NCBI GenBank assembly: GCA_017999915.1
Contig: JAGNKX010000008.1
Location: 1 to 64,000 of the forward strand
Source of the DNA: Spirochaetota bacterium
GTDB lineage: Bacteria > Spirochaetota > UBA4802 > UBA5550
Length of the DNA stretch: 64,000 nucleotides
Direction: 5' to 3'
Shown: one piece after another, positions 1 to 64,000 of the stretch
How the letters are laid out: every line of letters starts with the position of its first letter
Numbering within the stretch: position 1 is the first letter of the stretch
Position numbers and translations under genes: made by a program
Notes under the pieces: generated by a model
What the model saw: the letters and a program-made list of their open reading frames with translations, nothing else
Told to the model about the DNA's origin: nothing
The model's database searches: none

Positions 1-2
1 CT

Positions 3-257
3 GTCCACTATTTCTGGAATGTATTTCTTTACACGGCGTATAATCCGGTGCGGAGCAAGTATGTCAGTGATCCCCGGAAGTACGCCTATGGAGGATTCAG
101 GGCCTATGTTGACAGGGAGTATATACCGCCGGTGCCGATAACATATTCCGAGTATTTCCTGAAACTCGGAAACACCTATGAGGAGCGGCTGAAAAAGCTT
201 CTTGAATATGAAGATTTGTATCGGAAAAGAATATTTCCCAGGGAGATATTTGAGTAA
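3..257 (+). pseudogene. C-terminal end of a Y1 / REP-associated transposase (cut by window edge)
   Basis: The frame is open from the left edge, so the start lies outside the window. The translation has the tail typical of IS200-like Y1 (TnpA-REP/RayT) transposases: a Y-x-x-x-NPVR core near its beginning, then a VSDPRKYAYGGFRAY stretch matching the usual 'V-x-DP-x-x-Y-x-x-SS-x-R-AY', and a charged LGNTYEERLKK tail. These enzymes cut and rejoin single-stranded DNA with one tyrosine; the HUH and tyrosine part would lie upstream and cannot be seen. It may be intact or truncated. GGTGTCAGAGTA motifs lie downstream and could be associated repeats. Confidence 0.72.
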
Positions 258-385
258 AAAATTTTATTTAGTATTATTACATGAAGAATTAGATGTGATA
301 TCTGATTAAAATTCATACGAGTCAGAATGAATATGATCAGATTTTATTCGAGGTCGATCTATTATTAATGATAAATCATGTATGT

Positions 386-559
386 TTAGTTAATATCGCT
401 CATATTGACAGGACTTGACCAGTCGCATTGAGAGCATTTATACCCGCTATACTTCATCGTGCCTGTTTTTTGCTTTTCCAGTTTGGCCATTACTAAAGAT
501 TCACACTCTGGACAATGCTTTGCGATAAGTTCGTAATCTTCTCGTAGTTCCTTATTCAT
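386..559 (-). CDS. small zinc-ribbon protein, 57 aa
   Basis: This short reading frame starts at the ATG at 559. An AGGGGA ribosome site lies about six bases upstream on the minus strand, and the stop is TAA. The peptide has two CxxC pairs, CPEC at residues 16-19 and CSQC at residues 42-45, spaced as in a rubredoxin-type zinc ribbon, so it probably binds one zinc ion. No enzymatic motif is visible. It lies in an AT-rich stretch between the transposase end and the dehydrogenase gene. Base composition suggests it arrived with the surrounding island. Function unknown. Confidence 0.68.
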   Translation of the reverse strand: MNKELREDYELIAKHCPECESLVMAKLEKQKTGTMKYSGYKCSQCDWSSPVNMSDIN

Positions 560-770
560 TTTATTCCCCTATGATTTCGCTTGAAATGCGAATTAAAATA
601 AAAAGTTAATGCATAATTAACATATCGTCAATAGTGTCAATAAAAAAAGTGAATAATTTCAAAAAATGTCATATTTTATAATTTATTTATGGTGTCAGAG
701 TAGATTATTATAAAAAAAAGGGCAGAGTAATAAATTTAATAATATTGATAAAATAGGGGTCAGAGTCAGG
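560..770. repeat. AT-rich spacer with GTCAGAGT motifs
   Basis: The spacer is very AT-rich. It holds GGTGTCAGAGTA at 691-702, a degenerate GGGCAGAGTAATA at 719-731 and GGGGTCAGAGTC at 756-767. A 13-base version, GGTGTCAGAGTAA, recurs at 3136-3148 and inside the dehydrogenase gene at 1474-1486. They may be recognition or flanking sequences of the Y1 transposase family represented at the left edge; that link is inference. Confidence 0.5.
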
Positions 771-2178
771 AATCTTTATGATGAATGATCACCTTTATTG
801 CGTCATCACCCCTTGCCGTATCAAAGGCATCGGCAAGTTGTGATACGGGAAATTCATGGGTAATAATATTTTTTTCCATTGATGTAAGGATACCAATGTC
901 TTTCTTTATGCAATTTATTGCCTCCTTGAAATTACCGCATCGACTCGTTCTTATTCGTTTGCCAGAATTGATGAAATTCAGTAGAGGATTAGCTTTCCCG
1001 GAGCCCTTAAAAAGAATTGCGCCGCGAGGCTTCACCAAAGATTGTTCGTTATTCGATGACGGTCTTATGCATAGGTCTATTTCTTCCGCAGATGAAGCTA
1101 TTGCTATATCAAAACGTGGTATGCGGTTGTAAAAATCTTTTCCTTTTAAATATGATTCTGCTGATGATATGACATCATGGTATTGTTTAAAACGATTGGG
1201 AATATCCACAGACCCGCAACCTGGTGCAATATATACCCATTTATTGATATTGTCATTTTTTGACCAGAGATAGTCCAGGTTTTCTGTAGAAAAGGTGAGC
1301 AGTGAGAGCTCATCAACCACGAGTTCGGTTAAATGCTTTATGCCGTGATATTCCCTCCCGTGGGTTGATTTAAGATGAACTTCCCTGCGAGAGATGGCCA
1401 GGGCCAGGTCCAGACCCTCCGGCGTACCTGATGCATCGAAGACAGTGTCAAAATGGCCGCGGAGTTTATGGGGGGTGTCAGAGTAAACAACAATTACATC
1501 ATCCGCGCCAAGAACACGGGCGCGATCAAGATTTCCGCTGTTAACATCAAGGACGGTGATGGCAAAGTGATACCCGCCGACTTGCCTCTGGGCAGCAAGG
1601 GCGGCGACAATAAGCAGTCCCAGCCTTCCGGCTCCTACGACGGCTACTGAGTCGCCGCTGCAAGGAGGGGATACGGTAACTGCATGGAGGGCCGCCGCAA
1701 AGGGCTCTATAAGGACCGCTGATCGCGGCGGCAGATCATCGATCGGGATTGCCGCGTACTCTGGCACCAGTATCCACGGGGCGAACCCCCCCGGAAGACG
1801 ATCTATGCCAAGGACCATCCTTCCGGGGCAGTGAGTGGGAAGGCCGCTTTTACAGAAGATCTCAGGGGAGACGTCACCCCTGGAAACGCAGGTATCGTTT
1901 ATCTCGACGATGTAATTGCGTCCCTCCTCGTCCCGCGCCACTGCTTCGTGGCCAATTATCTGGGGAAGGGGAAAGGGCATGTATCTTCTGGCAAGATCGG
2001 TGGAACAGATACCGCAGTAGAGCGTTCGCAGTAAACGGTATCCCCTGCCCAGAGTAAGATGTGCCCTACCGTTTCGTGTTATCGTCCATCCGCTCTCAGT
2101 GCTTCCTGAAAAGCGGTATTCACCTTGAACAAAGGTATCCTCCGAGGTATATTCCAGCGCCTCAAAGATTACCTCCAT
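766..2178 (-). CDS. zinc-dependent medium-chain alcohol dehydrogenase-like protein, long form
   Basis: Product of 470 aa, against about 340-360 for the family. A YCGICSTD motif near residue 55 gives the catalytic-zinc cysteine, followed by an IIGHE motif. A Rossmann NAD(P)-binding motif VGAGRLG lies near residue 185 and an MDR-like tail HEFPVSQLADAFDTARG at the end. About 100 extra residues lie between the nucleotide-binding domain and the tail. It is the second gene of a minus-strand pair, starting 3 bp after the MORN gene stop; CCTCC just before its ATG on the plus strand is GGAGG inside the gene, so translation may be coupled. The 5' half is GC-rich and the 3' half (below about 1350) clearly AT-rich, suggesting a mosaic gene. 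Substrate unknown. Confidence 0.8.
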   Translation of the reverse strand: MEVIFEALEYTSEDTFVQGEYRFSGSTESGWTITRNGRAHLTLGRGYRLLRTLYCGICSTDLARRYMPFPLPQIIGHEAVARDEEGRNYIVEINDTCVSRGDVSPEIFCKSGLPTHCPGRMVLGIDRLPGGFAPWILVPEYAAIPIDDLPPRSAVLIEPFAAALHAVTVSPPCSGDSVAVVGAGRLGLLIVAALAAQRQVGGYHFAITVLDVNSGNLDRARVLGADDVIVVYSDTPHKLRGHFDTVFDASGTPEGLDLALAISRREVHLKSTHGREYHGIKHLTELVVDELSLLTFSTENLDYLWSKNDNINKWVYIAPGCGSVDIPNRFKQYHDVISSAESYLKGKDFYNRIPRFDIAIASSAEEIDLCIRPSSNNEQSLVKPRGAILFKGSGKANPLLNFINSGKRIRTSRCGNFKEAINCIKKDIGILTSMEKNIITHEFPVSQLADAFDTARGDDAIKVIIHHKDS

Positions 2179-2181
2179 ATA

Positions 2182-2670
2182 TTATTTTTCTCCCTGGTAT
2201 ATATTATCCTTCCAGACGCCTTTTTGCACCCTTCCGTCGGCATAGGTCATCGTTCCCTGGCCGTTTCTCTTATCATCCTTGAACTCGCCGACATACTTGT
2301 CGCCCGATTTCCAGGTGTAGGTTCCCTGGCCGTTCATTTTTCCGTCTTTGAATTCCCCTTCATATTTATCGCCTGATAGCCATGTGTAGGTCCCCTTACC
2401 GTCTTTAACGCTGCTGCTGTAAATCCCTTTGTAGGTTTCACCGCTGGCCCACGTGTAGAGTCCCTCACCGTGGCGCTTGCCCGCCCTGTAGGGGCCGACA
2501 TACTTGTCGCCGGATTTCCACTGGTATTCACCTTCACCGTCTCTCACCTTGTCCTTTGCGGCGCCGACATATTTGTCGCCGGAAGGGTAATCTATGGTGG
2601 TTTTACAACCCGGTATTGCCGCTACGCAAGCTGCCACAATTACAATTGCGAAAAAATATTTAATGTTCAT
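2182..2670 (-). CDS. MORN-repeat lipoprotein, 162 aa
   Basis: The N-terminus is a lipoprotein signal with lipobox AIPGC (Cys22), so the protein should be membrane-anchored outside the cytoplasm. The rest is about five and a half MORN repeats of 23 residues, each of the form GDKYxGxxxxxxxxGxGxYxW. MORN repeats form beta-hairpin stacks that bind lipids or proteins; no catalytic domain is attached. It is the first gene of a minus-strand pair with the dehydrogenase. Leptospira and other spirochaetes commonly carry such proteins. Partner unknown. Confidence 0.85.
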   Translation of the reverse strand: MNIKYFFAIVIVAACVAAIPGCKTTIDYPSGDKYVGAAKDKVRDGEGEYQWKSGDKYVGPYRAGKRHGEGLYTWASGETYKGIYSSSVKDGKGTYTWLSGDKYEGEFKDGKMNGQGTYTWKSGDKYVGEFKDDKRNGQGTMTYADGRVQKGVWKDNIYQGEK

Positions 2671-2810
2671 TATAACCCTCCATTTGATTGATAATAATAA
2701 ATAACGATTTTTTGTAGATATGTCAAGAGATATTAAGATTTCCCTGCAAAGACAGGGTTATTTGATAGGTGTATAATTGTAAGCTGTTAGATCATATAAC
2801 ATTGTATGAC

Positions 2811-3021
2811 TAGCAGTTTGCTGAAAAACAGCAAACTGCTAAACGATTCATGGATGTATCGCCATTTTTCGAGGCTCTAGCCGAGAAAAATGTGAGGTTT
2901 TACGAATTCACTTCGTAAAACCGACATGTGCAGGACAGTATGTCCGAATGCCGACGCAGCGCAGGATGTGCTAAAAAGCGTCGGCAAAAACTCCAAGGAG
3001 GGAGTTTTTCAGGAAACTGCC
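2811..3021. repeat. 211-bp element of six consecutive hairpins bounded by an inverted repeat
   Basis: Six perfect or near-perfect inverted repeats follow one another. Their arms are: 2811-2823/2829-2841 (13 bp, AAAAA loop); 2863-2870/2885-2892 with an inner GGCT/AGCC pair; 2896-2906/2912-2922 (11 bp); 2923-2927/2940-2944; 2950-2957/2978-2985 (8 bp); and 2986-2994/3001-3009 (9 bp). The ends also pair over distance: GCAGTTTGCTGAAAAA at 2813-2828 is the reverse complement of 3005-3020 with one mismatch. No coding frame is evident. It resembles a MITE- or BIME-like element, or a structured RNA. Confidence 0.75.
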
Positions 3022-3135
3022 AGTAGATAAATTTCGATTGGGGTATATCCTTCTGGTTCTACGAGTTTATAAATGTAAAAACTTTTTGTGATAATAAAGT
3101 TGATCTACATGCGATTTTTTATTTCAAGGATTAAC

Positions 3136-3176
3136 GGTGTCAGAGTAATATAATATTTTACCGATTGTTATCGGTA
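3136..3176. repeat. GGTGTCAGAGTAA motif next to a 7-bp hairpin
   Basis: GGTGTCAGAGTAA at 3136-3148 repeats the motif at 691 and 1474. It is followed after ten bases by the hairpin TACCGAT-TGTT-ATCGGTA (3159-3176). A short conserved sequence beside a hairpin is the layout of REP units recognised by Y1 transposases. The remainder of 3022-3321 is AT-rich with no other gene-like signal. Confidence 0.45.
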
Positions 3177-3321
3177 GATTTGGCACTTTTTGGGAATTGT
3201 CCATAAACTATTATATAGAAGAAATAGAAATAATTGTTCCGGTCACTGGAAAATTATCTTTTTGGATAGGCCCGCCAATTAATTGCTTGAAATTATGTCC
3301 CATCCTGAAAAGGATAGGGCC

Positions 3322-6300
3322 ATGGATTTTGTGCATCTCCACAATCATACCGACTACTCGATCCTGGACGGCGCCATAACAGTTGACAAGCTGGTAAAAA
3401 AAGCGGCAGAGCTGGGCATGAAGGCCGTGGCCCTGACTGATCATGGCAACATGTTCGGCGCCATCGATTTTTACCAGGCGGCGCGCAAGGCCGGCATCAA
3501 GCCGATCATCGGCGAGGAGTTCTACATGGCGCCGGGACCGCGCACCGTGAAGGAATCGAGCCGGAACAACGGGGAGGAGAAGGCGTACCACCTCATCCTC
3601 CTGGCCCGCAGCGCCAAGGGCTACCGCAACCTCATGAAGCTCTCCTCCATCGGCTACGTCGAGGGCTTCTACTACAAGCCACGTATCGATTTCGAGGTGC
3701 TCGAGCGCCACAGCGAGGGCCTGGTCTGCTCGTCGGCGTGCCTGGGGGGGCAGATACCGTCCCTGATCCTCAGGGGAAAGGACCGGGAGGCGCGGGAGCT
3801 GGCGGGCCGCTTCAGGGAGATATTCGGGAAGGATAATTTTTACCTGGAGCTGCAGTACCACAACATCGCCGAGCAGGAAACCGTGAACAGGGAGCTGGTG
3901 AAGATGGGCGTCGACATGGACATCCCCCTCATCGCCACCAATGATGCCCATTACGTGAACAGGGAGGATGCCCGCTCCCACGAGGTCCTCCTCTGCGTCC
4001 AGACCGGGAAGCTCATGAAGGATACTGACCGCATGAAGTTCCCCTCCGACGAATTCTACTTGAAGTCGGCCGATGAAATGCGCTCCCTCTTCCCTGACTA
4101 TCCCGACGCCATGTTCAACACCCTGAAGATTGCGGAGATGGTCGAGGTGGAGCTGGAGCTGGGCAAGCCGATCCTGCCGCATTTCGAGGTGCCCGACGGC
4201 TTCAACCTGGACACCTACCTGAGGCATCTGGTGGAGAAAGGGGCCGCGGTCCGGTACGGCGGCAGTGTTCCCGACGAGGTTCGCAAGCGTATCGATTACG
4301 AGCTTTCGGTTATCATTAACATGAAATTCTCCGGCTATTTCCTCGTGGTGTGGGACGTCATTAACTACGCGCGCCAGCAGGGTGTGCCGGTGGGACCGGG
4401 ACGCGGCTCCGCCGCCGGTTCCATGGTCTCCTACTGCCTGGGCATAACGGCCCTTGACCCGCTCCGGTACGACCTCCTCTTCGAGCGCTTCCTGAACCCG
4501 GAGCGGAACGAGATGCCTGATATGGACCTCGACTTCTGCGCGGACCGGCGCGGCGAGGTCATCGATTATGTCCGGGCCAAGTACGGCGACGACCACGTGA
4601 GCCAGATCATCACCTTCAATACCATGTCGGCGAAGGCCGTGATCAAGGACGTGGCCCGGGCCATGGACATTCCCTTCACGAAGGCCAACGAGATCAGCAA
4701 GCTCATCGAGGAAAAGGAGCTGGCCAAGTCCCTGGCAAAGTCGAAGGAATTCCAGGCCCTGCACAGGGACCGCGAGTACGGCAAGGACCTCATCGACACG
4801 TCCCTCAGGCTCGAGGGCCTGGTCAGGTCCGCCGGACGCCACGCCGCCGGCATCGTCATATCTCGGGGGCCCCTCACCGACTACGTGCCGCTCTACATGG
4901 ACAAGGACGGCGCCATATCCTCGCAATACGAGAAGAACGCCCTGGAAAAAGCGGGCCTGGTGAAGATGGACTTCCTGGGCCTGAAGAACCTCACCATCAT
5001 CGATAAATGCCTGAAACTCATCAGGGAAACGAAGGGCGAGACCGTGGACATCGACGCGATCCCCCTCGACGATAAAAAGTCGTACGATCTCCTCAAGAAG
5101 GCGGACACCAAGGGCGTGTTCCAGCTTGAAAGCGGCGGCATGCAGACCCTGCTCCGCCGCCTGGGGCCCACCTGCTTCGAGGACATCATCGCCATCGTGG
5201 CGCTCTACCGCCCCGGCCCCCTGAACTCCGGCATGGCCGACGACTTCATCAAGCGGAAGCGGAACCCGAAGCTCGTCGACTATCCCCACAGGAGCCTGGA
5301 GGCGATCCTGAAAGACACCCTCGGCGTGGTCGTCTACCAGGAGCAGGTCATGCGGATCTCCCAGATCATCGCCGGTTTCACCATGCCGGAAGCGGACAAG
5401 CTGCGCAAGGCCATGGGTAAAAAGAACATGGACATCATCAACGCCCTGGAGGATAAGTTCCTGAAGGGGGCGCAGAAGAACGGCATCGACAAGAACCTTG
5501 CCGAGAATCTCTATAACATGATCAAGAAGTTCGGCGAGTACGGCTTCAACAAGTCCCACTCGGCCGCCTACGCCCTGGTGGCCTACCAGACAGCTTTCCT
5601 GAAGGCGCACTATCCCCTGCAGTACATGACCTCCCTCCTGTCGGCCCAGCCGGACCGCCAGGACGACGTGATCCAGTACATCAACGACTGCCGCGCCAAC
5701 GGCATCGACGTGCTGCCGCCGTCGGTGAACCGGAGCGACTACGACTTCACCATCGAGGGGAAGTCGATCCGCTTCGGCCTCTCCGCGATCAAGGGCGTGG
5801 GCTCAAAGGCCATCGAGTCGATCGTGGCTGCCCGGAAGCGGGCGGGGAACTTCGACTCCCTCAAGGACTTCCTCGAGAACATCGACTCCCTCACGGTGAA
5901 CAAGGGCGTGCTGGAATCCCTCATCAAGGCCGGCGCCATGGACTGTCTCCACGAGAACCGGGCCCAGCTTTTCGCCTCTATCGACATCCTCCTCGAGGCG
6001 GGTCGCCGCCTCCAGGAGGACCGGGCCTCCGGCCAGGGTAACCTTTTCGGCGGAGAGCAGGCCGCCGCCGCGGGAGCCGGCGTCCACGTGGATCTCCTCT
6101 CCATACCGGAATGGCACGACAACGAGAAGCTCTCCCATGAAAAGGAGGTCCTGGGGCTCTACATATCGAGCCATCCCCTGGCGAAGTTCGAGAAGGAGAT
6201 ACGAATGTTTTCCTCTGTCTCCCTGTCGAATCTCTCCGAGGAGCACAACGGCAGGAGCGTCTCCGTCGTGGGTATCCTCACGAACCTCCAGGTGAAGCGG

Positions 6301-6765
6301 GCCCAGAAGACCGGGAAGCGCTACGCCCTTGCGGAGCTGGAGGACATGGACAGCTCCGTCGAGGTCATCATCTTCGAGAAGGTGCTCTCCAGGCACGAGC
6401 AGCTCGTCATGAGCGGCGCGCCCCTCATGGTCACCGGCACCATCGAGGCGGAGAGCGACACCCTGATGAAGCTCATCGCCACTGCCGTGAAGTCGTTGAA
6501 GGAGGTGCGGCAGGAGTCGATATCGGCCCTGCATATTCGCCTCGACGCCATCGGCGTGGACGACGATATTCTCAAGACCATGGAAGCGATCTTCACCCGC
6601 CACAAGGGGGACTGCCCCATCTTCTTCCACGTCAACGCCCGGGAAGGGGAGAAGATCATCAAGGCCCATGCGACCTTCAACGTGAAGCCCACGGACGGCC
6701 TGGTGAAGGACCTGTCGCAGATCGTCGGTCAGGACTCCCTCGGCTTTTCCATCAGCCACCATTAG
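3322..6765 (+). CDS. dnaE: DNA polymerase III alpha subunit
   Basis: Replicative polymerase, 1147 aa, normal length for DnaE1. The PHP domain opens the protein (VHLHNHTDYS at residues 4-13). The palm carries catalytic Asp400 and Asp402 in PDMDLDF and Asp550 in KMDFLGLKNL, matching E. coli D401, D403 and D555. The RPGPLNSGM and GPGRGSAAGS signatures are present, followed by a helix-hairpin-helix and an OB-fold near residues 950-1040. The ATG at 3322 is preferred: AAGGA lies 7 bases upstream, and it gives the usual short lead before the PHP histidines. An upstream ATG at 3295 lacks a ribosome site. Transcribed alone. Confidence 0.97.
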   Translation: MDFVHLHNHTDYSILDGAITVDKLVKKAAELGMKAVALTDHGNMFGAIDFYQAARKAGIKPIIGEEFYMAPGPRTVKESSRNNGEEKAYHLILLARSAKGYRNLMKLSSIGYVEGFYYKPRIDFEVLERHSEGLVCSSACLGGQIPSLILRGKDREARELAGRFREIFGKDNFYLELQYHNIAEQETVNRELVKMGVDMDIPLIATNDAHYVNREDARSHEVLLCVQTGKLMKDTDRMKFPSDEFYLKSADEMRSLFPDYPDAMFNTLKIAEMVEVELELGKPILPHFEVPDGFNLDTYLRHLVEKGAAVRYGGSVPDEVRKRIDYELSVIINMKFSGYFLVVWDVINYARQQGVPVGPGRGSAAGSMVSYCLGITALDPLRYDLLFERFLNPERNEMPDMDLDFCADRRGEVIDYVRAKYGDDHVSQIITFNTMSAKAVIKDVARAMDIPFTKANEISKLIEEKELAKSLAKSKEFQALHRDREYGKDLIDTSLRLEGLVRSAGRHAAGIVISRGPLTDYVPLYMDKDGAISSQYEKNALEKAGLVKMDFLGLKNLTIIDKCLKLIRETKGETVDIDAIPLDDKKSYDLLKKADTKGVFQLESGGMQTLLRRLGPTCFEDIIAIVALYRPGPLNSGMADDFIKRKRNPKLVDYPHRSLEAILKDTLGVVVYQEQVMRISQIIAGFTMPEADKLRKAMGKKNMDIINALEDKFLKGAQKNGIDKNLAENLYNMIKKFGEYGFNKSHSAAYALVAYQTAFLKAHYPLQYMTSLLSAQPDRQDDVIQYINDCRANGIDVLPPSVNRSDYDFTIEGKSIRFGLSAIKGVGSKAIESIVAARKRAGNFDSLKDFLENIDSLTVNKGVLESLIKAGAMDCLHENRAQLFASIDILLEAGRRLQEDRASGQGNLFGGEQAAAAGAGVHVDLLSIPEWHDNEKLSHEKEVLGLYISSHPLAKFEKEIRMFSSVSLSNLSEEHNGRSVSVVGILTNLQVKRAQKTGKRYALAELEDMDSSVEVIIFEKVLSRHEQLVMSGAPLMVTGTIEAESDTLMKLIATAVKSLKEVRQESISALHIRLDAIGVDDDILKTMEAIFTRHKGDCPIFFHVNAREGEKIIKAHATFNVKPTDGLVKDLSQIVGQDSLGFSISHH

Positions 6766-6769
6766 GGGG

Positions 6770-6845
6770 GCCTGACAGTTCGACAGGCTCACTGCAACGC
6801 TTCGCTCGATAAACGGGCGGTTCCCGAACGAAACCGGGGGCTGCA
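6770..6845. repeat. possible extragenic repeat fragment downstream of dnaE
   Basis: The spacer contains CAGTTCGACAGGCTCACTGC followed by GC-rich sequence with short complementary words (GTTCCCGAAC). TTCGACAGGCTCA is a word found in dispersed repeats of many GC-rich bacterial genomes. No second copy was found in this window, so the call rests on general knowledge. Confidence 0.3.
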
Positions 6846-6892
6846 ACCTCACTTTAATATTTATAATAGCTTTTCAATACCAGGAAGTAAAA

Positions 6893-7429
6893 ATGAAGAT
6901 AGCACTGTCTTGTATCTGCCTGCTGGCCGCGGCTATCGCCGCGCACTCCATCGAAGAAGTGAAGGGAGCTCTCCCCGTTCCCGACGCCTACATTCAGGCG
7001 AGGGAGAGGATTTTCTCGGAGGTTTCCATAACGCTGAGCGATAATATCGAGGATAACGGCCTGGTCCATGTCCTGATGGAGCAATGGCGTGGCGATGCCC
7101 TGGTTCTGCTGGTCGTCAAAATGGACGGTACCGCCCGTCTGATCGACAGCGCCGGGAGGAATATCACCCCTTCGGGCAGGAAGGGAAAGCTGAGAGATAA
7201 ATGCTCCTCGTGCTTTAAAGATGCGGAAAAGGCCATGATCCCTACAATAAAAACCAGCCAGAGACCGATCCCTGGAAAAGGCTGCGCCATGTTCTATTTT
7301 TTTACCGTGAACAGGCAGTACCGTTACGGCACTTGTGAAGAATCTCTGCCAATGGGGAAAGAGGGCAAGTCCACGCTGTATAAATCCTCGCAGGAGTGCC
7401 TGGCTGAGGTTTTAAAAGCTGAAAAATAG
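6893..7429 (+). CDS. secreted protein of unknown function, 178 aa
   Basis: It starts with a Sec signal peptide (MKIALSCICLLAAAIAAHS, probable cleavage after about residue 20). The rest is mixed charged sequence with a CSSCF pair near residue 100 and two later cysteines (GKGCAMFYF and YGTCEES), so disulfides are possible in the periplasm. No domain recognised. The AGGAAGTAAAA upstream of the ATG is an acceptable ribosome site. It converges on the 3D-domain lipoprotein gene, with hairpins between the two. Confidence 0.7.
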   Translation: MKIALSCICLLAAAIAAHSIEEVKGALPVPDAYIQARERIFSEVSITLSDNIEDNGLVHVLMEQWRGDALVLLVVKMDGTARLIDSAGRNITPSGRKGKLRDKCSSCFKDAEKAMIPTIKTSQRPIPGKGCAMFYFFTVNRQYRYGTCEESLPMGKEGKSTLYKSSQECLAEVLKAEK

Positions 7430-7460
7430 AAGGCTGAGGAAGCCGCCGGCTCCTTAATGA

Positions 7461-7488
7461 AATACCCCGCAACAAGCTACGGGGTATT
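7461..7488 (+). terminator. hairpin terminator between convergent genes
   Basis: AATACCCCG (7461-7469) pairs perfectly with CGGGGTATT (7480-7488) around a 10-base loop, 32 bp after the upstream stop. A second hairpin, ATCCCCG (7514-7520) with CGGGGAT (7531-7537), and an 8-bp inverted repeat GCGGAATT/AATTCCGC (7572-7579/7614-7621) follow in the same spacer. Confidence 0.6.
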
Positions 7489-7628
7489 GTGTCGCATAAT
7501 GTTTAGCGCTCTCATCCCCGGAGCAGAGCTTCGGGGATTGGGCGCGCTGCGATCAATTGATTCGTCAGGCGGCGGAATTCTCCCGGTCTGATGCTTATAA
7601 TAACACGAACGGTAATTCCGCGGTACCG

Positions 7629-8069
7629 CTACTTTTTATATGATATGGTTTGATTCTCCTTTTTTCCGAAGTCATAGACTTCCCTGTGGGATCCCAGGAG
7701 AATATTGATGGTGTTGCCTTTTATATTGCTTCCCGTGTCCGCGACAAGGTAATTCTTCCCGTTGTAGGTCACCGTGGCTCCCATCGGTATCACCTTCGGG
7801 TCCGCCGCGCAGATGTTTTTCCCCTCAGCAAGGATCTTCTGCATCGTCTGCCCGGTGGCCACCATGCCCCTCCATGGGCGGGTATTGCATTTTGCGCAGG
7901 GGCAATAGGCATAGACCGTGACGGTCAGGGTTCCCTCTGACGGCAGCGACGCGGTATCGGAGGCGCCGTTTTTCCCTCCCTTGGAACATCCTGCCACACC
8001 GGCCGCTACCAGGACCAGTGCGGATAATAACGCCCCTGCGGCCATTGTAATCGTTCGTTCTTTGTTCAT
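7629..8069 (-). CDS. 3D-domain lipoprotein, 146 aa
   Basis: A lipoprotein signal ends in lipobox VAGC (Cys28). The mature part is a 3D (Asp-Asp-Asp) double-psi beta-barrel domain: a TVYAYCPCAKC start, ATGQT, then AADPKVIPMGATVTY and VADTGSNIKG, carrying the conserved aspartates. Related domains in MltA and YabE-type proteins act on peptidoglycan, so a cell-wall lytic role outside the inner membrane is likely. The four cysteines in the CPCAKC region are unusual for this family. A paralogue lies at 13234. Confidence 0.82.
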   Translation of the reverse strand: MNKERTITMAAGALLSALVLVAAGVAGCSKGGKNGASDTASLPSEGTLTVTVYAYCPCAKCNTRPWRGMVATGQTMQKILAEGKNICAADPKVIPMGATVTYNGKNYLVADTGSNIKGNTINILLGSHREVYDFGKKENQTISYKK

Positions 8070-8248
8070 AGTGTTCTTCTCTCCATGGAATACATGTTCT
8101 TATAGAATGGAATAATCCACACCTGGATATACCCTACCATCGCGGGACTGATCAATTCTGTCAATTGTTAAACAGGGTGTCCGCCGGGAACGGAAGGATG
8201 GCGGTCCCAGCGCGTCCGCATTAATGGGTTCCGGGAGGGGCATAATCC

Positions 8249-8278
8249 TTGACAAATTCGGGGCTCGAAAGTTATAGT
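8249..8278 (+). promoter_or_regulatory. sigma-70-like promoter for the XRE-cupin gene
   Basis: TTGACA at 8249-8254 and TATAGT at 8273-8278 are separated by 18 bp. The predicted transcript would have a leader of roughly 125 nt before the ATG at 8410. Confidence 0.6.
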
Positions 8279-8409
8279 CTATATGCGTCCTACACACGGG
8301 CTCGTTGTGACGTTTTTGGCGGATCATCTCTGCTGTCCCCGGGCGGACATGCGATACCCGTGCGGTCCTTGACATGAGGGGAAAGAATTTACTCAAGCGA
8401 GAATGTAGT

Positions 8410-9060
8410 ATGGACGTAATGTACGAAAGCAAGGAATACCGGGATTATTTCGAAGACGTGCAGAGCTTCTATCGGGAGCAGGAGAAAACCGAAGAAGTCA
8501 TCCCCATCGCGCAACGCCTGAAAGACCTACGCGCCAGGCACCATCTCAGCCTGGAACAGCTCTCATGGATCTCCGACATCGACGTGGACAAGCTCGCGGC
8601 CATTGAAGACCGCCGGATACTGCCCGATGTCATCACCATCGTGAAGATAGCCAGGGCCTTCCGGATCGAAACGGGATTCCTCCTGGGAGAAGGCCCCGGG
8701 TCCGGCTATACGATAGTGCGCAACAAGGACCGCCTGAACATCGCGCGCCACGTCACCGGCACTCCGGAGCGGCCGAACTACCGCTACAAGTCCCTGGCAA
8801 GCGGCGTAACCGACCGTAACATGGAGATATTCCTCCTGACCCTCACGCCGGACGCCGGCAACGACGAGCTGTCGGTCCACGATGGCGAGGAGTTTCTCCT
8901 GGTCACCGAAGGCGCGGTCAGGGTGACCCTGGGCAACAGGCAGGAAACCCTGGAGGAGGGCGACAGCGTTTACTACAGGGCCAGTGTGCCCCACAACGTG
9001 ATGAACCTGTCGAAACAGGAAAGGGCCGTCGTCATGGCGGTGATTTATATCGGCCGGTAA
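8410..9060 (+). CDS. XRE-family transcriptional regulator with C-terminal cupin
   Basis: 216 aa from the ATG at 8410. An Xre helix-turn-helix spans about residues 35-90 (IAQRLKDLRARHHLSLEQLSWISDID...). After a linker comes a Cupin_2 barrel at about residues 140-215, with the sensing-pocket pattern HDGEEFLLVTEGAVRVTLG and EEGDSVYYRASVPH. Such one-component regulators bind a small ligand in the cupin and control nearby metabolic genes. An in-frame ATG at 8374 would add 12 residues but has no ribosome site; the chosen start also has only a weak one. Target genes are not evident, as the next gene is convergent. Confidence 0.85.
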   Translation: MDVMYESKEYRDYFEDVQSFYREQEKTEEVIPIAQRLKDLRARHHLSLEQLSWISDIDVDKLAAIEDRRILPDVITIVKIARAFRIETGFLLGEGPGSGYTIVRNKDRLNIARHVTGTPERPNYRYKSLASGVTDRNMEIFLLTLTPDAGNDELSVHDGEEFLLVTEGAVRVTLGNRQETLEEGDSVYYRASVPHNVMNLSKQERAVVMAVIYIGR

Positions 9061-9127
9061 GCAGCGGCCCGGACAGGATGCTTCATATGCGCGGGGCCCC
9101 GGCGCCGTAAAGAATCGTTCTGCGGTT

Positions 9128-9760
9128 TTACGGCCTGGCGCCGGTGACAAGAAACACGGTGAAGCTCACCGCCTCGCCGGATTCATTCTTTTTCTCGACA
9201 ACCGCTGCATCGGAGGATGCAACGTTGATGAGTCCCGCGTCCTTGAAATGGCCCATCATCTCGTCCCGGGCAAAGCCGCAGTGGAACACGCCGGTATTGT
9301 CATCATGAAACCCGCCGTTGTCGGGATCCAGGTCCGCCACGCACAATATTCCGCCCCTGTTCAGGAGGCCCGCGAGTCTCTTCACGAGGGAGGGGACGTC
9401 CCGGACATGGTGAAAGGTCATGGCGCTGGTGACCAGGTCGTAACTTCCTGTAAGCCCGTCACCGTCGTCGGAAGTGAGGTGAATGGTCGTTACCCCCGAT
9501 AGGCCGGCGGCCCTGACCTTTGACGCCAGCACATCGAGCATTCCGGCGGAGCTGTCCGCGCAGGCGACGCCGCCGGTGCGCTCCAGCACTAGCAGCGACA
9601 GGAGGCCGGTGCCGCACCCGAAATCCATGGCATCCATGCCCCGCCTGATACCCACCGCCGCGTCAATGGACCGGAAGATATCCTTCGCCAGTTTTACTCT
9701 TTGGGGTTTTTCGTCCCAGGTGCCGGCGTCCCGGTCAAAGTCTCTTTTTTCCTTCTGCAT
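9128..9760 (-). CDS. class I SAM-dependent methyltransferase (UbiE/Methyltransf_11 type)
   Basis: 210 aa. Motif I DFGCGTGLLSLLVLE sits near residue 47, followed by an acidic residue after the second strand (ACADSSAGML), and FHHVRDVPSLVKRL and GGILCVADLDP for later motifs. This is the Rossmann methyltransferase fold; the substrate cannot be predicted. The ATG at 9760 is used because AAGGAAG lies 7 bases upstream; the frame stays open 30 codons further but without a ribosome site. It is the last gene of a small minus-strand run behind the cytochrome c and small membrane protein genes. Confidence 0.85.
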   Translation of the reverse strand: MQKEKRDFDRDAGTWDEKPQRVKLAKDIFRSIDAAVGIRRGMDAMDFGCGTGLLSLLVLERTGGVACADSSAGMLDVLASKVRAAGLSGVTTIHLTSDDGDGLTGSYDLVTSAMTFHHVRDVPSLVKRLAGLLNRGGILCVADLDPDNGGFHDDNTGVFHCGFARDEMMGHFKDAGLINVASSDAAVVEKKNESGEAVSFTVFLVTGARP

Positions 9761-9803
9761 GTTATGCTTCCTTGACAGTGCATGATTGGGATCACGGCTT
9801 CGC

Positions 9804-10178
9804 CTACAGGGCCTGCTCCCTGCTGTCTTTAGCCGTCTCCGGGTCCGCAAGATGGCTCACTATCGATCGGAGGACCTTTTTATCTTCTATATTGTGGATG
9901 GCCGTTACCATGATATTGCTGATGGATTCTTTTTCAATGTGTTCCAGCTTGTAGAGCAGCTGTTTCGGCCTTTTTCTGTAGCGTGAAATGATGGTGTTCT
10001 TTGAATGAAACACCAGGGAGCCGCTCCTTTTGTCACTGTCGCCATGGCACCTGCCGCAATACCTCCGGAACAATGTCTCTCCATTGTCATCGGTATTCAT
10101 GGCTGAAAGCGAAAATAGCGATAAGAAAAATAATCCCGCCGCAGGGACGCATTTTATCATGGCAGGCCGCTTATGCAT
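9804..10178 (-). CDS. small c-type cytochrome, 124 aa
   Basis: A signal peptide (to about residue 27) precedes a single heme-attachment motif CGRCH in LFRRYCGRCHGDSDKRSGSL. This is a class I cytochrome c-like periplasmic electron carrier of about 95 mature residues. A candidate axial Met lies in SNIMVTAIHNI, late in the chain as usual. The C-terminus continues past the normal fold with a charged tail. It starts 4 bp after the stop of the small membrane protein gene. Electron partner unknown. A second in-frame ATG at 10160 is a possible start. Confidence 0.75.
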   Translation of the reverse strand: MHKRPAMIKCVPAAGLFFLSLFSLSAMNTDDNGETLFRRYCGRCHGDSDKRSGSLVFHSKNTIISRYRKRPKQLLYKLEHIEKESISNIMVTAIHNIEDKKVLRSIVSHLADPETAKDSREQAL

Positions 10179-10182
10179 TTTC

Positions 10183-10365
10183 TCATATGCCGAAGTGTTT
10201 CAATGCCTCGTAAACAAGGAAAGCGGGCCACACAATGGCTTTTAGAAAGCCCAGCACTCCCATCCAGAAGCCCGCTGAGTTTGAAATGAAGTAAACGGCC
10301 GCGCCGATAAATCCGAGAAAGTACACCGTTCCGCCGGAAGCGTTGTTGTTGATCCCTCTGCCCAT
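10183..10365 (-). CDS. small conserved membrane protein, 60 aa
   Basis: Two hydrophobic segments (YFLGFIGAAVYFISN and WMGVLGFLKAIVWPAFLVYEAL) follow a short MGRGINNNASGG head. This is a short conserved protein seen in many bacteria without assigned function. The ATG at 10365 is chosen because GGAGAA lies just upstream; the frame is open 16 codons further back. It is the first gene of a minus-strand run with the cytochrome c gene. Confidence 0.68.
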   Translation of the reverse strand: MGRGINNNASGGTVYFLGFIGAAVYFISNSAGFWMGVLGFLKAIVWPAFLVYEALKHFGI

Positions 10366-10675
10366 AGTGTTCTCCATTTTTTGAAGATTGTCAGACAAGG
10401 GATAATATATCAATAATCGGCATGGATGGCAAGAATAAATAAGGGATTGGGAAACAGGGTGCGGAAAGGAGACACACGGGATCTATCCTCGATTAAAGGA
10501 TCGAAGTATCGCGCTTCCCAATAAATTCTTCTTGCAATTATAGGCGAGGGGTGAGATAATTTTCTAAATCCGGGGCGGAAGAATTAGCAGTGACGCCCCT
10601 GATGCTTGCCGTCGCAATACAATATGGTATGATTTAACAACTTGTCCAGGATGGTTCAACAGGATCATATCGGCC

Positions 10676-11521
10676 ATGGAAACCGTCAAGTGCATCATAT
10701 GCGGCAGCGCCGAGGGTAAACCGCGGTACGAGAAGGCTTCCCGCGGCGGAACGCCCTTTACCCTGGTGAAGTGTCCGAAGTGCGGCCTTGAATACGTCTC
10801 CCCCCGTCCCGGCCCGGAAGAGATAGGCGCCTTCTACGGCGAGTCGTACTTCGCCACGAGGACCGACAGGGGCTATGACAATTATTTTTCCGACGAGACC
10901 CGGCGTGAGATCGAGCGCGTCATCAGCCTCAACCTGAAGGACCTCGGGTTCTTCGAGTTCGAGATGCGCCTCGGTGAGGAGAAAAGGGTCCTCGACATAG
11001 GGTGCGCCGCCGGCTATTTCCTCTCCTACATGCACGACCGCGGATGGGAGACCACCGGGGTCGACATATCCCGGGCCTGCGTGGAGTTCGCCCGCGGCGC
11101 GGGCCTTGCCGTGTACGAGGATGATTACCTGGAGATCGATTTTGCCAGGCCCTTCGACCTTATCACCCTCTGGGCATCCATCGAGCACCTCCACTACCCG
11201 GACCGGTTCCTGGAAAAGGCCCACTTCGAGCTGAAAAGGGGAGGGCGTCTCTACATCTCGACCTGCCGCTCCGGCGGACTTAACTTCATGCGCCTCTTCG
11301 GCAAGGAGTGGCGCTTCTACAATTTCCCGGAGCACCTCTACTTTTTTTCCATCACGGGCATTGAAAAATTGCTTGAGCGGAAAGGCTTCCGGATCGTAGA
11401 GTGCGCTACCTACGGCAGCGGCTTCGGAAAGTCGGGGTCGCTTCCGCGGAAGATCGCCGATGCCATGGCCAAGCGGCTCCGCATGGGCGACATGATGCTC
11501 ATCGCCGCGGAGAAACATTAG
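10676..11521 (+). CDS. zinc-ribbon plus class I methyltransferase, 281 aa
   Basis: The N-terminus has two CxxC pairs (CIICGS at about residues 6-11 and CPKCGLEYVSPRP at about 33-45) forming a zinc ribbon. A Methyltransf_23-type SAM domain follows with motif I VLDIGCAAGYFLSYM near residue 104 and an ASIEHLHYP motif. The zinc ribbon followed by GLEYVSPRP is typical of methyltransferases acting in surface glycan or lipid modification. Transcribed alone, with a repeat family member directly after its stop. Substrate unknown. Confidence 0.85.
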   Translation: METVKCIICGSAEGKPRYEKASRGGTPFTLVKCPKCGLEYVSPRPGPEEIGAFYGESYFATRTDRGYDNYFSDETRREIERVISLNLKDLGFFEFEMRLGEEKRVLDIGCAAGYFLSYMHDRGWETTGVDISRACVEFARGAGLAVYEDDYLEIDFARPFDLITLWASIEHLHYPDRFLEKAHFELKRGGRLYISTCRSGGLNFMRLFGKEWRFYNFPEHLYFFSITGIEKLLERKGFRIVECATYGSGFGKSGSLPRKIADAMAKRLRMGDMMLIAAEKH

Positions 11522-11707
11522 ACCCCCACGTCCCCCTGAGGGGGCATGCGTGAATGTGCCTTTATATAATAAATTCCGATGAGCAACTGCAAGCTGATCT
11601 TTTTTTGAAAAAAATTGAATGAGAAAAATATTTTTGTTGCTTCACTGGCTGAATCTTGTAATGGAATAAAATAATATTCCGCGCCCCCTCAGGGGGACAG
11701 GGGGGTC
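11522..11707. repeat. inverted repeat pair flanking a 130-bp AT-rich core
   Basis: GACCCCCACGTCCCCCTGAG (11521-11540), continuing to about 11550, is the near reverse complement of 11681-11707, which contains GCGCCCCCTCAGGGGGACAG. Each arm also contains its own CCCCCTGAGGGGG-type palindrome. The core between them is AT-rich with no gene. The arms resemble the pair at 44087-44147. The right arm ends seven bases before the panC start. Confidence 0.65.
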
Positions 11708-11713
11708 ATAACA

Positions 11714-12583
11714 ATGCAGGTCGTACACACCATACAGGAAGTCCGCGAACATGTGGCGCGGGCTCGCTCCGGGGGAAAGAGGATCGGCTTTGTTCCCACC
11801 ATGGGCTACCTGCACCGGGGGCACCTGTCCCTGGTGGAGGAATCGAAGAAGCACAGCCAGTACCAGGTCATGAGCATCTTCGTGAACCGGATCCAGTTCA
11901 ACGATCCAAAGGATTTCGACAGCTATCCGGTGGACCTGGAGCGGGACTTCGACCTCGCCCGGGGCGCCGGCGCGGACCTGATCTTCGTCCCCGGCGAAGG
12001 GGAAATGTACCGGGACAACCTGACCTTCGTCGACGTGGAGGTCCTGCCGAAAAACCTGTGCGGCGCCCACCGGCCGGGCCACTTTCGCGGCGTCTATACC
12101 GTGGTGAGCAAGCTCTTCAACATCGTCCAGCCCGACGTTTCCGTCTTCGGTCAGAAGGACATCCAGCAGGCGGTGAGCATCGAGAAGATGACCGCCGACC
12201 TGAACTTCCCGGTGCGCATCATCATAGCGCCCACGGTGCGGGAGGACGACGGCCTCGCCATGAGCTCCCGCAACAAGCGCCTTTCCCCCGACGAGCGGAC
12301 AAGGGCCGTGGCCATCAGCCGCGCACTGAAAAGAGCCGAGGAGCTGATGAAGTCCGGGGAGCGTTCCGCGCGGGCCCTCACGAAGGCCATGACGGCCGTC
12401 ATAGACGAATCGAGCCCGACGAAGATCGATTACATCTCCGTCGTTCGCTACCGCGACCTGGAGCTCGTCGACGCCGTCGCGGAAAAATCGGTCATCGCCG
12501 CCGCGGTCTTTTACGGAGAAACCAGGCTTATCGACAATATGATCATCGAGTTCGAGGGGGGGGTGACGCGATGCGTCTACTGA
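11714..12583 (+). CDS. panC: pantothenate synthetase
   Basis: 289 aa, normal length. It condenses pantoate and beta-alanine with ATP in the cytoplasm, the last step of vitamin B5 synthesis. The nucleotidyltransferase HIGH-type motif FVPTMGYLHRGHLSLV is near residue 24. FGQKDIQQAVSIEKM and VREDDGLAMSSRNKRLS provide the pantoate- and ATP-binding residues. The start ATG lies within the right edge of the repeat, so the upstream GGGGGG may serve as ribosome site. The 3' end overlaps the next gene by 13 bp; panB and panD are not in the window. Confidence 0.96.
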   Translation: MQVVHTIQEVREHVARARSGGKRIGFVPTMGYLHRGHLSLVEESKKHSQYQVMSIFVNRIQFNDPKDFDSYPVDLERDFDLARGAGADLIFVPGEGEMYRDNLTFVDVEVLPKNLCGAHRPGHFRGVYTVVSKLFNIVQPDVSVFGQKDIQQAVSIEKMTADLNFPVRIIIAPTVREDDGLAMSSRNKRLSPDERTRAVAISRALKRAEELMKSGERSARALTKAMTAVIDESSPTKIDYISVVRYRDLELVDAVAEKSVIAAAVFYGETRLIDNMIIEFEGGVTRCVY

Positions 12584-13035
12584 GATTGCTCCCGGTTTTC
12601 CTGGTTCCGCTGATCGCCCTCCTGTCGTGCGCGCCCCGGGCCGCCCTCACTCCCCAGGCGGCCTTCCACGATCTGAAGGAGGCTTTCGGGAAATCGGACG
12701 CGGCAGGCCTCGAGGGCCAGCTCTCCGCGGGAAGCAAAAAAAAGATACGCACCATGACGGCTCTTTTCTCCCGCATGGAGGAGCGGCAGCTGGAGGCCCT
12801 TTCTGAAAAATTCAACGTGCCGGCGGAGCGGCTGAAGAAATTATCGGTCCGCGATTACTGCGCCCTGACCCTGGCCCTGGAAAAGGACAAGAATGTCATC
12901 GGCGCCGCCACGAAGCGCGCCATTGTCGGCATCGACCGGCGGGGCCCCCGTACGGTCATCCGCGTCGACAACGGCATGGAGCTGCCCTTTGTCAAGGAGG
13001 GCCCCTACTGGAAATTCGACATGACCGGGTTTTAA
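12571..13035 (+). CDS. lipoprotein of unknown function, 154 aa
   Basis: The lipoprotein signal MRLLRLLPVFLVPLIALLSC gives Cys20. The mature part is helical then beta-like, with a block of conserved-looking residues (RDYCALTLALEKDKNVIGAAT) and a C-terminal strand pair ending in PYWKFDMTGF, resembling DUF4878/NTF2-like lipoproteins. It starts inside panC in another frame, so it is translationally coupled. No functional link to pantothenate is evident. Confidence 0.75.
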   Translation: MRLLRLLPVFLVPLIALLSCAPRAALTPQAAFHDLKEAFGKSDAAGLEGQLSAGSKKKIRTMTALFSRMEERQLEALSEKFNVPAERLKKLSVRDYCALTLALEKDKNVIGAATKRAIVGIDRRGPRTVIRVDNGMELPFVKEGPYWKFDMTGF

Positions 13036-13233
13036 TCGCAGCGCTTCCAATCTCCGGAGCGGCATCGGACCCGGATGCGGCGCGGGATGAGCCGGTTTTT
13101 TCATGGAAATCAGGAAAATATTCCCATTAACCATTGACAAATTCCGGGCCGGTCGTTTTTTTTAATCTACGGACCCCTGTCCCGTGATAGGGTGGGCCGC
13201 GATTCCTATCATGATTGTTTTCAGAGAGTTCCT

Positions 13234-13755
13234 ATGATCACCTCGACCCGGGATAAAAAAGGCATTTTTCTTGCTGTTTCAATAATCGCTGTTTTCTTCT
13301 CCATCATAATAATGCTGCAATCGATAGCGTTGAGGATCATGGTCCCGCCGAAGGCGCTGGTGGGCGCCGCCGGTATTATTGGAGGCATTGACGTATACGG
13401 TTTCACCGTCACGGCCTACTGCCCCGGCAGCTGCTGCAACGGGATCTGGGCCGGCCTCACCGCCACGGGCAGGCCCATCGATTACTACAGGTCGCTAAAG
13501 ATCAACATCGCCGCCGTGGACCCGGCGGTGATCCCGATGGGGACCCTCTTCGCCTACGGAGGGAAGGAATACCTCGCCGTGGATATCGGCGGGAAGATCC
13601 GCGGCAGGAAGATAGACCTGCTGATGCCGACTCACCCGGAGACCTGCATCTTCGGCGTGAAGAAGGACCAATCCATCCGCATCATTTCCAGAAAGGCCCT
13701 GGAAACGTCCCTGCGCCGCGCGGGACCTGCGGAATCCGCGAGCATCGCCGATTAG
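13234..13755 (+). CDS. membrane-anchored 3D-domain protein, 173 aa
   Basis: From the ATG at 13234 the protein has one N-terminal membrane segment (residues about 10-33) and then a 3D domain: FTVTAYCPGSCCNG, TATGRP, AAVDPAVIPMGTLFAY and LAVDIGGKIRGRKIDLLMP. The same blocks occur in the lipoprotein at 7629, so the two are paralogues differing in anchoring. The predicted role is peptidoglycan cleavage or remodelling. An in-frame GTG at 13192 would add 14 polar residues ahead of the membrane helix and is less likely. Confidence 0.82.
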   Translation: MITSTRDKKGIFLAVSIIAVFFSIIIMLQSIALRIMVPPKALVGAAGIIGGIDVYGFTVTAYCPGSCCNGIWAGLTATGRPIDYYRSLKINIAAVDPAVIPMGTLFAYGGKEYLAVDIGGKIRGRKIDLLMPTHPETCIFGVKKDQSIRIISRKALETSLRRAGPAESASIAD

Positions 13756-13853
13756 CGCGGCAGGCCCCTCCGGCTGGAAGGCATGGCGCGCCTGGAAGCT
13801 GAATGATATCGTGAACCTTGAAAGATTTATCGCTGTTACGAAAAGGAGGCCCC

Positions 13854-14228
13854 ATGACTCGTGCAGGCAAATCAATTTTTTATTTCGGATTCTGGGTGCT
13901 GGCCTGCGGGATATCCCTCATGTTCTTCCCGCAGTTCAGCCTGGGCATAGCCGGGATGAGCCTCAATGACTACCTCATGGTGAGGCTTTTCGGCATGATC
14001 CTCATCTACCTGGGGGTATACTATTTTGTGGCGGGCACACACCCGGCCTTCCGGCCCCTGTACCGCGCCACGGTGTTCACGCGCTCACTGGCGCTCCTCA
14101 TCATGATCGCCTTTGTTCTCCTGGGCATGGCGAAGCCGATAGTTATCGGCTTCACCGCCGTCGACGCCCTGGGGGCGCTCTGGACGGCCCTGGCGCTGCG
14201 GGCCGATGGGAAGGATGCCCGGGCCTGA
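13854..14228 (+). CDS. four-helix membrane protein of unknown function, 124 aa
   Basis: The ATG at 13854 is preceded by AAGGAGG at ideal distance. Four hydrophobic segments are visible: IFYFGFWVLACGISLMFF, LMVRLFGMILIYLGVYYFVAG, SLALLIMIAFVLLGMA, and VIGFTAVDALGALWTALAL. This is the pattern of small uncharacterised inner-membrane proteins of about 120-130 aa in spirochaetes and proteobacteria. A repeat family copy follows 33 bp after the stop. Function unknown. Confidence 0.75.
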   Translation: MTRAGKSIFYFGFWVLACGISLMFFPQFSLGIAGMSLNDYLMVRLFGMILIYLGVYYFVAGTHPAFRPLYRATVFTRSLALLIMIAFVLLGMAKPIVIGFTAVDALGALWTALALRADGKDARA

Positions 14229-14261
14229 TATACGTGGCTTTATCGAATTATATGGCTGCGT

Positions 14262-14399
14262 CCCTCACCCCCTTCCCCCTCTCCCATTATAAAATGAAGA
14301 AAGGAGAGGGGGAGAATGGATAAAGGCTGTTCACTAGGAAACCATCTCCTTTTTTCCAAGCTTAATGGGAGAGGGTGCCACAGAGTGGCAGGTGAGGGG
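14262..14399. repeat. nested intergenic inverted repeat (family copy)
   Basis: The element begins with CCCTCACC (14262-14269) and ends with GGTGAGGG (14391-14398). Inside this frame CCTCTCCCATT pairs with AATGGGAGAGG, and GAAAGGAGA with TCTCCTTT. Each half can also fold alone. The same grammar (CCCTCA... CTCTCC... GGAGAGGG... GTGAGGG) recurs at 27155, 40573, 48596 and 57443, always outside genes. Confidence 0.75.
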
Positions 14400-14440
14400 A
14401 TTAGGGCTATCACAGTTAAGGATCTATTGGAGGATTACCA

Positions 14441-16393
14441 ATGAAAAAACTTTCGACGCTGTTCAGTCCCCTCATGATCGGGACGATGGAGATAAAGAAC
14501 CGCATAGCCATGGCGCCCATGGCGACCGATTTCGCCGAGGGCGACGGCACGGTGTCGCAGCGCCTCATCGACTACTACGAGGCCCGGGCCCGGGGCGGCG
14601 TCGGCCTCATCATCCTCGAGGTGTGCACCATTGACGGGATGTCGCCCTACATCCCCCGCACCGTCGGTCTCTGGGACGATTCCTTCGTGCCGGGGCTCAA
14701 GCGCCTCACCGACGCCGTCCACTCCCACGGCGCGCGCGTCATCCCCCAGATCGCCCATCCCGGCCCCGAATCTCTGGCGCCCCTTTTCAACGGCACGGCC
14801 GCGGTGGGTCCCTCGGCCGGGATCGTGAACAACCTGACCAGGATGAAATGCCGGGAGCTCTCGGCTAAGGAGATAGACGGTATCATCGAACAGTTCGGCG
14901 AAGCCGCGCGCCGCGCCCGGGAGGCGGGGTTCGACGGCCTGGAGTTCCACGCGGCCCACAGCTACATGCTGGCCGGTTCCTTCCTCTCTGCCCTGAGGAA
15001 CCGCCGCGTCGACTCTTACGGCGGCGGCCTGGAGGGGCGACTCCGGTTCCCCCTGGAAGCGATCAACGCGATGAAGGAAAAGGCGGGAAAAGATTTTCCC
15101 ATTACCATGCGCCTCTCCGCCGAGGAGCAGGTCGCCGGCGGGAGGGAGATCCGCGAGACCGAGTACATCGCCTCCCTCTTCGCCGAGGCCGGCGTGAGCG
15201 GCTTCCACATGTCAAGCGGCGTGTACCCCGACCTGTCGTGGCGCGTGATCCCGCCCACCGGCACGCCCTTCGGCCTCAATGTCAAGGGCGCGGCTGAAAT
15301 CAGGAAGGCGGTCCCTGTCCCGGTGATGGTGGTGGGAAGGATCGTCGAACCCGGCATGGCGGAGGACATCGTGCGCCGCGGCGACGCCGACATGGTGGTG
15401 CTGGGACGGGCATTGCTGGCGGACCCGGCCTGGCCCGCCAAGGCTGCGGCCGGTGACTGGGACGACATCGCCCCCTGCATCGGCTGCGGCCTCGGGTGCG
15501 TGCGCAACCGCGAGAGCGGCGGCGACATGACCTGCATCGTGAATCCCGCCCTGGGCCGCGAGGCGGAGATGGAGATCCGGCGCGCCCCGCACGGGAAAAA
15601 GGTCATGATAGCCGGAGCCGGACCGGCAGGCCTGGAGGCGGCCCGCGTGGCCGCCCTGGCGGGCCATGACGTGCACTGTTACGAGAAAGAAGCCGTGCCG
15701 GGGGGGCAGTTCATCCTGGCCGCGGTTCCGCCGGGGAAGCAGGAGCTCTGCAAGGTTACGCAATACCTCGCCTCCCGGGCGGAGAAGGCCGGGGCCTCCA
15801 TCATCCTGGGCGTTGAAGTAACCCCGGAGCTTGTCGCCCGGGAGAAGCCCGACGCCCTGGTGGTGGCAACCGGGGCCCGTGCCCGCAGGCCGGCCATCGC
15901 CGGCGCCGACGGGGCCAACGTTTTTACCGCCCACGAGATCCTCGCCGGGACCGTGGACCTCGCCCCGGGAAAGGCGCTGATCATCGGCGGCGGCATGGTG
16001 GGATGCGAGGCCGCCTCCTTTCTTGCCAATACCGGCGACAACATCACCATCGGCAGGACCGAGGTGACCATCGTGGAAATGACCGACGCCGTGGGAGCGG
16101 ATATGTTCAGCGAGGGAAGGGAGCTCCTCATGGAAAAGCTCCGCCGCAAGGAGGTCCGGATCGTCACCGGCGCGACCGTGCGGGAGATCACCGCCGACGG
16201 CGCCCTCTTCGAAGGCCGTGAGGCGATTTCGGGCATGGATTACATCGTCCTTGCCATGGGCGCGGAGCCCGTCAATGACCTGTCGGCGTCATCGGCCGCC
16301 GTAGCCGAGGTCCATGTCATCGGCGACGCCGTTGAGGCGCGCCAGGTCCTTGAGGCGATCAGGGAAGGGTCCGAGGCGGGGCGGAAGCTGTGA
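14441..16393 (+). CDS. old-yellow-enzyme family NADH:flavin oxidoreductase / 2,4-dienoyl-CoA reductase-like, 650 aa
   Basis: Three-part protein as in FadH and trimethylamine dehydrogenase. An FMN TIM-barrel occupies residues 1-340, with FHAAHSYMLAGSFLS and NRRVDSYGG for substrate and proton transfer. A 4Fe-4S cluster follows near 344 (CIGCGLGC...C). The FAD domain starts at KVMIAGAGPAGLEAA and the NAD(P) domain at ALIIGGGMVGCEAASF. It would pass electrons from NAD(P)H through FAD and Fe-S to FMN to reduce an enoyl or dienoyl substrate. Length fits the family (about 640-670). GGAGGATTACCA precedes the ATG. Substrate uncertain; no beta-oxidation neighbours. Confidence 0.88.
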   Translation: MKKLSTLFSPLMIGTMEIKNRIAMAPMATDFAEGDGTVSQRLIDYYEARARGGVGLIILEVCTIDGMSPYIPRTVGLWDDSFVPGLKRLTDAVHSHGARVIPQIAHPGPESLAPLFNGTAAVGPSAGIVNNLTRMKCRELSAKEIDGIIEQFGEAARRAREAGFDGLEFHAAHSYMLAGSFLSALRNRRVDSYGGGLEGRLRFPLEAINAMKEKAGKDFPITMRLSAEEQVAGGREIRETEYIASLFAEAGVSGFHMSSGVYPDLSWRVIPPTGTPFGLNVKGAAEIRKAVPVPVMVVGRIVEPGMAEDIVRRGDADMVVLGRALLADPAWPAKAAAGDWDDIAPCIGCGLGCVRNRESGGDMTCIVNPALGREAEMEIRRAPHGKKVMIAGAGPAGLEAARVAALAGHDVHCYEKEAVPGGQFILAAVPPGKQELCKVTQYLASRAEKAGASIILGVEVTPELVAREKPDALVVATGARARRPAIAGADGANVFTAHEILAGTVDLAPGKALIIGGGMVGCEAASFLANTGDNITIGRTEVTIVEMTDAVGADMFSEGRELLMEKLRRKEVRIVTGATVREITADGALFEGREAISGMDYIVLAMGAEPVNDLSASSAAVAEVHVIGDAVEARQVLEAIREGSEAGRKL

Positions 16394-16537
16394 TGATTTG
16401 TAATTGCCATTGACGCTGAAAGCTGTCTCCATGTCCGGGAGCGGTGAACAGAGGCGTTCAATTCCGGATTGCCATAAGGGAACCTGGGAAAAGCAAATGT
16501 GGATGTTCCATGCGGGCACGTTCGATGTAAAAAGCCA

Positions 16538-16578
16538 GAATTATTCAATGTTGTAATATTGAAAATTCTGATTTTTTG
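16538..16578 (+). terminator. rho-independent terminator
   Basis: AGAATT-A-TTCAAT (16538-16550) pairs with ATTGAAAATTCT (16559-16570), with one bulged A, and is followed by GATTTTTT. It lies 145 bp after the oxidoreductase stop. An outer CGGGCAC/GTGCCCG pair (about 16514-16520 and 16582-16588) encloses it. The rest of the 16394-16662 spacer shows nothing else. Confidence 0.55.
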
Positions 16579-16662
16579 AGGTGCCCGTAATACTGTCGAT
16601 ACAATGCCGGGCCAGGCCGCATAATGCCTGGATGCGTCACACCATGGGGGAGGTCATACTGA

Positions 16663-18216
16663 ATGCTGGAAAACGTCATTAAAAAGATCAATTCGCTTTC
16701 AACGGTCAAGCTTGTCGCCATGATAACGGTCATTCTTTCTCTCTTTTTTATCATGGCCCTGCTGCGGCTGATAGATGGCGATGAGGGGTTTTATATCCTG
16801 GCGTCCCATCTTGCGGCCAGCGGGAAGAAACCCTATCTGGATTTCTTTTATCCCCAGACGCCCCTGCTCCCCTACGTGTACGGTTTCTGGATGAAGATTT
16901 TCGGATACTCGTGGTATTCGGCCAGGGCGCTATCAGCTCTGTCCGGGGTCGCCATAGGGTTTTTATTGTATTTTCATGTTGAAGGCATGACAAAAAAGAA
17001 AGCCGCCGGGCTGATGGCGGTCATCATATACGCCCTGTCCAGCTTTTCTTTCGGGTGGTATACGACAGTAAAAACTTACGGCATCTCCATTTTCTTTCTT
17101 TTTTCATCATATGCACTGTTGTTTGCCAGAGACGGGTCCTTGGGTGTAGCGAGGTCCTTCCTGAGTGGAATGCTCCTCGGGATATCGGTGGGCACCAGGC
17201 TTTTTTTTGTCGCGGCCGTTCCGGCCTTTCTGATCGGCATTCTTTTCGCCGAAAAAGAGCCGAAGCGCAGGTATGCGTATCTCGGGCTTTACCTGCTTGG
17301 CTTCGCCGTCGCCATGATTCCCATAGCCGCCTTCTTCATTATATCTCCGGACAATTTCATGTTCAACAACCTCGGTTATCACAGGATACGGCTGGACACG
17401 ACCATTGTTGAGAGTATCGGGCAAAAAGTAAAGATTGCCTTTGAGCTCGTCGGCTTCAACAGGGTGGAAGGGGCCGCCAGTCTGCAGTTCTTTCTTCTGC
17501 TGGTGGCGTCAATAATGTTCTTCAGGTGGAAGACCATGGCAAAAAGCCCGGCCATGATCACTTCAACGGGCATAATGCTTGTTATCGGCATCACCAATTT
17601 CCTGCCGACACCCACTTATGTTCAATACTTCTCGGCATTGATGCCTTTTTTCGCCGTCATCATCACCGGCATGGTCAACGCGTTCTATGAAGACTCCCGG
17701 TCCGGGCCGAGCCAGACCGGACAGGTCGGCACGATGCTGGCCGTTATGGGCATTATCTATGCCATCGCTTCCTTCAGCGAGATGTACCGTTTCACCTATG
17801 GGGGGCAGTACGTTCAGGGCATCGTCACCCATGAAAATGCGCCGAACTGGTCCATCCCCACTGTCAGGAAAATAACCTCGGACATGGAGAGACTGTCGGA
17901 AGGGGACAGGGCCGTCATCAGCTGGTGGCCCGGCTATTTCATTTCCTCCTCATGCATGCCGATGGAGGGAATGGAAAACCATTTCGGGCTGGATGTGGAA
18001 AAGCGCCTGCCCCGCGAAAAGCTGATCAAGTATCACCTTGTTTCCAGCGAGATCATCGACGAGAGGATTCGCAAGGGTGACATCAGGGTCGTCGTCCTCG
18101 GCAACTGGGCCTGGGACGACCGGAAGCTCCATTACAGGGATCTGCTGAAAAAAAACGGATATGAACGCGCGGAGACCGTTTATGACGCGGAGCTGTTTGT
18201 TCTCAAGAAGAAGTAG
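16663..18216 (+). CDS. GT-C type membrane glycosyltransferase (family 39-like), 517 aa
   Basis: A polytopic membrane protein with about ten hydrophobic segments. The first loop after TM1 holds the acidic motif LIDGDEGFYILASHL, followed by YPQTPLLPYVYGFWMKIFG, the pattern of the ArnT/PMT superfamily whose Asp/Glu binds the polyprenyl-phosphate sugar donor. A C-terminal soluble domain of about 130 residues (from about residue 395) would face the periplasm. It likely transfers a sugar from a polyprenyl carrier to a lipid or protein. It is a lone gene behind a terminator; the acceptor is unknown. Confidence 0.8.
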   Translation: MLENVIKKINSLSTVKLVAMITVILSLFFIMALLRLIDGDEGFYILASHLAASGKKPYLDFFYPQTPLLPYVYGFWMKIFGYSWYSARALSALSGVAIGFLLYFHVEGMTKKKAAGLMAVIIYALSSFSFGWYTTVKTYGISIFFLFSSYALLFARDGSLGVARSFLSGMLLGISVGTRLFFVAAVPAFLIGILFAEKEPKRRYAYLGLYLLGFAVAMIPIAAFFIISPDNFMFNNLGYHRIRLDTTIVESIGQKVKIAFELVGFNRVEGAASLQFFLLLVASIMFFRWKTMAKSPAMITSTGIMLVIGITNFLPTPTYVQYFSALMPFFAVIITGMVNAFYEDSRSGPSQTGQVGTMLAVMGIIYAIASFSEMYRFTYGGQYVQGIVTHENAPNWSIPTVRKITSDMERLSEGDRAVISWWPGYFISSSCMPMEGMENHFGLDVEKRLPREKLIKYHLVSSEIIDERIRKGDIRVVVLGNWAWDDRKLHYRDLLKKNGYERAETVYDAELFVLKKK

Positions 18217-18399
18217 GTGCTGAACGCGCTCGGGGGCGCACGACGTTTGAAGTATGCTTTACGGTCGTTGCACATCACGCCGGCCAGTCCTGCGGTCCCA
18301 CCGGAGGGTGGCGGATCTTCCAGGAGAATGCCAGGGCGTAGTGGCTCGGCCCCTTCATTAATGGTTGATTTCTTTAGCCCGTAGTATACTGATAACCCC

Positions 18400-19686
18400 A
18401 TGAACATCATCTCGCTCCTGGCAAACATCGCCTTCGTGGTCTATCTCTACCTGGGCCTCCACGTCCTCCTGGTGAATAAAAAACACGCGGTGAACAGGAT
18501 TTTTTTCCTGGTCTGCCTCGCCATGGCCCTCTGGACGCTCGGCGCGGTCTTCGCTTTTTCCTCCGACACGAAAAGCGAGTTCCTGTTCTGGTTCAGGCTG
18601 GGGAGCCTGCCCAACATCATTTTTTATCCGATGACCATCCACTTCTGCCTGGCCCTCACAGGGCTTGTCAGGCTCGGGCCCATGGTCTATGGCATTATCT
18701 ACCTGCCGGCCATCCCCATCTATTACCGCTCCCTCACGGGCTATATCCTTTTTAAGGATTTCGTTAAGGTGGGCGATTACTGGGAATTCCTGCCCGATTA
18801 CGGCTCGCCCTGGCTCCTCTATATTGCCGCGTACTACTTTATCTGCATGGCGTCGGGGGCGGTCTGCTTTTTTATCTGGAGCAGACGGGCGACAACCAAC
18901 AAGGAGCGGAGCCAGGGAAGGATTATTTTCTTTTCAATGATGGCCTCCATCATAATAGTCACCATCGACGAGATCTTTCTTTCAAAGCTCGAATGGTATA
19001 ATACAAAGGCCCTGTCTCCTATTTTATATCTCTTCTGGATGGGGGGGATATGGTTCGCCATCGTGAAGTACCAGTTTTTGAAAATATCACCGGCCGTGGT
19101 GAGCGAATGCATCGTGTCCACCATCGATGAATCCTTTATACTCCTCGACAACGATTTCAACATCGTCAGGATCAACAGGGCGACGGAGGAGCTCCTCAAC
19201 GTTGACCGGAAATCCCTCGCCAACAGGCCCTTTCCCGATATCATCGAGGAAAACCTCGACCTTGTCCGCGAGATGGACCGGATGCGGAGCGGCGCCTTTG
19301 AGAGCTTTTCCAGCCGGATGCACTACAGGGTCGCGGGCGGCTCCCCCGTTCTTATCGATACGAAGCTCAAAATAGTCAGGGACCCCCACCGGGACATCAT
19401 AGGCGTCCTCATCATCGGCAAGGAAGTGAAGGGATTGAGCCGCTTCAGGGAGCGGTACCGCCTGTCTCCGCGCGAGGCCGATGTCATCAATCTCATCGTC
19501 CAGGGCAACTCGCGGAGGGATATTGCCCGTTTGCTGAAGCTGTCCAACGAAACGGTGAAGACCCACTGCACGTCCGCCTATAACAAGCTTGGCGTTGATA
19601 ATAAAATCCAGCTCATAAACCTTCTGAAAGAGTACAACCTCATATCGGAACAGCAGGCCGACGCCACCGTGGTGCTGTTAAAATAA
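18400..19686 (+). CDS. membrane-embedded LuxR-type regulator (7TM + PAS + HTH), 428 aa
   Basis: Residues 1-225 hold seven or so transmembrane helices, like the N-terminal 7TM receptor of some histidine kinases (LANIAFVVYLYLGLHVLLVNKKHAVNR opens it). A PAS domain spans about 228-345 (STIDESFILLDNDFNIVRINRATEELL). A GerE/LuxR helix-turn-helix ends the chain (YRLSPREADVINLIVQGNSRRDIARLLKLSNETVKTHC). No kinase or receiver domain is present, so signal reception and DNA binding sit in one membrane-tethered polypeptide. It lies alone, with a terminator 35 bp downstream. Confidence 0.85.
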   Translation: MNIISLLANIAFVVYLYLGLHVLLVNKKHAVNRIFFLVCLAMALWTLGAVFAFSSDTKSEFLFWFRLGSLPNIIFYPMTIHFCLALTGLVRLGPMVYGIIYLPAIPIYYRSLTGYILFKDFVKVGDYWEFLPDYGSPWLLYIAAYYFICMASGAVCFFIWSRRATTNKERSQGRIIFFSMMASIIIVTIDEIFLSKLEWYNTKALSPILYLFWMGGIWFAIVKYQFLKISPAVVSECIVSTIDESFILLDNDFNIVRINRATEELLNVDRKSLANRPFPDIIEENLDLVREMDRMRSGAFESFSSRMHYRVAGGSPVLIDTKLKIVRDPHRDIIGVLIIGKEVKGLSRFRERYRLSPREADVINLIVQGNSRRDIARLLKLSNETVKTHCTSAYNKLGVDNKIQLINLLKEYNLISEQQADATVVLLK

Positions 19687-19720
19687 TACCCGCCTCTGAT
19701 CGCAAAACATTATTCGACAA

Positions 19721-19760
19721 AATACCCCGTAGTCCCGATCTATCGGGACAGGGCATTTTA
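19721..19760 (+). terminator. hairpin terminator after the membrane LuxR gene
   Basis: GTCCCGAT (19732-19739) pairs with ATCGGGAC (19742-19749), extended by imperfect AAATACCC/GGGCATTT pairing. A second hairpin, GAGGCCC (19783-19789) with GGGCCTC (19801-19807), follows. A third, ATGACTTAT (19885-19893) with ATAAGTCAT (19899-19907), lies just ahead of the next gene and may belong to its leader. Confidence 0.6.
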
Positions 19761-19932
19761 TGCGAAACGAGCAACCATTATAGAGGCCCCATTTTTTTCA
19801 GGGCCTCACCCTTTTGGGGGATGTTTTGAAACCGACCTCTCATTATATTCCAAAAATGCAGCCTGAGAAGGGCATGCATGACCCATGACTTATTTTTTAT
19901 AAGTCATATCAAAATTATTACGAGGTTATACA

Positions 19933-20322
19933 ATGAAAAAGTTCTCTGGCAGAATCATTATGGCGATCGGCATCGGCCTGATCTGTTGCGCGGCGGCGTT
20001 TGCCTACAAGGTTAATGACAAGGTGAAGGTGGAATGGAAGGGGGCCTTGTATCCCGCGACGATTCTTAAAATCGATAATAACAAATATTTGATCCATTAT
20101 GATGATTACGCGTCGAGCTGGGACGAATGGGTGTCCGAGAACAGGATAAAAAGCAACACCGCCCCTGAATATAATGTCGGCGATTCGGTGCGGGTAAGTT
20201 GGAAGGGGAGCTGGTACCCCGCCACGGTGTTGAAAGTGAATAACAACAAGTACCTGATACATTATAACGGGTATGGATCGAACTGGGACGAATGGGTCGG
20301 CTCGGGACGGATAAAAAGGTAA
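19933..20322 (+). CDS. secreted protein with two tandem Tudor-knot/agenet-like repeats, 129 aa
   Basis: A signal peptide ends near AAAFA (residue 24). The mature protein is two copies of one 50-residue unit: K-V-x-D-x-V-x-V-x-W-K-G-x-(L/W)-YPAT-(I/V)-LK, then NNKYLIHY and a SWDEWV or NWDEWV end. This is the signature of Tudor/chromo-barrel-like knots (agenet, Tudor-knot), normally cytoplasmic or nuclear modules that bind methylated peptides or nucleic acid. Here the domain is exported. The near-identity of the units (YPATxLKxxNNKYLIHY) shows a recent internal duplication. Function unknown. Confidence 0.78.
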   Translation: MKKFSGRIIMAIGIGLICCAAAFAYKVNDKVKVEWKGALYPATILKIDNNKYLIHYDDYASSWDEWVSENRIKSNTAPEYNVGDSVRVSWKGSWYPATVLKVNNNKYLIHYNGYGSNWDEWVGSGRIKR

Positions 20323-20682
20323 CCGCTTAACGGCCGGCACTGACACATCCGGCCATCGGGACGGCTGGTACCTTCCCGGCGCAGTATATTCCCATCGAAG
20401 ATATGATAATTCTGGAGGGGGCTTGCATGGCAAGCCCTCTCTTTGCGTGTGGCACCCAGTGGAATGATGTCATCAAATGATGTCGCGACCTGTAGGGGTT
20501 TTCCCTGTACGTGAACATGGATAAATCCCTTAATACCTCGGTATATCATACTACATGAAATTAGTTAATTCCGTTATATTCAAATGGGTATGCATGGCTT
20601 ATACTTGAAGTATCAAGCTTCAAAAATTTCCTGATGATCAAATCCAGGAGAGATGACCATCCGGCAATAAGAGGATACGACA
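20323..20682. other. intergenic region with a hairpin
   Basis: GGGGGCTTGC (20417-20426) can pair with GCAAGCCCTC (20430-20439) around ATG, followed by TCTTTG, a probable terminator for the Tudor-like gene. TGATGTCATCA near 20465 is a short palindrome. No further gene is visible. Confidence 0.45.
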
Positions 20683-20931
20683 ATGAATGAAAAAGCAGAA
20701 ACCCTAATGGAGCTCAAGGCCAGGCTGGAGAGGATAACGAGCGAGCTGGACCAGTACAACAAAATCGCCCTTTTCCTCGCCGTCGCGGAACACGCCCACG
20801 AGCTGGTCAGCGCCCGCCAGAACCTGGAAAAGCTTGTCGAATGCATCAATACGATTTTTCACTTTGATGAAGAAGAAAAGAGCGATAATCTTCCGGTGAT
20901 TGTTTCGAACACCACGGAGACCCTTCAGTGA
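20683..20931 (+). CDS. small coiled-coil protein of unknown function, 82 aa
   Basis: A helical, heptad-rich protein (ETLMELKARLERITSELDQYNKIALFLAVAEHAHELVSARQ) with an acidic stretch FDEEEKSD near the end. No domain recognised. Its TGA stop overlaps the GTG start of the J-domain gene, implying coupled translation, so it could be a partner of that co-chaperone-like protein. Confidence 0.62.
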   Translation: MNEKAETLMELKARLERITSELDQYNKIALFLAVAEHAHELVSARQNLEKLVECINTIFHFDEEEKSDNLPVIVSNTTETLQ

Positions 20932-21686
20932 ATCGGTCCGGCGCTGTGGAGACAGGGCAGCTCATGGATTCATACATGATGCTGTTCGACATGAGCAGGT
21001 TCCCCAGCCTGGAGAACCTGACCGCGAACGTTCTGAAAAAGACCTACCGGAAAAAAATATTCCAGAACCATCCTGACCGCGCCGTTGTGCTGGGCGTGGA
21101 CAGGTCGATACTTGACGAGCGGTCCAAGGAGATCACGTTCGCCTACGATATGCTCCTCCAGTACGTTGAGGCAAAGCGCAGACCGGCCAGGAAACACGCC
21201 GGCCGCGGGAATGTCCGGACCGGGGCCACAAAAGGCGGACCCTGGGTGAAAAAAACCATTGACGAGACTCTATTCTCATCGATGAATAAATATCAGATGC
21301 CGCCGGTGGCCATCAGCCTCATCCATTATCTTTATTACCTCGATGTCATTGATTTCAAGATTGTCGTGGAGTCCCTCACCTGGCAAAAAAACGAGCGGCC
21401 GTACCTCGGCAAGCTTGCCCGGGAAATGAATTTCCTTTCCGATGACGACACCGCCCTCATTGTGAGAAGCCGGAGAAGAAAAGAGCTCTTCGGCGCATGC
21501 GCGATCAGGCTGGGACTGCTGACGTCCGGTCAGGTGTCGCTGCTTCTCGTTGAACAGGATGCGCGAACCCCCAGGATCGAGACCTATTTGCTCAGGCACG
21601 CTATTTTGAATGAGCGGGAACTGGAGTTCGTCATGGAAAAGCTCGATGACCATAACATGAGAGCCTCCGCAAGAAAATCTGCATAG
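20928..21686 (+). CDS. J-domain-like protein, 252 aa
   Basis: An N-terminal J-domain-like segment covers about residues 15-85, with LKKTYRKKIFQNHPDRAVV carrying the HPD tripeptide that activates DnaK ATPase. A linker rich in R, K and G precedes a C-terminal region repeating 'YLG-KLAREMNFLSDDD' and 'IRLGLLTSGQVSLLLVEQ' style helical units, as in proteins reading 'LG..L...G.l..eql...L'. No zinc-finger or DnaJ C-terminal substrate domain. The GTG at 20928 is chosen for GGAG 8 bases upstream and its overlap with the previous stop; ATG at 20964 is an alternative. It probably recruits DnaK to a specific client. Confidence 0.72.
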   Translation: MNRSGAVETGQLMDSYMMLFDMSRFPSLENLTANVLKKTYRKKIFQNHPDRAVVLGVDRSILDERSKEITFAYDMLLQYVEAKRRPARKHAGRGNVRTGATKGGPWVKKTIDETLFSSMNKYQMPPVAISLIHYLYYLDVIDFKIVVESLTWQKNERPYLGKLAREMNFLSDDDTALIVRSRRRKELFGACAIRLGLLTSGQVSLLLVEQDARTPRIETYLLRHAILNERELEFVMEKLDDHNMRASARKSA

Positions 21687-21781
21687 CGCGGCATATCCGC
21701 ATCGATACAACGAAATTGATCATAGCATCACACCGCGCCGGATTTGAAAAAATCGACGCGGAGTAAATATTTTGCTTGCCG

Positions 21782-21801
21782 ATAATACGTATACGTATTA
21801 T
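21782..21801. promoter_or_regulatory. 20-bp perfect palindrome, likely MarR operator
   Basis: ATAATACGTATACGTATTAT reads identically on both strands. It lies 37 bp before the chosen ATG of the MarR gene and overlaps the AT-rich promoter region. MarR dimers bind palindromes of about this length, so autoregulation is the natural reading. Confidence 0.65.
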
Positions 21802-21838
21802 ATTTATACATATGAAAAGCGGGAAACAGGGATTTGAC

Positions 21839-22324
21839 ATGCTGGACAGCGCGGAGTGCCCCTACTATCTCATCACCCGGGCCTCCCTGGCCATTACCGC
21901 GGGGCTGAAGAAGGCCTTCAACGATGCCGGAATCGGCCACGTCAAGCCGGCGTACCTGGGCGTGCTCATGAGCCTCTGGAAGGAGGAAGGCCTCGACGAG
22001 GTCCTGGGCAAGCTCGGCAGCCCCGGGGGCATCAAGATCGCCGACCTGGGGAGGCGCGCCGGACTGGAGCCATCCACCATGACCGGCCTCATCGACCGGA
22101 TGGAGCGCGACGGCCTGGTGCGGCGCGAGAATGACCCGGAAGACCGGAGGGCCCTGATCATCCGCCTCACCGACGAGGGAGGCGGCGTCAGGAAGGCCGT
22201 GACCGCCGCGGTCGACGCGGCCCTCGGCGAGGCCTTTGAAGGCGTCGGGCCCGGGGCCGTTGAGGCCGTCAAGGTTGCGCTGCGGAAGGTGCTCGTTAAT
22301 GCCGACAGGGGAAATGTTGAATGA
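21839..22324 (+). CDS. MarR-family transcriptional regulator, 161 aa
   Basis: Winged helix-turn-helix: IKIADLGRRAGLEPSTMTGLIDRMERDGLVRRENDPEDRRALIIRLTDEG, with the family's D-x-R-x-x-x-(I/V)-x-LT wing motif. Flanking helices form the dimer. The ATG at 21839 has AGGGA upstream; ATG at 21812 is possible but lacks a ribosome site. Two hotdog thioesterase genes follow in the same direction, so it may repress an operon for detoxifying or turning over aromatic or acyl-CoA compounds. The ligand is unknown. Confidence 0.85.
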   Translation: MLDSAECPYYLITRASLAITAGLKKAFNDAGIGHVKPAYLGVLMSLWKEEGLDEVLGKLGSPGGIKIADLGRRAGLEPSTMTGLIDRMERDGLVRRENDPEDRRALIIRLTDEGGGVRKAVTAAVDAALGEAFEGVGPGAVEAVKVALRKVLVNADRGNVE

Positions 22325-22412
22325 ATCCTTCGGGAACGAGGACCTGCCGATGCGTCCGGGCACTATTTGTGATCGCGAACGGTTTACGGTTGTGATAATG
22401 AGGAGTAAGGCC

Positions 22413-22847
22413 ATGAAGAACGAAGAGCATTACCGTAAGCTCGAGAACATGATGCATTCCGCCCCGATCGTGAACCTTGTGGGGGCGAAAGCGGTGATCG
22501 GCGAGGGGCTGGCGGAAATCACCCTCCCCGTGAAAAGGGAGCTGTTCCACGCGGCCGGAGCGCTCCACGGGTCGATGTATTTTCTCGCCATGGACAACGC
22601 CGCGTTCTTCGCGGTGAATTCCCTGGTGGAGGACGTTTTCGTCCTGACCTCCACGTTCAACAGTTTTTTCCTGCGTCCCGTGTCCGGCGGCATTACGCGG
22701 GCCGTGGGCAGGGTCGTGAGCGCATCGGCGAACCAGTTCGTGGCCGAATCGGTGCTCTATGACGGGGAGGACCGGGAGATAGCCCGGGGCAGCGGCGTCT
22801 TTGTGAGAAGCAGGATCGCCCTGACGCCGGAAATCGGATACGCCTGA
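22413..22847 (+). CDS. PaaI-type hotdog thioesterase 1, 144 aa
   Basis: Hotdog fold of the PaaI/YiiD class. A GAKAVIGEGLAEITLPVKRELFHAAGALHGSMYFLAMDNAAFFAVNS segment contains the HGS and D-N residues around the active site, followed by the long strand LTSTFNSFFLRPVSGGITRAVGRVV. It would hydrolyse an acyl-CoA in the cytoplasm. AGGAG lies before the ATG at 22413. It sits between the MarR gene and the second thioesterase. Confidence 0.82.
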   Translation: MKNEEHYRKLENMMHSAPIVNLVGAKAVIGEGLAEITLPVKRELFHAAGALHGSMYFLAMDNAAFFAVNSLVEDVFVLTSTFNSFFLRPVSGGITRAVGRVVSASANQFVAESVLYDGEDREIARGSGVFVRSRIALTPEIGYA

Positions 22848-22898
22848 TGCGGGGCGTCCGCGACAATCGAATCGGACCGCGCAGTGAGGAGGCATGAC

Positions 22899-23327
22899 AT
22901 GGAGAGCGCGCTGGAAAGCATAACCCTGGGCAACGGATTCACCTTCAAGTACGCGGACGTGACGGGGGGCACCTACATCGAACACAACGGTATCCGCCTG
23001 ATGGAGCTCGAGAAAGGCCATGCCCGCGGCGAGATCGACATAAGGCCGGAGCTTCTCAATCCCAACAGGATTCTTCATGGCGGGGTTTTCGGAACGCTGG
23101 CCGATACCGTGGCGATATTCGGCTGCATTTTTGTGTACGAGGTTGCGTCCGTTACCACCGTGAATCTGGCCGTGTCGTACCTCAGGGCCGCGAAGTCAGG
23201 GAAGATTTCCGCGGCGGCCCGGATGCTGTCACAGGGGAAGAGCATTTCCCACTGGCAGGTCGACATGACGGACGGCGAGGGACGGCTCCTCGCGGTGGCT
23301 TCCGTGTCTTATTCAATAAAACGCTGA
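22899..23327 (+). CDS. PaaI-type hotdog thioesterase 2, 142 aa
   Basis: It has the core PaaI pattern LLNPNRILHGGVFGTLADTVAIFGC, where the N-x-x-x-x-HGG-(x)n-D arrangement forms the active site, and a VTTVNLAVSYLRAAKSGKISAAARM strand pair. AGGAGG precedes the ATG at 22899 by 7 bases. It differs enough from the adjacent thioesterase to suggest a different acyl-CoA. The pair may form a heteromer or act in series under the upstream MarR regulator. Confidence 0.85.
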   Translation: MESALESITLGNGFTFKYADVTGGTYIEHNGIRLMELEKGHARGEIDIRPELLNPNRILHGGVFGTLADTVAIFGCIFVYEVASVTTVNLAVSYLRAAKSGKISAAARMLSQGKSISHWQVDMTDGEGRLLAVASVSYSIKR

Positions 23328-23446
23328 CATCCTTGCGGCGCGATGAATAATTAAATTCATATGAAAACAATCAGCCCGAAGCGGGACAGGTGCTTCCAGT
23401 GACAGGCCATGGTACGCCTGTCTCGCCATCAATGGGGCGATCCGCC

Positions 23447-24319
23447 TTACCGCGCGGCGGGAATATCCCTGTCCATCAGCCTGACCATCTCGCCGATCCT
23501 GCCCATGAGATCGCTGAACTTGTCCGGCTTGAGGGACTGCATGCCGTCGGAAAGGGCGCTGTCCGGGTCCGGGTGCACCTCGATCATGAGCCCGTCGGCG
23601 CCGGCCGCCAGGGCCGCCAGGGAGAGCGGGTGAATGAGCTTCCATGTCCCGGCCGCGTGGGAGGGATCGACCACCACCGGAAGGTGTGACTTCTGCTGAA
23701 GCACCGGCACCGCCGATATGTCCAGGGTGTTCCGGGTCTCGGTCTCGAAGGTGCGGATACCACGCTCGCACAGGATCACGTTCATGTTCCCTTCCGCGAG
23801 GATGTACTCGGCGCTCATCAGGAGCTCCACCACGGTGGTCATCATGCCGCGCTTCAGGAGCACCGGCTTTGACGCCCTCCCCAGCTTTTTGAGGAGCGAG
23901 AAATTCTGGCAGTTCCGCGCGCCCACCTGGATGATGTCCGAAAACTCCGCTATGACCGGGAGGTCGTCGGCGTCCATGACCTCGGTGATGACCGGCATGT
24001 TGTAGGCGTCGCCGGCCGCGCGCAGCAGCTTGAGGCCCTCGGCCCCCATGCCCTGGAACGCGTAGGGAGAAGTCCTCGGCTTGTACGCGCCGCCCCTGAG
24101 AACGGTGGCGCCGGCTTTTTTGATATGGAAGGCCGTTTCCATTATCTGGTCGTACGACTCGATGGAGCAGGGCCCCGCGATGATGCAGATATCCTTCCCT
24201 CCGATCGTAACGCTGTCATTGATCCTCACGACCGTTCTTTCCCTGTTGTCCCTGCCGGCAAGCACGTAGGGAACGGACGGCTTAACGGGCTTTGCCTTTG
24301 TCGCTGCTGCTGCGTTCAT
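23447..24319 (-). CDS. aroF: 3-deoxy-7-phosphoheptulonate synthase (DAHP synthase, type I-beta)
   Basis: 290 aa. It condenses phosphoenolpyruvate and erythrose 4-phosphate, the first committed step of aromatic amino acid synthesis. Signatures: [71 protein letters not shown] (metal-binding His) and [17 protein letters not shown]. It has only about 40 residues before the barrel, so the ferredoxin-like or chorismate mutase regulatory domain of related enzymes is absent. Control may therefore lie at the RNA level, which fits the leader peptide upstream. The start at 24319 has GGAGGA ahead of it. Confidence 0.95.
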
Positions 24320-24347
24320 ATGGTTCCTCCATTTTTTGATCGAACAT

Positions 24348-24377
24348 GAAAAAGGCCGCCTGGAGGTCCGGCGGCCT
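24348..24377 (-). terminator. hairpin with U-run just before the aroF ribosome site
   Basis: On the minus strand AGGCCGCC (24377-24370) pairs with GGCGGCCT (24360-24353) and is followed by TTTTT (24352-24348). This is a complete intrinsic terminator shape 29 bp before the aroF ATG. It may be the final terminator of the attenuator, or may act on initiation by hiding the ribosome site. Confidence 0.6.
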
Positions 24378-24404
24378 GGGATTATATGCGCGATAACACA
24401 CATT

Positions 24405-24450
24405 AAAAAGCCGCCGGCTTTCCGCCCGCGGCTTGTACCAACATCAGTGT
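24405..24450 (-). promoter_or_regulatory. attenuator terminator and switching region of aroF
   Basis: On the minus strand AAGCCGC (24434-24428) pairs with GCGGCTT (24414-24408), followed by a TTTTT run (24409-24405). AAAGCC-GGC-GGCTTT in the same segment offers an alternative tight hairpin. Just upstream, CTGATGTTG (about 24450-24442) is the exact reverse complement of CAACATCAG inside the leader peptide sequence (about 24517-24509), giving a 1:2 pairing. AGCCGC also occurs in the leader codons for Lys-Ser-Arg and could compete for the same GCGGCT. The arrangement is that of trp/phe-type attenuators. Confidence 0.7.
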
Positions 24451-24458
24451 CCGTAAAG

Positions 24459-24530
24459 CTACGAGCGGCTTTTATAAAAATAAAAGTACCAAAAGTAGAA
24501 ATAACGGCTGATGTTGCTGAGTGTTATCAT
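24459..24530 (-). CDS. aromatic leader peptide of aroF attenuator, 23 aa
   Basis: A 23-codon ORF begins at the ATG at 24530 and ends at TAG (24461-24459). Residues 10-19 are [10 protein letters not shown]: ten consecutive Tyr, Phe and Trp codons (four Phe, five Tyr, one Trp), followed by KSRS. A run like this is the hallmark of leader peptides that sense charged aromatic tRNAs by ribosome stalling. All three end-products of the pathway are sampled at once. The ribosome site is poor, and the leader may be translated from very near its 5' end. It lies 139 bp upstream of aroF. Confidence 0.82.
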
Positions 24531-24546
24531 GTTGAATAATTATAAT

Positions 24547-24588
24547 AAATAATTATTGGCAGTTAAACGCACGGGACATATTTGTCAA
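24547..24588 (-). promoter_or_regulatory. candidate promoter of the aroF leader
   Basis: On the minus strand TTGACA occupies 24588-24583. A 17-bp spacer places TAACTG as a weak -10. A TATAAT lies further down, just ahead of the leader ATG, and would give an almost leaderless leader transcript. Which one is used cannot be decided from sequence. Confidence 0.4.
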
Positions 24589-24790
24589 TAAAAATTTTTG
24601 CCTCAACCAGGCAAGTTTTTTGCGGTTAACCCGCACCGCCTTGCGTGAATCCCGGGATCGGGGATGCGTTGAAAATGATAAATTTTTGTTGCATATACCG
24701 GGCTTCTTGCGTATCAAATCATTGTTACTTTTTATCGATTTATTCCCATTCCCCTCGGGGGAACTGGCCATAATTTCCAAGGAGAGACCC

Positions 24791-25174
24791 ATGCCGAAGT
24801 TTCTATCAGACGAATGGTTCGCGAAGGTTGACGAGATGACAAAGGCCGCCGCCAGCCTTGAGATACCGAAGGCCATGAAGGACGTGGTGGTGAACCTCAC
24901 CGTGGAGAATGGCGGCGCCACGGTGGCCATGTGCATCGACGGTGGCATCATCCGGAAGGGCCATGTACCCAGGGCCGACGTGGACATGTCGATGCCGGCG
25001 GAGTACGCACTTTCCATCTTGGTCCGGGGCGACTGGTCCGTCGGCATGAAGGGATGGGTGGCGCGGAAGATCAAGCTGTCCGGGAACATGCGCAAGCTCA
25101 TCCCCCTGCAGGTGTACAAGGAAACGGCCTCCCAGGAGGCGCTGCGAAAGCAGATAGAATCGATCACCGGCTGA
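24791..25174 (+). CDS. SCP2 sterol-carrier-like domain protein, 127 aa
   Basis: From the ATG at 24791 (AAGGAG upstream) this is a single SCP2 domain: a helical start MPKFLSDEWFAKVDEM, strands VVNLTVENGGATVAMCIDGGIIRKG, then ADVDMSMPAEYALSILVRGDWSVGMKGWVARKIKLSGNMRKLIPLQ, typical of lipid or acyl-CoA binding SCP2 modules. The frame is open 57 codons further upstream, but that part lacks a ribosome site and homology. It probably binds a hydrophobic ligand in the cytoplasm. Confidence 0.82.
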   Translation: MPKFLSDEWFAKVDEMTKAAASLEIPKAMKDVVVNLTVENGGATVAMCIDGGIIRKGHVPRADVDMSMPAEYALSILVRGDWSVGMKGWVARKIKLSGNMRKLIPLQVYKETASQEALRKQIESITG

Positions 25175-25384
25175 TCATTCATCGCCGCCTTCGTCCCGGT
25201 CATCGGAGTCGTCATACAATTGGGCCGCCCGCTCCAGTGGACAGTTCGACACGAAGACCGGGCCCCAGGGGGCCTCGAAAACATGGCGCGCCGTGGTCAT
25301 GCCGCCGTGGCTGCAGAGGACCACTGAGCCGTAGTGTGTGAAGTGGAACCGGCATTCGCGGCAGTCATCCATGATGACGACCAT
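25175..25384 (-). CDS. small cysteine-containing protein, 69 aa
   Basis: It starts at the ATG at 25384 with GGAGGGA upstream on the minus strand. The C-R-E-C pair at residues 8-11, CSHGG near 24 and NCP near 48 could bind zinc or an iron-sulfur centre; the tail is strongly acidic. Its stop abuts the convergent SCP2 gene. No known family recognised. Confidence 0.55.
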   Translation of the reverse strand: MVVIMDDCRECRFHFTHYGSVVLCSHGGMTTARHVFEAPWGPVFVSNCPLERAAQLYDDSDDRDEGGDE

Positions 25385-25430
25385 GGCGATGCTCCCTCCG
25401 GTGAATGCGCCGCCGCGGCCGCCTTTTCCC

Positions 25431-25682
25431 CTATCGCCTTTTTATAAGGTTCACTATGGCAAGGAGAATCAGCGCGCCCACCAGGGCGGCGACTATCGAC
25501 CCGATGATCCCGCCGAAGGAAATCCCAAGAAACCTGAACAGCCAGCCGCCGAGGAACGATCCCGCCACGCCGATGATGATGTTCCAGAGGAGGCCGAAGC
25601 CGCCGCCTTTCCAGATCACGCCGGCCAGCCATCCCGCCACGAGGCCGATCGCCAGAAGAATGAGAATGCTTGTCAATGTCAT
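25431..25682 (-). CDS. GlsB/YeaQ/YmgE family stress membrane protein, 83 aa
   Basis: Three hydrophobic, glycine-rich helices with the family pattern: IGLVAGWLAGVIWKGGGFGLLWNIIIGVAGSFLGGWLF and a C-terminal IVNLIKRR. This is the 'transglycosylase-associated' small inner-membrane family, often stress-induced; biochemical function not established. AAGGAG precedes the ATG. It is probably co-transcribed with the 69-aa gene downstream. Confidence 0.88.
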   Translation of the reverse strand: MTLTSILILLAIGLVAGWLAGVIWKGGGFGLLWNIIIGVAGSFLGGWLFRFLGISFGGIIGSIVAALVGALILLAIVNLIKRR

Positions 25683-25855
25683 GGATTGCTCTCCTTGGGT
25701 TGGTATATGTCCGCATCATGCACCGGGGCCGGGAAAATTCAATAATAAAATATATTAGTGAAAATGGGTTCCGCGCCCTCAAAAATCTCACCCTGATCCA
25801 GGAGGGGAGGGAGGATTTTGACCGGATAAAAAATTTTTATTTTTTTATCCAGAAC

Positions 25856-25884
25856 TTGACAATATTCTAAAATACTGTTATATT
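25856..25884 (+). promoter_or_regulatory. strong sigma-70-like promoter of a 42-codon gene
   Basis: TTGACA at 25856-25861 and TATATT at 25879-25884 are separated by exactly 17 bp. The predicted transcription start is about 20 nt ahead of the small gene's AGGAGG. Confidence 0.7.
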
Positions 25885-25913
25885 ATATAATTAATCGAAG
25901 GAGGTACAAGACA

Positions 25914-26042
25914 ATGAATTCTTCAGGCGGATTTTGCAGAGACAGCTCATGCAAGAATTACAGGTCCAATGAAATGATATTCAATGACAGGTCCCTGGCA
26001 TCATCGAGAAACTTCTTCTCGTTTAAATATATCTCCTGGTAA
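25914..26042 (+). CDS. candidate 42-aa small protein
   Basis: The ATG at 25914 follows AAGGAGG by ten bases and is preceded by a near-consensus promoter. The TAA stop at 26040-26042 is followed 8 bp later by a 14-bp-stem terminator. The whole unit is therefore a compact single-gene transcript. The peptide is polar, with Ser/Asn/Arg and two Cys (residues 8 and 13), and an aromatic end FFSFKYISW. No family recognised. It could instead be a small RNA with incidental coding capacity, but the strong ribosome site argues for translation. Confidence 0.62.
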   Translation: MNSSGGFCRDSSCKNYRSNEMIFNDRSLASSRNFFSFKYISW

Positions 26043-26050
26043 CATGAAAA

Positions 26051-26086
26051 ACAGGAAGGCGGGGTCACGAGGCCCCGCCTTCCTGT
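26051..26086. terminator. bidirectional terminator, 14-bp perfect stem
   Basis: ACAGGAAGGCGGGG (26051-26064) pairs perfectly with CCCCGCCTTCCTGT (26073-26086) around an 8-base loop, between the small plus-strand gene and the convergent TPR gene. Confidence 0.75.
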
Positions 26087-26097
26087 AATGTATTTCT

Positions 26098-26949
26098 CTA
26101 GGCCAGTTTCTTCTTGTGCGACTGGATCAGCTTTTCGGCTTTTTTGTATTCGCCTTTGAAAATGTAAAGCATGCTCAGCTTCGTAAGATCCAGCACCTGG
26201 GCATCCCGCCGGGCCAGGTCATCCTCAAGCTCGGTGATGGCCGTTTCGATATCGCCGATTTCCTTCATCTTGTTTTCGAACGTCAGCTTGTCAAGATACT
26301 TCTTGAAGCGGGCATACTCGGGCCTGCATTCCAGGGCCTCGGTGAGGTAGGAAACGGCCTTGTCGTAGCTGCCGAGATAAAAATGACAGAAACCGTAGAA
26401 CCGGTTGATGAAAGACTTGTCCTCGGCGAGGTCCCATACCCGGTCGAGGCACTCAATGGTTTTCCGGTATTGCTTCCGCTCATAGTAGATATGGGCGAGG
26501 AGAAAGTTGGCCTTCAGGTGGCGCCGGTCCATCGCGATAACCGCCTGGAGGTACTCCTCGGCCTTCTTGTATTCGTTCCTGGTGTAATGAACGAGGCCCG
26601 CGTAATAATTCCCTTCCAGGAAATAGGGCTCCTGCTTGATCGATTCCATGAAGTATTTCAGGGCCTGGTCGTAATTCTTGCGGTTGTAGTGTTCGACTCC
26701 CAGGTTGAGGAGCACACGGTAGTGCTTTTCGATTTTCAGCGCCTCGAGGTATGACAGTATCGCCTTTTCGGAATCGCCCATCCGCGTGTAGATCTCGCCG
26801 ATATTGTTGTACGCGGCCACAAAGTCAGGATACGCGTCAATGGCGCGGCGGTATTCCCTGAGGGCCGCGTCCAGGTTGCCATGGTTGGAAAGCTCCAGGG
26901 CGTTGTTGTACATCGTTACGATTTCTCTCGGAACCGAGCTGCTTATCAT
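26098..26949 (-). CDS. tetratricopeptide-repeat protein, 283 aa
   Basis: About seven TPR units fill the chain (NNALELSNHGNLDAALREYRRAIDAYPDF, AAYNNIGEIYTRMGDSEKAILSYLEALKIE, and so on), ending with a short coiled segment and a last TPR. There is no signal peptide from the ATG at 26949, so it should be cytoplasmic. That start has GAGGGA upstream; the open frame extends 36 codons further without one. TPRs mediate protein-protein contact. It diverges from the cyclase gene at 27437; partner unknown. Confidence 0.85.
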   Translation of the reverse strand: MISSSVPREIVTMYNNALELSNHGNLDAALREYRRAIDAYPDFVAAYNNIGEIYTRMGDSEKAILSYLEALKIEKHYRVLLNLGVEHYNRKNYDQALKYFMESIKQEPYFLEGNYYAGLVHYTRNEYKKAEEYLQAVIAMDRRHLKANFLLAHIYYERKQYRKTIECLDRVWDLAEDKSFINRFYGFCHFYLGSYDKAVSYLTEALECRPEYARFKKYLDKLTFENKMKEIGDIETAITELEDDLARRDAQVLDLTKLSMLYIFKGEYKKAEKLIQSHKKKLA

Positions 26950-27154
26950 AGTCGTCCCTCTTGCACGTAATTTTTTCGTGATACGGAGCTTAACCGGATA
27001 CCGGCCCCCTGGTCGGAAAATATCAAACACAGGCCGCCGGTGATTATGCCGCATCAATATTCATATCGGCGCGGGGCCCTGTTTTTTTAAGTAAAAGTTG
27101 CTCTTCTTCAATCCGGACATTCAGGGTCATCGTCCCCCCCCAGCGCCATTTTGA

Positions 27155-27261
27155 CCTCATCCCCCTGTCCCTTCTCCTTATTAAGGAGAAGGGGAGCAGT
27201 ACTAAATTATTCTTTACTTCCCCCCTCTCCGCTGTGCGGAGAGGAGGCCGGGGTGTGAGGA
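27155..27261. repeat. nested intergenic inverted repeat (family copy)
   Basis: CCTCATCCCCCTGTCCCTTC opens the element and GGGGTGTGAGGA closes it. CTTCTCCTTATTAAGGAGAAG is an internal perfect hairpin, and CCTCTCCGCTGTGCGGAGAGG another. It lies between two divergent genes. The surrounding 26950-27436 also holds TTGACA at 27361-27366, a possible promoter for the cyclase gene. Confidence 0.7.
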
Positions 27262-27436
27262 TGAAATGGAACGAGAGGAAGATAGTGCAATGAGGGAGTA
27301 TGCGGCAAGCTATTATCGGGGCTGCAGAATAGCCGATACTCCAGGAGAAAAATATTAATCTTGACAAGTTACCATTAAACAGTAAATATCTTTTCATAAA
27401 TTGCCGCCCGTGATTATTAACGAGAGAATGTGCTCT

Positions 27437-29155
27437 ATGTTTGTCAAAAAAGTAAACAATACAAGGGTCTGGCCGGTAACTCTAAAGATCATCATAACCT
27501 TCAGCCTTTTCATACTCATATCAAATTTTTCCACCAATTACATCAATTTCGTATTCAACAGGTCCCAGCTCTTCAGCCAGATGAACCAGCTCCTCACCAA
27601 GGACCTGAAAACCATCTACACCTATTGCAACGACCAGTTCGAAATATACCAGTTCGACAAGAATCTCGAGGGCTCGGTGCTGAGCATGGAGAAGAAGGGA
27701 AAGCACGAGCTGGGCCTTACCCCGGAGAGCGGGCAGCGGGAGCTCCGCCACGATAAGGCCGTCTTCCTGGGCTTTGACGCGGAGGGGAAGGTTCTTTTCC
27801 AGGCCTCCAGCGATCAGGTCCCGCGGCACAAGGACTTCGGGGACGAGAAGTGCCTCAAGGAGCTGATGGCGGGCCTGGGAGCCGGAAAGGACGAGGGTCC
27901 CCTCTATTTCCGGTTCAACGGCATGGATTATTTCGGGATGTACAAGTACAACCCGAAGTGGAAGGCCTTCATCGTCCGCGCCGAGGAGCGCGAGGAGTTT
28001 TACGGGGAGACCCGGAAAAACATGATCATCATCAGCTCCGTCATCATCGTCATCACCATCGTGGTCGGCGGCATCGGCATCTTCATCCTCCGGTTCCTGC
28101 TCCGGTACATCGACATCATAACACGGTCCATCATGAGGATGATCAAGTCGCAGCAGCTTGACCTTATCGACCTTTCCGGCGCGACCAACGACGACATCAC
28201 CTACCTGGGCGCGGCCTTCAACTCCCTCTCGGGCACGGTGGACAATCTCATCCATATCTTCCGCAAGTTCGCCAACCAGGACGTGGTGCTCAAGGCGTAC
28301 CGGGAGCGGATGGTGAAGCTCGAGGGAACCAGGCAGGAGCTCACGATCCTTTTCTCCGACATCAAGAGCTTCACCTTCATCACCGAGACCCTTGGCACGG
28401 ATATCATCAAGCTCCTGAACCTCCACTACGACCGGGCCATCAGGGAGATCGTGAACCTGGACGGGGTCATCGGCTCCATCATCGGCGACGCTCTCCTTGC
28501 CGTGTTCGGTGTCCTGGAAGGCTCGAAGAACAAGTCGTACCAGGCGGTCATGGCCGCGTACAAGCTCCACGAGGTGACACAGCTCCTGGGTCTCCGGATG
28601 ACCGCCATCCGGGACGAGATAATTTTAAAGAAGGGGAAGCTCTCCGGCGACGAGGAAAAGATATACAAGGCGGTGCTTCTCGAGATCGGCGTGGGCATCG
28701 ACGGGGGCGAGGTCTTTTACGGCACCCTGGGCTCCTACGTGCGGATGACCAACACGGTCATCGGGGACAACGTCAATTCGGCCTCGCGGATGGAGGGGCT
28801 CACGCGCGTGTACAAGGTCCCGGTCATCTGCTCCGAGTACGTCAAGAAGGACATCGAGGCCGCCATGGAGTCCCCCGGGCTCCATTTCGTGGAGCTGGAC
28901 ACCGTCATGGTCAAGGGAAAGACCATGGGACAGAAGATATACTGGCCGATCCTGGAAAGCGAATTCGACAAGGTTCTGGCCGAGCAGCTGTCCGCCTATG
29001 AGCTCGGCCTCGAGCTCTATTACCGCGGCGACTGGACCGCCGCCAACGCGAAGTTCAAGAAATGCAAGCTTCCGGTTGCCGAGATGTTCATCGAGCGGAC
29101 CCAGGAACGGCCTCCGAAAGGGTGGAACGGAATATGGGAAATGAAAACGAAATAA
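27437..29155 (+). CDS. membrane class III adenylate/guanylate cyclase with extracellular sensor, 572 aa
   Basis: TM1 (about residues 12-35), an extracytoplasmic domain of about 160 residues, TM2 near 200-220 (IIISSVIIVITIVVGGIGIFIL), a HAMP-like linker, then the catalytic domain. That domain has metal-binding Asp308 in LFSDIKSFTF, a second Asp in IGDALLAVFG, and NSASRME with the transition-state Asn and Arg. An insertion (about 70 residues, HEVTQLLGLRM... to GKLSGDEEK) splits the domain. It converts ATP (or GTP) to the cyclic nucleotide on an external cue. It overlaps the next gene by 22 bp. ATG at 27428 is an alternative start. Confidence 0.87.
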   Translation: MFVKKVNNTRVWPVTLKIIITFSLFILISNFSTNYINFVFNRSQLFSQMNQLLTKDLKTIYTYCNDQFEIYQFDKNLEGSVLSMEKKGKHELGLTPESGQRELRHDKAVFLGFDAEGKVLFQASSDQVPRHKDFGDEKCLKELMAGLGAGKDEGPLYFRFNGMDYFGMYKYNPKWKAFIVRAEEREEFYGETRKNMIIISSVIIVITIVVGGIGIFILRFLLRYIDIITRSIMRMIKSQQLDLIDLSGATNDDITYLGAAFNSLSGTVDNLIHIFRKFANQDVVLKAYRERMVKLEGTRQELTILFSDIKSFTFITETLGTDIIKLLNLHYDRAIREIVNLDGVIGSIIGDALLAVFGVLEGSKNKSYQAVMAAYKLHEVTQLLGLRMTAIRDEIILKKGKLSGDEEKIYKAVLLEIGVGIDGGEVFYGTLGSYVRMTNTVIGDNVNSASRMEGLTRVYKVPVICSEYVKKDIEAAMESPGLHFVELDTVMVKGKTMGQKIYWPILESEFDKVLAEQLSAYELGLELYYRGDWTAANAKFKKCKLPVAEMFIERTQERPPKGWNGIWEMKTK

Positions 29156-30459
29156 AGGATATCGTCAAGGGGCAGTCGCTCTTTCTTCCTGATGAGATCT
29201 ACGACCAGGAAGGGTTAACGAAGGTCTATGTCCTCGAGGAGGAGTACGCCCGGACCAGAAAGAACAAGAATTACAAGCTCTACCTCTTCATCCTTCTTTT
29301 TATCGGGGTCGTCGTCGGGGGCGTCATTCTCTTCAAGCTGTACCGGGACTGGCGGGACAGGATCATCAACGTGGACATCACCGAGTTCGAGGACCTGCGC
29401 CTGAAGGAGGTCATCGATTCGGCGCGGAAACGGGGGAGCAACATCGACGTGCTCCGCATCGAGATGCAGATCCTCGAGGTGGACATGCTCGGCGAGATGC
29501 TGAGGGTCAGGAAGGATATCTATGCCCGGGAGGCGGCGCTCCTCTCCCAGGGCCTGCCCGACGACGAGATGGACCGCCGGGTGTCCGCCCTCAGGAGCGA
29601 GGAGGAGTCCCGGATCAAGCGGACCAGGGCCTCGTACCAGGCGCAGATACGGCGCAAGAAGGCGGAGATAGGGGCCCTGCAGGACGCGCGGGAGAAGGAG
29701 GAAAAGGAGCTCGCCGCCAAGGGCGCGGAGACCAGGATCACCAACGCCGACCGCCTCTACAACCTGCAGATGAAGAGGCTCAAGGACAAGCAGGACACCG
29801 GCGTCGAGGCCCTGAAGAAATACTATGACAACTACATGGAGTACGTCACGTTGAGGTACAACCCGGTGCTGGACAGGCAGCCGGTGAGCGGCATCATCGG
29901 GGCGAAAAACGACGCCTCCCTGGTGCGGGGCGGCATTCTCAAGGAATACAACCCCCTCCTGGGAGAATGCGGTTTCAGCTCCGATGACTTTGGCGTGCTC
30001 CGGAAGCATATAAGCGACGAGGTGACCGTGCTCAAGAGGCTGATGAGGGTCCCCTACAAGAACTCGGTGCCGCCGGCGCTGAAGGCCATCGACGGCCTCT
30101 CCGGCTCCATCGTCCGCGATTACGAGAACCTCTGGAGCGCCCTCGCGCAGACGCTGAACGGCAGGAACCAGCAGATCAAGAAATACGATTATCTCTTCGA
30201 CTTCGTCCTGAGCGCCAAGAAGGAGAACGGCCTGGTCCTCGACCCGCGGGATACCGGCGCCATCCTGGTGCGCATGAACCGGTCGCTGAAGATCGAGGAT
30301 GGCCAGTCCGCGTCGGTCTATAACGGCGACCGCTTCGTCGCCAGGGTCAAGCTGTATCACGACGGCCAGGGCAATTACCGCGCCAGGGTCGTTTCCATGG
30401 CGAACAAGAAGGCGGTCATCCAGCCGACAAACCGCGTGATGCTTGACACGAAGAAATGA
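29134..30459 (+). CDS. single-pass membrane coiled-coil protein of unknown function, 441 aa
   Basis: A cytoplasmic head of about 47 residues is followed by one membrane helix (YKLYLFILLFIGVVVGGVILFKLY), a long charged coiled coil at about residues 85-235 (ESRIKRTRASYQAQIRRKKAEIGALQDAREKEEKELAAKGAE), and a mixed C-terminal domain with a short strand-rich end (SASVYNGDRFVARVKLYHDGQGNYRARVV). No known domain recognised. It starts inside the cyclase gene with GGTGGA upstream, so it is translationally coupled and probably works with that cyclase, for example as an extracellular sensor or scaffold. Confidence 0.75.
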   Translation: MGNENEIKDIVKGQSLFLPDEIYDQEGLTKVYVLEEEYARTRKNKNYKLYLFILLFIGVVVGGVILFKLYRDWRDRIINVDITEFEDLRLKEVIDSARKRGSNIDVLRIEMQILEVDMLGEMLRVRKDIYAREAALLSQGLPDDEMDRRVSALRSEEESRIKRTRASYQAQIRRKKAEIGALQDAREKEEKELAAKGAETRITNADRLYNLQMKRLKDKQDTGVEALKKYYDNYMEYVTLRYNPVLDRQPVSGIIGAKNDASLVRGGILKEYNPLLGECGFSSDDFGVLRKHISDEVTVLKRLMRVPYKNSVPPALKAIDGLSGSIVRDYENLWSALAQTLNGRNQQIKKYDYLFDFVLSAKKENGLVLDPRDTGAILVRMNRSLKIEDGQSASVYNGDRFVARVKLYHDGQGNYRARVVSMANKKAVIQPTNRVMLDTKK

Positions 30460-30503
30460 GCGGGGCCTGAGGCGGGGAGCGTTACCCGCTTGCTTGAGTA
30501 TCC

Positions 30504-31277
30504 ATGAAGATCGCCACATATAATGCCAATTCCATCAGGGCGCGGATGCCCCTGCTCGAGCGGTGGCTTGCCTCCGCCCGCCCCGACGTGCTGTGCCTGC
30601 AGGAGACCAAGGTCGTCGACGGCGAGTTTCCCGCGGCGGAGATCGAGGGCCTGGGATACCGGGCCGTATTTCGCGGCGAAAAATCGTACAATGGCGTCGC
30701 CATCCTGAGCCGCCACGGCTTCGAAGACGTCTCCTACGGGTTCGACGGGAGCGGAAGCGACGAGGGGACGAGGCTCGTCGCCGCGCGCGTGATGGGCGTG
30801 GACATCGTCAATACCTACGTGCCCCAGGGCACCGCGCCCGATTCGGAAAAGTTCCAGTACAAGCTCCGGTGGTTCGGCCGCCTCCTCGAGTATTTCAGCG
30901 GGCGCTTCCGGACGGGGGACCGCCTTGTCTGGCTCGGCGATTTCAACGTGGCGCCGGAGCCGATCGACGTCCATGACCCGAAACGCCTCCTCGGCCACGT
31001 GGGCTACCACCCGGACGAGCACCGGGCCCTGGCCGCGGTGAAGGACTGGGGTTTTGTCGACATCTTCCGGAAGCACCGGCCCGAGGCGGGCCACTATTCC
31101 TTCTGGGACTACCGGGTGCGGGACGGGGTCGCCCGCGGCCTGGGATGGCGCGTGGACCATATCTGGGGGACCGGGGCCATGGCCGCCCTGTCGACGGGCG
31201 CGGCGATCGACCGGGAGCCGCGGACCTGGGAAAAGCCCTCGGATCACACCCCGGTGATCGCGGAATTCTCCCTATGA
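30504..31277 (+). CDS. xthA: exodeoxyribonuclease III
   Basis: 257 aa. AP endonuclease and 3'-5' exonuclease of base-excision repair. Motifs: YNANSIRARMPLL, LCLQETKV (metal-binding Glu), YNGVAILSR, NTYVPQG (catalytic Tyr), WLGDFNVAP (Asp/Asn), FVDIFRKHRP, YSFWDYR, WRVDHIWG and the terminal SDHTPVIAEF with catalytic Asp-His. A complete ExoIII with the expected length. Its stop overlaps the start of the next gene (ATGA), so a repair gene sits inside a signalling operon. Confidence 0.95.
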   Translation: MKIATYNANSIRARMPLLERWLASARPDVLCLQETKVVDGEFPAAEIEGLGYRAVFRGEKSYNGVAILSRHGFEDVSYGFDGSGSDEGTRLVAARVMGVDIVNTYVPQGTAPDSEKFQYKLRWFGRLLEYFSGRFRTGDRLVWLGDFNVAPEPIDVHDPKRLLGHVGYHPDEHRALAAVKDWGFVDIFRKHRPEAGHYSFWDYRVRDGVARGLGWRVDHIWGTGAMAALSTGAAIDREPRTWEKPSDHTPVIAEFSL

Positions 31278-33778
31278 TGCCGGCGGCCGCCATGGACGGA
31301 ATGAAGCGCCATCCCGGACTGCTCCTGCCCCTCTGCATAATCCTTGCGGTCATGCTGCCCCGGTCCGCCGGGGGAAAGACGGTGGAGCTCGACGATGATC
31401 TATCCAGGGTCAATCTCGGAAGGACCATGGAAATCCTCGAGGACCCGGCGGGGAAATGGGGCATCCAGGATGTGTCCGGCGCCGTTCTCTCGAAGTCATT
31501 CAGGCAATCCCAGGAAGAATATCCCGTGTTAGGGTTCACGCGCTCCGCCTACTGGGCGCGCTTTACCGTCTCCAACCGGGGCGATCGCGCCATCGAGTGG
31601 TGCCTTGAAGTGGCCCATCCGCAGATGGAGCGGATCAACCTCTACATGGTCGATGACGAGGGGAAGCTCATGGAAGAGCGCGCCTCGGGTGATATCCTCC
31701 CCTTCTCCTCTCGGGAGGTCCCCTTCGTCAACGCGGTATTCTCCTTCACGGAAACGGAGATGAGCAGCCGCACCTGCTATGTGCGCTGCCAGTCGCGGGG
31801 GCCCATGGACCTGTTTCTCACCATCTGGTCCCCCCGGGCGCTCAATGACCATGTCGCCAGGATGAACGTCATCTTCGCCATCTATTACGGCGCCATGATG
31901 GTCATGGTCATTTACAACCTGTTCCTTTTTCTCTCCCTCCGTGACCGGAGCTTCCTGTATTACGTGCTTTACTGCCTTGCCTTTATCGGGTTCCAGCTGT
32001 GCCTGAACGGCCTCGCCTTCCAGTACCTCTGGCCGGACCATCCCTGGTGGGCCAAGCAGAGCATCCCCTCCTGGGTGATCCTGACATCGATCTTCGCCAT
32101 TCAATTCGTGAGGTACTACCTGGACACGATGCATTACGTTCCCGCCATCGACCGGGTGATGAAGGCGGCGCTGCTCCTCTACGCCGTGGTGATTCCGGTG
32201 ACCTTTTTCGCGGATTACTCCGTAACCATCATCGCCCTGATCGGGCTGACCATGATACTGGCGGTCTTCCTCTATGTCGTTTCGATCAAGGTGCTGATGA
32301 TGGGAAACCGGGCCGCACGCATGTACATCATCACCTGGGCGGCCTTCTGGATCGGGACCCTGGTCTATTCCCTGAAGCTCTTCGGGATCATCCCGGACAA
32401 CTTCGTAACGCGGTGGCTTCTGCAGATATCGTCGCTGGCGCAGGTGATCCTGCTCTCACTTGCCCTGGCGGACAGGATCCGCTTCATGACCGAGAAGATG
32501 GAGGCCGCCAACGAGAACCTGGAGGGCAAGGTGAAGGAGCGTACCCGCGAGCTCAACCGGGCCCTCCTCCTCATGGAACGGAAGGACAACGAGATTCAGA
32601 AGGAGTTCGACCTGGCGGGCGATATCCAGCACGGCCTGCTCCCGGAGACGCCCTATTACCACGAGGGCGTCAAGGTGGTGGCCTACTACCAGTCGATGGG
32701 CAAGGTGGGCGGCGATTTTTACGACATCTTTATAATGAAGGGCGGCTACCTGGGTGTCCTCATAGCCGACGTATCGGGCCACGGCATGCCGGCCGCTTTC
32801 ATCACGGCCCTGGCGAAGATCAGCTTCGCCGAGGCGATCCAGACGTCGCTCTTCCCTGCGGACATTTTCCGCCACGTCAACAACGAGCTGGTCAAGGCGA
32901 TAAAGACCGATGATTTCGTCACCGCCTTTTTCGCGGTCATCAGCCCCACCCGGGACATCTTCTACTGCAACGCCTCGCACCAGATGGCGCTGGTCCTCCG
33001 GAAGGACAGCATGTCCGTCGAGAACTGGGACACCAACGGCCTCTTTATGGGGTATTCCCTCGAATCGAACGCCATGTACGTGGACGGGCAGAACCAGCTC
33101 GGGTACGGCGACCGGATACTTCTCTATACTGACGGCATCGTGATCGCCGTTGACAAAAGCGGCGATCCCTTCGGGGAACTGCGCCTGGAGCGGATCTTCA
33201 CGGATACCGGGCCGCTTCCTCTGGAAGAGGCCCGGGACCGCATCATCCGGGAATGCCGGGAACACGCCGACGGCGTCCCCCAGACCGACGACATGACCAT
33301 GGTGCTGATCGAGATCGACCCGGCATACCGCGACCTCGTGGAATTGCGCGAACGCGCCTTCAAGCTCATGTGGAGCCAGCATTACCAGGACGCGATCCCG
33401 CTCCTTTCGAAGGCGCTGGGGATCAACGCGGAGGACGAGCAGTCGCACCTCTTCATCGGCGAGTGCTATCTGAAGATCGGAGACTACACCAGGGCGGTGG
33501 AGCACCTGGAGCTGTATCTTGAGAACAACGAGTTCGACGCCAACGTGTGGTACAATCTCGCCTGGGCCCACTACTGCATGGATGATTTTGCCGGCACCAT
33601 CAAGTACTCCTCCCGGGCCTCAAGCCTTAAAAGCAGCTTCATCGACGCCATGATGCTGACCGGCCTCTCCCTGAAAAAGACGGGCCAGCGGAGGGAGGCC
33701 CGTAAGGTCTTTGAAAAGATCCTCGCCATCGAGCCGGACAACGACATGGCGGAGATCGAGCTGAGGGAGATCAAGTGA
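31274..33778 (+). CDS. 7TMR-DISM receptor with SpoIIE PP2C phosphatase and C-terminal TPRs, 834 aa
   Basis: In order: signal peptide (to about 35); 7TMR-DISMED2 extracellular beta domain (about 40-190); DISM 7TM block (about 195-405); coiled coil with EKVKERTRELNRALL; SpoIIE-type PP2C (about 440-670) with metal-binding VGGDFYDIF, IADVSGHGMPAA, YTDGI and QTDDMTMVLIE; then three TPRs (about 680-834). It should dephosphorylate a Ser/Thr protein, classically an anti-sigma antagonist, when an external ligand is sensed. The attached TPRs are unusual and may recruit the substrate. It overlaps xthA and the next gene by a few bases. Confidence 0.88.
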   Translation: MMPAAAMDGMKRHPGLLLPLCIILAVMLPRSAGGKTVELDDDLSRVNLGRTMEILEDPAGKWGIQDVSGAVLSKSFRQSQEEYPVLGFTRSAYWARFTVSNRGDRAIEWCLEVAHPQMERINLYMVDDEGKLMEERASGDILPFSSREVPFVNAVFSFTETEMSSRTCYVRCQSRGPMDLFLTIWSPRALNDHVARMNVIFAIYYGAMMVMVIYNLFLFLSLRDRSFLYYVLYCLAFIGFQLCLNGLAFQYLWPDHPWWAKQSIPSWVILTSIFAIQFVRYYLDTMHYVPAIDRVMKAALLLYAVVIPVTFFADYSVTIIALIGLTMILAVFLYVVSIKVLMMGNRAARMYIITWAAFWIGTLVYSLKLFGIIPDNFVTRWLLQISSLAQVILLSLALADRIRFMTEKMEAANENLEGKVKERTRELNRALLLMERKDNEIQKEFDLAGDIQHGLLPETPYYHEGVKVVAYYQSMGKVGGDFYDIFIMKGGYLGVLIADVSGHGMPAAFITALAKISFAEAIQTSLFPADIFRHVNNELVKAIKTDDFVTAFFAVISPTRDIFYCNASHQMALVLRKDSMSVENWDTNGLFMGYSLESNAMYVDGQNQLGYGDRILLYTDGIVIAVDKSGDPFGELRLERIFTDTGPLPLEEARDRIIRECREHADGVPQTDDMTMVLIEIDPAYRDLVELRERAFKLMWSQHYQDAIPLLSKALGINAEDEQSHLFIGECYLKIGDYTRAVEHLELYLENNEFDANVWYNLAWAHYCMDDFAGTIKYSSRASSLKSSFIDAMMLTGLSLKKTGQRREARKVFEKILAIEPDNDMAEIELREIK

Positions 33779-34428
33779 TGCGCGGCAGGGCCGCCATTCG
33801 CCGGTGCCTGGCCGCGGCCGCGGCCGCGGCCCTCCTCTGGGGAGGCCTGGGCGCGGAAGAAAAGAAATCCCCCTCCTCCGAAGGGCCCCGCTCTCCCAGG
33901 GACCCTGCGGCTCCCTCCGTGGATCTGCGCGACCGGAAGGACGCCGAAAGGGTATCGGATGTTCCCGTAACCATTGTAACGGCCCGGGGCGATTCCACGA
34001 CCGGCTTCATCGATCTGCAGTCCGGCTTCATCGAGGTCCAGGCCGCGGAGGAGGGAACGTACAGCAAGAAGAACGTCGCCTTCGGGGATATCCAATCGAT
34101 CGAGTTCACGCGATGGCGCGGCGCCGAGCGGAGAAAGAACGAGTTCGTCTTCCGGCATTGGGAGATGAGGATCGTTCTCATCGACAAGAAGGCGCTCCAG
34201 TGCAGGGGAAACATTCCCGCCCTGAACAGGATCGCCTTCAGGGACAGCCGGGGGGGCCGCGCGGTCTTTTCCTTTTACTATGATTACTGGAAGGACGGGG
34301 CCTGGAAGAATTCCGGCCGGACCGACAGGATTTATCCCGAAACCAATCCCCTCGGCGATACCCTGGTGAAGATTATCTTCATTAAAGAAGAAATGAAAAA
34401 TCCCCTGGAAAAGCTGCTTAAGCGATGA
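33778..34428 (+). CDS. secreted protein of unknown function, 216 aa
   Basis: A signal peptide (RRCLAAAAAAALLWGGLGAEEKK) is followed by a low-complexity linker and a beta-rich domain. The latter reads VTIVTARGDSTTGFIDLQSG, then a YSKKNVAFGDIQSIEFTRW segment. This pattern, a short strand pair with a hydrophobic residue set, recalls SH3-like or LSM-like 'translocation' folds, but no family is certain. It starts on the TGATG junction with the phosphatase stop, so it is in the same operon. Confidence 0.65.
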   Translation: MRGRAAIRRCLAAAAAAALLWGGLGAEEKKSPSSEGPRSPRDPAAPSVDLRDRKDAERVSDVPVTIVTARGDSTTGFIDLQSGFIEVQAAEEGTYSKKNVAFGDIQSIEFTRWRGAERRKNEFVFRHWEMRIVLIDKKALQCRGNIPALNRIAFRDSRGGRAVFSFYYDYWKDGAWKNSGRTDRIYPETNPLGDTLVKIIFIKEEMKNPLEKLLKR

Positions 34429-34441
34429 TAGGAGGCAATCC

Positions 34442-34789
34442 ATGGATGATACCGGTCCCGTATACGCGTTGAACCTGTTCGATATAGCCGATGCCGATGA
34501 GTATGCCGCCTATTCGCGGCGGTCGGCGCAGGAGGTGGCGGCCCACGGAGGCAGGGTTATCGCTCTGGGGAAGTTCCGCGAGGCGGTAACCGGCGGCATT
34601 GAACCGAGGACGGTCCTCATCCTGGTCGAGTGGAAGTCCCGCGAGGCCTTCCAGAGCTATCGTGATGATCCCGCCCTGGCGGACCTCCATCCGCACCGGG
34701 AGCGGGGCGGCGGCAATTACATCTGGCATCTTTTCGACAGGCTTGATGACCTGCGGCCGATTTTAAAAGGGCCGCGGCAGGGAACCTGA
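34442..34789 (+). CDS. DUF1330 family protein, 115 aa
   Basis: Dimeric alpha/beta barrel of the DUF1330 family: YALNLFDIADADEYAAYSRRSAQEVAAHGGRVIALGKF, then VLILVEWKSREAFQSYRDDPALADLHPHR. GATAGGAGGCAATCC precedes the ATG. It sits 13 bp after the previous stop. Biochemical role unknown. Confidence 0.8.
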   Translation: MDDTGPVYALNLFDIADADEYAAYSRRSAQEVAAHGGRVIALGKFREAVTGGIEPRTVLILVEWKSREAFQSYRDDPALADLHPHRERGGGNYIWHLFDRLDDLRPILKGPRQGT

Positions 34790-34852
34790 TATGGTCCTGT
34801 GGCGGTTCAACCGACGCCGCGCGGAGGTTGATCGATTGCAGGGAGAAATTAT

Positions 34853-35578
34853 ATGAAACGATTGATTTTCGCCATGGTCCTCCTGGCCGCTTCCGCGGGT
34901 TTCGCCGATGATCCGGCCTCCGGCTACATATCCAGTTTCGGATACGGATCGATCGTCGTGTCCGGCGCCGGGTATCCCCCCATGAACGTCTTTGACCGCG
35001 CCCTCTTCGAGTATGATCCGGTGAAGAAGGTCTTTTATCTGAAGCTGGGCAGGGACATGACCATAGACATGCGCCAGATCCTGCCGAAGGGCTTCTCCCT
35101 GGGGAAATGCCTTGATAGCGTCATCCAGGAGAAGGGCGGGAACCTGAAGTACAGGACCGCTGACGTCCAGTACTGGTCCATCTGGGCCTCCCATGACGCG
35201 GCCGGCAACAGGCTGGACGACGGCGCCCGGCCATGGCCGGCCGGGCCCGGCGATATACCGCTCTGGGACCCGATCGTCAACTGCTTCTGGACGCAGCAGG
35301 AGCGGTATCTTTCGGACAGCACCTCCGGGTTCAGGTGGGAATCCATCGGCCCTGACCCGTCGCGCCGGGACGCGCTGAAGGCCGCCCTGATGAAGCTCAG
35401 GCCGGGGCAGAGGCTCTACGTGATCTTCCGGATGGGTTATGCCTACGAGGTCCCCGCCGGTCTTGGGGAGGAACAGTGGGACCTTCAGACAAGGAAATGG
35501 GTGAGAAAGACCTCCACGGGCGCTGCGGGCTATGTCCTCTCGGACCCGATCAGCGCCTGCACCATCGAGCTGCGATAG
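34853..35578 (+). CDS. secreted protein of unknown function, 241 aa
   Basis: A clear signal peptide (MKRLIFAMVLLAASAGFADD) is followed by about 220 residues rich in Trp, Tyr and Gly. A single Cys occurs in each of three places (GKCLDSV, VNCFWTQQ, SACTIEL), so disulfides are possible. No domain recognised. AGGGAGAAATT precedes the ATG. It lies between the DUF1330 gene and the PAS kinase gene; no evident role. Confidence 0.65.
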   Translation: MKRLIFAMVLLAASAGFADDPASGYISSFGYGSIVVSGAGYPPMNVFDRALFEYDPVKKVFYLKLGRDMTIDMRQILPKGFSLGKCLDSVIQEKGGNLKYRTADVQYWSIWASHDAAGNRLDDGARPWPAGPGDIPLWDPIVNCFWTQQERYLSDSTSGFRWESIGPDPSRRDALKAALMKLRPGQRLYVIFRMGYAYEVPAGLGEEQWDLQTRKWVRKTSTGAAGYVLSDPISACTIELR

Positions 35579-35653
35579 GGGCCGGGGAGCCGGCACCGAA
35601 GCCCGCATAAAGGCGCGGTTTCGAAATCGCGCCCGCCCAAGAAGGAGAAAAAG

Positions 35654-37441
35654 ATGGACCACCAGGGCAAGGACAACAGCCTGTACGACGCGGACCTCCA
35701 GAGCTCCGAGCGGAAGTACCGGACCATTTTCGAGAATACCGGCACCGCCACGATCCTCATCGAGGAGGATACCCTCATAGCGATGGTCAACACTGAATTC
35801 GAGAAGCTCTCCGGCGTATGCCGCGCCGACATCGAGGGGAAGATGAGCTGGCCCGCCTTCATCGTCGAGGAGGACCGCGACTTCATGATCGAATACCACC
35901 GGCAGAGGAGAAGGGACCCGGACGCGGCGCCGCGAAATTACATCTGCAGGCTGATGAACAGCGGCGGCGAGGTCAGGCAATGCTTCATGACCGTGGCCCT
36001 GATCCCCGGCACCAGGCAGAGCGTGGCGTCGCTCCTTGACATCACGGAGCGGATCAAGGCGGAGGAGGCCCTCCGGGAGAGCGAGGAGAAATACCGCCTC
36101 CTCGTGGAGACCATGAACGACGGCCTCGGCATCCAGGACAGGGACGGGAACATCACCTACGTGAACGAGCAGATCTGCCGGATGATGGGGTATTCCCGGG
36201 AGGAGATCGTCGGGAAGCCGGCCATCGACCTTCTGCAAGAGGCGTCCAGGGAAGTATGGCGCAGCCAGCAGTTCAGCAGAAAAAAGAACCGGTACGATCC
36301 CTACGAGGTGTCCTGGAAGAACAAGGAGGGCGAGATCATACACACCATCGTGTCTCCCCGGCCCATCTACGACGCGACGGGGGACTTCACCGGGAGCTTC
36401 GCGGTGTTCACCGATATCACGGCCCGCAAGAACGCGGAGGAGGCGCTGAGGCTCTCGGAGGACAAGTTCTCCAAGGCCTTCCGCTCGAGCCCCGACTCCA
36501 TAACGATCAGCACCGTGGGCGAGGGGTGCTTCATCGACGTGAACGACAGCTTTCTCAAGATCACCGGGTACGCCAGGGACGAGGTGATAGGGCACACCGT
36601 TCTCGAGCTCTGGATATGGCCCGACGAGGAGTACCGGAAGGGACTGATCGCGCGCCTCCTCGGGGAGGGGCGGCTCCACAACCGGGAGGTGAATTTCCGG
36701 GTGAAATCGGGGGAGATGCGCATCGGGATCTACTCCGCGGAGATCATCGAGCTCCAGGGCGAGACCTGCCTCATCTCGGTCTTCGCGGACATCACGGAGC
36801 AGCGGCGCCTCGAAAGGGAGATCCTGGACATCAGCGAGGCGGAGCGGCGGAAGATAGGCCAGGACCTCCACGACGACCTGCAGCAGCACCTGATCGGCGT
36901 CGAGGCCCTGTCGACGCTCCTGGAAAAGCGGCTCCTGGAAAAGTCGAGCGCCGACGCGCCCCTCTGCGCCGAGATCGTGCAGCTCCTCCGGGAGTCGATC
37001 ACCAAGACGCGGAGGATGGCCAAGGGCCTCTGCCCGGTCTACCTGAACGAGAACGCCCTGGCCGAATCCATCAGGGAGCTGGCCGGGAACATCGAGAGTG
37101 CCTTCGGCGTCGCCTGTACGGTCGAGACGGGCGACGGTGTCATGATCAGCGATAACACCACCGCGGCCCACCTCTACCATATCATCCAGGAGGCGACGAC
37201 CAACGCCGTGCGCCACGGCAGGGCGACCGCCATCGCCATATCACTTGTTTCCGAAGGCGGGCTCCTGTCCCTCAGCGTCAGGGACAACGGCGTCGGCATA
37301 CCGGAGGACGCAGCCCTCAAAAAAGGCCTGGGTCTCAACACCATGAGCTACCGGGCCCGGATGATAGGCGCCGGCTTTGACGTCCGCAGAGATCCATCTG
37401 GAGGTACCATCGTATCATGCTCGCTCAATCAAAAATTTTGA
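35654..37441 (+). CDS. cytoplasmic PAS-PAS-PAS histidine kinase (NarL-type HisKA_3), 595 aa
   Basis: Three PAS/PAC modules at about residues 20-135 (KYRTIFENTGTATILIEEDTLIAMVNTEFEKLSG), 145-265 (KYRLLVETMNDGLGIQDRDGNITYVNEQICRMMG) and 270-390. A HisKA_3 phosphoacceptor helix follows (RKIGQDLHDDLQQHLIGVE), then a HATPase_c domain (TTNAVRHGRA, VRDNGVGIPEDAALKKGLGLNTM). No membrane helices, so it senses an internal signal such as a ligand or redox state. It overlaps the response regulator by 25 bp and is its obvious cognate kinase. AAGGAG precedes the ATG. Confidence 0.92.
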   Translation: MDHQGKDNSLYDADLQSSERKYRTIFENTGTATILIEEDTLIAMVNTEFEKLSGVCRADIEGKMSWPAFIVEEDRDFMIEYHRQRRRDPDAAPRNYICRLMNSGGEVRQCFMTVALIPGTRQSVASLLDITERIKAEEALRESEEKYRLLVETMNDGLGIQDRDGNITYVNEQICRMMGYSREEIVGKPAIDLLQEASREVWRSQQFSRKKNRYDPYEVSWKNKEGEIIHTIVSPRPIYDATGDFTGSFAVFTDITARKNAEEALRLSEDKFSKAFRSSPDSITISTVGEGCFIDVNDSFLKITGYARDEVIGHTVLELWIWPDEEYRKGLIARLLGEGRLHNREVNFRVKSGEMRIGIYSAEIIELQGETCLISVFADITEQRRLEREILDISEAERRKIGQDLHDDLQQHLIGVEALSTLLEKRLLEKSSADAPLCAEIVQLLRESITKTRRMAKGLCPVYLNENALAESIRELAGNIESAFGVACTVETGDGVMISDNTTAAHLYHIIQEATTNAVRHGRATAIAISLVSEGGLLSLSVRDNGVGIPEDAALKKGLGLNTMSYRARMIGAGFDVRRDPSGGTIVSCSLNQKF

Positions 37442-38076
37442 TCGTGGACGACCACCCCATTTTTCGAAAGGGGCTGGCCCAGCTCATCAACGAGGAGAAG
37501 GACATGGCCGTATGCGGCGAGGCCGAGACGGTCTTTGACGCGCAGAAGCAGATCGGGAAGCTCGCGCCCGACATAGTGATCGTGGACATGACCCTGAAGG
37601 ACATGAGCGGACTCGAGCTCATCAGGTATGTAAGGGAGCGCTATCCCGACCTCCCGGTCCTGGTCCTCTCCATGCACGACGAGTCGCTCTACGCGGAGCG
37701 GGTCCTCCGCGCCGGCGCCCGTGGCTATATCATGAAGCAGGAGATGACCGACCGCGTGATAACGGGTATACGCCAGGTCCTGGCCGGGAAGATATTCGTG
37801 AGCGAAGCCATGGCCGAGAGCCTCATCGGCAAGGCTACAAGCAAGAAAACACCGGCGCCGATGAGTCCCGTTGACGGCCTCTCCGACCGCGAGCTGGAGA
37901 TATTCACCATGATCGGACGGGGCGTTTCCCGGGGCGAGATGGCCGAGAAGCTGAACCTGAGCGTCAAGACCGTGGGCACCTACCGGGAAAAGATCAAGGA
38001 AAAGCTCAACCTGAAGAATTCCGCGGAGCTGGTCAAGTGCGCGGTGGAGTGGGTCAAGGAGACGGGGGCGGAATGA
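37417..38076 (+). CDS. NarL/FixJ-type response regulator, 219 aa
   Basis: A receiver domain (residues 5-125) with acidic Asp11/Asp12, phosphoacceptor Asp57 in IVIVDMTLKD, and MKQ near residue 109. The LuxR-type helix-turn-helix (about 155-215: LSDRELEIFTMIGRGVSRGEMAEKLNLSVKTVGTYREKIKEKLNLK) binds DNA. Start inside the kinase gene, so stoichiometric production is likely. The target genes are not evident from the window. Confidence 0.94.
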   Translation: MLAQSKILIVDDHPIFRKGLAQLINEEKDMAVCGEAETVFDAQKQIGKLAPDIVIVDMTLKDMSGLELIRYVRERYPDLPVLVLSMHDESLYAERVLRAGARGYIMKQEMTDRVITGIRQVLAGKIFVSEAMAESLIGKATSKKTPAPMSPVDGLSDRELEIFTMIGRGVSRGEMAEKLNLSVKTVGTYREKIKEKLNLKNSAELVKCAVEWVKETGAE

Positions 38077-38257
38077 GCAAGCTGTTGATGGAATCATCCG
38101 GTGATTCAATTTCTATTGATATCTGAATTTCGAGATCCATGCAGATCAGACATATCTGGATAACTGGATATCACAGATCGGACAGATTTTGAATGAATAT
38201 CCCGTATTGATAAAAATGAAATAAGAACCATTTTTGATAAAATAAAGGTGTTTATTT

Positions 38258-38806
38258 ATGAAAACAGCATTGTTGATTATTGACGTTCAAAATGACTATT
38301 TTCCCGAGGGGCGGATGGAACTGCATAACAGTGTTGATGCTTGCAGTAAAATCAAGGATCTGCTGGGGCATTTCAGAGATCATTCAATGCCGGTTATTTA
38401 TATACAGCATGTTTCCATTAAGCCGGGGGCGACTTTTTTTCTGCCTGATACACACGGCGTTGAGATTCATGACAATGTTAAGCCCGGTCCCGGTGAAAAA
38501 GTGATTACAAAAAACTACCCGAACAGCTTTCGGAATACCGAACTGAATGATTATTTAAAGAACAATAATATTTCTAAGCTCGTTATAGTCGGGATGATGA
38601 CGCATATGTGCATTGATACAAGCGTCAGGGCGGCTTTTGATCTGGGATATGAATGTATCGTTGTCGGCGATTGCTGCGCCACAAGGAATTTGACAATAAA
38701 TGATAATGAAATATCGGCAGAGAACGTGCAAAATTCATTTTTGGCGGCTTTAAATGGAACTTTTTCGAAAGTAATAAGAAAAGAAGATGCGGTAAAAATA
38801 TTGTGA
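38258..38806 (+). CDS. isochorismatase-family cysteine hydrolase, 182 aa
   Basis: Isochorismatase fold with the Asp-Lys-Cys triad: Asp9 in LLIIDVQNDYF, Lys in EKVITKNYPNSF, and Cys118 in GMMTHMCIDTSVRAAFDLGY. The set fits nicotinamidase/isochorismatase-like hydrolases (probable amidase); substrate not predictable. The gene and its flanks (about 38077-38930) are AT-rich with codon use unlike the GC-rich neighbours (many AAT, ATA, TTA), a sign of recent acquisition. It stands alone between the response regulator and CoA-transferase genes. Confidence 0.88.
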   Translation: MKTALLIIDVQNDYFPEGRMELHNSVDACSKIKDLLGHFRDHSMPVIYIQHVSIKPGATFFLPDTHGVEIHDNVKPGPGEKVITKNYPNSFRNTELNDYLKNNNISKLVIVGMMTHMCIDTSVRAAFDLGYECIVVGDCCATRNLTINDNEISAENVQNSFLAALNGTFSKVIRKEDAVKIL

Positions 38807-38857
38807 CGATATTAGCGCCTTCGCTCAAAGCATGGCCGCAATAACCCTATAGGCCTT

Positions 38858-38895
38858 TTACCTATGGCATAAAACGCGTACGACCTATGGCAAAA
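38858..38895. promoter_or_regulatory. direct repeat upstream of the CoA-transferase gene
   Basis: CCTATGGCA occurs at 38861-38869 and again at 38884-38892, 23 bp apart (about two helical turns), in similar A-rich contexts. The spacer also has TATAGGCC and AATAGGCC. It could be a tandem regulator site for the downstream gene. Confidence 0.35.
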
Positions 38896-38977
38896 TAGGC
38901 CCCCCGCTGATTCAATTTCTTCCGGAACCAGCTTATATTCCTACCATCATGCTGAATACTACCGGAGGAGGGGCCTT

Positions 38978-40339
38978 ATGAATTACCTGGGAGAATATTC
39001 GAGAAAGCTGACATCGGCCGAGAACGCCGTCCGCGTTGTCCGGTCCGGCAACTGGGTCGACTACGGGCATTTCGCCTGCGCGCCGACCTTCCTGGACCGG
39101 TACCTGGCCAAGCGCGTGGACGACCTCAGGGACGTCAAGATACGGGCCGTATCCTTCCCGGGCCTTCCGGCCGTGGTCACCGCGGACCCGACCCGCGAGC
39201 GCTTCATCTACAACAACTGGCATTTCAGCGGGGCTGACCGCAAGCTCCACGACGGCGGCCTGTGCAATTACATACCCCTGAACTACCACGAGGGTCCGTT
39301 CCTCTACGATCATATAGAAACGGACGTCTTCATGGTGAAGGTCACTCCCATGGACAGGCACGGGTACTTCAACTTCGGACCGTCGAATTCCATCTCCAAG
39401 CGCATCGCCGACAGGGCGCGAATCGTCATTGTCGAGGTCAACGAAACCGTCCCCTGCTGCTACGGCGGCCACAACGAGGGGATACACATTTCGGAGGTGG
39501 ATTACATCGTCGAATCCGACAACCGGCCCCTGATCTCCCTGCCGTCCCTGCAGCCCTCCGAGGTCGACAGGGCCATAGCGGAGCGCATCGTGGCGGAGAT
39601 CGAGGACGGCTCCTGCATCCAGCTCGGCATAGGCGGCATGCCCAATGCCGTGGGAATGATGATAGCGCAGTCCGATATCAAGGACCTGGGGGTCCACACG
39701 GAGATGCTGGCTGACTCCTACGTCGACATGTACGAGTCAGGAAGGATAACCAACAGTAAAAAAGGCATTTACCCTGGACGCATGGCCTATACCTTCGCCC
39801 TGGGAAGCCAGAGGCTCTACGATTTTCTAGATCACAACCCGGCCTGCGCCTCCTATTCCGTGGACCTGACCAACAACCCGGAACTCATCGCACTGAATGA
39901 CAGGATGGTGGCGATCAACAACGCGGTGGAGGTCGACCTGTACAGCCAGGTCTCGTCAGAGTCGATGGGGAAGCGGCAGATATCGGGGACCGGCGGCCAG
40001 TTCGATTACATCTTCGGGGCCTATCATTCGAACGGCGGCAAGGGCTTCATCTGCATCTCCTCCACCAAGGTGGACAAGAACGGGAACCGCAAATCGAGGA
40101 TCAGGCCCTTCCTGGAGCCGGGCACGGTCGTGACGATCCCCCGGACCATCGTCCACTACGTGGTGACGGAATACGGGACCGCCATGCTCAAGGGAAAATC
40201 CACCTGGGAGCGGGCCGAGGCGCTTATCAATATCGCCCATCCGGATTTCAGGGACGAGCTGATCGCAGAGGCGGAAAAAATGGGCCTCTGGACCAGGAGC
40301 AACAAACTTGAAATGACCCAATCCCTCATGAGCGCGTAG
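38978..40339 (+). CDS. acetyl-CoA hydrolase/transferase family (butyryl- or 4-hydroxybutyryl-CoA:acetate CoA-transferase)
   Basis: 453 aa, family I CoA-transferase of the AtoX/Cat1/AbfT class. An N-terminal AcetylCoA_hydro domain includes [23 protein letters not shown]; the C-terminal half holds [18 protein letters not shown] (the catalytic Glu), GTGGQFDYI and the CoA-binding [17 protein letters not shown], with a closing [13 protein letters not shown]. It moves CoA from butyryl- or 4-hydroxybutyryl-CoA to acetate (or the reverse), so it could conserve energy during fermentation. GGAGGAGGGGCC precedes the ATG. Exact acyl substrate undecided. Confidence 0.85.
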
Positions 40340-40435
40340 CGCCGATACCGCTTGCTGAAAGCGTTTAATAGTTTGCCTGGGGGGCAGGATGCCGGCGGGG
40401 GGTCCTCCCCCCCTTTTTTTTCTTCCGGTAAGATT

Positions 40436-40685
40436 CCCTCACCCGCCCCTCCGGGGCACGCCGAGCGCTTTTTGGCCATCCTGGCCGCGCTGGGAGCGGT
40501 CAGGATGGCCGCCTGCAGACGCGGGACATGGATGTCCTGAATGCGTCTGCCACTGAAACGTCCTGTTCGGCGCCTCTCCCATTAAGTTTGGGAAAAAGGA
40601 GAGGGTTTCTATAAGAAAAATATCATGGGCATACCCCCCCTCTCCTTTCTTCAATTTTTAATGGGAGAGGGGCTGGGGGTGAGGG
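40436..40685. repeat. intergenic inverted-repeat copy with an internal hairpin insert
   Basis: CCCTCACCCGCCCCTCC opens at 40436. CCTCTCCCATT with GGAGAGGG (40573-40605) and CTCTCC...AATGGGAGAGG (40640-40671) form the family core, closing in GGGGGTGAGGG (40675-40685). Between the opening and the core is an extra segment with GGCCATCCTG (40474-40483) paired to CAGGATGGCC (40501-40510) and GCAGACGC (40514-40521) to GCGTCTGC (40543-40550). The insert may be a separate element. Confidence 0.65.
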
Positions 40686-40767
40686 CATAAGTATCAGTTG
40701 ATGAACGAAAATCTCTTGACAAAAACCCTCCATGGAAATCTATGTACAGGAGTTCCATTGGCGCCGT

Positions 40768-41004
40768 ATGACATTCGAAAAAAACAACTTCGGATACCTG
40801 CTCACCTTCATGCTGGTGGGCGCGATACTGGGATCGGCGCTGGGAACGCTGGTGGCGGGATTTGTTCCCGCGCTGTCGGTCATCCAGAAAAGCCTGACCG
40901 GCCCCATCGGGTTTAACCTTGAGATCATCAGTTTCAGCATCAAGATAAACCTTTCCTCGATCATAGGCCTCGTCATCGGGGTGATTATCTTCAGGAAGGT
41001 TTAG
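40768..41004 (+). CDS. DUF4321 family small membrane protein, 78 aa
   Basis: Two membrane segments (GYLLTFMLVGAILGSALGTLVAGFVPAL and LSSIIGLVIGVIIFRKV) separated by a short loop: the DUF4321 pattern found in spirochaetes and Clostridia. The ATG at 40768 is chosen; an in-frame ATG at 40732 would add 12 residues but overlaps the predicted promoter TTGACA (40714-40719). Function unknown. Confidence 0.7.
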   Translation: MTFEKNNFGYLLTFMLVGAILGSALGTLVAGFVPALSVIQKSLTGPIGFNLEIISFSIKINLSSIIGLVIGVIIFRKV

Positions 41005-41256
41005 GCCGCACCCGCGGCTATCAAGCAGCGCCTCCCGGCAGCGGGGGACGCGAAGAAAAAATCGGCGCAGGCCGGTTGCCTCCTTCACTCGTGAAAAGGC
41101 AATAGTCAATAACGGCGCACAAGGCGCTTTCCTGCGGGACGGGCGCTGATCATATATTTTTCCACCAGGCACCGGCGCGTGAGCGCGGGCCGCGTGAGGA
41201 AAGCAATGAACCGGGAGTTTCCCGTAATATCTTATTAATGACAGGGGGTACTATCA
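41005..41256 (+). promoter_or_regulatory. leader region of rpsB with a conserved-looking hairpin
   Basis: TTGCCT-CC-TTCAC-TC-GTGAA-A-AGGCAA (41076-41102) forms a two-part hairpin with 6 and 5 bp stems. Ribosomal protein S2 is known to repress its own mRNA through a leader structure in proteobacteria, so a similar role here is plausible. No clear promoter is resolved. Confidence 0.35.
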
Positions 41257-42090
41257 TTGTCAGTAGTATCGATGAAAGCTTTGTTGGAATCGGGTGTTCA
41301 TTTCGGCCATCAGACCAGGCGCTGGAACCCCAAGATGTCGCAGTTCATTTTCACTGCGAGGAACGGAATCCATATCATTGACCTGCAGAAGACCATGCAG
41401 CGCATCAAGATCGCCTACGCCGCGATGAAGGAAGTCGCCGAGAAAAACGGCAAGGTCCTTTTCGTGGGAACGAAGAAGCAGGCCCAGGCGGCCATCGTGG
41501 AATACGCGAAGAAGTGCGGCCAGTTCTACGTGTCCGAGCGGTGGCTGGGCGGCCTCCTGACCAATTTCAAGACCGTCAGCAACTCCATCAAGCGCCTCAA
41601 GGAGCTTGAGAAGATGAAGGAAACCGACAAGTGGGACGCGGAGACGAAGAAGGAGATCCTCGAGCTGAACCGCGAGCTCGAGAAGAAGGACAAGGTCCTC
41701 TCCGGCATCAAGGACATGACAAGGATGCCCGACGCGCTCTTCATCATCGACCCGAAGCGCGAATCGATCGCGGTCCAGGAAGCCAAGAAGATGGGGATCA
41801 AGATCTTCGCCGTAGTCGACACCAACTGCAACCCGGACGAGATCGATTTCCCGATACCGGGGAACGACGACGCCATCAGGGCCATTGCACTGTTCCTGGA
41901 CGTCATGGCCCGGGCGGTGCTCGAAGGACAGTCGGGCGGCATGACCGAGGAGGCCCTGGTCGAGGAGGGCGGCGAGGAAGGCGCCGGCGGGGAACCCGCA
42001 GCGTCAGGTGAATCGGAAGTAAAAGCCCCGGCCGAGGGCTCATCCTACGAATATGAAGAGGATGACGAGATGTACGAGCCGCGCAAGTAG
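41257..42090 (+). CDS. rpsB: 30S ribosomal protein S2
   Basis: 277 aa, longer than E. coli S2 (241) through an acidic, Glu/Gly-rich C-terminal tail. Family motifs: [79 protein letters not shown] and [25 protein letters not shown] start at 41257 is used because it gives the family's usual M-x-V-x-SMK beginning and follows a GGGGGT ribosome site; ATG at 41272 is an internal Met. First gene of the tsf-pyrH-frr operon. Confidence 0.95.
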
Positions 42091-42167
42091 GCCCGGGCGG
42101 CGCGACGGATCGCGTCGCGCCGATAGCTGCAACAACGCGATTAGAAATTTTTTGAAGGAGAATTACA

Positions 42168-42764
42168 GTGGCTGAGATAACTGGCGACATGATAAAAGAG
42201 CTGAGGGAAAAGACCCAGGCGGGGATGCTCGACTGCAAAAAGGCCCTCGTTGAGACGAACGGCGACATGGACAAGGCCGTCGAGATGCTGAGGAAGAAAG
42301 GCCTGGCGTCGGCGGACAAGAAGATGGGCCGCGAGGTGACCCAGGGGATCGTTGCGTCCTACGTGCACAGCAACAACAAGATCGGCGTGCTCCTGGAGCT
42401 CCTGACCGTGACCGATTTCGTCGCCCGTAACGAGGGCTTCGGGGAGCTTGCCAAGGACATCTGCATGCAGATCGCGGCGGCCAATCCCCTCTACATCAGG
42501 ATAGAGGACGTGCCCAAGGAAGTGGTCGAGAAGGAGCGGGAGATCTACCGCGAGCAGATGAAGGACTCCGGCAAGCCGGCGAACGTCATCGAGAAGATCA
42601 TCGACGGCAAGCTCAACAAGTTCTACACCGACGTGTGCCTCCTGGAGCAGGAGTTCATAAAGGACTCCGCGGTCAAGATAAAGGACCTTATCAAGCAGAG
42701 GATCGCCACCTTCGGCGAAAACATAGAAGTCGGAAAGTTCACCCGCTACCAGATAGGCGGGTAG
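42168..42764 (+). CDS. tsf: translation elongation factor Ts
   Basis: 198 aa, the short form of EF-Ts. It recycles EF-Tu by exchanging GDP for GTP. A UBA-like N-terminus (MIKELREKTQAGMLDCKKALVETNGDMDKAVEML) and the conserved TDFVARNE segment that contacts EF-Tu are present, followed by a coiled segment and the C-terminal module. GAAGGAGAATTAC precedes the ATG. One base separates its stop from the pyrH start. Confidence 0.96.
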   Translation: MAEITGDMIKELREKTQAGMLDCKKALVETNGDMDKAVEMLRKKGLASADKKMGREVTQGIVASYVHSNNKIGVLLELLTVTDFVARNEGFGELAKDICMQIAAANPLYIRIEDVPKEVVEKEREIYREQMKDSGKPANVIEKIIDGKLNKFYTDVCLLEQEFIKDSAVKIKDLIKQRIATFGENIEVGKFTRYQIGG

Positions 42765-42765
42765 C

Positions 42766-43497
42766 ATGGGCCCGGCCAGTCCCCAATCGGAGCCGCGCTT
42801 CCGGCGCCTGCTGCTGAAGCTTTCCGGCGAGGCCCTCGCCGGAAAGGCGAAGAGCGGCATCGACCCGGCTATCCTCTCCGGCATTGCCGGGGAGATCCGG
42901 GACGTGCAGCAGATGGGCGTGCAGGTGGCGGTGGTCATCGGGGCCGGGAACATATTCCGGGGAAAAATGGCCGACAGCCTGGGCCTGAAGAGGGTCACCG
43001 GCGATCACATGGGCATGCTCGCCACGGTGATGAATTCCCTGGCCCTGCAGAACGCCCTCGAGAGCATCGGCGTGAACGCCGTGGTGATGTGTCCCTTTTC
43101 CATGATGGAGATCGCCGAGCCGTACATCATCCGGGCGGCCCTCTCCCACCTTGACAGCGGCAGCGTGGTCATCGCCGCGGGCGGGACCGGCCAGCCCTTC
43201 TTCACCACCGATACCGCGGCGAGCCTGCGGGCGGTGGAGCTGGAGACGTCGGTGCTGCTGAAGGCCACCAGGGTCGACGGCGTCTATACCGGCGACCCGG
43301 AAAAGGACGCGAGCGCGAAAAAGATAGACGCCATATCCTACATTGACGTGCTGAAGGGGCAGCTGCGGATCATGGATTTCACGGCGGTCACCCTCTGCAT
43401 GGAGAACAATCTGCCGATCATCGTGTTCAACCTGTTCAACCGGGGCTCGCTGAAAAGGATCGTCACCGGCGAACGGGTCGGCACTCTTATTTCCTGA
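42766..43497 (+). CDS. pyrH: uridylate kinase
   Basis: 243 aa; phosphorylates UMP to UDP. It has the amino-acid-kinase fold with LLLKLSGEAL, VVIGAGNIFRG, a TGDHMGMLATVMNSLALQ core, GGTGQPFFTTDTAASLRA and KATRVDGVYTGDP. Its N-terminus has about a dozen extra residues before the first strand. It starts one base after the tsf stop and ends just before frr, in the classic operon order. Confidence 0.96.
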   Translation: MGPASPQSEPRFRRLLLKLSGEALAGKAKSGIDPAILSGIAGEIRDVQQMGVQVAVVIGAGNIFRGKMADSLGLKRVTGDHMGMLATVMNSLALQNALESIGVNAVVMCPFSMMEIAEPYIIRAALSHLDSGSVVIAAGGTGQPFFTTDTAASLRAVELETSVLLKATRVDGVYTGDPEKDASAKKIDAISYIDVLKGQLRIMDFTAVTLCMENNLPIIVFNLFNRGSLKRIVTGERVGTLIS

Positions 43498-43510
43498 CGA
43501 GGAGGAGACC

Positions 43511-44068
43511 ATGGTAGAAGATGTCATAACCGATGTTGAAGACCGGATGAAGAAGAGCATCGCGGCGCTGCAGAAGGATTTCGCCGCCATTCGCACCGGG
43601 AGGGCAAACCCGGCCATGTTTGACGGCATCAGGGTGAGCGTGTACGGCACCGAGATGCCCCTGAACCAGGTGGCGACGGTCTCCTGCCCGGAGCCGAAGC
43701 TCGTGGTCATACAGCCGTGGGACAAGGGAAACCTGGCCGAGGTGGAGAAGGCCATCCTCAAGTCGGATCTCTCCGTGAACCCGTCCAACGACGGGAACCT
43801 GATACGCATACAGATACCGGACCTCACCGAGGAGCGGCGCAAGGAATATGTGAAGCACGCCAAGCAGAAGGCCGAGGAGTGCCGTGTCGCGGTCCGCAAC
43901 GTGCGCCGGGACGGCAACGACATGATCAAGGAGCTCGAGAAGGAAAAGGAGATATCGGAAGACGACTCCAAGAACGCCCTTGCCCGGATCCAGAAGGCCA
44001 CGGATAAATTCATTGACGAAATACAGAAGCTGACGGATAATAAAGAAAAAGAGATTCTGAATATCTGA
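43511..44068 (+). CDS. frr: ribosome recycling factor
   Basis: 185 aa, normal length. It dismantles post-termination ribosomes with EF-G. A three-helix domain I carries AIRTGRANPAMFDGIRVSVYGTEMPLNQVATVSCPE and ends in VRNVRRDGNDMIKELEKE; the short domain II lies between. GACGAGGAGGAG precedes the ATG. A repeat family member separates it from uppS. Confidence 0.96.
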   Translation: MVEDVITDVEDRMKKSIAALQKDFAAIRTGRANPAMFDGIRVSVYGTEMPLNQVATVSCPEPKLVVIQPWDKGNLAEVEKAILKSDLSVNPSNDGNLIRIQIPDLTEERRKEYVKHAKQKAEECRVAVRNVRRDGNDMIKELEKEKEISEDDSKNALARIQKATDKFIDEIQKLTDNKEKEILNI

Positions 44069-44086
44069 TTCAGGCTGCCCTTGAAG

Positions 44087-44147
44087 ACCCCCCCGGCCCC
44101 CCGAGGGGGCGCCGGAATCATGCCCCCTCAGGGGGTTAGGGGGGGAT
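44087..44147. repeat. GC-rich inverted repeat in the frr-uppS spacer
   Basis: ACCCCCCCCGGCCCCCCGAG is matched in reverse complement by CCCCCTCAGGGGGTTAGGGG, with CCGAGGGGGC and GCCCCCTC arms folding back. It is kin to the pair at 11522-11707. It sits in the middle of a conserved operon, so it may attenuate or process the transcript. Confidence 0.6.
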
Positions 44148-44169
44148 ACGATACAGCCCCGAAAATTTA

Positions 44170-44886
44170 ATGAAAAACTATTTATCCCTTATCAACAAAA
44201 AAAAGGTCCCCTCCCATGTCGCCATCATCATGGACGGCAACGGGCGGTGGGCGAAGAAAAAATCACTGCCCCGGTCCGAAGGCCACAGGCGCGGGGCGGA
44301 GATCATCGAGCCCCTCATGGACGCGGCCATCGGCATCGGCATAAAGGCCGTTTCCCTCTACGCCTTCTCCACGGAAAACTGGCGGCGTCCGCGGACCGAG
44401 GTCCTGAGCCTCTGGAAGCTCCTCGATTACTTCTTCAAGGAGAAGATCGGGGTGCTCAAGGAGAAAGGCATACGGGTCAGGCATTCCGGCCTCCGGGACC
44501 GCCTTCCGTCGTCATCCATCAAAACCATAGAGAACGCGGTGCGCGAGACGCGGGACAACCGCACCCTCACCCTGAATTTCTGCCTCAACTACGGCGGCCA
44601 GCAGGACATCGTGCAGGCGGTCAACGGCTGGCTGGACGACCGCGGCCCGCGGGACCGGCTGACCCCGAAGGAGGTTGAAAAGCGCCTCTTCACGGCCGGC
44701 ATGCCTCCGGTGGACCTGATGATCCGCACCGGCGGAGAGTCCCGCATCAGCAATTTCCTGGTATGGCAGCTCGCCTACGCCGAGCTGATGTTCATGGAGG
44801 TGCTGTGGCCCGATTTCAGGCCCGCGCACCTCTACCGGGCGATATACGAATTTCAGCAACGAGAAAGGAGATTTGGCGGATTATGA
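44170..44886 (+). CDS. uppS: undecaprenyl diphosphate synthase
   Basis: 238 aa. A cis-prenyltransferase building the carrier lipid for cell wall and glycans from FPP and IPP. It has the catalytic Asp in HVAIIMDGNGRWA, EGHRRGAE, YAFSTENWRRP, and the terminal binding loop IRTGGESRISNFLVWQLAYAELMF. The start lies soon after the repeat and has no good ribosome site. It overlaps cdsA by 4 bp. Confidence 0.95.
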   Translation: MKNYLSLINKKKVPSHVAIIMDGNGRWAKKKSLPRSEGHRRGAEIIEPLMDAAIGIGIKAVSLYAFSTENWRRPRTEVLSLWKLLDYFFKEKIGVLKEKGIRVRHSGLRDRLPSSSIKTIENAVRETRDNRTLTLNFCLNYGGQQDIVQAVNGWLDDRGPRDRLTPKEVEKRLFTAGMPPVDLMIRTGGESRISNFLVWQLAYAELMFMEVLWPDFRPAHLYRAIYEFQQRERRFGGL

Positions 44887-45770
44887 GCGATGTCAAGAAG
44901 AACACCCTTATCCGAATATTGAGCGCCGTGGTGGCGCTCCCCGTTTACGTGTTTACGATCGTGACCGACCTGGCCCAGGCCATCCCCATCCTGGCATGCT
45001 CGCTTATCGTTTCCCTGGCGTGCCTGTACGAGTACTACTGCATCTCGGAGCGGGGGGAGGAGGGAAGCCCCTTCATGAAAACCGGCATGGCCTTTGCCGT
45101 CGTCATCAATATCGTCATGTACCTGTTCGCCTACGGCAGGCTCTACGGCTACAGCAGGTATATCCCGGTCTTCGACGCCCGGGTGGTCATGGGCGTCATG
45201 ACGGTCTTCCTATCCGTCGTGCTGGCGCTGCAGCTCTTCACCAGGCCCCTGAAGGGCGCCGCCTATTCGGTGGGGACCACCCTCTTCGGACTGGTCTACA
45301 TCGTGTTTTCCTTTTCGCATATCATTTTAATGAAGTCGCTCGTCAACGGCGTATATTATATCTTCATTCTGAACATCGTGGTCATGATCAATGACACCTT
45401 CGCCTATTTCGGCGGCGTCCTCTTCGGAAAGCACAAGACCGGCTTCCCGGTGTCGCCCAACAAGTCATGGGAGGGGTATTTCTCCGGCCTACTCTTCAGC
45501 GTCCTCGCCATGGTCATCACGAACCAGGTCTTCATATCGTTTTTCGACAGGAGCCTCTTCGGCATGATCGAGTCGGTCATCCTGGGGATCGTCCTGTCGG
45601 CGACCGGAAACCTGGGCGACCTGGTGGAATCGGCCTTCAAGCGCGACGGCTCCACCAAGGACTCCGGTTCCATCATCCCGGGCCATGGCGGCATGTGGGA
45701 CGTCTTCGACGCCCTGATATTCTCCTATCCGCTCTTTTACTATTACCTGGTCCTGAAGGGGGTCGCCTGA
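44883..45770 (+). CDS. cdsA: phosphatidate cytidylyltransferase
   Basis: 295 aa, eight or so membrane helices. It makes CDP-diacylglycerol from CTP and phosphatidate, the entry to phospholipid synthesis. The C-terminal signature is SAFKRDGSTKDSGSIIPGHGG followed by MWDVFD. In the family consensus the last part reads D-R-x-D, so the usual Arg is Val here. All other signature residues (K-R, K-D, PGHGG, two Asp) are intact. The ATG overlaps the uppS stop; the annotated start gives the normal length. Confidence 0.93.
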   Translation: MSDVKKNTLIRILSAVVALPVYVFTIVTDLAQAIPILACSLIVSLACLYEYYCISERGEEGSPFMKTGMAFAVVINIVMYLFAYGRLYGYSRYIPVFDARVVMGVMTVFLSVVLALQLFTRPLKGAAYSVGTTLFGLVYIVFSFSHIILMKSLVNGVYYIFILNIVVMINDTFAYFGGVLFGKHKTGFPVSPNKSWEGYFSGLLFSVLAMVITNQVFISFFDRSLFGMIESVILGIVLSATGNLGDLVESAFKRDGSTKDSGSIIPGHGGMWDVFDALIFSYPLFYYYLVLKGVA

Positions 45771-45784
45771 TATAATTCAGGCGT

Positions 45785-46963
45785 ATGGGCAAATCGATAT
45801 CCATACTCGGGTCCACGGGCTCGATCGGCGAATCGACGCTGCGGGTGCTGCGCTTCCTTAAAGAGGAGTTCCGCGTCCACGGCCTCGCCTGCGGGGGTAA
45901 CATCGCCCTGCTGGAAAAGCAGATCCGGGAGTTCGAGCCCGCCGTGGTCGCCGTGGGGTCCGCCGACGCGCTGGCGGCCCCCGAATACCGGGACCTCCTG
46001 AAGAAGTTCCCCTCCGTGGAATTCCTCGAAGGGGAAGAGGGCACGATCGAGCTGGCCCGCCGGAGCGTCGACGTGCTGGTGTCGGCCATTGTCGGCGCCG
46101 CGGGACTCAAGCCCACCCTGGCGTCGCTGGGGGCGGCGAAGCGACTGGCCCTGGCGAACAAGGAGACCCTGGTCATGGCCGGGGACCTCGTGAAGAAGGG
46201 GCTGGCCGCAACCGGCACCGAGATGATACCGGTGGACAGCGAGCACAGCGCCGTGTTCTGCCTTACCAGGAACCTGGCGGCCCCGGATATCGAGCGGGTC
46301 ATCCTCACCGCCTCCGGCGGGAGCCTCCGGGGGACGCCGGTGGAGGACCTTCCCCTGGTGACGCCGGAGCAGGCCCTGGCACACCCCACCTGGGACATGG
46401 GGAACAAGATCACCATCGATTCAGCCACCCTCATGAACAAGGGCCTGGAGGTGATCGAGGCGCACCACCTCTTCGACCTTCCCTATGACAGGATCGGCGT
46501 GATGGTGCACCCGGAGAGCGTGGTCCACTCCATGGTGGAGACCGTGGACGGCGCCCTGTACGCGCACATGGGGGTGACCGACATGGTGTTCCCTATCCTG
46601 AACGCCCTGACCTACCCGGAAAAGCGCGGCAACCCCTTCGGGAGGCTCGCCCTCGAGGAGGTGGGATCGCTCACCTTCGCGGCCTGGGACCCGGGCCGCT
46701 ACCCGGCCCTCCAGCTCTGCTACGGCGCGGGGCGCCGGGGCGGTACCATGCCGGCCATTCTGAACGCCGCCAACGAGGCGGCGGTGGCGGCCTTTCTCGC
46801 GGGGAGGATCCGCTTCACGGATATCGTGAGGATCGTCGAGAACACCATGGCCAGGCAGAATGTTCTGGACAATCCGGGCCTGGTGGAGATTGTTGACGCA
46901 GACCGGGAGGCCCGTGAAATCGCCTCGGGTCTCATCGGAAAAATGTGTAACGAAAACTGCTGA
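45785..46963 (+). CDS. dxr: 1-deoxy-D-xylulose-5-phosphate reductoisomerase
   Basis: 392 aa. It converts DXP to MEP, the committed step of the non-mevalonate isoprenoid pathway, using NADPH and Mn2+. Motifs: ILGSTGSIGESTL (nucleotide), ALANKETLVMAG, VDSEHSAVFC (metal and substrate), ASGGSLRG, HPTWDMGNKITIDSATLMNKGLE. It lies 14 bp after cdsA and 37 bp before rseP. Supplying prenyl units upstream of uppS makes functional sense in this operon. Confidence 0.96.
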   Translation: MGKSISILGSTGSIGESTLRVLRFLKEEFRVHGLACGGNIALLEKQIREFEPAVVAVGSADALAAPEYRDLLKKFPSVEFLEGEEGTIELARRSVDVLVSAIVGAAGLKPTLASLGAAKRLALANKETLVMAGDLVKKGLAATGTEMIPVDSEHSAVFCLTRNLAAPDIERVILTASGGSLRGTPVEDLPLVTPEQALAHPTWDMGNKITIDSATLMNKGLEVIEAHHLFDLPYDRIGVMVHPESVVHSMVETVDGALYAHMGVTDMVFPILNALTYPEKRGNPFGRLALEEVGSLTFAAWDPGRYPALQLCYGAGRRGGTMPAILNAANEAAVAAFLAGRIRFTDIVRIVENTMARQNVLDNPGLVEIVDADREAREIASGLIGKMCNENC

Positions 46964-47000
46964 GTTGAATCAGTTACTATAGGAAAGAGGGAGTCGTATA

Positions 47001-48563
47001 ATGCAATATGTAATCTATATCGCGGCCGGGATCGTCCTCCTGGGCCTCTGTATCTTTATCCACGAGCTCGGGCATCTCCTGGGAGGCATGATGGTCGGCA
47101 TCAAGGCCAAGACCTTTTCCATCGGCATGGGCAAGGGAATCGTCAAGAAAAAGATCGGCGACACCACCTTCCAGATCGCGCCGTTTCCCTTCGGAGGGTA
47201 CTGCCAGTTCTACGGCGAGGACCCGTCCGAGGAGCGGACCGGGCAGGGCTTCGAGTTCCTGTCGGCCCATCCCCTGAAGAGGATCGTGACCGTGGCCATG
47301 GGGCCCCTTTTCAACCTCTTCTTCGGCATCATCATTTTCTTCGTCATGAACCTCGTCGGTTACTCGAAGGACACGAACCAGGTGTACATTCCCGAGCAGA
47401 TGCAGTCGGGGAAGAACGTGTCCGCGGCCTACGCCGCGGGCCTGAGGAGCAATGACTGGATCGTGAAGATCGGCCCGGAGGACGTGCACAGCTTCGCCGA
47501 TATTTCCGCCGCGGTCATGTTCAGCGAGGGGAAGAAGCTCGACGTCACGGTGAAGCGCGACGGAAAGGAGCTCGTCCTCCCGGTGACCCCGAAGAAGAAC
47601 GAGGGGAGCGGCCGCTTCGAGATCGGCGTGATGCCCCACGGCTCACGCATCCTTATCGTCGAGCTGGTGGAGGACGGCGCGGCCAGGGCGGCGGGGCTCC
47701 GCGAGATGGACGAGATCGTGTCCATGGACGGGAAGCCAGTCGCGAGCGAGGCCGAATTCTCGAAGTACGTCAACGGCCATGCGGACAGGACGGTGCGCTT
47801 TAAAGTTGTGCGCAAGGGAAAAGAGTTCGAGAAGGATATCGTCCCCCGCCTGAACGACGTGGTGCGCTTCCGGCCCGTCGACGAAAAGGGGAACAAGGGC
47901 AAGACCATTTCCATCATGAAATCGAAGAACCTCCAGAAATACCTCGACAAGGGATCGATCATGATCAATGGCCGGAAGATCCTGACCTACGAGGGTCTCA
48001 TCGGCACGGTAAAGGAAGTCGAGGGAAAGCAGATATCGTTCCAGATCGACAAGGAGCAGTACCGGGGCACCGCCGAAACCGACAAGGTCGGGCTCATCGG
48101 CATATTCCAGGCCGTGGCGCCGGACCAGGTGCATGTGCGGTACGGCATCAGCCAGGCCTTCGTGCAGTCCTTCGTCGAGCCCTATAAATGGATCGTGCTG
48201 AACCTGAAGGGCCTCGGCATGCTCTTCACCGGCAGGATGAACGTGCGGGAAAACCTCTCCGGTCCCATCAGGATCGTCCAGATCGCGGGCCAGGTGGCGT
48301 ACTACAAGGGAATGTCGGACTTCATCCTCCTCATGGCGAAGATATCCATCATACTTATGGTGATGAACCTCCTTCCCATCCCCGTGGTGGACGGGAGCCA
48401 TCTCATCTTCTTCACCATCGAGATGATCAGGAGAAAGCCGATGAGCCAGAAGGTGATGGAGCGGATCCAGACCGTGGGCATCGTCATCCTCGCCCTGATC
48501 ATGGGCTTCGCCATCTTCAACGACATATCGATGCTGCCCTTCATCCAGAATTTCTTCAAGTAG
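47001..48563 (+). CDS. rseP: RseP-type site-2 intramembrane metalloprotease
   Basis: 520 aa, about 70 longer than E. coli RseP. TM1 holds the zinc motif HELGH (residues 21-25); the last third has the second motif NLLPIPVVDGSHL with its metal-binding Asp. Two PDZ domains lie between (SAAYAAGLRSNDWIVKIG; VEDGAARAAGLREMDEIVSMDG). An extra basic segment of about 80 residues follows the second PDZ and accounts for the length. It cleaves membrane-bound anti-sigma factors and remnant signal peptides. Final gene of the operon, before a repeat. Confidence 0.93.
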   Translation: MQYVIYIAAGIVLLGLCIFIHELGHLLGGMMVGIKAKTFSIGMGKGIVKKKIGDTTFQIAPFPFGGYCQFYGEDPSEERTGQGFEFLSAHPLKRIVTVAMGPLFNLFFGIIIFFVMNLVGYSKDTNQVYIPEQMQSGKNVSAAYAAGLRSNDWIVKIGPEDVHSFADISAAVMFSEGKKLDVTVKRDGKELVLPVTPKKNEGSGRFEIGVMPHGSRILIVELVEDGAARAAGLREMDEIVSMDGKPVASEAEFSKYVNGHADRTVRFKVVRKGKEFEKDIVPRLNDVVRFRPVDEKGNKGKTISIMKSKNLQKYLDKGSIMINGRKILTYEGLIGTVKEVEGKQISFQIDKEQYRGTAETDKVGLIGIFQAVAPDQVHVRYGISQAFVQSFVEPYKWIVLNLKGLGMLFTGRMNVRENLSGPIRIVQIAGQVAYYKGMSDFILLMAKISIILMVMNLLPIPVVDGSHLIFFTIEMIRRKPMSQKVMERIQTVGIVILALIMGFAIFNDISMLPFIQNFFK

Positions 48564-48595
48564 GGCATAGACAAGAAATCGTAATCCAGCCTTTT

Positions 48596-48694
48596 CCCCC
48601 TCCCTTGATGGGAGGGGATAGGGGAGGGTGATCGTCATCTTTAAATTATCAGTATGTTCCACCCCCACCTGGCCTCCCCCATCAAGGGGGAGGG
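48596..48694. repeat. intergenic inverted repeat (family copy)
   Basis: CCCCCTCCCTTGATGGGAGG (48597-48616) runs on to GGGGAGGGTG, and 48659-48694 (CCACCCCCACCTGGCCTCCC then CCATCAAGGGGGAGGG) is its reverse complement with small differences. It follows the rseP stop and could terminate transcription. TTGACA at 48717-48722 beyond it may be part of the cyclase promoter. Confidence 0.68.
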
Positions 48695-48775
48695 ATTTGC
48701 TTTCCAATAATTAGTATTGACACCGTTTTTTTCCTGTGACACAGTCATGGATCCTGTTCGAAGCGCGAGGTGCTC

Positions 48776-49807
48776 ATGAAGGTATCACGCTATCACGGCG
48801 TCAAGTTCGGCCTCCTGGTGGGACCCTCCCTGGCCGGGATCGTCCTCGGCGCGGCCATAGCGTTCTTCTTCGTGTCGAAGAACCCGACGAAATGGACGGC
48901 CGTCCAAGGCGGCCTCTGCGGCCTCCTCATCGGGTTCACCGCTTTTTACATGGAGTATTTCGTCTTTGACCGCATCAGGAAGCTTACGGTCATCCTGAGC
49001 GCCGTCCTCCGGTCGATCATCTTTTCAGTCGTCATCGTCATCTCCTACGTCATATCAGACCTCCTGGTGTTCGGCGCCGCCACGCTGGCCTACGACGTCA
49101 GGACCTTTATCATGCCGAGCTTCGGCCTTGCCATGACGTCCATCCTGGCGCTCATGCTCCTGATCAACATAAGCAGGCTCCTGGGCCAGAAGGCCCTGGT
49201 GCGGCTCCTGGTGGGCCTGTACCACAAGCCGATCATAAGGAAAAGGATATTCATGTTCATCGACCTGGCGTCGTCCACGGCCATCGCTGAGGAGATCGGC
49301 GACATACGGTTCCATTCCTTCCTGAACGACTTTTTCTTCGACGCGACGCGGCCCATCGTGGAATGCAAGGGAGAGATCTACAAGTACGTCGGCGACGAGA
49401 TCATCGTCTCCTGGACCATGAAGGGCGGCCTCAAAGACCTCAACTGCATAGAGTGCTTCTTCCTGATAGAGGACGCCATCGAGGCGCTGCGCGGCCGGTA
49501 CGAGCGGCAGTACGGCGCGTTCCCGCGATTTTCCGCCGGGATCCACTGCGGCGACGCCGTCATCGGCGAGATGGGGGATTACAAGCGCGAGGTGGCCTTT
49601 CTCGGCGACGTGGTCAATACCACGTCGCGTATCCAGTCCGAATGCAAGGCCCGGGGCCGGCGCCTCATCATTTCCGGTGACCTCTACGGCGAATTGTCCG
49701 GGGCGAGCCCCGGGTCTTACGGGTTCGAGAATCTCGGGTCCATCACGCTGCGGGGGAAGAAGAGGGAAGTGCCGCTGTACAGTGTCACCAGGAAGGCTTC
49801 CGCCTGA
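48776..49807 (+). CDS. membrane class III adenylate/guanylate cyclase, 343 aa
   Basis: Four to five TM helices (about residues 10-135) anchor a cytoplasmic catalytic domain starting near residue 155. Metal-binding Asp163 is in FIDLASSTAIAEEIG; the second Asp is in YKYVGDEIIVSW; the transition-state Asn/Arg are in GDVVNTTSRIQ. No separate extracellular domain. AGG lies about five bases before the ATG. It shares the class with the cyclase at 27437 but lacks its sensor and insertion. The next gene, a phosphatase, runs the other way. Confidence 0.87.
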   Translation: MKVSRYHGVKFGLLVGPSLAGIVLGAAIAFFFVSKNPTKWTAVQGGLCGLLIGFTAFYMEYFVFDRIRKLTVILSAVLRSIIFSVVIVISYVISDLLVFGAATLAYDVRTFIMPSFGLAMTSILALMLLINISRLLGQKALVRLLVGLYHKPIIRKRIFMFIDLASSTAIAEEIGDIRFHSFLNDFFFDATRPIVECKGEIYKYVGDEIIVSWTMKGGLKDLNCIECFFLIEDAIEALRGRYERQYGAFPRFSAGIHCGDAVIGEMGDYKREVAFLGDVVNTTSRIQSECKARGRRLIISGDLYGELSGASPGSYGFENLGSITLRGKKREVPLYSVTRKASA

Positions 49808-49837
49808 GGTGCGCCGTGTAATGCGCCGGGCGGCCTG

Positions 49838-51895
49838 TCATTTTACGTCGATGACGACCAGGGTGATGTCGTCCTGCGGCTCCCTGCCGGCCGGGATGAA
49901 GCCGTTCACCTCGCTGATGATCCTGTCTGCGAATTCCTCCAGTCCCAGGCCTCCGGTCTCATGGATCAGGTCGAGGAAGCGCCTGTCCCCGAAGAGCTCG
50001 CCGGAGACGCTGGCCGCCTCGACGATGCCGTCGGTGAAGATGACGATGCGGTCGCCCCGGGAGATGGCCCGCGTCTGCGTCACGTACTCGGCCGACGGGT
50101 TCATCCCCAGGAGGATCCCCCTCGGCTTCAGCTCGTCGACCCGCTCCCCGGCCCCGCTGCAATGAAGCACCGGCAGGTGCCCGGCGGAGGCATGGCGGAG
50201 AGTCATGCGCTCCCTGTCCACCATGACGTAACCCGCCGTTATGTAGTTGTTCCGGATCTTGTCGTAAAACATCGAGTTCAGGTTCTTCATCAGGAGGGCC
50301 GGATCAGCCAGGCGCTCGCGCTGGAAGGAGAAGGCGACCTTCATCATGGACGCGATGAGGGACGCGGGCACGCCGTGGCCGGTGACGTCGGCGATCAGGA
50401 CCCCCAGGCCGCTCCCGTCCGGGATGACCTGGAAGTCGTAGAAATCGCCGCCGACGGCGCCCATGGGGATGTACCGCGCGGCGATCGCCAGTCCCGGGAC
50501 GTCGGGCGTTTTTTCCGGAAGGATCGACAGCTGGATCTCCCGGGCGATGCGCAGCTCCTGCTGGATCGCGATGAGTTCGCTCCGCTCCCTGGCCGCCCGG
50601 ACCGCCCCGTTGTAGAGATTGACGAAGCGGTCTCCCAGGGCCCCGGCGATGGCCAGGATAAAGGCGAGGAAGCCGTAATGGGCCATCCAGGGGACGGACA
50701 CGTCGGTCATGCCGATCAGTATGTCCGCCGCGACCGTCGCCGCCACGATGATGAAGGCCCCCAGCATGATCCGCGCGTCGTTCCGCTTCCTCTGGCGGAA
50801 GAGGTACCAGAGGCTGTAGAGCATCGCGGCCAGATAGATCCAGTAGGTAACATAGTCGGAAAGATAGAAATACCTGGTAACGTCCGGGTAGCTCAGGGAA
50901 AGATACACGAGGCTCCCGCCGATCAGCGCGTCAAAGGCGATGGACGCGCGGTTGTAGAATCGCTCCTCGAAATAATAAACGAGGAAGTGGAGGAAGAGAC
51001 CTATCAGGACGGCTTCGGCGCAGTATTCCGTGAATTTCAAGACCGCGAAATTATCGATGATGAAGTATTTTGTCTGGCTGCGGAGCAGGGTCACCAGGCC
51101 CACGGAGGCGGTGAAGAGGGCGAAGAAGAGGTTCTCGAAGGTCCTCGGGCGCCTGAAAAAAAGGAAGGCGTGGTAGAGCGCGACGATGAGGTAGAGGGCG
51201 CTCATGACGATGATGATATTCTCGGTCAGGTGGAAGCGGTCGACCAGGGACCGGTACGATCCGATGCGCTGGTCTCCCATGTAGATGCCGGCGGTATCGT
51301 AGTCCATGGAGTGTACGCGCACGGCCAGCACCGTGTCGCTTCCCGGCCGGAACAGGTCGCGGGGTACCGGATAGATCCTGGTGCGGTCGTAGGAATGGCG
51401 GCCGGCGCCGTAGCCTAGGTCCCCCGGGAACAGGCCGGTCCTGCCGATGAGCCGGCCGTTGCAGTACACCTCGTCCGCGTCGTCGATCCATCCGAGCTCG
51501 ATGCCGGGCACGAGGGTTCCCGGCATTTCCGGCATGGCGATATGGAGACGGTACCAGCCGTAGCCATGGTGCTTTCTGCCGGGGGGCAGCCGGAACCAGT
51601 TCAGGGGAACCTCAATGGGTTCCCAGCCGGAGTCATCAAGGCCGCTGTCGCGGTACGAGGGATCGTCTCCCCGCCTGAAGAGCCAGGTCCCCTTCAGGCT
51701 TGCCGCGCGAATGTCTCCCCTGCCGTCGGGTATCCACCGGCTGATGGCGATGCGTCCTCCATCGTGCTGCCGGGACGGTTCCGCGTCACCGCAGCTTACT
51801 GAAAAAAAGGCGATTATCACCGCGGCTATCATTAACGGTATTGAACGCAGTTTCCCGATATGCGGGGATCTGATATGGTCGTGCGGGAGGTCCAT
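49838..51895 (-). CDS. 7TM-DISM SpoIIE phosphatase with galactose-binding-like external domain, 685 aa
   Basis: A signal-like N-terminus ends at FFSVSCGD, an apparent lipobox (Cys35). The external domain (about 45-215) resembles the sugar-binding jelly roll of glycosidases (GTWLFRRGDD...WEPIEVPLNW...DEVYCNGRLIGRTG). A 7TM block follows (about 220-430), a short coiled coil, and a SpoIIE PP2C (about 460-685) with VGGDFYDF, IADVTGHGVPASL, FTDGIVEAASV and QDDITLVVIDVK. Predicted to dephosphorylate a partner when a periplasmic ligand binds. Convergent with the cyclase gene. It has no TPRs, unlike the DISM phosphatase at 31274. Confidence 0.87.
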   Translation of the reverse strand: MDLPHDHIRSPHIGKLRSIPLMIAAVIIAFFSVSCGDAEPSRQHDGGRIAISRWIPDGRGDIRAASLKGTWLFRRGDDPSYRDSGLDDSGWEPIEVPLNWFRLPPGRKHHGYGWYRLHIAMPEMPGTLVPGIELGWIDDADEVYCNGRLIGRTGLFPGDLGYGAGRHSYDRTRIYPVPRDLFRPGSDTVLAVRVHSMDYDTAGIYMGDQRIGSYRSLVDRFHLTENIIIVMSALYLIVALYHAFLFFRRPRTFENLFFALFTASVGLVTLLRSQTKYFIIDNFAVLKFTEYCAEAVLIGLFLHFLVYYFEERFYNRASIAFDALIGGSLVYLSLSYPDVTRYFYLSDYVTYWIYLAAMLYSLWYLFRQRKRNDARIMLGAFIIVAATVAADILIGMTDVSVPWMAHYGFLAFILAIAGALGDRFVNLYNGAVRAARERSELIAIQQELRIAREIQLSILPEKTPDVPGLAIAARYIPMGAVGGDFYDFQVIPDGSGLGVLIADVTGHGVPASLIASMMKVAFSFQRERLADPALLMKNLNSMFYDKIRNNYITAGYVMVDRERMTLRHASAGHLPVLHCSGAGERVDELKPRGILLGMNPSAEYVTQTRAISRGDRIVIFTDGIVEAASVSGELFGDRRFLDLIHETGGLGLEEFADRIISEVNGFIPAGREPQDDITLVVIDVK

Positions 51896-52114
51896 TCCGG
51901 AGTATTGTCCTGTGGCGTATCCTTTTTATACATTCAGGAGCGGCGGCCGTGGCAGGTCAGCCATGACATGGAGGATCGGAATTCGCTTTTTTCCTGTCAA
52001 CTCTTTTAGGGCGCTGCCGGCGTGGATCCGCGATGATCAGCGCGGGTGACTCGGTCGTGAGGGCCGGCCGGCGGCATATAATGCCCCGGGCTATTTTTCC
52101 GTATCAGGCTATGC

Positions 52115-52149
52115 AAAAAAGCCTCTTCCGCATCGTGGAAAGAGGCTTT
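52115..52149 (-). terminator. intrinsic terminator of the HU gene
   Basis: On the minus strand AAGAGGCTTT-type arms (52118-52127 with 52140-52149) form a 10-bp stem, extended by CC/GG with a bulged A, and are followed by six T (52120-52115). The rest of 51896-52201 shows no other gene. Confidence 0.7.
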
Positions 52150-52201
52150 CTCGCTCTATAACGGTTATGCCGTTACGGAAAGGGGCGGAGGATGCCGCCC
52201 G

Positions 52202-52588
52202 CTATTTTACCGTGGCCTTGAGGGCCGCTTCCTTGTAGGCCTTGCTGAAGGAGAACTTCGGCACCTTGGTCGCTTTTTTCGCCGCTATGGTGATCTCCTC
52301 GCCGGTGAGAGGATTCCTGCCGATGCGCGCTTTCGTCGCGGGTTTGACCTTGATGAAGAGCTTGCCGAATTTGCCAAGCGGCACCCTCTGGCCCTTCATG
52401 ACGCCGGCGTTGATGACATCGAACAGATCGTCGATCATCTCCTGGGCCTTCGACCGTTGGAGGGTATGCTTTTCGGCGATGTATTTGGCTATTGTCTGGG
52501 CCGTGTATTTCTCCGGGTAGCTTACTTTTGTCTTCGCTGCTTCCTTGGGCGCTGCTTTCTTTGCGTTCTTGCTTGTTTTTGTGGCCAT
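52202..52588 (-). CDS. HU-family DNA-binding protein with Lys/Ala-rich N-terminal tail
   Basis: 128 aa. The final 95 residues are an HU/IHF fold: SKAQEMIDDLFDVINAGVMKGQRVPLGKFGKLFIKVKPATKARIGRNPLTGEEITIAAKKATKVPKFSFSKAYKEA, with the DNA-wrapping arm RIGRNPLTGEEI. Some 30 residues of Lys/Ala-rich tail precede it, as in spirochaete HU proteins. AAGGAG lies 5 bases before the second ATG (52588). It compacts the chromosome and may bind RNA. Confidence 0.9.
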   Translation of the reverse strand: MATKTSKNAKKAAPKEAAKTKVSYPEKYTAQTIAKYIAEKHTLQRSKAQEMIDDLFDVINAGVMKGQRVPLGKFGKLFIKVKPATKARIGRNPLTGEEITIAAKKATKVPKFSFSKAYKEAALKATVK

Positions 52589-52591
52589 CAT

Positions 52592-53005
52592 ATCTCCTTA
52601 TGTATGTTTATTGTTGTCAATCATGGAATATCCGCTACGATGGAGAAGATCCCTCCCGATGCCGGCTTCGGCACAATGGCGTATCCGTCATCCGGAAGAT
52701 GAAAGGGTTATACCTACCCTGAATAGTACCCGTAACCGTTTCGGAAATTCCTTTGAATTGAAAATGATATCAGAAATCATTTTATAATTAATAACTGAGC
52801 GGCTTTTCCAATTAGTCAAGCATTTTTACGGTTATATCGACCATGGACCGCCACTGTTTTATTAATTAACTTGATAAAAAACAGGGTATGCTGATTAGTG
52901 ACATCAATTGTTAATAATTAGTGGAGTTATGAAGTAGATCATACCTTGTCATCTATCTCTTAATAACGTCTATCGTTAACAAAATTCAGTCAATGGGAGA
53001 ATGAG
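52592..53005. other. divergent regulatory region of the HU and RRM genes
   Basis: AT-rich spacer. AAAATGAT (52761-52768) pairs with ATCATTTT (52776-52783). TAACG/CGTTA arms flank TCTAT near 52965-52980, just before the RRM ribosome site. No coding frame is evident. Confidence 0.4.
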
Positions 53006-53272
53006 ATGCAGGGAAGAACGCTCTATGTCGGGAATCTGAGTCTGTCTCTACGCAAGGAGAAATTGTTCGAGTTGTTTTCCGGGTACGGAAGCGTCCTCGA
53101 TGTGAAGATTGTCGGGGACAACGCCTTCGGATTCATTGAAATGTCCAGCACGGATGAGGCGGAAAACGCCAAAAAATCCTTGAACGGTTACGATCTGGAA
53201 GGACTTAAATTGAAAGTCGATGAGGCCCGTCCTAAAAACTACAGAAAGACCGGCGGACCCCGGCAGTACTGA
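53006..53272 (+). CDS. RRM RNA-binding protein, 88 aa
   Basis: A single RNA recognition motif: RNP2-like LYVGNLSLS at residues 6-14 and a degenerate RNP1 segment DNAFGFIEMS at about 44-53, then the AKKSLNGYDLEGLKLKVDEARPK end and a basic tail. Bacterial single-RRM proteins of this length (Rbp-like) bind mRNA or ribosomes, often under cold or stress. GGGAGAATGAG precedes the ATG. RNP1's usual Lys/Arg-Gly-Phe start is replaced by Asn-Ala-Phe, so RNA affinity may differ. Confidence 0.85.
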   Translation: MQGRTLYVGNLSLSLRKEKLFELFSGYGSVLDVKIVGDNAFGFIEMSSTDEAENAKKSLNGYDLEGLKLKVDEARPKNYRKTGGPRQY

Positions 53273-53664
53273 TCCGCTCCGTCTCTTCATTTCACCCGGG
53301 GTCGGCCCATAGTGCGAGGTGCCCAGGTTTCCGTATCCTGAGGCGCCCCCGGCACGGCTGATATCTAACGCTGCGCCCTATCCCGGTCCCAGGCTGATAA
53401 TAAAAAAAGCCATGTTCTTTTCGCGATATTGAAATCTTCGCCCGCCCCATCTATATTCCCGGCCCATGCCAGAACGGCTGTATAGGATCATCTCCCTGTA
53501 GGGGAAACCCCCTTTAAAAAATTAGTCGTTTTGACTACAGAATAATCGTTAAATCATTTGTTTGATATTTCTGAAAAATATATATTATTGTAACATGAAT
53601 GGAAATAGTACCTGTCGCGGTGTGGTGCGCGGTTACGCATAATCTTTTACGAGGGATACATGAT
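53273..53664. other. intergenic region before the chemoreceptor gene
   Basis: AGGGGAAACCCCCT near 53502-53515 with a following TTT/AAAAAA run is a possible terminator of the RRM gene. From about 53520 the sequence is AT-rich with no gene-like frame. A flagellar-type promoter was not identified. Confidence 0.35.
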
Positions 53665-55731
53665 ATGACAAAAATATCGATGAAAAGCCTGAAGGTGATA
53701 ATTTCCCTTATTGCCATTGTCGTTATAACCGTCCTTACGGTTATTCTTGTGGTGACATCCTACAATGTGGCTTACAGCGCCATCGAGAAGGCTTACATGA
53801 ACCAGGTCACGAATTTCAACAAGGAGATCGAGCGCAACCTGGTCGATTTCTATGAAACCGAGATCAAGAACGCCTCCTTCTTCGCGAAGTATCCGCCGGT
53901 CATAGACGCGGCTCGGGCCGGACGATACAATGAGATCCGTCCCCTCCTCGCACATTTTTTCAAGGAAAAGGGGATCTATGAGCAGATATTCGTCTCAACT
54001 GCGGAGCTTAATTCCCGCATCATGGTGTCGGCCGACGGAAAAGCCGATGGCATCAGGTGGGGGGAGATCCCGGTGTACGTTGAAAATGCCAGGAAAGCCC
54101 TCAAGGGCGAGATCCATGTGAGCGATATCGGCAAATCTCCTGCCACGGGACTGACGGTCCTGCTCATAACGGTGCCGATCATGGCGGACGGAAGAGTCGC
54201 CGGGATCCTGGGCCTGCCGGTGGACGTAGGCCCCTTCTCAAGGCGGCTGGTGAAGGAGGTGAAGATCGGGGACACCGGGTATCCGTTCATACTGAACTAT
54301 TCCGGGATGACCATCGCCCACCCGAATGAGGATAATATTTTCAAACTTGACGCCAACAAGTACGACTGGGGACAGAAGATGATGAAATCCCCCAGCGGCT
54401 CCATTATTTACTACGCATGGGAGGGAAAGGACAAGTTCCTCACCTTCGTGAAAAACGAGAAATACAAGTTCTACATCGCCACTTCCATGTATCTTTCCGA
54501 TATCAACGCAAACGCACGGTCCATGGCTCTCATCATGATCGTGCTGGGCCTCGCGGTCATCATCGCCAGCGCGGTGTTCATGTACCTGTTCATCGCCAAG
54601 CGCCTGGCGCCGCTGGACGAGTGCAAGGACGTCATGGCGTCCATGGCCCAGGGCGATCTCACCGTACGCTATCAGGGCGTTAACCGGGGCGACGAGATAG
54701 GCGACATATCGGACGCGATGAACAGGACGCTGGACCAGTTCGAGAAGGTCGTGTCGGAGATCATCGTGTCGTCCCAGAACCTCGCCCAGGCGGTGGAGCA
54801 GATCGCCAGCGGAAACCAGAACCTGTCGCAGCGCACCAGCGAGCAGGCGTCCGCCCTTGAGGAGATCGCGTCAACCCTCGAGGAGGCCACGGCGACCATC
54901 AACCAGAACGCTGAGAACGCCGACCGGGCGCAGGACCTCACCGACACGGGCGTGGCACAGTCCGTAGAGGGGAACCAGGTCGCCATGGAGGCGGTGAATT
55001 CCATCATCGACATGAACAATTCGAGCAAGAAGGTGGGCGAGATCATCGCCGTCATCAACGAGATCGCGTTCCAGACGAACCTGCTGGCCCTGAACGCCGC
55101 AGTCGAGGCGGCGCGGGCCGGAGAGCAGGGCCGGGGCTTCGCGGTCGTGGCCGGCGAGGTCCGCAACCTGGCGCAGCGCTCGGGCAACGCGGCCAAGGAG
55201 ATCGAGGCGCTCATCAGGGACACGGTGAACAAGGTCGACAGAAGCACCGACCTGGTGAACAGGACCGGCGAGGCCCTGAGCAAGATCGCCGAAGCGAGCA
55301 AGCACACGGCGAAGATCATAACCGAGATCGCGGCGGCCAGCCAGGAACAGAAGCAGGGAATGAACCAGATCAACAACGCCATCACGGAAATGGACAGCGC
55401 CACCCAGCAGAACGCCTCCCTCGTCGAGGAGACGGCATCAGCCAGCGAGGAGATGGCCAACCAGGCGCAGGAGCTTCTGAACATGGTGGGCCGCTTCAGG
55501 ATCGGCGATACCGTAACGGGCGAGGCCGAGAGCATGAAGCACCGCAATATCCATCTCTCCTTCGGAGGCAAGAAGGGGAAAGCGGCTGCCCCAAAGGCGG
55601 TTGCCGCGAAAAGATCCTCTGACGGAGACGGCAACGGCAGGGAAAAGACACCGGACGCGCCGTCCCCGGGGGCCGGCGACGAGGGCAAGCTCAAGACCAT
55701 CCTGAAAAGCGAGGGCTTTGAGGAATTTTAG
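53665..55731 (+). CDS. methyl-accepting chemotaxis protein, 688 aa
   Basis: TM1 (about residues 10-35), a dCache-like ligand domain (about 40-285), TM2 (about 290-310), HAMP ([27 protein letters not shown]), then the signalling rod with the hairpin tip [39 protein letters not shown]. Possible methylation sites lie on both arms. A C-terminal extension of about 70 residues is Gly/Lys/Ala-rich. GAGGGATACATG precedes the ATG. It passes attractant or repellent information to CheA for the flagellar motor. Confidence 0.93.
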
Positions 55732-55789
55732 CATGCCCTGCGGACTATAATACTCCCATAGAAAACGCGGAAAAGGTTTTTCACATGAC

Positions 55790-55817
55790 GGGCGGGCCCC
55801 CATAGGGCCCGCCCTTT
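55790..55817 (+). terminator. terminator of the chemoreceptor gene
   Basis: GGGCGGGCCC (55790-55799) pairs perfectly with GGGCCCGCCC (55805-55814) around a 5-base loop, then TTTCGTT. Confidence 0.75.
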
Positions 55818-56010
55818 CGTTGCGGCATGGGCGCGGGGACTCACTGCGGGGCAGGGGTAAGGAAAATTTCCCGACCGGATCGATAAAGATGGATGACAGG
55901 GGCGCATTTACCGTGTATATTGACCCCAGGGGGTCTGCCGCAGTTGACCTCCGCGGATGAGCCTGGACGGCGCGGAACGGGGCGCATTATCACTACCATG
56001 GGGGTAAGAG

Positions 56011-57348
56011 ATGAAAAAACTATGGGCGGCTCTCTTCACGGCATCGCTCTTGTTCTACATGGCCTGTTCGGACAGCAACTCGGGCAATGCCAAAGATGAT
56101 ACGATAAAATACCTCACCTACGGCATCGTGTATTATTCGGCCATCTGGCAGAAGGTCACCGTTGCCGATGTTCCCGGTTTTTCCTTTACCAACACGGATG
56201 GCCAGAGCCTGACGCCCAGCTGCTCCTGCCCGCCGTCCTATGAGGCCACGAACAATAAGACAACGACCTACAATCCGGAGTTTGCCTTCTTCGTCAGGAG
56301 GGGATCGTCCAATAACCTGCTCATATTCTTCATGGGGGGCGGCGCCTGCTGGGACATCACCAACTGCGCGTACAATCACACTTACAGCGGCCAGCTCATC
56401 GAATCGAACCTGCTCCTGGGCATGGGCGCCACCGGCTCCCTCGGAGGGCAGGGAGTGGGGGGCATCGTGGACACGTCCAATGCGAATAATCCCTTCAAAG
56501 ACTGGACCATGGTGTGGATACCCTACTGCACGGCCGACCTCGGCATGGGCCAGAAGGATTACACCTATCCCGAGGATTACGGCACGGCGTATCCCGGTGG
56601 TGTGACCATTCGCCACCGGGGCCTGGTGAACGTGAAGATGGTGCTCCAGTGGCTGCAGACCAATATAACGACCCCGCCGGACAAGCTCTTTGTCACCGGC
56701 TCCAGCGCCGGAAGCTACTCGGCCATGCTGGCATTCCCGCTGATACGGGATGTATTCAGTTCAACATCCACAAAGGCCTATGTGCTGGGGGACGCGGGAG
56801 AAGGCGTGGCTGGAGAATATGATCCCGATGGAGCCGGCGGTACGGCGGCTGTACCGTTCATGCAGGTTGTTGAAAATATATGGGGCCTGCAGTTAGACCG
56901 GATGGGAACCAAGTTCTCGGGTAAAACCGTGGCTACTTATAATTATAATTACAATGAAATAGTGAAGGCCATTGTTGATTTTTATCCCAACGACCGTTTT
57001 GCCCAGTACACGACCATGTGGGACAAAACACAGGTGTGGTTTTATTACATCCAGAAGGATAATAATATACATTCACCTGACCAATGGGGAGCGGAGGAAA
57101 ATGCTGACCCTGGAGAGAGTATTTCAACAGAATGGAAAAACCTCATGCTGACTAACATTGATATTGCCGGTGACAACTACTGGTATTACATCGGCCCCGG
57201 TAAGGACCATACTATAGATCTTAGGCCGAGATTTTATACTGAAACATCACAGGGCGTTTATTTCTTTGACTGGGTCACATCCTTTGTGAATGATGAACTG
57301 ACAATTAATGATAATAAGGTCTGCACAGATTGTCCCTTTGTGCCTTGA
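56011..57348 (+). CDS. pectinacetylesterase/Notum-like lipoprotein, 445 aa
   Basis: Lipoprotein signal with lipobox FYMAC (Cys19). The alpha/beta-hydrolase body has the family's LLIFFMGGGACWDITNC oxyanion block, WIPYCTADLG, nucleophile GSSAGSYSAM, and a later Asp/His half (PGKDHTIDL). Eukaryotic relatives hydrolyse pectin acetyl groups or palmitoleoyl from Wnt. In bacteria the substrate is unknown, perhaps plant or surface polysaccharide or a lipid. It should sit in the outer membrane or periplasm. A ribosome site AAGAG is weak. Transcribed alone. Confidence 0.86.
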   Translation: MKKLWAALFTASLLFYMACSDSNSGNAKDDTIKYLTYGIVYYSAIWQKVTVADVPGFSFTNTDGQSLTPSCSCPPSYEATNNKTTTYNPEFAFFVRRGSSNNLLIFFMGGGACWDITNCAYNHTYSGQLIESNLLLGMGATGSLGGQGVGGIVDTSNANNPFKDWTMVWIPYCTADLGMGQKDYTYPEDYGTAYPGGVTIRHRGLVNVKMVLQWLQTNITTPPDKLFVTGSSAGSYSAMLAFPLIRDVFSSTSTKAYVLGDAGEGVAGEYDPDGAGGTAAVPFMQVVENIWGLQLDRMGTKFSGKTVATYNYNYNEIVKAIVDFYPNDRFAQYTTMWDKTQVWFYYIQKDNNIHSPDQWGAEENADPGESISTEWKNLMLTNIDIAGDNYWYYIGPGKDHTIDLRPRFYTETSQGVYFFDWVTSFVNDELTINDNKVCTDCPFVP

Positions 57349-57442
57349 TCAAAAAAGATGTCTCATAAATACTGCTGATTAGAAAGCGGGAGGATCATCC
57401 TTCCCTTTTTTATACCCGCGTCAGGGATGACGCGGGAGGCGT

Positions 57443-57568
57443 ACCCTCATCCCCCGGCCCCTTCTCCCATTTAGAATGGTAGAAAGGAGAAGGGGGGCGT
57501 TGAAAAAGTCGTTAAAGCGGAAACCCTCTCCTTTTTAAGGAGAGGGTGCGCGGAGCGCGGGTGAGGGT
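57443..57568. repeat. nested intergenic inverted repeat (family copy)
   Basis: ACCCTCATCCCCCGGCCCCT opens, and GCGGGTGAGGGT closes. CCTTCTCCCATT, GAAAGGAGAAGG, CCCTCTCCTTTT and AAGGAGAGGG lie in between, in the order of the copy at 14262. Confidence 0.72.
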
Positions 57569-57573
57569 AAAAC

Positions 57574-57760
57574 ATCCGCCCGCAGGGCGGATACTGATAG
57601 GCGATTGTTGTCTGAGGCTGCACAGAGCGAAGCGAATGCAGCCGAGTTAATCGCCAAGCCCGTCGCGGCGTTTGAGCGACCGGGAGGGAGGAGCGCGAGG
57701 CCGCCTTTATCTCGACTTCCTGTCGAGTGGCGGCAGGCGGGCTTCCTGCCCGCTCGATGT
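57574..57760. repeat. second hairpin-rich intergenic element
   Basis: Consecutive inverted repeats: ATCCGCCC/GGGCGGAT (57574-57581/57585-57592), GGCGATT/AATCGCC (57600-57606/57649-57655) enclosing GGCTGCA/TGCAGCC (57616-57622/57637-57643), CTCGAC/GTCGAG (57711-57716/57722-57727), and GCGGGC/GCCCGC (57737-57742/57748-57753). It is similar in style, not in sequence, to the element at 2811. Confidence 0.5.
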
Positions 57761-57795
57761 CGGCCGCGAAGGCCTTCATCCTCGCAAAAAATAAC

Positions 57796-58329
57796 CTACT
57801 CATATTTTGTCTTTTCCAGATTCTTCAACCGCGTCCGCTCCCCGAAATTTTCCAGTGAGAGGAGGTGCCGCTCGGCGCGGAAAACGATGGCGAAGCCGCA
57901 GAGGAACACGCAGTTGCGGAGGATGAGCCAGGGAGTGACGTTCTCGGAGATGTTGATGCCCAGGAGCCCCAGCTGGAAGCAGCCGCACTCGAAGCTCCGG
58001 CCCCGGGCCACGTTGACCGATATGAAGGCGATGAAGGCGGTCATGAGGAGGAAGGCGACGGCCGCGGAGGCCCGCACCTTGACGCCGATGAGAAGGCAGA
58101 GCCCCAGGATCAGCTCCAGCGACGGAACGTATGAGGCGGCGTAGGGGACCAGCGCCTCCGGGAGAATGTCATAGCGGGCCACGATGAGCCCGAAGGACGC
58201 CGGGTCTGTCAGCTTGACCGCGCCGGTGAAGGCCAGCATGGCCCCGAGGGCTACCCGTAGTATCACCGTGACCCTGTTGCCGTAGAGGGCGCCATTCAGG
58301 GCCTTCCTGAGGCCGCTTTCATTTCCCAT
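57796..58329 (-). CDS. MauE/DoxX-like membrane protein, 177 aa
   Basis: Four membrane helices with the MauE/DoxX layout: ILRVALGAMLAFTGAVKLTDPASFGLIVARYDILPEALVPYAASYVPSLELILGLCLLIGVKVRASAAVAFLLMTAFIAFISVNVARG, then CGCFQ near the third to fourth loop. MauE-type proteins help form or transfer disulfides for periplasmic partners. Here the adjacent rhodanese-domain protein hints at sulfur or thiol chemistry. Its start overlaps the rhodanese gene by 11 bp. Confidence 0.83.
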   Translation of the reverse strand: MGNESGLRKALNGALYGNRVTVILRVALGAMLAFTGAVKLTDPASFGLIVARYDILPEALVPYAASYVPSLELILGLCLLIGVKVRASAAVAFLLMTAFIAFISVNVARGRSFECGCFQLGLLGINISENVTPWLILRNCVFLCGFAIVFRAERHLLSLENFGERTRLKNLEKTKYE

Positions 58330-58816
58330 CCCGCTTCTCCCCGTCGACGGGGTATCCCTTCGATTTCCATTCCGGGATCCCCTGTTCGAGTATGTATATG
58401 GTCCTGCCGTATCCCCGCTTACGGATAACCTCCGCCAGCATGGCCGAGGCGCCGCAGGCGGGACCGTCGCAGTAGATCACCGCTTCCACCGGCTTATCGA
58501 GGATGGAGTAATCGGCCTTCCCCTTTCCCTCGGCCGCGTCCAGGGCGGGCATGTTAAGGGCGCCCCTGATGCGGGCCCGGTCGTATTCATCTTTCTCCCT
58601 GGCGTCGATGAAGAGGGCCCCGGCGTCATGCTTGATCTTCGCCTCGGCCGCGGATATGGCCACGATCTTACGGGCTTCGAGGGCCTGCCTGCCTGCCAGG
58701 ACGAAGCCGCGCGGATGAAGCAGGTTCACGCACAGGCCGGCGGCGCCTGCCATGACAAGAATGACGGCCATGTCTTTAACGAGGCGCCGTGTTTTACGCT
58801 TATCACTGACTGACAT
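58319..58816 (-). CDS. membrane-anchored rhodanese-domain protein, 165 aa
   Basis: An N-terminal helix (MAVILVMAGAAGLCVNLL) anchors a rhodanese domain (about residues 45-155): ISAAEAKIKHDAGALFIDAREKDEYDRARIRGALNMP, and active-site loop IYCDGPACGASA in which the first Cys is the likely sulfur carrier. It may transfer sulfane sulfur or act as a thiol sensor on the periplasmic side. It overlaps the HD-GYP gene by 14 bp and the MauE gene by 11 bp, so the three are co-translated. Confidence 0.85.
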   Translation of the reverse strand: MSVSDKRKTRRLVKDMAVILVMAGAAGLCVNLLHPRGFVLAGRQALEARKIVAISAAEAKIKHDAGALFIDAREKDEYDRARIRGALNMPALDAAEGKGKADYSILDKPVEAVIYCDGPACGASAMLAEVIRKRGYGRTIYILEQGIPEWKSKGYPVDGEKRDGK

Positions 58817-60881
58817 TGTCCTCCATGTATCGCTTGAACGCGTCGGTGTTTATTTTTTCGTAAATCCTTTTATCGATGAAGAGCTCCACCAGGTCCCGGT
58901 CAAGGACCCATTTTTCAGCTTCCTCGCGCAGTATCTTCAGCACCCGGTCCCGGGGCAAGGCCTTTTTATAGGGGCGGTCGCTCGCGACCAGGGCGTCGTA
59001 GATGTCGGCGATGGCCATGATCCGGGACTGGAGGAGGGTGCTCTCGCGGCCGGCGAGGCCGTCCGGGTACCCCGTGCCGTCCAGCTTTTCATGGTGCCGC
59101 AGGGCGATCTCCGGGATGTTCCGGTATTCCGGCGGCCAGGGGATCTTGCTCACGAAGGAGTGGGTATGGAGCACGTGGCTTTCGATCTCCTTGCGCTCCA
59201 TCGGGTTCAGGCTTCCCCTCCGGATAGAGAGGTTCAGTATGTCGAAGGGCGATATGACCAGGAGCCTGCCGCCGCCCACGTTAAGGCACTCGATCCCGTC
59301 TATCTCGCTCGATATCCGCTCCAGCGTCTCCTCCGGGTTCTGATCCACTACCGCCGGCTCGTTCATTTCAGAGAGCTTCTGCTTAATTTCCATGATCCTG
59401 TCAAGCTTGAATTTTTTCTCATCCCGGAGCTCCTCGAATGCGGCGAAGGAGTTCTCATCCTTCTTCATCTCCTTCAGCAGCTCGGCTTCCCTGGCGGAAA
59501 ACTGCAGCTCGATGAAACGGTAGAGGTAGTTGAGGCGCAGGCAGAGATTGTCGAAGTCCTTGGGATAAAGCTTTTTTTCCTTCTTGAAGACCGAGAGGTC
59601 GATGTAGACCTTGCCGAAATCGTGGAGCAGCGCCGCGAGCTCGATCTCCTTGATCTGCGTATCGGTGAAATGAAAATCCTTGAGATATCCCTCGCTCACT
59701 TCGTTGACGGCCCGTGCCATGGCCGTGCAGATGTCCGCCACCCGGAAGGAATGGCCGGACGTGGCCGGGTCCCGCGACTCGATGGCGGAGACGGACGCCT
59801 TCACGAACTCCTCGAACTGGTTCTGGATCTGCATGATCATGCGGTTGTTCTCGATGGCGATCGCCGCCTGTCCCGCCACCGCCTCCATGAGGCTGTCGTA
59901 CTTGTTGTTGAAGATGACGACGTGGCGGTCGAAGTCTTCCGGCGTCTCCAGCTTGATGGTGAAGGCCTCGTAGGCCCCGTCGCTGACCATTTCCGGGTTT
60001 TCCTTGCAGTTGATGAGCTGTATGACGCCGATGACCTCGTCCACGTGGTTCTTCATCGGCACCACCAGCATGGAGCGGCTCCGGTAATGGTTCTTCCTGT
60101 CAAAGGAGAGGTTGAAGGAATAGGGCGCGTCCGGCGGCAGGTTGTAAGCGTCGGAGATGTTCAGGACCTGGCCGGTGACCGCGACGTATCCCGATATCGA
60201 TTTCTTGTCCATGGGAAGGACCATTTCCTCCAGGGGGATGTCGCGGGAAAAGGTATGGGAATACTTGAAGCGAAGGCGCATCTTCCCCTCCTCGTCCTGC
60301 TCCACCAGGAAGATGCTGCCGGCGTCGGCCCCGGTGATCCGCTTGCTCAGGAAGAGGAAGAGCCGGAGGAGCTTGTCCTGGTCCTTTTCGGTCGACAGGG
60401 CGCGGCCCATGTTGATCAGGTCTTCCTGGTCTTTCTTCGTATCGATGAGCCGGGCGAGGTACGTCTCCTGGAGGGAGCGGTTGACGTAGAGCTCGTTGAT
60501 GACGGCGAAGGTCCTGCGCACGATGAAGGCAAATTCCGGGGCGGAGACCGGGTGGTGCCGGAAGTCTGATATTTCCCTCAGGTTCTCGAAGTGGAGCTCC
60601 CTGACCGATTCCTCGGGGCCGAATATGATGAACTGGTAGGTGATATCCGTGAAGGGAAGCACGCTCAGGAGCTTGTTCAGGTCCATGTACTCGTCATAGT
60701 GAAGGAATATGACCGCCAGAATATGGGTGTCGCTGACGTTGTCGATGAAGTCCTGGATGTCCTTGCCGATGTTGGCGGATTCCAGGATCGTGTAATCGTG
60801 CTCCTCCGGGATAGAGAGGAACGGCCGGGCCTTGTGGGAAATAAGGACGATGCTTTTGTTTCGTATCTGCAAAAGATCCAT
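58803..60881 (-). CDS. GAF plus HD-GYP cyclic-di-GMP phosphodiesterase-like protein, 692 aa
   Basis: Residues 1-130 look like a degenerate receiver (SIVLISHKARPFLSIPEEHD). A GAF domain covers about 155-330, and an HD-GYP output covers about 365-680 with SGHSFRVADI, LLHDFGKVYID, LRHHEKLDGTGYPDGL. About 130 residues inserted between HDFGK and HHEK form an extra coiled region (YLYRFIELQFSAREAELLKEMKKDENSF). The expected task is cleaving c-di-GMP on a cytoplasmic signal bound by GAF. First gene of the minus-strand operon with rhodanese and MauE genes. Confidence 0.88.
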   Translation of the reverse strand: MDLLQIRNKSIVLISHKARPFLSIPEEHDYTILESANIGKDIQDFIDNVSDTHILAVIFLHYDEYMDLNKLLSVLPFTDITYQFIIFGPEESVRELHFENLREISDFRHHPVSAPEFAFIVRRTFAVINELYVNRSLQETYLARLIDTKKDQEDLINMGRALSTEKDQDKLLRLFLFLSKRITGADAGSIFLVEQDEEGKMRLRFKYSHTFSRDIPLEEMVLPMDKKSISGYVAVTGQVLNISDAYNLPPDAPYSFNLSFDRKNHYRSRSMLVVPMKNHVDEVIGVIQLINCKENPEMVSDGAYEAFTIKLETPEDFDRHVVIFNNKYDSLMEAVAGQAAIAIENNRMIMQIQNQFEEFVKASVSAIESRDPATSGHSFRVADICTAMARAVNEVSEGYLKDFHFTDTQIKEIELAALLHDFGKVYIDLSVFKKEKKLYPKDFDNLCLRLNYLYRFIELQFSAREAELLKEMKKDENSFAAFEELRDEKKFKLDRIMEIKQKLSEMNEPAVVDQNPEETLERISSEIDGIECLNVGGGRLLVISPFDILNLSIRRGSLNPMERKEIESHVLHTHSFVSKIPWPPEYRNIPEIALRHHEKLDGTGYPDGLAGRESTLLQSRIMAIADIYDALVASDRPYKKALPRDRVLKILREEAEKWVLDRDLVELFIDKRIYEKINTDAFKRYMEDNVSQ

Positions 60882-61105
60882 ACATGAATCACCCGTATTG
60901 TGCCATCATGATCAAACATTTTTTAAAAGGCGTCAATGATAATTTTCATCACTGCCACAGCCTTTCCATGGACGATTATTATGTCGTTAACGACCGCCCA
61001 TGTCATGGCTGCTGCGGATGAATAATACTTGACAGGCGCGCTTTTTATTGTAGACGAATTATTGCCTTTGTCGCATTCTCTGTGAATCGACCGGCGCGCT
61101 ATACC

Positions 61106-61951
61106 ATGAGCGATGTAATGAAAATAAATATCCACCAGACCCTGGAGGAGATCGGCGAGGCCGTCATGGCGGCCCTTGCTTACAAGCGCTATTCCCTGGA
61201 CCACCTGGAGAGGGTCATGTCGGCCATCGATGATCTCATGATGAACCCCTCCAACCGGAAGGAGTGCGAAAACCACCTGCGGTCATCGGGAACCAATTAT
61301 GTCCTTTTTTTCCTTTCCAACATCCTCTATAACCTGAAGCAGCGGGGCCAGCTGGTCCTCTCGGAAGAGGTCATGAAATGGCTCGGCAGCGTGTGGAAGA
61401 ACTTTCTCAAGCGCAACAGGGCCTACCAGGAGACGTTCCCCGGCATCGATGAATACCGCATCAAGATGCGGAAGTATTATCCAGCCGGCGGCACCTTCAT
61501 CAGCCAGATCGACAACGTCAACCTTGTCAGGGACGACTTCGTCGCCGACACGGAATCGGAGGAGAGCCCCATCCGCAGGCTGGAGCGCTTTTATGCGGCC
61601 GCGTGGGACATCCTGAGCGCCATGAAACCGAGCTATTTCTTCCTCCTCGATTATCACTACGAGAAAAAGATGACCACCGGCGTAGATTCGAAAGAGGCGG
61701 TGGCCCTGGAGGCGGGAGGGCTCACGAAGTTCGGCCATGTCAATTACACCTACGCGGACATCGCCGTCCTGATCTGCCAGTGCCTGGGGATCCTGGAGGC
61801 GGCATACCTCATTTTAAAGAAGAAAAAAATGCAGCGGCGCCTCGTGAACGTCAACGGGAAGCAGAAGTTCCTCACGACGCCGGAGATCTATAACCTCTAC
61901 CTCGACAAATTCAACGCCATGAAGAAGGAGCTGACGAACCTGAACAAATAG
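61106..61951 (+). CDS. cytoplasmic protein of unknown function, 281 aa
   Basis: No signal peptide and no known domain. A helical N-terminus (HQTLEEIGEAVMAALAYKRYSLDHLERVMSAIDDLMM), a YNLKQRGQLVLSEEVMKWLGSVWKNFLKR stretch, and a basic C-terminus with LILKKKKMQRRLVNVNGKQKF. TTGACA at 61029-61034 is a possible promoter. It sits 22 bp before the cNMP-phosphatase and probably forms a functional pair. The frame is open upstream to a GTG at 61082; the ATG at 61106 is a choice without a strong ribosome site. Confidence 0.65.
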   Translation: MSDVMKINIHQTLEEIGEAVMAALAYKRYSLDHLERVMSAIDDLMMNPSNRKECENHLRSSGTNYVLFFLSNILYNLKQRGQLVLSEEVMKWLGSVWKNFLKRNRAYQETFPGIDEYRIKMRKYYPAGGTFISQIDNVNLVRDDFVADTESEESPIRRLERFYAAAWDILSAMKPSYFFLLDYHYEKKMTTGVDSKEAVALEAGGLTKFGHVNYTYADIAVLICQCLGILEAAYLILKKKKMQRRLVNVNGKQKFLTTPEIYNLYLDKFNAMKKELTNLNK

Positions 61952-61973
61952 TTCCGGCCCGCCACCGAGACCC

Positions 61974-63209
61974 ATGACCGCCTACAAAGACAGGGATATC
62001 ATCACCATCCTCGGGAACATACCCGTATTCCAGGGACTCGCCGAGGCCGACTACGCGGAAATCATGCCGCTCCTGAAGCCGGAGAAATTCTCTCCCGGCG
62101 CCCATATCATCAAGGAGGGCACCCACGGCGATTCGATGTGCATCATCGTCAACGGCGCGGTCAAGATAACCAAGACCGGCGGGGACGGCGAGGAGATACT
62201 GCTGGACACCTTTTACGCCGGCTCCTATTTCGGCGAGTTTTCCCTGGTGGACAACATGCCCCGCTCGGCCAACGTCATCAGCCTGGAGGACACGGAGCTG
62301 TTCCGCCTCGAGAAGAAAACCTTCGATTCGCTGCTGGCGAAGAACGGCTCCATATCGGCCGCCTTTTACCGGAACTGCCTGGAGGAGACCTTCTCCCGCT
62401 TCAGGAACATCATCGCGAACTTCGCCTTCACGGAGCACACCCTCCGCCAGACCTCGACGAAGCTGGATGAGCTGGACCGCGATCTCTCCATGGCCAGGGA
62501 GGTGCAGGGCTATTTCATCAACCGGGAGCTCCTCGACCACGAGCATTCCTTCCTGCCGGGGGTGCGGCATTCCTACGTGTACAAGCCGTGCATCGCCATC
62601 GGGGGCGATTTCCTGAACGTGACGGAGCTCCGGCCCGGCCTGGCCGGGATTATCATAGCCGACGTCATGGGCCACGGCATCACCTCGGCCCTGGGCACCG
62701 GCGTGCTCAAGAGCGCCTATTCCATCGCGGTGAGAGAGCTGGGACAGAGGCCGACGCAGCTCATGAAATACCTCAGCCGCCATTTCCTGAAGGTCATTCC
62801 GGAGCTGTACGCCACCTGCTATTACGCCCTGGTGGACATGAAGAGGAAAAAGATCCAGCTCGCCAAGGGGGGCCATCCCCAGCCCCTGTTCTGGAAAAAC
62901 CGGCGCAAGGGCTTCATCGACATCCAGTGCCAGGGCACGGGCCTCGGCCTGGTGAAGAAGGCCCGCTTCGGCAGGGTGGAGTACTCCATCGAGCGGGGCG
63001 ACAGGATCCTCTTCTATACCGACGGCATCATCGAGCAGAAGAACCCCCGGGGGGAGATGTACTCCGAGGGACGCCTCCGGAACATCTTCAGGGACCTGAT
63101 ACTCCGGAACGACGGCGATATCGTGAATAACCTTTTCAAGGACATGACATCCTTCGCCTCCCGCAAGGCGCTGGAGGACGACGTCACCCTGTTCCTCCTG
63201 GAGTTCTGA
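61974..63209 (+). CDS. cyclic-nucleotide-binding domain fused to SpoIIE PP2C phosphatase, 411 aa
   Basis: A Crp-like cNMP domain (about residues 12-125) carries the phosphate-binding cassette YFGEFSLVDNMPRSANV, with the Gly-Glu and Arg that hold the cyclic phosphate. After a helical linker (DELDRDLSMAREVQGYF) the SpoIIE PP2C (about 180-411) has IGGDFLNV, IADVMGHGITSAL, YTDGIIEQKN and LEDDVTLFLLEF. cAMP should control dephosphorylation of a Ser/Thr partner. The two cyclases in the window could supply the ligand. Soluble and cytoplasmic. Confidence 0.9.
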   Translation: MTAYKDRDIITILGNIPVFQGLAEADYAEIMPLLKPEKFSPGAHIIKEGTHGDSMCIIVNGAVKITKTGGDGEEILLDTFYAGSYFGEFSLVDNMPRSANVISLEDTELFRLEKKTFDSLLAKNGSISAAFYRNCLEETFSRFRNIIANFAFTEHTLRQTSTKLDELDRDLSMAREVQGYFINRELLDHEHSFLPGVRHSYVYKPCIAIGGDFLNVTELRPGLAGIIIADVMGHGITSALGTGVLKSAYSIAVRELGQRPTQLMKYLSRHFLKVIPELYATCYYALVDMKRKKIQLAKGGHPQPLFWKNRRKGFIDIQCQGTGLGLVKKARFGRVEYSIERGDRILFYTDGIIEQKNPRGEMYSEGRLRNIFRDLILRNDGDIVNNLFKDMTSFASRKALEDDVTLFLLEF

Positions 63210-63625
63210 GGCGATCCTTCACGGTTAAACCCGGCCGTTCCCGCCCTGGCCATCAATCACTCTCTTCGGCCGCCTCTCATCACCGGAAAAACCGTCCGTT
63301 TCCGCCAATAGTTATGCTTTCATCCGCTTTTTTATCGCCAAAAATCTTAAAAACACAAGCCGTTCATTCTCCGGGAGTGGCCGTTCATTCCGTGCCCATT
63401 GACAGGGGTGTATAACTTTATATCTTTTTATAAGAAACACTGAGAGCATACAATACACAATTCGGCATGCTACGTCGCGGTCGGGCATTACTGATTCCTA
63501 CCGTGGCAATATGGACCCCCGGGAGGGCGAAGTCCTGATTGGCTTCTTCCGGACAGGTCATGTCTCATAGGGGCAAAAAAGCAAAAGGGGCGCAAAAACC
63601 GGATTTTTTTGGAGGATTCATTGAA
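63210..63625 (+). promoter_or_regulatory. long leader region of the final lipoprotein gene
   Basis: TTGACA at 63399-63404 and TATCTT at 63421-63426, 16 bp apart, are a candidate promoter, giving a leader of roughly 190 nt. No recognised riboswitch. GGAGGATTCATTGAA precedes the ATG. Confidence 0.4.
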
Positions 63626-64000
63626 ATGAAAAATTTGTTCAAGCCCGCGGCCTGCTGCCTGTTAATGGCGGCGATGTTGGCCTCCACTGCCTGCGAGAAC
63701 ATTGAGAAAAAGAAGGACAATAAAAGACTGCTTCCACTCCTTCTGCTGGGCTCCGTAACGGAGACAAGCTGGTACACGTTCATCGGCGGGAGCGGCAATG
63801 ACTATGCGAACTCTATTATGCAGACCGCCGACGGCGGGTACATAATTGCCGGCAATGCAACCAAAGACATTGCGTCCATGGGAGGGAAGACGCCGATCAA
63901 CCCGTATTCTGAGGGCTTTGATATGATCGTAGTGAAGCTCGATTTCAGAGGCGCTGTAGCCTGGCACACCTTCCTCGGAGAGAGCAGCTTTGAATTTGCC
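63626..64000 (+). CDS. beta-propeller-like (SBBP-type) lipoprotein, N-terminal part only
   Basis: The gene runs off the right edge. A lipoprotein signal ends in STACEN (Cys23). After a charged linker (KKKDNKR) comes a repeat-like unit WYTFIGGSGNDYANSIMQTADGGYIIAGNAT, then DMIVVKLDFRGAVAWHTFLG. This is the unit of SBBP/Kelch-like propellers seen in spirochaete surface lipoproteins: 'GG-x-G-x-D-x-A-x-x-x-x-x-T-x-DGG-Y-(I/V)-(I/V)-AG'. Probably an exported surface protein with several such blades outside the window. Start chosen for GGAGG upstream. Confidence 0.78.
   Translation, partial: MKNLFKPAACCLLMAAMLASTACENIEKKKDNKRLLPLLLLGSVTETSWYTFIGGSGNDYANSIMQTADGGYIIAGNATKDIASMGGKTPINPYSEGFDMIVVKLDFRGAVAWHTFLGESSFEFA

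Follow-up and report, generated by a model that had tools for sequence, protein, structure and literature searches.

What kind of sequence forms a dense run of hairpins between two genes of a spirochaete, and does it act as DNA or as RNA? This question is raised by positions 2811–3021 of the window, by which we mean the whole 64,000-nt stretch of DNA analyzed here. A preliminary description had reported six hairpins closed by an inverted repeat, regarded them as non-coding and beyond chance, and left open whether they are a mobile element of the MITE/BIME kind or an RNA with several hairpins. The segment is indeed intergenic, lying between a MORN-repeat open reading frame (2182–2670, − strand) and dnaE (3283–6765, + strand). 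Its fold is far more stable than that of shuffled sequences (z = −9.39 as RNA and −11.0 as DNA), none of 200 shuffles folded equally well, and the outer arms (2809–2829 and 3004–3024) are 90% complementary over 21 nt, which bears out both the inverted repeat and the departure from chance. The hairpins are real as well, but form seven units rather than six (Table 1). In the window copy, the stem of HP2 is weakened and the GGA of HP5 is lost; HP6 is a hairpin within a hairpin, and HP7 resembles a terminator in its A5/T5 flanks. No promoter was found as part of the repeated element.

Table 1. Features of the hairpin element and further copies of its module, in window coordinates
Feature	Position	Strand	Basis
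MITE body, long form, 206 bp without target duplication	2814–3019	+	Alignment with 20 further genome copies; ends set by target duplications and the rimP–nusA empty site
Left target duplication CTAG	2810–2813	.	Left/right 4-mer correlation across 39 copies
Right target duplication CCAG, one mismatch to the left	3020–3023	.	4-mer correlation
Left terminal inverted repeat CAGTTTGCTGAAAAAC	2814–2829	+	Copy alignment, inverted-repeat calls
Right terminal inverted repeat, CAGTTTCCTGAAAAAC on the − strand	3004–3019	−	Also bounds the IS5 remnant in L205
HP1, 13-bp perfect stem of the left end and its internal copy	2811–2841	+	
HP2, CsrA-type hairpin, consensus GAUACAUGGAUGUAUC, GGA at 2852–2854	2844–2861	+	
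HP3, stem with variable loop lacking GGA (internal control)	2863–2892	+	
HP4, 11-bp stem GGTTTTACGAA/TTCGTAAAACC	2896–2922	+	
Module M, two CAGGANG hairpins	2929–2985	+	Covariance models R1 and R2
HP5, first hairpin of M, loop here CAGTATG	2933–2945	+	
HP6, second hairpin of M, loop CAGGATG, GGA at 2964–2966	2949–2986	+	
HP7, AAAAACTCC-AAGGAG-GGAGTTTTT, CsrA-type hexaloop, GGA at 2997–2999	2986–3009	+	
Module M copy in a different repeat	40494–40550	+	
Module M copy in a different repeat	57700–57755	−	

Genome comparisons, all of which involved draft assemblies, revealed that the element is present in two main forms. The own genome contains five long copies (~209 bp, 93–100% identity) and 16 short copies (~160 bp), which lack positions 116–175 and are 90–97% identical across the first 115 bp, together with smaller pieces, the smallest being a 50-bp palindrome of both ends. 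Both forms also occur in a congener, G004, which carries about 20 copies with up to 89% identity, and matches in three further congeners, and in a few genomes beyond the genus, are fewer or merely partial. Across 39 copies, the left and right flanking 4-mers agree at 125 of 156 positions compared with 115 after shuffling (permutation p = 2e-4), with matched pairs such as ATAG/ATAG, CTAG/CTAG, and TTAA/TTAA. Since HP1 takes in part of the duplication in most copies, these statistics alone cannot separate 3 from 4 bp; the length of 4 bp follows from an empty site between rimP and nusA. There, the congener G001 carries a 96-bp copy in the order rimP–TTAG–element–TTAG–nusA, G005 has a single TTAG and no element, and the own genome (G000), G002, G003, and G004 have TTAA, no element, and 14–18 bp between the genes. 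This occupied site, set against five species without the element, demonstrates mobility and supplies the empty site that the preliminary description had suggested looking for.

The same comparisons link the element to the IS5 family. Ends of the type CAGTTTSCTGAAAAAC/CAGTTTCCTGAAAAAC bound a 0.5-kb element in G003, a decayed remnant in which the C-terminal part of an IS5-family transposase is recognizable (NF033581, E = 4e-11). IS5 is known to duplicate the target motif YTAR (PMC10359306), which the duplications found here fit. An intact IS5 partner was not found in 20 genomes of the family, searched both by end pattern and by protein. Three contigs of a further genome (C26, C29, and C33 of G018; L202–L204) end at CAGTTTCCTGAAAAACTAAGT beside TTAA or TTAG, and these breaks probably mark an IS that shares these ends, is present in several copies, and is perhaps intact. 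Positions 2814–3019 are thus a MITE, or non-autonomous transposon, whose ends are of the IS5 type and whose YTAR duplications span 4 bp; it has entered many intergenic sites of its own spirochaete and its relatives. Like IS5-group MITEs, it is short, non-coding, and multi-copy, has terminal inverted repeats and a 4-bp YTAR duplication, and shares its ends with an IS5-type transposase remnant in a congener. It differs from them in its series of CsrA-type hairpins, in an exchangeable two-hairpin module, and in the lack of a detected intact partner.

This module, M, has a distribution of its own. Within the MITE it is confined to the long form, but it is also found alone elsewhere, in repeats with quite different flanks, and it recurs twice in the window (Table 1), contrary to the earlier statement that the element has no obvious relative there. 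Around those two copies (40261–40740 and 57361–57840), the window contains composite palindromic repeats built on CCCTCTCC...GGGAGAGG and GGGTGAGGG arms, in which the M copies are embedded. A covariance model (R1) matched 62 sites in the own genome (E up to 0.01) and was found in 29 of the 46 genomes of the order, with few matches elsewhere in the phylum; the E-values of these models are rough. Standard pairs fill 96.9% of the pair cells among 69 distinct sequences, compared with 67.3% after shuffling, the covariation score is 0.669 compared with 0.153 ± 0.011, and the C–G pair closing the first loop is invariant. A single unique copy without conserved stems, which would have refuted the preliminary description, is excluded. 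A small ORF beginning in the M spacer (AATG/AGTG) was considered and discarded, as that position can also read CTG.

The most constrained part of M is the core of its two loops, which lie ~26 nt apart. Counted within near-identical subfamilies of the own genome, the core has 0.017 changes per site, the stem 0.155, the linker 0.169, and N 0.70. The CAGGA.G cores have two changes where 19 are expected (p = 1e-6; for N, p = 5e-7), with expected counts that assume independent sites; the core changes observed all fall in the transposon-borne group. A protein that recognizes CAGGA.G in a hairpin, whatever base stands at N, would be expected to leave such a pattern. The pattern is not an artefact of the first model, an explanation ruled out by a second model with randomized loops (R2): in 14 of its 16 matches in 864 kb (E < 1e-4), each of the two loops still reads CA(N)GGANG; the exceptions are the window copy and L189:3312, where at least one loop no longer does. 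This loop-blind search of 864 kb revealed no well-scoring M family with another loop.

Four hairpins of the MITE present CANGGANG or CAGGANG in the loop on the + strand, namely HP2 (ACANGGANGU), HP7 (CCANGGANGG), and the two hairpins of M, HP5 and HP6 (CAGGANG). The N bases of HP2, HP7, and both module loops differ among copies, and within the same element neither the sequence nor the length of the HP3 loop is constant. Judged by their letters, these loops match the recognition motif of CsrA/RsmE, which gives content to the RNA half of the earlier proposal. CsrB repeats carry CAGGA(U/A/C)G in their loops, and the CsrA SELEX consensus RUACARGGAUGU places GGA in a mostly 6-nt loop (PMC7652899); HP2, as AUACAUGGAUGU, matches this consensus at 11 of 12 positions. 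Binding to a GGA hexaloop is also documented for a spirochaete CsrA, that of Leptospira, in flaB leaders (PMC8668096), where the site lies in an mRNA leader, whereas the element is a dispersed repeat. An unbiased scan of all hairpins with a 5-nt loop and a stem of at least 5 bp in 864 kb ranked AGGAN first of 256 pentaloop classes (50 compared with 16.6 expected), and according to hexamer-based gene calls these hairpins are concentrated between genes. As a separate observation, the 7-mer CAGGANG occurs 103 times on both strands of the window, mostly outside repeats, compared with 39 expected from dinucleotide shuffles; this excess may reflect merely codon use.

A potential reader of the loops is encoded in the same genome, which contains one csrA, adjoining fliW, with the RNA-contact residues L4 and R44 present. 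Within the order, csrA was found in 42 of 46 genomes, and many genomes with CsrA have few or no modules. In one genus, two genomes without a csrA match (G032 and G042) have no module matches and three with csrA (G023, G043, and G044) have three to five, a pattern seen in five genomes that are too few and partly incomplete.

Among the closest known systems are also the sponge RNAs CsrB/CsrC and RsmX/Y/Z (Rfam clan CL00106), with which the element shares repeated hairpins and CAGGANG or ANGGAN loops, a host CsrA, and, in module M, conserved loops on covarying stems. Those RNAs, however, are products of single-copy genes with their own promoters and were described in Gammaproteobacteria, whereas the element has two to four sites per unit and tens of copies per genome, lies partly on transposons, and has no Rfam match: a search at gathering level found none, one at E = 5 gave nothing credible, and the RsmY model scored 15.6 bits against a cut-off of 57. 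We therefore describe it as working like a CsrA sponge RNA without classing it as one, given that the Rfam models did not match and that expression and binding are inferred. TwoAYGGAY RNA (RF01731) and Bacillaceae-1 (RF01690), for which CsrA binding was proposed by motif (PMC4333381), are likewise unvalidated structured RNAs with paired GGA loops from outside Gammaproteobacteria. Their architecture differs from that of the element, and neither model matched the window region even at E = 5. REP/BIME sequences are similar as dispersed intergenic palindromes with covarying stems, but in module M the loop core is the most conserved part; REP loops are not known to be kept.

The reading that we prefer, with a probability of about 0.58, is an IS5-type MITE that carries CsrA-binding hairpins; its transcription and its binding by CsrA are inferred in the absence of transcript or binding data. 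A copy would be transcribed from an outside promoter, proposed because the element contains none, and each host CsrA dimer would bind two GGA loops of the transcript, as in CsrB/RsmZ, so that one module M could occupy both binding faces of one dimer. The copies may titrate CsrA, or they may equip the leaders and tails of neighboring mRNAs with CsrA sites, and the MITE might gain by carrying a structure that the host keeps. A role in mRNA leaders does not predict copies in both orientations to neighboring genes, and both orientations are found: M copies comprise 17 sense, 13 antisense, 19 divergent, and five convergent cases without significant bias. For MITE copies of the own genome and G004, divergent regions are enriched (19 pairs) and convergent ones nearly empty (one pair), and tandem regions have no clear sense bias; these counts rest on hexamer-based gene calls. 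Also weighing against the preferred reading are the many genomes of the order that have CsrA with few or no modules, and the window copy, with its lost GGA loop and its weakened stem in another hairpin.

The absence of an orientation bias fits a plain IS5-type MITE accompanied by dispersed palindromes without any RNA function, in which a DNA-level process keeps the GGA loops, for example because they are needed by a transposase, or by some other protein, in binding single-stranded hairpins once these are extruded. We consider this explanation unlikely, although it cannot be set aside. Mismatches in M stems comprise 16 G–U and 14 A–C, hence no + strand RNA signature, and because of this a DNA-level reason for the loop is not excluded; in the MITE stems the G–U excess is weak (HP2 pair counts for G004 copies were left out, being out of register in the MAFFT alignment). 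The stems are near-perfect Watson–Crick with fast turnover, like self-correcting DNA palindromes, and in recent MITE copies the GGA core is no more constrained than the rest (~0.33 change types per site, compared with ~0.40 elsewhere and ~1.36 at N). What a plain MITE leaves unexplained is that different repeat families carry this loop motif on stems unrelated to one another and that the free and fixed loop positions are exactly those of CsrA sites. Moreover, no candidate for a DNA-hairpin enzyme is linked to the repeats, Y1 genes have no module nearby, and IS5-type transposases act on double-stranded ends.

It is improbable that the stems alone act, as a bidirectional terminator or an mRNA-stabilizing, BIME-like hairpin cluster. 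The terminator-like flanks of HP7 and the intergenic position of the copies are in line with such a role, but it does not account for fixed GGA cores with a free N, and the MITE is depleted at convergent gene ends, where terminators are expected. A REP/BIME element moved by a Y1 (RAYT-type) transposase, suggested by six Y1_Tnp genes in the genome and by the hairpin-rich anatomy, is hardly tenable and was rejected, as it is contradicted by the 4-bp target duplications at an empty site, by terminal inverted repeats shared with the IS5 remnant, and by the Y1 genes themselves, none of the six having a module within 1.5 kb (0/6). Y1 enzymes make no target duplications. Of the earlier alternatives, the MITE thus stands on its copies, inverted ends, duplications, empty site, and IS5-type remnant, and the Y1 connection falls; the supposed Y1 remnant near the element, an open frame at 1–257, has no Pfam or NCBIfam match. 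By eye, this frame resembles the end of a Y1/RAYT-type transposase.

If a MITE with CsrA-binding hairpins is the correct reading, mobile DNA would directly spread sites recognized by a global regulator; the paired CsrA-type loops number dozens per genome, and some of them lie on a transposon whose empty site is demonstrated. Jumping DNA may therefore scatter the binding sites of CsrA, for which a bench test is lacking. RNAs that antagonize CsrA are well studied in Gammaproteobacteria, and their occurrence elsewhere is an open question (PMC4333381, PMC8668096). In the open-licence literature, we found no validated CsrA-antagonist RNA in this spirochaete order and no earlier report that joins CsrA with REP, MITE, or sponge. 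More tentatively, and with the odds somewhat against it, CsrA might be controlled or rewired across the order by structured repeats that are spread genome-wide and have paired CsrA sites, partly carried by transposons, as a mobile multi-copy counterpart of CsrB.

Two further features were seen beside these families. The sequence GGTGTCAGAGTA occurs four times in the window where 0.12 is expected, one occurrence having a mismatch; three lie near the left window end (691–702 and 1474–1485 on the + strand, 1757–1768 on the − strand) and one just right of the element (3136–3147, + strand), and it looks like another dispersed repeat. Elsewhere in the own genome (L183, 17017–17117; contig C3, about 257017–257117), a CAGGATG hairpin and a CATGGATG hairpin are adjacent and enclosed by a long stem, and this pair is a candidate for a compact two-site RNA outside both families.

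Follow-up and report, generated by a model that had tools for sequence, protein, structure and literature searches.

A predicted ribosome-mediated attenuator with a mixed aromatic leader peptide upstream of DAHP synthase in uncultured Spirochaetota

Introduction

Does a short open reading frame (ORF) filled with aromatic codons, lying just upstream of a DAHP synthase gene in a spirochaete-like genome, form part of a transcription attenuator, and if so, which amino acids would it sense and how would it share control with the enzyme? For a long time, records of leader-peptide attenuation came chiefly from Proteobacteria, Actinobacteria and some Firmicutes (PMC2965389). A preliminary description of the 64,000-nucleotide stretch analysed here (the window, by which we mean the stretch at its full length) proposed an attenuator that senses tyrosine, phenylalanine and tryptophan at once and suggested that control may rest on ribosome stalling, the enzyme having no N-terminal regulatory domain. 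We followed up these proposals by comparative genomics, covariation analysis and simulated ribosome footprints. All coordinates are those of the window, and all features described lie on its minus strand.

Results

A leader ORF with ten aromatic codons

ORF reading and homologous ORFs in 15 other genomes define a leader ORF of 23 residues (24459..24530), 140 nt 5′ of the DAHP synthase gene. Both the ORF and its run of ten aromatic sensor codons (24474..24503) are present where the preliminary description had placed them. The run is the only one of seven or more within the window, and resampling never produced ten aromatic codons in a row, either from the local 200 nt (20,000 first-order Markov resamples) or from the whole window (300 resamples). 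The leader is therefore, as in attenuators, rich in codons for the end products of the pathway it would regulate. Homologous leaders from the 15 further genomes carry clusters of 7–11 aromatic residues, YFWFYFY, YFYFWFFYY, YFSFYFYY and YFYFGYYF among them, so that the run is kept as aromatic while its exact sequence is not. Residues within the clusters vary yet are nearly all Tyr or Phe; selection thus appears to preserve aromatic coding and not any one peptide sequence. The distance from cluster to stop codon is 3–5 codons in all leaders except one (L002, on contig 104 of genome G010), where a T-run differing by one base in length puts a TAA stop 13 nt further upstream, whether through genuine variation or through a fault in the assembly.

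No ribosome binding site was found 5′ of the leader ATG in the window, and initiation is possibly near-leaderless. A candidate −35 element, TTGACA (24583..24588), also occurs by eye 5′ of several relatives' leaders, and no good −10 element lies 17 nt from it in the window. An alternative candidate promoter, TTAACT-16-TATAAT (24539..24566, 10/12 in a consensus scan), would place the mRNA start at or just before the leader ATG, giving a near-leaderless transcript, and carries little weight because shuffled sequences average 1.0 such sites.

Distribution of the leader

An enzyme search of 39 related genomes, read upstream of each match, returned aromatic leader ORFs at most matches. With a covariance model built from 13 leaders, and strong members defined by E < 1e-14, we obtained 16 strong members, all within the order of the window (16 of its 46 genomes), and none elsewhere among the 393 genomes of the phylum that were searched. 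Every strong member lies 5′ of a DAHP synthase, and the synthases with a leader form a single clade (support 100/99). When ~85,000 species were scanned with a degenerate DNA pattern of the core, 13 loci matched, ten of which have an aromatic leader ORF (nine labelled Spirochaetes, Spirochaetia or Spirochaetota, and G029, a genome of the same order); this range is a lower bound, as the exact pattern misses divergent copies and left the window's own record unmatched. The three other pattern matches, in Bifidobacterium, Rhodococcus and Flavobacteriaceae, show no aromatic leader and were taken as chance; weak covariance-model matches outside the order show none either. Within the window's own genome the covariance model found no second copy (next best E 0.035), and a pattern search found no convincing second leader among the other aromatic runs. 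Where these genomes encode a second, more distant DAHP synthase, it has no aromatic leader, and neither do the next closest enzymes outside the order that have enough upstream sequence; a plasmid comparison gave no match.

No Rfam family reached its gathering score, and T-box, trp leader and phe leader were not listed up to E 1. RcsR1, suhB and S15 matches were all sub-threshold and were rejected. The best of them, RcsR1, which we take to be one RNA with rnTrpL, reached 25.2 bits against a cut-off of 60. This match, far under the curated cut-off as it is, raises the idea that the terminated leader might also or mainly supply a trans-acting small RNA or a functional peptide, as rnTrpL/peTrpL of Sinorhizobium do, and terminated leaders elsewhere do act in trans (PMC7298713). 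Conservation here tracks cis pairing and the downstream gene, every strong copy found being 5′ of a DAHP synthase, and we consider a trans-acting role very unlikely.

Three mutually exclusive helices

The 286-nt leader folds with z = −6.67 relative to dinucleotide shuffles. Arm 1, CAACATCAGCCGT (24504..24516), lies within the leader ORF and pairs with the downstream part of arm 2, ACGGACACTGATGTTG (24439..24454); at the core of this helix 1:2, CAACATCAG (24516-24508) is complementary to CTGATGTTG (24447-24439), which bears out the earlier claim that a leader segment pairs with sequence after the stop. Arm 3, AAGCCGCGGGCGG (24422..24434), and arm 4, GCCGGCGGCTT (24408..24418), form the 5′ and 3′ sides of an intrinsic terminator with U-run, T1 (24405..24434), between leader ORF and structural gene, where attenuators have one. 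Its stem AAGCCGC/GCGGCTT followed by T5 had been recognized before (24434-24405). Overlooked until now was the antiterminator. The part of arm 2 that serves it, CCGCTCGTAGCTT (24456..24468), spans the leader stop UAG, and CCGCUCGUAGCUU (24468-24456, UAG included) forms 12 of 13 pairs with AAGCCGCGGGCGG (24434-24422), so that the final leader codons, the stop codon and the next bases stand against the 5′ arm of the terminator. The sole mismatch, in which the stop codon's A faces a C, recurs in every sequence. Since arms 2 and 3 are shared, helices 1:2, 2:3 and 3:4 are mutually exclusive.

All three helices are supported by covariation. In 13 sequences, 94.4% of the cells of helix 2:3 are paired compared to 41–57% in slid controls, with five pairs changed on both sides, and RNAalifold independently recovers 1:2 and 3:4 with 13 doubly changed pairs. 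In an alignment-free test, each arm was paired with the partner arm of its own or of another species and the difference assessed by 20,000 permutations. Own-species pairing was stronger than cross-species pairing for helix 1:2 (−21.0 versus −13.4 kcal/mol), helix 2:3 (−18.4 versus −15.3) and helix 3:4 (−22.0 versus −19.2), a difference reached by 0 of 20,000 permutations in each case and upheld at one sequence per genus. Relatedness somewhat inflates such own-versus-cross comparisons; it is argued not to be the cause because the control pairings 1:3, 2:4 and 1:4 gave no own-species signal in the same permutation test on the same sequences. The U-run that follows 3:4 is broken in a single family, f7, and termination there may be weak.

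The preliminary description had named homologous loci without the aromatic run or the pairing as grounds for abandoning an attenuator; the comparison was made, and aromatic run and covarying stems turned out to be conserved. The same data refute the suspicion of coincidence, that an AT-rich stretch translating to Tyr and Phe happens to lie beside an ordinary terminator. Codons for Tyr and Phe are AT-rich, and six-codon aromatic runs in the genome are no commoner than a reversed-pattern control; set against conservation in 16 genomes, covariation and resamples devoid of ten-codon runs, this leaves coincidence a negligible probability.

Ribosome position and the folding of the nascent leader

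For each of the 16 sequences we simulated the switch with an energy model in which the bases under the ribosome could not pair and arm 4 had yet to be transcribed. With the ribosome stalled at the first aromatic codon, the nascent antiterminator had a mean probability of 0.97 (range 0.86–1.00). Stalls further along the run lowered this mean to 0.95 (third codon), 0.75 (fifth) and 0.25 (last), and a ribosome at the stop codon lowered it to 0.00; two other footprint sizes gave the same order. For the window, full-length equilibrium folding yielded antiterminator probabilities of 0.79–0.98 for stalls at codons 1–4, and of 0.00, with the terminator at 1.00, for a ribosome at the stop. Comparison of stalled and unstalled folds, which the preliminary description had proposed, thus gave in 16 of 16 computed cases the outcome characteristic of attenuators, an exclusive antiterminator freed by an early stall and masked when the ribosome occupies the stop codon. 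Because the antiterminator declines along the run, the model predicts the strongest effect for its early codons, which are mostly Tyr and Phe. Folded to equilibrium at full length, the leaders of most relatives prefer the terminator even with a stalled ribosome; the switch must therefore act kinetically, as in known attenuators. The nascent RNA of the window also prefers the antiterminator when no ribosome is present, a point against the model.

Taken together, conservation in 16 genomes, covariation of three helices and the footprint simulation support the attenuator that had been proposed, and we hold with high confidence that the element upstream of DAHP synthase is a ribosome-mediated transcription attenuator. 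The locus shows every computable feature of an attenuator of the trp/phe/his type. How it would act on transcription can be modelled on the established trp/phe/his/leu mechanism, with computed footprints indicating the fold at each ribosome position and the codons indicating which amino acids are probably sensed. As RNA polymerase moved along the leader, a ribosome would be translating its 23-codon ORF. When charged Tyr- and Phe-tRNA (here also Trp-tRNA) are ample, the ribosome would reach UAG and cover arm 2, arm 3 could then not pair with arm 2, the 3:4 terminator would form and DAHP synthase would remain untranscribed. A shortage of any one of these tRNAs would stall the ribosome in the first half of the run, where it would cover arm 1 and break 1:2; arm 2, now free, would pair with arm 3 ahead of the synthesis of arm 4, and the polymerase would read on into the gene.

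A second hairpin before the ribosome site

The second U-run hairpin noticed earlier is also present: arms 5:6 with T5 (24349..24377), seen in the fold and with weak covariation, end 17 nt 5′ of the TGGAGG ribosome binding site of DAHP synthase (24326..24331; ATG at 24319). Its loop contains CCUCC (24362-24366), complementary to that site. Eleven of 16 loci retain CCUCC, in a loop or a remnant, even where the hairpin is gone (f7). Pairing of 5:6 is strong in 9/16 loci and weak or lost in 7/16 (f7, L007 and L013), and covariation support for it is marginal.

Control could be partly translational or two-stage if this hairpin gated the ribosome site or if a 4:5 helix relayed the switch to a second terminator. 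The retained CCUCC could pair with the ribosome site, and arm 5 could pair with arm 4 at up to about −25 kcal/mol. Against such arrangements stand permutation values for 4:5 that range, with the choice of arm limits, from p 0.008 to 0.07 (0.05–0.09 at one sequence per genus) and for the anti-SD:SD pairing of p 0.03 (0.11 at one per genus), the loss or weakness of 5:6 in 7/16 loci, and a computed access to the ribosome site that drops in the stalled state in several relatives, the opposite of what would be needed. We judge a translational or two-stage contribution unlikely. A chain model, in which freed arm 4 together with arm 5 opens the second hairpin, had been drawn by eye from long inverted repeats in several relatives; it was rejected for weak permutation support and access shifts in the wrong direction.

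Tryptophan in a predicted mixed sensor

Tyr and Phe codons occur in 16 of 16 leaders, whereas a Trp codon, usually single and in the middle of the run, occurs in 11; in the window it is the fifth codon of the run. The earlier claim that all three aromatics are sensed therefore holds for the codons of Tyr and Phe throughout and for Trp in only part of the family. The same attenuator might effectively be a Tyr/Phe sensor in which Trp is merely tolerated and Trp shortage hardly matters. Five of 16 leaders lack the codon, trpE has its own WWW leader in the same genome, the aroR leader of C. glutamicum with its Phe-Tyr-Phe responds only to Phe limitation (PMC11802643), and the equilibrium switch of the window is weaker at the Trp codon (0.20 versus 0.98 at codons 1–3 with the default footprint). 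Yet equilibrium antiterminator probability at this codon ranges from 0.00 to 0.86 depending on the footprint (0.62–0.86 with larger ones), the nascent antiterminator still forms there (0.99), and Trp is kept in 11/16 leaders. We regard an effective Tyr/Phe sensor as a serious possibility while stopping short of favouring it.

DAHP synthase and its feedback domain

The gene downstream of the attenuator (23447..24319) encodes a type I beta DAHP synthase of 290 aa consisting of the catalytic domain only (NF006421, E 8e-132; Pfam PF00793). Its score of 439.5 bits against NF006421/TIGR01361 (curated cut-off 335) places it in type I beta, and it is the only type I beta or type II DAHP synthase detected in a 99% complete genome. 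The gene appears to stand alone, the likely neighbours on both sides being on the other strand. In the five genus-mates (G001-G005) neither this type of DAHP synthase nor type II is present, and the nearest relative of the enzyme belongs to another genus (G010, 80%); loss in the mates or transfer into the window's genome would account for this.

As stated in the preliminary description, the enzyme lacks the ~60-residue ferredoxin-like N-terminal domain of the T. maritima type (1rzm/3pg9), a domain established to bind Tyr and Phe in T. maritima: the enzyme aligns only from position 63 of the profile and position 64 of 1rzm. The domain is also missing in L002 and in five members of f7 (L009 aligns from position 70). 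Extensions of 50–60 residues are found in L003-L007, L010, L013 and L053, and that of L003 matches the T. maritima-type profile almost fully (positions 8-336). The tree is compatible with one loss of the domain or with two. While the absence of the domain from the window enzyme stands, the proposal that stalling took over control for this reason does not, since at least eight relatives bear the attenuator and keep the domain; the attenuator therefore did not arise as the domain's replacement. The attenuator accompanies enzymes of both kinds and thus complements feedback in general; where there is no domain it may bear a larger share of control. For the window, stalling may by itself suffice for control, though not in general. 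A bolder reading is that one leader peptide registers the charging of the tRNAs for Tyr, Phe and Trp at the pathway's entry step, with any shortage opening the gene, and that it provides the main end-product control of pathway entry where the enzyme has no feedback domain (window, L002 and f7). We offer this combination only tentatively and consider it somewhat doubtful.

Other leaders in the genome and family

In the window's own genome, trpE is preceded (L134; G000 contig 1, 5′ of trpE at 847873) by a leader MGRITSINKTIWWWRARTFR and then AAAAAGTGCGGCAGCCTGCCGCACTTTTTTT. With WWW and a terminator-like hairpin it is, by appearance, a classic Trp leader, and leader-peptide attenuation therefore appears to be used elsewhere in the organism. 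No leader was seen before pheA or tyrA in this genome, both genes lying inside an apparent operon.

Other genomes of the window's family carry a sequence-unrelated Phe/Tyr leader, for example MKNTANAAFALTEPKSFSFGYFYFYFHGNYIVV, before a different clade of DAHP synthases (L014, L016, L017, L019, L020, L022 and L025). Directly after its stop, GAGUUUUAUC pairs with GAUAAAACUC in the terminator loop, and post-stop GAGTTTTATC likewise pairs with that loop; own-species pairing was matched in 68 of 5000 permutations for 2:3 and in 144 of 5000 for 3:4. A model of this leader gave strong matches in only seven genomes, all of the window's family. That one family uses two such leaders for a single gene function points to repeated origin or very fast turnover.

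Discussion

The locus provides a comparatively well-supported attenuator in an uncultured lineage of Spirochaetota, placed at the first common step of aromatic synthesis, and adds an RNA family absent from Rfam. Its mixed sensor would work as an OR gate over the supply of Tyr, Phe and sometimes Trp. Some relatives keep the Trp codon and some do not, and the same is true of the feedback domain; this natural variation allows direct tests of how RNA and enzyme share control.

The mechanism is known, while the RNA family and the lineage appear new, as does the mixing of aromatic codons in a sensor at the pathway's entry step. Like E. coli trpL-trpE and pheL-pheA, the element combines competing 1:2, 2:3 and 3:4 helices with regulatory codons in the leader. 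Those leaders, however, respond to a single amino acid and precede branch-specific genes, whereas here mixed codons stand before the gene for the first common step and the stop codon itself lies within arm 2. In the thr and ilv operons, one leader carries codons for several end products of one pathway. These codons are for branched-chain amino acids and threonine/isoleucine, not aromatic ones, and the operons belong to Proteobacteria. Sinorhizobium RcsR1/rnTrpL (RF02552), the best-scoring Rfam family, is likewise an attenuator leader RNA with tandem GC-rich hairpins, but it is a trp leader of Alphaproteobacteria and its score (25.2 against a gathering score of 60) is far too low for membership. 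The closest precedent found in the open-licence literature is the aroR-aroF attenuator of C. glutamicum (Neshat et al. 2014), whose Phe-Tyr-Phe leader acts on Phe limitation only, as reported in PMC11802643, and also appears in PMC4046766; an earlier description may exist elsewhere, for instance in the 2010 survey by Lopatovskaya and colleagues, known here from its citation in PMC4833913. By its description, aroR-aroF shares with the present element an aromatic leader peptide and ribosome-mediated attenuation before a DAHP synthase gene; it differs in having one Phe-Tyr-Phe and a response to Phe alone, where the leaders described here, from another phylum, carry clusters of 7–11 Tyr/Phe(/Trp) residues.
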